Below, piece by piece: positions 1-11,353 of a stretch of 11,353 bases of DNA. This DNA comes from Dehalococcoidia bacterium. Lineage in GTDB: Bacteria; Chloroflexota; Dehalococcoidia; Dehalococcoidales; W693. The notes beneath the pieces are model-generated. The model saw only the letters and a program-made list of their open reading frames with translations, searched no databases and was not told the DNA's origin. The DNA lies in the NCBI GenBank assembly GCA_030627335.1, contig DAOUSH010000006.1, positions 1 through 11,353 of the forward strand. Direction: 5' to 3'. Within the stretch, counting starts at the first letter, position 1; the number at the start of each line of letters is the position of its first letter. A program made the translations under genes and the position numbers.

Positions 1-3000
1 AAGCACTACTTGATATCTACAGAAAACTGCGCCCGGGAGACCCGCCCAACATCGAAAATGCCAGAAAATTATTGAACAACCTGTTTTTTAATCCCAAACA
101 ATATGACCTGGGAATTGTCGGCCGTTATAAACTCAACCAGCGGCTGGAGCTCGAAGATAATGCCAAAGACGAGGAGCGGGCGTTAACCAAAGAGGATATT
201 GTAGAGATAGTAAGGCGCATAATTATGGTTAACAATGGAGATGACGCCGCCGATGACATCGACCATCTGGGAAATCGGCGGATACGCACCGTTGGTGAGC
301 TTATCCAGAACCAATTCCGAGTCGGCTTAGTGCGGCTGGAGCGGGTCGCCAGGGAGCGTATGAGTATTGCCGGCACCGATGTGGTTACCCCGGGCACCCT
401 GGTAAACATACGCCCGGTGGTATCGGCTATCAGGGAGTTTTTCGGCGGCTCGCAGTTATCACAGTTTATGGATCAGACAAACCCCCTTGCCGAACTGACT
501 CACAAGCGCCGCCTGTCGGCGATGGGTCCCGGAGGTCTGTCACGGGAGCGTGCCGGTTTCGATGTCCGTGATGTCCATTATTCTCACTACGGTAGAATCT
601 GCCCCATCGAGACGCCAGAGGGGCCCAATATCGGCCTCATCGGCTCCCTAGCCACCTATGGCAGGGTAAACAGCTATGGTTTCATTGAGACGCCGTACCG
701 CATGGTTACTAATGAGATGGATAACACCGATGAAAGGCTCACTGGCAGAACGATTCGAGAAGCAGTTGTCGACGATGATGGTAGGACTATAGCCAAAGCG
801 GGAGTTATTATTGCCCACCAGCTGGCTAAAAAGCTTGCCGGGCTTACTTCGGCAACTATAAAAATAGCGCCATTTGTTACCGATGGTATTTCCTACCTGA
901 CGGCAGATAAAGAAGACAAATATGTCATTGCCCAGGCTAATTCGGCGCTGGATAATAACAGACATTTTATAAACGCCAAGGTTGAAGCCAGACTGAATGA
1001 CCAATATCTGCTGGTATCGCCCGAGCGGATTAGCTATATGGATGTATCATCCAAGCAGATATTCAGCGTTGCCGCATCGCTAATCCCATTCCTTGAGCAC
1101 AATGATGCCAACCGCGCTCTGATGGGAGCTAATATGCAACGGCAGGCTGTGCCCCTGCTCTGTCCCGAGGCACCCCTAGTAGCTACCGGAATGGAAAGCG
1201 AAGTCGCCCGGTACAGTGGGCAGGTGCTGTTCAGCAAATGCCCCGGGACGGCAACCTTGGTTACCAGCTCGCAAATTGTCGTTATCAATGACAATGGTGA
1301 AGAAGATATTTACCCATTGATGAAGTTTGTCCGCACCAATCAGGGGACGTGTATAAATCAACACCCTGTGGTAAGTAAGGGGCAGAGAGTAGAGACGGGG
1401 CAGGTTCTGGCTGACAGTTCAGCTACAGAGCAGGGAGAGTTGGCTCTGGGGCAAAATGTGGTCTGTGCCTTTATGAGCTGGTGTGGTTATAACTATGAGG
1501 ACGCCATAATTTTAAGTGACCGCCTGATCAAGAAGGATAAATTCACATCTATTCATATTTCCAAACACGACGTTGAAGCCAGGGACACCAAGCTGGGCCC
1601 TGAAGAAATTACCCGGGATATACCCAATATCGGTGAGGAAAGCCTGCGAGAGCTTGATGAATACGGAATCATCAGGGTCGGAGCCGAGGTATGCCCGGGA
1701 GATATACTGGTCGGTAAAATAACTCCCAAAGGGGAAACCGAGCTATCGGCTGAGGAAAAGCTATTACGGGCTATCTTTGGCGAGAAAGCCCGCGAGGTTA
1801 AAGACACCTCGCTCAGGATGCCTCACGGTGAGTGGGGTAAGGTCATAAACGTGAGTGTATTTTCTCGCGATGATGGCGCCGAATTACCAGTCAGGGTTAA
1901 TCAATGGGTGCAGGTCTGGGTGGCACAGAAGCGGGCGATATCGGTGGGAGATAAACTGGCTGGACGCCACGGCAACAAGGGAGTTATTTCCATCATCGCT
2001 CCAGCCTGTGATATGCCCTTCCTTCCCGATGGCACGCCGGTAGACATTATCCTCAACCCGATAGGCGTTCCGTCAAGAATGAATATCGGGCAGGTTCTGG
2101 AGACGCACCTCGGCTTTGCAGCCCAAGTACTCGGCTTCAAAGCGATTACCCCCATCTTTGATGGCGCCAGTGATGTTGCCATAGAGGATGCTCTGTCTAG
2201 GCTGTGGCTGGCAAGGGAAGCCGGTGCCGTTACTATTAAACCAGATAGCAATCGGTCATCACTGAAAATGGAGTTGGCTAAAGAGTGGGTGGGTGACAAA
2301 GGCTATGACGGCGATAGAGTCTTTAGCGACGACTTCCAGGGAGAAGCTAGAGAGATTTGCCTGCGTCTGTGGCTTGAAGGGCTGGGCACAGACAGCCGGG
2401 AGCTCAACCTTGAAGAGCTTGAGTATACTGTCGACCGTGTCGCCTTCGAAAGGAACCTGCCGTCGCCTGTCACCGGCAAGGTTTTACTGCGTGATGGCCG
2501 TACCGGCGAGCCGTTCGACCAGCCAATAACGGTGGGCAATATTTACATGATGAAACTGATTCACCTGGTTGAGGATAAAGTCCACGCCCGGGCTACCGGC
2601 CCTTACTCCTTGATAAGCCAGCAACCGCTGGGCGGTAAGGCGCAGTTCGGTGGCCAGCGTTTCGGTGAAATGGAGGTATGGTCGCTGGAAGCATACGGAG
2701 CGGCTCACAATCTCCGGGAGGTACTGACGATAAAGTCGGATGACGTTGTCGGGCGAGCCAAGACATATGAGGCAATCGTAAAGGGTGAAGATATCATGCC
2801 ACCCGGTGTCCCGGAATCATTCAAGGTTCTGGTTAAGGAACTACAAAGCCTGGGATTGGCTATTGAGGTAATAAACGAAGAGGAAAGGGTGATCCAAACC
2901 GATAAAATCAGGGAAGCGCCCGAAGCCGAAGCAGAGTTTGAGGCTATCGAGGACTCAGCCTACATAGCCCCTGATATAACTGAAATAGAGGTAGAAGAAG

Positions 3001-3011
3001 ATAATGCTTGA
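1..3011 (+). CDS. rpoB: DNA-directed RNA polymerase subunit beta (5' truncated by window)
   Basis: Beta subunit of RNA polymerase, forming one side of the catalytic cleft. The first complete codon is at base 3 and the frame is open to the window edge ([13 protein letters not shown]...), so the gene starts upstream and 1002 residues are visible. I estimate that roughly 250-300 N-terminal residues are missing. The rifampicin-pocket cluster is present: SQFMDQ with Asp at visible residue 157, then THKRRLS with His 167 and Ser 172. These align with E. coli D516, H526 and S531. The active-site segment [11 protein letters not shown], holding the two lysines that contact the nascent RNA, and the C-terminal clamp segment [17 protein letters not shown] are intact. 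The protein ends in an acidic tail after ...[11 protein letters not shown]. The stop (TGA, 3009-3011) lies inside the start of rpoC, so the two are translationally coupled. The identification is certain. Confidence 0.99.
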
Positions 3012-6000
3012 AGTCAATGATTTTGATGCTGTCCGTATCTCGCTGGCATCACCGGAGCAGATTCTAAGCTGGTCCTATGGTGAGGTAACCAAGCCGGAGA
3101 CGATCAACTACCGCACGCTGAAACCGGAGAGGGACGGCCTCTTCTGCGAGCGAATCTTTGGCCCGACCAAGGATTTCGAATGTGCCTGCGGCAAATATAA
3201 GAGGATACGGTTTAAGGGGATAATCTGTGATAAATGCGGCGTAGAGATAGCCTGCTCCAAGGTTCGCCGAGAGCGGATGGGGCATATTGAGCTGGCATGC
3301 CCGCTGAGTCATATCTGGTTTGCCCGGGGCATACCCAGCCGGGTAGGATTATTGCTTGACCTTTCGGCCCGAAGCCTGGAGCGCGTCCTTTACTTTTCAC
3401 ACTATATCGTTACCTCCGTGAATACTGACGCCCAACTGGAGGAAATCAAGAAGCTGGAGGAGGAGACATCACTGGAGATAGCCGAGCGCAAGTCTTCCCT
3501 GGAAGCCAGAATAAACGATATAGAGAAACAAGAGGCGACGGTAGAAGAGGTTAACCAGCTACGGCGTGATTTTGAGAGCGAGAAGCTCCAGCTTGAAGAA
3601 GAGCTGCCGAACAAGCTGGAACAGCTTAAAGACTTGAGGAAGGGCGCTCTGCTTAGCGAAACACAGTATCAGGAACTGAAACAAAGGCACGGTCATATCT
3701 TCACCGCCGAGATGGGAGCCGAAGCCATCCTCAAATTGCTTAAGGATATCGACCTTGACGAGATGCGAAGCCACTTGATCCAGGAGACCCATTCCTCGTC
3801 GGGACAGCGTCGTCGAAAAGCGAGCAAGCAACTGCAACTGGTCGAGGCGTTCCGTCGCAGTGGCAACAAACCGGAGTGGATGATTCTTACCGTGTTGCCG
3901 GTACTGCCTCCCGACCTCCGTCCTATGGTCCAGCTTGACGGCGGACGTTTTGCCACCAGCGACCTCAACGACCTGTACCGACGGGTTATCAATCGCAACA
4001 ACCGCCTGCGCCACCTGATAGAGATCGGAGCGCCGGGAATAATCATCCGCAACGAGAAAAGGATGCTCCAGGAGGCGGTGGACACCCTTATCGATAACGG
4101 CAGGCGGGGCCGGGCTTTTGCCATCAGCGGCGACCACAAGGCAAAGTCACTATCAGATATGCTGCGGGGTAAGCAGGGACGCTTCCGCCAGAACCTGCTG
4201 GGAAAGCGGGTGGACTACAGCGGACGCTCAGTTATCGTGGTTGGCCCGGAGCTCAAGCTCTATCAATGCGGGCTACCAAGGCGTATGGCTCTGGAGCTGT
4301 TCAAGCCTTTTGTTATGCACCGGTTAGTGCTTGAAGGGCTGGCATCCAATATCAAGAGCGCCCGTCGGCAGGTGGAAAAAGCCACGCCAGAGGTATACGA
4401 TATCCTGACGGAGGTGGTCAAGGAGCGGCCGGTGATGCTTAACCGGGCACCGACATTGCACCGGCTTAGCATACAAGCCTTTGAGCCGGTGTTGATTGAC
4501 GGCAGTGCCATCCAGATACACCCACTGATGTGCTCTGCCTTCAATGCCGATTTTGACGGTGACCAAATGGCAGTCCACGTCCCCTTATCCAAAGCATCGG
4601 TCAAAGAAGCCAGGGAGATGATGCTCAGCACAAACAATATGCTGTTGCCAAGTTGCGGCGAGCCGGTAGTAACGCCGACGCTGGATATGGTCTTCGGCTG
4701 CTATTACCTGACTGTTATCAGGCCAGGAGCTAAGGGTGAAGGCGCTATCTTCGGCAGCTTTGAAGAGTCAAAGCTATGCTATGAGCTCGGTGCCGTTGAT
4801 CTCAGGGTCGAGATTGAGATTGTACAGCGAGGCGGGCAGAGGATAAAGACCAGTATCGGGCGCATTATCTTCAACGATGCTCTGCCACCGGAGTTGGGCT
4901 TCTATAACAAGCCGATTGATAAATCAATACTGAAGCAGATAGTAACCGATTGTTACAGCCTGCTTGGTACCAGCGAAGGAATGGCGACGATGCTGGATAA
5001 TCTAAAGAAGCTGGGTTTCCACTATGCCACTAAATCAGGTATTACCATTGCTATGAGCGATATCAAGGTGCCCTCGGTAAAACCGAAGCTACTGGAAGAA
5101 GCAGAGGAAAGAACGCTTATTATTGAAAGCCAGTACCGGCGGGGATTAATCACCGAGGATGAAAGGTATAACAGCGTTATAGAGGTATGGATGGAGACTA
5201 CCGACCGTATTACCGATGCCATTTCGGCATCTATGGATAAATATGGCAGTGTCTATATGATGGCTACCTCTGGAGCCAAGGGTAATATTTCACAAATAAG
5301 GCAGATGGCTGGCATAAGAGGTCTTATGACCAACCCGGCGGGAAAGATTATTGACTTTCCCATCAAGTCCAGTCTCCGTGAGGGACTCAGCGCCGTGGAA
5401 TACTTCATCTCGACTCACGGTGCCCGTAAAGGGCTGGCGGATACTGCCCTCAGGACATCTGGAAGTGGTTACCTCACCAGACGACTCGTCGATATAACCC
5501 AGGATGTGATTGTTAGAGAGGAGGACTGCGGCACTACGGATGGAACATGGATATTTGAGCCCAAGGAAAAGGGATTACTGCCGTCGTTTGCCGATAGAAT
5601 AATAGGCCGCCTAGCGGCCAGTAAAATCGTCAACCCGGACACCGGAGAGACCATCGTTGAACTGAATGAGATGGTTGATGAGAAGAAGGCGAACGATATT
5701 TTTACTGCCGGCATAAAAAGCGTCTATGCAAGATCTCCTCTCAGCTGTCAATCCCGACATGGACTATGCCAGCTCTGCTACGGACGGGACTTATCTAACG
5801 GGCGACTGGTCGACCTCAGTACCGCGGTGGGTATTATTGCCGCCCAGAGCATCGGCGAACCGGGCACCCAGCTGACACTGCGGACCTTTCATACCGGCGG
5901 TGTCGTCGGGCTTGACATCACCAGTGGTCTGCCCCGGGTGGAGGAGCTGTTCGAAGCCCGCCCACCCAAGGCACAGGCAATAATATCCGAAATAGACGGC

Positions 6001-7002
6001 GAGGCGCAGATGCTGGACGAAGGCAATGGCAGGCGGATTAAGATTACCAGCTCCGATATATTTAGCGATGAATACCCACTGCCGGAAGGCTGGCAGATGG
6101 AAGTCAAAAATGGTCAATGGGTGGACATAGGCAACGTTCTGGCCAGCCCGCCAGCCGATAATAAATCTAAAACATCGAAGGCGATTACCCAGGGCGAGCC
6201 CATTAGCGCTCGTGTTTCCGGCGAAGTATTTGTTGACGATGGGCAACTGTCTATCAAGTTTGAGGAGACGGAAGAGAGGGAATATGTCGTTCCAGCGGCT
6301 ACAAGCATTCGCGTTCAGGATGGGGACAAGGTTAGGGCCGGCCAGCAACTTACCGATGGCTGTATAAACCCGCACGATATCCTCATGGTTTTGGGCAAGG
6401 AAGCGGTCCAGCGATACCTGATAGACGAGGTGCAAAAGGTCTACTGCTCCCAGGGGGTGCACATTAATGATAAACATATTGAAGTTATCGTTCGGGAGAT
6501 GCTCTCCAAGGTTAGGATTGATTCCCCTGGTGATTATGACCTGGTAACCCAGGAACTGATAGACAGGTTCCGCTATGAGGAAATCAATGCTAAGGTGCTT
6601 TCCGAAGGAGGCGAGCCGGCAACGGCGCATGCGGTGCTTATGGGTATAACCCGGGCTTCTCTGAGCACCGATAGCTGGCTGGCGGCGGCATCTTTCCAGG
6701 AGACTACCAGGGTTCTTACCGAAGCCGCTGTTTTCGGTAAAGTTGATCGTCTATCCGGGCTGAAGGAGAATGTGATTATCGGAAAACTCATTCCCGCACG
6801 GTGTCAGGCCTGTAAAGAGGCATCCGAGGAAGCGTCACACAAATTGGAGGAGGAAGAAGAGGCAAGGAGGCTGGAATTGAGTGCCGATAGCATGCAACTA
6901 CCCCCGGATGAATCCAATAACGAAGCCAGCGATGAAGCAAGCAACGAATCTGGCACTGAAGAGGTTCTAAATCCAGAAAGCGAGGCTGAGTCAGCCGAAT
7001 AG
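3004..7002 (+). CDS. rpoC: DNA-directed RNA polymerase subunit beta'
   Basis: Beta' subunit, which carries the catalytic magnesium. It has 1332 residues and appears complete. The ATG at 3004 overlaps the rpoB stop by 8 nt, with a purine-rich gaagaag just upstream as a modest ribosome binding site. The first zinc site is C60, C62, C75 and C78. A glutamate/lysine-rich predicted coiled coil occupies about residues 140-215. The catalytic NADFDGDQM is at residues 514-522 (Asp 516, 518 and 520). The bridge-helix segment [17 protein letters not shown] follows. The second zinc site is C842, C915, C922 and C925. The trigger-loop start [19 protein letters not shown] begins at residue 948, with no large insertion of the E. 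coli kind. The last 55 or so residues are a low-complexity acidic tail rich in Glu, Ser and Asn, preceded by an isolated CQAC. The gene is transcribed with rpoB and ends at a terminator 32 nt downstream. Confidence 0.99.
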
Positions 7003-7034
7003 AATAAATCCCATTATCTCTAAGTTCATCAGCC

Positions 7035-7072
7035 AGAGCCTCCCTGACCTAAGATGGGTGGCTCTTTCTTTT
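7035..7072 (+). terminator. Intrinsic terminator of the rpoB-rpoC operon
   Basis: The stem is AGAGCCTCCC (7035-7044) against GGGTGGCTCT (7056-7065), ten pairs with a single T-T mismatch. The loop is 11 nt and is followed at once by TTCTTTT. It starts 32 nt after the rpoC stop. This is a textbook Rho-independent terminator and separates the polymerase operon from ruvB. Confidence 0.9.
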
Positions 7073-7094
7073 AAGGCTTACCATAAGAGTGATA

Positions 7095-7103
7095 TGGTAT
7101 AAT
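7095..7103 (+). promoter_or_regulatory. Extended -10 promoter for ruvB-queH
   Basis: The sequence TGGTATAAT combines a perfect TATAAT (7098-7103) with the TG of an extended -10 element. No good -35 box is found 16-18 nt upstream, which is normal for extended -10 promoters. Transcription would start near 7110, giving a leader of about 37-52 nt depending on the true ruvB start. It sits 23 nt after the rpoC terminator, so ruvB-queH looks like its own transcription unit. Confidence 0.65.
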
Positions 7104-7146
7104 GGTCGAGAGGCCAGCAGGGGAACAAGACCTGTTTACATAATGT

Positions 7147-8184
7147 TTGGGGGTAAAAAGGATAGACCGCATTATCTCTGGCAAGCCCGGTAATGAAGAC
7201 AAGCCGCTCGACAACAGCCTCCGGCCGCGGTGCATTGACGACTTCGTCGGGCAGACCAAGGTCAAGGAAAACATGAGCATAGCCATTGCCACCGCCAAAG
7301 GCAGGGGTGAGGCGCTAGACCATATCCTGCTCTACGGACCGCCCGGACTGGGCAAGACGACCCTGGCTTACATAATAGCCATCGAGATGGGGGTTAGCAT
7401 CAGGATTACCTCGGGACCGGCGATAGAGCGAACCGGCGACCTGGCAGCTATACTAACCAATCTTCATAGCAAGGATATCCTCTTTATTGATGAGATACAC
7501 CGTTTGAACCGGGCGGTCGAAGAGGTGCTTTATCCGGCAATGGAGGACAGGGCACTGGATATCGTTATCGGCAAGGGCCCCGGTGCCCGGATCCTGAGGC
7601 TAAGCCTGCCAGCTTTTACCCTTATCGGCGCTACCACGAGGTTTGCTCAACTAAGTTCGCCACTAAGAGACCGTTTCGGCGCTGTCTACCGCCTCGATTT
7701 CTACGACCAAAAATCAATAGAAGCGATACTTAAACGCTCTGCCGATATACTCAGGGTAGAAGCCGAAGCCGGTGGGCTTGGTGAGATTGCCTGCCGGGCT
7801 AGAGGGACGCCGAGGGTGTCCAACCGACTGCTAAAGCGAGTCCGGGACTATGCCCAGGTAGTATCAGACGGCATCGTTGACCATAAGGCGGCGCTTGAGG
7901 CGCTATCCATGCTTGAAATAGATCCTGTCGGGTTGGATGATATAGACCATAAGGTGCTGCATACCATTATCGAGAAATTCAATGGCGGCCCCGTCGGCTT
8001 GGATACAATCGCAGCTTCAATAAGCGAAGAGGCAGACACGATTATGGATGTCTATGAGCCCTATCTGCTACAACTGGGTTTTCTGGAGAGGACTCCTCGC
8101 GGCCGTGTGGCTACCCCCCTGGCATATAAACACCTGGGGCTTCCATGCAATAAAGAAAAACCACCCCAACCGACCCTGTGGTGA
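7147..8184 (+). CDS. ruvB: Holliday junction branch migration ATPase RuvB
   Basis: AAA+ motor that, with RuvA, drives branch migration of Holliday junctions in recombination and repair. It has 345 residues, the usual size. Walker [10 protein letters not shown] is at residues 64-72 and Walker B LFIDEIH at 112-118. The sensor/arginine-finger segment GATTRF...SSPLRDRFG and the C-terminal winged-helix domain with [18 protein letters not shown] are all present. The start is uncertain. An in-frame stop (7141-7143) precedes the TTG at 7147, but that TTG has no ribosome binding site at proper distance. The purine-rich GGGGGTAAAAAGG lies just after it, well placed for an ATA codon at 7162. That codon would give the family-typical N-terminus xDRIISGKP. 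No ATG, GTG or other TTG is available before the conserved region. queH follows after 13 nt, suggesting co-transcription. Confidence 0.97.
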
Positions 8185-8197
8185 CCTAAACTGGATT

Positions 8198-8746
8198 ATG
8201 AAGGCTGGCTCTGTTCTGGTTCATTGCTGTTGCGCTCACTGCACCGCCTATACCATTGAGCACTGGCGGCAGCAGGGATACGAGACAAGCGCCCTGTGGT
8301 ATAACCCCAATATTCACCCCTATATGGAGCACCAGAATCGCCTCGAGGCGATGCAATCACTGGCTAAAACATTAGGCTTTCAACTGATTGTAATCGAGGG
8401 CTATGACATTATAGACTACTTTCGGCGGGTGGTCGGCAATGAAACCCAGCGATGTCAGTATTGTTTCCATCTCCGCCTGTTAAAGACGGCTGAAAGCGCT
8501 ATTCGGATGGGCTATGATACTTTTACCACCAGCCTCCTCATCAGCCACCAGCAGAAGCACGACCTGTTGCAGGAGATTGGTAACAAAATAGCTCAGGAGA
8601 AGGGTGTAGGCTTCCTGTATGCTGATTTAAGGAAACGATACTCGGATAGCCGCCGTATCACCAAGTCCCTGAACCTCTATCGCCAGCAGTACTGCGGTTG
8701 CGTTTACAGCGAGTGGGAACGCTATGCCGACGTAAAGATAGAATAG
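8198..8746 (+). CDS. queH: Epoxyqueuosine reductase QueH
   Basis: Iron-sulfur enzyme of the DUF208/COG1636 family that reduces epoxyqueuosine to queuosine in tRNA, the last step of queuosine synthesis. It replaces the unrelated cobalamin enzyme QueG in many bacteria. The protein has 182 residues. Family cysteines are visible as HCCCAHC (Cys 10, 11, 12 and 15), RCQYC (Cys 86 and 89) and YCGC (Cys 166 and 168). Also present are the conserved WYNPNIHP segment and the TTSLLISHQQKHD region. I chose the ATG at 8198 because the homologous part begins there. The same frame stays open further upstream, but only inside the ruvB coding region. The start is 13 nt past the ruvB stop, with a weak GGTGA as possible ribosome binding site. 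It probably shares the ruvB promoter. The stop codon lies within a long hairpin. Confidence 0.95.
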   Translation: MKAGSVLVHCCCAHCTAYTIEHWRQQGYETSALWYNPNIHPYMEHQNRLEAMQSLAKTLGFQLIVIEGYDIIDYFRRVVGNETQRCQYCFHLRLLKTAESAIRMGYDTFTTSLLISHQQKHDLLQEIGNKIAQEKGVGFLYADLRKRYSDSRRITKSLNLYRQQYCGCVYSEWERYADVKIE

Positions 8747-8783
8747 TTCTTGGAGAGCCCCGAATTGAGGCTCTCCAAGAACT
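8745..8783 (+). repeat. Perfect 15-bp inverted repeat on the queH stop codon
   Basis: AGTTCTTGGAGAGCC (8745-8759) pairs perfectly with GGCTCTCCAAGAACT (8769-8783) around a 9-nt loop. The left arm contains the last two bases of the queH TAG. No T-run follows on either strand, so it is not a standard intrinsic terminator. It could still end transcription, protect the mRNA 3' end, or be the trace of a small inserted element. Confidence 0.85.
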
Positions 8784-8844
8784 ATGATTGCGTGCAGTCA
8801 AATTGCTCTGAAGAACCAGTTTTCACATTCTGATGCTGGAATTA

Positions 8845-8938
8845 TTGCTGTTGAGTCTGTTGTTTAACCTGTTCACAGTCCTGCAGTCGAAGTGATTCGC
8901 AGGTTTGTAGTCGGAGTTGCTGCTGGGTCTGTTGTTCA
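8845..8938 (+). repeat. Imperfect 22-nt direct repeat, 72 nt apart
   Basis: The copy at 8845-8866 and the copy at 8917-8938 match at 19 of 22 positions by hand. Both contain TTGCTG followed, after four bases, by GTCTGTTGTT. The offset is 72 nt, exactly 24 codons, so both copies read in the same frame (IAVESVV and VAAGSVV). The first copy ends in an in-frame TAA. This may be a decayed local duplication at the 5' end of the acetyltransferase fragment. Confidence 0.5.
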
Positions 8939-9158
8939 TAAGGTACGTGTCTCAAATACCATCGCCTGGGAGCTATACAGCAAGTATGGATTTATCGATA
9001 GAGGGCTGAGGCGAGGCTATTACTTGGACAACAGAGAGGGTGCCGTGATAATGACCATGGATGATATAAACCCGTCTTTATATCAGATAAGATTGAAACG
9101 GTTGAAGAAGGCCTATTCCGAGAAATGGGAGGCATCACCATATCGGATTGTGCGTTAG
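8892..9158 (+). pseudogene. RimI-like GNAT acetyltransferase fragment (C-terminal part only)
   Basis: The open frame from a GTG at 8892 gives 88 residues. Residues from about 14 on (SVVHKVRVSNTIAWELYSKYGFIDRGLRRGYYLDNREGAVIMT) match the C-terminal half of RimI-type N-acetyltransferases, with the family's VRVSN...ALY.KYGF and YY.DN.E.A.IM patterns. The N-terminal half, which includes the main acetyl-CoA loop of about 90 residues, is absent. Upstream the same frame continues only to an ATG at 8784 and is broken by TAA at 8865-8867. The intervening sequence shows no GNAT similarity that I can see. No ribosome binding site precedes the GTG. I read it as a 5'-deleted remnant. The 3' end is intact and its TAG overlaps the stop codon of the convergent tautomerase gene. 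Expression as a short protein cannot be excluded. Confidence 0.65.
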
Positions 9159-9340
9159 GTCTCCCGGGATGCCAGCTTATCACCGGTTGCCCAGTTATGC
9201 TTCGGGTTGTCCTTAAAGATGATGTGGACCTGGTCGCGCGAGATGCCGATTTTAACAAACTCATCGGTTATACCCTGCGCCAGCTGGCTCTTCTGCTCGA
9301 CGGTGCGTCCCTGCCACATCTCGATAATTACTACCGGCAT
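9155..9340 (-). CDS. 4-oxalocrotonate tautomerase-like protein
   Basis: Small enzyme of the tautomerase superfamily with 61 residues, matching the 60-65 of the 4-oxalocrotonate tautomerase subfamily, which usually assembles as hexamers. After removal of Met the N-terminal residue is the catalytic Pro1. Arg11 (GRTVEQK) is conserved and Trp49 sits where the classical enzyme has Phe50. The position of classical Arg39 is His38, so the substrate is probably not that of the aromatic meta-cleavage pathway; it is unknown. The start is secure: AGGAGG (plus-strand 9345-9350) lies 4 nt before the ATG. It lies 15 nt after the zinc-ribbon gene and is probably in one operon with it. Its stop codon overlaps that of the convergent acetyltransferase fragment. 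Confidence 0.9.
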   Translation of the reverse strand: MPVVIIEMWQGRTVEQKSQLAQGITDEFVKIGISRDQVHIIFKDNPKHNWATGDKLASRET

Positions 9341-9355
9341 AACGCCTCCTGATGA

Positions 9356-9574
9356 TTAGTCTCGCTTGAACTTTTTCTTCAGGGCTTCGATTTCCTGCAT
9401 CTTCTGCAAACCCTCGTCACTAAGCGGCTCGCAGCTTGTGAGTTCATTATTCTCCAGTATAATAACGAACAGCTCCCTGCATTTCCAGCAACGGTAAGGC
9501 CCCTGATAATCTGCTTCCAGCAAGGAGATAGTACCCTCGCTACTGCACTTGGGACACTTTATTTTAACCAGCAT
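9356..9574 (-). CDS. Small zinc-ribbon protein, function unknown
   Basis: A 72-residue protein with one four-cysteine zinc ribbon: CPKC (Cys 7 and 10) and CWKC (Cys 29 and 32), separated by 18 residues. A short beta-rich segment (LFVIILENNEL) follows, then a charged predicted helix (about residues 51-72, DEGLQKMQEIEALKKKFK). There is no signal peptide or membrane segment, so it should be cytoplasmic. A GAGAGG (plus-strand 9582-9587) 7 nt before the ATG supports the start. It follows the permease gene by 42 nt and precedes the tautomerase gene by 15 nt on the same strand. I do not recognise a named family. Zinc ribbons of this size bind nucleic acid or act as small protein partners. A Trm112-like role for the nearby methyltransferase is conceivable but unproven. 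Confidence 0.8.
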   Translation of the reverse strand: MLVKIKCPKCSSEGTISLLEADYQGPYRCWKCRELFVIILENNELTSCEPLSDEGLQKMQEIEALKKKFKRD

Positions 9575-9616
9575 AGCTCAACCTCTCTTATATATAGATT
9601 TCCTGTTCGACTAGGA

Positions 9617-10156
9617 CTAGGTAAGATTTATTTTGGAAAAGAATAGATTAGCCAGCAGCCCGGCTATTATCGGGAAGAAAAAGGTGCAGGCAAGGCGGAT
9701 GGCGGTGAACTTCCAGCCCATCAACCCCACCTCTAGCGGTATCCGGCTGAAAGCCCATAAAGACCAGCCGGTCATAAAGGCTACCATGGTGCCGATGCCG
9801 GCACCGGACTGCAGAAGCCCGGCGGCAATGGGCATGCTGACCATAGGACCTCCTGGGGTAATGCCGCCGGCGGCAGTGCCAATAATGATGCCCCGGAGAC
9901 CGGAATCGGCACCTACCCATTTGGCAACCATATCAACAGGGAGAATATGCTGTATAACACCGGCTATAATAAAGACGAAGATTAACATCGGCAAAACCTG
10001 GAGGAGTATGTTCCCGGCTGACTTCAAGCCCAGAATATGCTCTCCGCCACCTTTGTAATAGGCGACGATGAGCAGGGCAATGGCAATAACACCCATTATT
10101 ATCGTTGGGATAAGCATCTGCCGGAACCTCCTGTTTTTGCTTGTCTCGTTACTCAT
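9617..10156 (-). CDS. Half-size permease of the PF03773 (COG0701) type
   Basis: Predicted inner-membrane protein of 179 residues. Hydrophobic segments lie at about 15-33, 50-72, 88-117 (glycine-rich, containing GGITPGGP at 97-104), 121-137 and 152-174. The GGITPGGP motif, together with AFMTGWSLWAFSRIPLE, is typical of the predicted permease family that includes the organoarsenical exporter ArsP. Full-length members are about 300 residues with two related halves. This protein corresponds to one half, and no second half lies beside it, so it may work as a homodimer. The substrate cannot be told from the sequence. The start ATG has AAGG and GGAG upstream (minus-strand reading). It is preceded by a predicted promoter overlapped by a 16-bp palindrome, suggesting control by a repressor. 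Downstream genes for a zinc ribbon and a tautomerase may share the transcript. Confidence 0.85.
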   Translation of the reverse strand: MSNETSKNRRFRQMLIPTIIMGVIAIALLIVAYYKGGGEHILGLKSAGNILLQVLPMLIFVFIIAGVIQHILPVDMVAKWVGADSGLRGIIIGTAAGGITPGGPMVSMPIAAGLLQSGAGIGTMVAFMTGWSLWAFSRIPLEVGLMGWKFTAIRLACTFFFPIIAGLLANLFFSKINLT

Positions 10157-10183
10157 AAACCTTAAACTCCATTGCAGATATAC

Positions 10184-10199
10184 CTGATAATATTATCAG
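10184..10199. promoter_or_regulatory. 16-bp perfect palindrome, candidate operator
   Basis: CTGATAATATTATCAG is a perfect dyad with no spacer, 28 nt upstream of the permease start codon. It covers the predicted -10 box and reaches almost to the expected transcription start. This is the usual place for a dimeric repressor to block RNA polymerase. No regulator gene lies beside it in the window. Confidence 0.5.
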
Positions 10200-10218
10200 C
10201 TTGGTTTCGGATAGGCAA
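10190..10218 (-). promoter_or_regulatory. Predicted promoter of the permease-zinc ribbon-tautomerase genes
   Basis: Read on the minus strand, a TTGCCT -35 (plus 10213-10218) is followed after 17 nt by TAATAT (plus 10190-10195). An overlapping GATAAT offers a better -10 with a shorter 15-nt spacer. Transcription would start near 10183 and leave a leader of about 27 nt containing the permease ribosome binding site. The palindrome at 10184-10199 overlaps the -10. Confidence 0.45.
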
Positions 10219-10228
10219 ATCTACCAGT

Positions 10229-10885
10229 TTAACCGCTCTTTTTTAACAACAGACATATATTCCGAGAGAATAGTTTTACCGGGAAGTGGTAAGAGTTTTC
10301 GGGGAAGGATTTTATTACCTCAAAGCCAGCACTTCTTGCCAGTTTCTCCAGTTCGGCATAAGAAAAAAGATAGTAGTAGCGATACAGGGTCTTACCCTTT
10401 TTTCGCCAGGGCACAGAGACCTCCTTCGGCTTGAACCAGAACCGGGGTTGCCATCGGTTCCACACCGTGATGAAGGCTTCACTCCCAGGCTTTAAAACCC
10501 GCCTCAGTTCGTTTAATGCCTTTTGCCTTTCTGCCCTGCCTTCTATGTGATGGTAGGTAGCCACTGATACTGCCCAGTCAAAGGTTCCATTGGGGTAGGG
10601 CAGATGTCTGACATCAGCCAAAGATAGCGCTACCTCAAAGCTGTATTTCTGCGCATATCTCCGGGCGAGATTGAGCATCTCAGGGGAAAAGTCCACGCCA
10701 TAGAGCTCAAAGCTATGCCTGAAGGGGAAGAAGTCGGGCCCGTGGGCACAACCGAGGTTAAGCAGATTGCCATCTCGCCAGCGTCTGGCTAGTATCGTCA
10801 GCTCCCTGCCGAAGATAGAGCGGTGGCGGAAGCTGTACCAGCCAGGGGCTATCTGATTGAAGACGTCCTTTGAATCATCTGCCAT
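10229..10885 (-). CDS. Class I SAM methyltransferase, Trm9/ALKBH8-like
   Basis: A 218-residue cytoplasmic S-adenosylmethionine-dependent methyltransferase. The SAM-binding motif LLNLGCAHG is at residues 41-49 and the ribose-binding acidic residue is D65 (GVDFS). The AD pair is at 90-91, followed by FDWAVSVATYHH at 102-113. Beyond the generic fold it shows the pattern of the tRNA wobble methyltransferases Trm9 and ALKBH8. These features are VFNQIAPGWYSFRH near the N-terminus, then ALNELRRVLKPG..AFITVW, VPW..KG at 158-164 and YRYYYLF..AELE at 168-180. In eukaryotes those enzymes methylate 5-carboxymethyluridine at tRNA position 34, the product of Elp3. An elp3 gene starts divergently 104 nt away, which supports the link. 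An alternative is a small-molecule or quinone methyltransferase, since related folds abound. The ATG has no clear ribosome binding site. A perfect TATAAT lies only about 15 nt upstream, so the mRNA may be nearly leaderless. Confidence 0.9.
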   Translation of the reverse strand: MADDSKDVFNQIAPGWYSFRHRSIFGRELTILARRWRDGNLLNLGCAHGPDFFPFRHSFELYGVDFSPEMLNLARRYAQKYSFEVALSLADVRHLPYPNGTFDWAVSVATYHHIEGRAERQKALNELRRVLKPGSEAFITVWNRWQPRFWFKPKEVSVPWRKKGKTLYRYYYLFSYAELEKLARSAGFEVIKSFPENSYHFPVKLFSRNICLLLKKSG

Positions 10886-10899
10886 ATAAACCAGCCCGT

Positions 10900-10905
10900 A
10901 TTATA
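10900..10905 (-). promoter_or_regulatory. -10 box of the methyltransferase gene
   Basis: The minus strand reads TATAAT, a perfect -10, ending 14 nt before the methyltransferase ATG. Transcription would start near 10893, only about 8 nt before the start codon. No convincing -35 is visible at 16-18 nt. A short inverted repeat, GCTAA/TTAGC (10918-10932), lies between this box and the elp3 side. Confidence 0.5.
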
Positions 10906-10989
10906 GCCCAGCCATCCGCTAAGGGCTTTAGCTGGTGCTTAAACCTCAGACCTGCTAGACTAAATATAACCACTCGATAACAGTATACT

Positions 10990-11353
10990 ATGAAAAAATT
11001 CGCCAGGACAATATCCGGGGTTACCCCGGTAGCGGTAATGACACTGCCTATGAAGTGCCCGGGGCAGTGCATATACTGCCCAACATATGCCGCTACACCT
11101 CAGAGCTATACGCCGGAGTCACCAGCGGTACTGCGTGCCATCAAGTGCGACTACGATGCCCGCAAGCAGGTTGAACTGAGGCTAAAGATACTCTCAGAGA
11201 TGGGGCATCCGACCGACAAGGTGGAGCTGATAATAATGGGTGGCACCTTTCTCGCCTACCCTGTGGAGTATCAGTACCGGTTCGTCAAGGACTGCTTTGA
11301 CGCACTCAATGGCACCGGTTCAGCCGACCTGGAGGAAGCTCAGCATCTCAATG
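10990..11353 (+). CDS. elp3: Elp3-like radical SAM tRNA carboxymethyluridine synthase (3' cut by window)
   Basis: Elp3 uses a radical SAM cluster and acetyl-CoA to place a carboxymethyl-type group on C5 of uridine 34 in tRNA. The first 121 codons are visible and the gene runs off the window. The radical SAM motif CPGQCIYC (Cys 23, 27 and 30) has CX3CX2C spacing, followed by the Elp3-specific PTYAATPQSYTPESPAVLRA. Further on come GHPTDKVELIIMGGTF and DCFDALNG...LEEAQ. This is very similar to Dehalococcoides mccartyi Elp3, a single-protein bacterial version with a known structure. The ATG at 10990 follows an in-frame stop (10978-10980), so the start is well fixed. It lacks a Shine-Dalgarno sequence. 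A weak TAAATA (10961-10966) may be its -10. The acetyltransferase domain should lie beyond the window. A stable CCGGGG-TTA-CCCCGG hairpin occupies codons 9-14. Confidence 0.96.
   Translation, partial: MKKFARTISGVTPVAVMTLPMKCPGQCIYCPTYAATPQSYTPESPAVLRAIKCDYDARKQVELRLKILSEMGHPTDKVELIIMGGTFLAYPVEYQYRFVKDCFDALNGTGSADLEEAQHLN

Follow-up and report, generated by a model that had tools for sequence, protein, structure and literature searches.

What is a methyltransferase that looks like eukaryotic Trm9 doing head to head with elp3 in a bacterium? The window, by which we mean the whole stretch of DNA that was analysed (11,353 nucleotides), is one entire contig (C131) of a source genome of 634,551 bases in 141 contigs that is 74.5% complete. 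The methyltransferase, which we call T1, is a 218-amino acid ORF at 10229..10885 on the minus strand. The 5' part of elp3, encoding 121 amino acids, runs along the plus strand at 10990..11352, and the contig ends at 11353. Their start codons diverge across an intergenic region of 104 bases (10886..10989, from the ORF coordinates). An earlier note on this DNA had described a class I methyltransferase with a set of telling segments in this head-to-head position. The description holds: the ORF includes IAPGWYSFRH, VSVATYHH, VPWRKKGK and YRYYYLFSYAELE, and Pfam identifies the protein as a class I SAM methyltransferase (Methyltransf_11, E 5.8e-19).

Elp3 combines a radical SAM domain with an acetyltransferase. 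The gene is incomplete in the window because the window is the whole contig, which ends there. TIGR01211, the Elp3 model, matches residues 2-121 of the plus-strand ORF (E 3.6e-42), and it is this truncation that leaves the fragment with 144.6 bits against a full-length cut-off of 350 bits. The radical SAM cysteines are in place, CPGQCIYC corresponding by eye to CPGKCIYC of Dehalococcoides mccartyi Elp3 (Protein Data Bank [PDB] code: 5l7j). The KAT (C-terminal acetyltransferase) domain would lie beyond the contig end; in relatives, most rows cover TIGR01211 to its end. One near relative, the elp3 of genome G098, has T1 adjoining it and finds 5l7j as its best PDB match (457 residues, 974 bits).

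T1 reaches no curated NCBIfam cut-off. Generic models match it, the best being the quinone methyltransferase UbiE/MenG at 42.3 bits, for which the curated cut-off is 216. Among PDB sequences, Yarrowia Trm9 (5cm2_Z) tops the 49 matches at E up to 0.01 with an E-value of 3.7e-14, in an alignment that extends through VPW and YRYYYLF, so the resemblance to Trm9 goes beyond chance. A profile of the C-terminal part of T1 has 5cm2 as its sole significant match. Foldseek, given the AlphaFold2 model of T1 (mean pLDDT 86.7), also ranks 5cm2 first, and the two superpose with an rmsd of 2.1 A at 26% identity. The model has the class I SAM methyltransferase fold, which is common to many other methyltransferases, together with a lid of two strands (155-162 and 165-172) that covers the active site. 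From the model and the C-terminal profile, the lid is a hairpin spanning residues 155-174 (10364..10423, minus strand), with VPW at 158-160 and RYYYLF, which supplies the counterparts of Trm9 R241 and Y243, at 169-174. T1 is without the long insertion that yeast Trm9 has before RYY. A lid is described for Trm9 in PMC5372719, where changes to yeast R29, H115, R241, Y243 and N271 are reported to impair tRNA affinity and kcat.

How many of these residues does T1 keep? For the counts, 60 rows were reduced to 35 distinct T1 proteins. Arg20, His112, Arg169 and Tyr171 are invariant in all 35 and are the same letters in Yarrowia Trm9 in three MAFFT alignments. Arg20, aligned with Trm9 in each of the three runs, is the counterpart of yeast R29 (codon at 10826..10828, minus strand). 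His112-His113, found in 35/35, correspond to H115 and its neighbour (10547..10552, minus strand). The last strand begins with R208, N209, I210 and C211 (10253..10264, minus strand), all four invariant in a 15-row alignment; N209 is present in every one of the 35 proteins. MAFFT leaves N209 unaligned with Trm9 N271 and the two pair by position only, a pairing that makes N209 the likely counterpart. Here we presume that N271 starts the last strand of yeast Trm9, and the yeast numbers are tied to alignment positions through a presumed yeast sequence. None of 12 background methyltransferases (10 hand-picked from plasmid matches, two from the window's own genome) has the full set of Trm9 residues.

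Sequence trees speak less clearly. T1, a second family that we call T2 (of which more below), and Yarrowia Trm9 with a haloarchaeal protein each form well-supported groups, and the relations among them are weakly supported. One tree gives 83/72 to a grouping in which T1 and Trm9 are accompanied by the haloarchaeal protein and a single long background row; once the background row is omitted, T1 joins Trm9 in 43% of bootstrap trees. By the AU test, three arrangements are not rejected: T1 joined to Trm9 and the haloarchaeal protein (p 0.309), those plus T2 (0.101), and T1 placed with the background, apart from T2 and Trm9 (0.196). The two other methyltransferases of the window's own genome do not group with T1. 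The haloarchaeal protein came from searching plasmids for relatives beyond the phylum; 87 and 71 records matched, and the inspected rows were generic methyltransferases with this one exception. It is encoded on a Natronorubrum bangense plasmid (L182:3518-4228), has the R, HH, W, R and Y of Trm9, and groups with the Yarrowia enzyme at 97/92; no elp3 is annotated near it in the 8 kb covered. Common descent of T1 with Trm9 is weakly supported in the trees, and the functional case rests on residues, lid, neighbourhood and distribution.

The neighbourhood is conserved. A scan of the collection gave 174 confirmed T1 loci, the best 80 of which we named and mapped for T1, elp3, a zinc-ribbon gene, a permease gene and three further genes of the window. 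The head-to-head arrangement of elp3 and T1 is found in 74 of these best 80 and another orientation in none. Of the six without it, three (L075, L082, L085) have T1 at a contig end, and in the others (L135, L141, L144) elp3 is absent from the stretch covered. The best 80 carry the titles Dehalococcoidia, Dehalococcoidales, Dehalococcoides, Chloroflexi or Chloroflexota, plus three MAGs titled Deltaproteobacteria (L082, L086, L092), which may be mislabelled Dehalococcoidia or may reflect transfer.

Distribution was examined in 245 genomes sampled evenly from the class (T1 at E up to 1e-15, Elp3 at E up to 1e-40). T1 was found in 39, Elp3 in 39 and both in 38. The exceptions sit at assembly gaps. 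In G210, T1 adjoins an elp3 start at a contig end; in G238, elp3 itself starts at a contig end, which removes the side where T1 would be and accounts for its absence. Counting G210, T1 occurs in 39 of 40 elp3 genomes and in 0 of 205 elp3-negative ones, so the co-occurrence with elp3 that had been set beforehand as a test of the idea is borne out. Fisher values for this association overstate it, since the genomes are related to one another and a single assembly gap can take out both of two adjacent genes. The head-to-head pair is present in all 29 class-sample loci listed, which represent 29 of the 39 T1 genomes.

What happens in elp3 carriers elsewhere in the phylum? Of 301 genomes sampled from the phylum, with T1 sought at E up to 1e-22, 52 have Elp3: 24 in the window's class and 28 outside it. 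T1 is limited to the 24. Outside the class its place is taken up by T2, which lies within 3 kb of elp3 and divergent from it (orientation read by eye) in 23 of the 28. By genome search T2 is present in 27 of the 28 elp3 genomes outside the class, G414 being the single one without it, and in 0 of 42 elp3-negative genomes. T2 and elp3 are on different contigs in G330, G372 and G456 and about 0.64 Mb apart on the same contig in G400, so adjacency cannot explain their co-occurrence in these four. The best PDB match of T2 is again 5cm2 (profile positions 25-224 of 244, E 3.5e-12; 49.4 vs 47.0 bits for the next match). In 10 T2 rows the counterparts of R29, H115 and R241 are retained and those of Y243 and N271 are not.

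The usual bacterial modification of the wobble uridine goes through MnmE and MnmG, and we looked for both. MnmG (E up to 1e-40) was found in 0 of 40 elp3 genomes of the class vs 57 of 205 others, and outside the class in 0 of 28 vs 24 of 42; overall the figures are 0 of 68 elp3 genomes vs 81 of 247. In 80 chosen genomes, MnmE exceeds its cut-off in exactly the 18 MnmG-positive controls, in none of 45 elp3 genomes and in none of 17 genomes with neither elp3 nor MnmG. Weaker MnmE matches in 44 further genomes span about positions 174-384 of 446, and we take these for GTPase paralogues. MnmA is kept in 43 of the 45 elp3 genomes (not found in G294 and G481). With MnmE and MnmG missing and MnmA retained, the C5 pathway differs while 2-thiolation stays. 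Absence of MnmG does not by itself show replacement, because 148 of the 205 elp3-negative class genomes are also without it. In other words, Elp3 and MnmG are both missing from 148 of the 245 class genomes. The 17 chosen genomes of this kind (10 from the class, seven from other classes) all keep MnmA, and none has MnmE over the cut-off.

We therefore return to the question of function. The earlier note had read the pair as a possible Elp3–Trm9-like pathway for wobble uridine. That reading is supported, with mcm5U34 as its predicted product, and is strengthened by the Trm9 active-site residues and lid, by the missing MnmE and MnmG, and by T2 as a further Trm9-like family next to elp3 elsewhere in the phylum. 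We put the probability at nearly four in five (about 0.78) that T1 and elp3 form the core of a bacterial pathway that converts cm5U34 to mcm5U34, with thiolation by MnmA, standing in for MnmE–MnmG and, in some species, without a Trm112-family partner for T1. In such a pathway Elp3 would add a carboxymethyl group to C5 of tRNA U34, yielding cm5U34. The lid hairpin of T1 would then cover the bound anticodon loop, with Arg20, His112, Arg169, Tyr171 and probably Asn209 positioning the carboxylate, and T1 would move a methyl group from SAM onto cm5U34 to form the ester mcm5U34. Where MnmA is active it would add the 2-thio group, and the resulting mcm5s2U34 would, by analogy, be that of tRNALys, tRNAGlu and tRNAGln. 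The Elp3–T1 route would substitute for MnmE–MnmG, the absence of which is the part that our searches address.

A wider proposition is one on which we find ourselves evenly divided. It is that the elp3-carrying lineages of Chloroflexota dropped MnmE–MnmG and make mcm5(s2)U34 by a hybrid route, in which the side-chain chemistry is archaeal or eukaryotic (Elp3 plus a Trm9-like methyltransferase) and the thiolation is bacterial, through MnmA. T1 and T2 would serve Elp3 in different classes, perhaps having been recruited separately, and T1 would either be free of Trm112 or have the neighbouring zinc-ribbon protein as a new partner.

Other explanations have to be weighed. T1 might act on the tRNA product of Elp3 and yet yield something other than mcm5U, either an ester on another C5 side chain or an intermediate that primes amidation to ncm5U. 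Linkage to elp3 would look identical in that case. Two active-site positions of T2 are unlike those of T1 and Trm9, and a yeast trm9 mutant is reported in PMC3110198 to build up ncm5U, which suggests a further step. Against this, T1 retains the lid as well as the residues presumed to hold cm5U34 in the yeast enzyme, and we regard a different product as unlikely. Far harder to sustain is the notion that T1 is a UbiE-type small-molecule methyltransferase that happens to lie beside elp3. Generic Pfam and NCBIfam models do match, UbiE best of all, and many small-molecule methyltransferases superpose on T1 as well as Trm9 does. The UbiE score is nonetheless far under its curated cut-off, all 205 elp3-negative genomes of the class are without T1 at E 1e-15, and its lid and active-site residues agree with Trm9 and not with the 12 background enzymes; on co-occurrence and residues we rejected a chance neighbour as the main reading. 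That T1 works with Elp3 on another RNA position, such as a different anticodon-loop base, or on a translation factor we consider barely credible: METTL6 rows are near-tied in the structural search, but at 13-15% identity and 3.0-3.6 A rmsd vs 26% and 2.1 A for Trm9, and METTL6 is not among the T1 sequence matches at the thresholds used.

An Elp3–Trm9-like pathway brings with it the matter of Trm112. Eukaryotic Trm9 requires Trm112. Of the 39 T1 genomes, 25 yielded the Trm112 family (PF03966, E 1e-3); it was not detected in the other 14, five of which are single-contig assemblies and 99% complete (G013, G049, G068, G124, G146). Nor was it detected in the window's own genome, at its 74.5% completeness. 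From these non-detections, T1 may, in some species at least, act with no partner of the Trm112 family. Downstream of T1 and on the same strand lies a recurrent neighbour, a 72-amino acid zinc-ribbon protein with CPKC...CWKC (9359..9574, minus strand). A same-strand zinc ribbon is near T1 in 29 of the best 80 of 174 loci and in 12 of the 29 class-sample loci listed, and is within 162 bases of T1 in 19 of those 29 and 11 of those 12. It has no Pfam family over the cut-off. We considered and rejected it as a relative of Trm112: PF03966 is not among the Pfam matches of six members at E up to 5, a range in which HMMER filters drop most weak matches. In a Foldseek search with its model (pLDDT 77.7), LysW comes up weakly (E 0.58) and no match reaches E 0.001; the 50 of 71 matches listed include no Trm112. 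Since it is not Trm112 by Pfam and has no confident PDB match, any partnership with T1 is a guess from gene order.

How new would such a pathway be? Not as new as the earlier note had it: the Elp3–Trm9 pair is not confined to eukaryotes. PMC2584109 proposed an archaeal pair in 2008 (Haloferax and Sulfolobus), with clustered genes in S. solfataricus and mcm5(s2)U34 as the product; section 3 of PMC5372719 also treats archaeal Elp3 with a Trm9 homologue. PMC7694415 has archaeal Elp3 carboxymethylating tRNA uridine and credits archaeal Trm9–Trm112 with the methylation reaction (citing van Tran 2018). The archaeal pair has Elp3 and a Trm9 homologue in common with ours; it differs in that archaea use Tuc1 homologues for thiolation, whereas the bacteria here keep MnmA and are without MnmE and MnmG. 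T1 is tied to eukaryotic Trm9 and the ALKBH8 domain by its top PDB match in both the sequence and the Foldseek search, by the lid, by the counterparts of R29, H115, R241 and Y243, and by that of N271 in position, and it too would act after Elp3. Unlike them, it is bacterial, 26% identical to Trm9, has no AlkB or RRM domain in its 218 amino acids, and is carried by genomes of which more than a third yielded no Trm112. The MnmE–MnmG pathway to (c)mnm5U34 likewise targets C5 of U34, with thiolation by MnmA, through other enzymes and to another side chain, and it is missing, as judged by MnmG, from the 68 elp3 genomes.

Section 7.7 of PMC7694415, a 2020 catalogue of ribonucleosides, lists cmnm5U, mnm5U and nm5U for bacteria and not cm5U or mcm5U, and section 3 of PMC5372719 states that bacterial genomes yielded no genes similar to the Trm112-dependent methyltransferases. 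If the pathway is real, both statements need amending. PMC6367351 reports that specific tRNAs trigger acetyl-CoA hydrolysis by Dehalococcoides Elp3; it names Trm9 for the yeast cascade and, in the passages covered, no bacterial partner methyltransferase. Our searches of open-licence PubMed Central papers found no report of a bacterial Elp3–Trm9 pair. Should the pathway prove real, the Elp3 of bacteria, whose structures come from the Dehalococcoides enzyme, would gain both a partner and an end product, MnmEG would be shown to have been replaced in nature, and a small, possibly Trm112-free Trm9 would be available for structural study of cm5U34 recognition.

The window holds a few other genes. 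Between T1 and the zinc ribbon is an ArsP_1-type permease of 179 amino acids (9617-10156, minus strand; model positions 11-134 of 294), and such a permease is near T1 in 21 of the best 80 of 174 loci. A short ORF at 9148-9343 on the minus strand resembles, by eye, 4-oxalocrotonate tautomerase. Another ORF, at 8892-9158 on the plus strand, looks, also by eye, like the C terminus of a RimI-type acetyltransferase and may be a remnant. Finally, 8048-8746 on the plus strand encodes the epoxyqueuosine reductase QueH (PF02677, E 6e-53), which gives the window a second gene for tRNA wobble modification.
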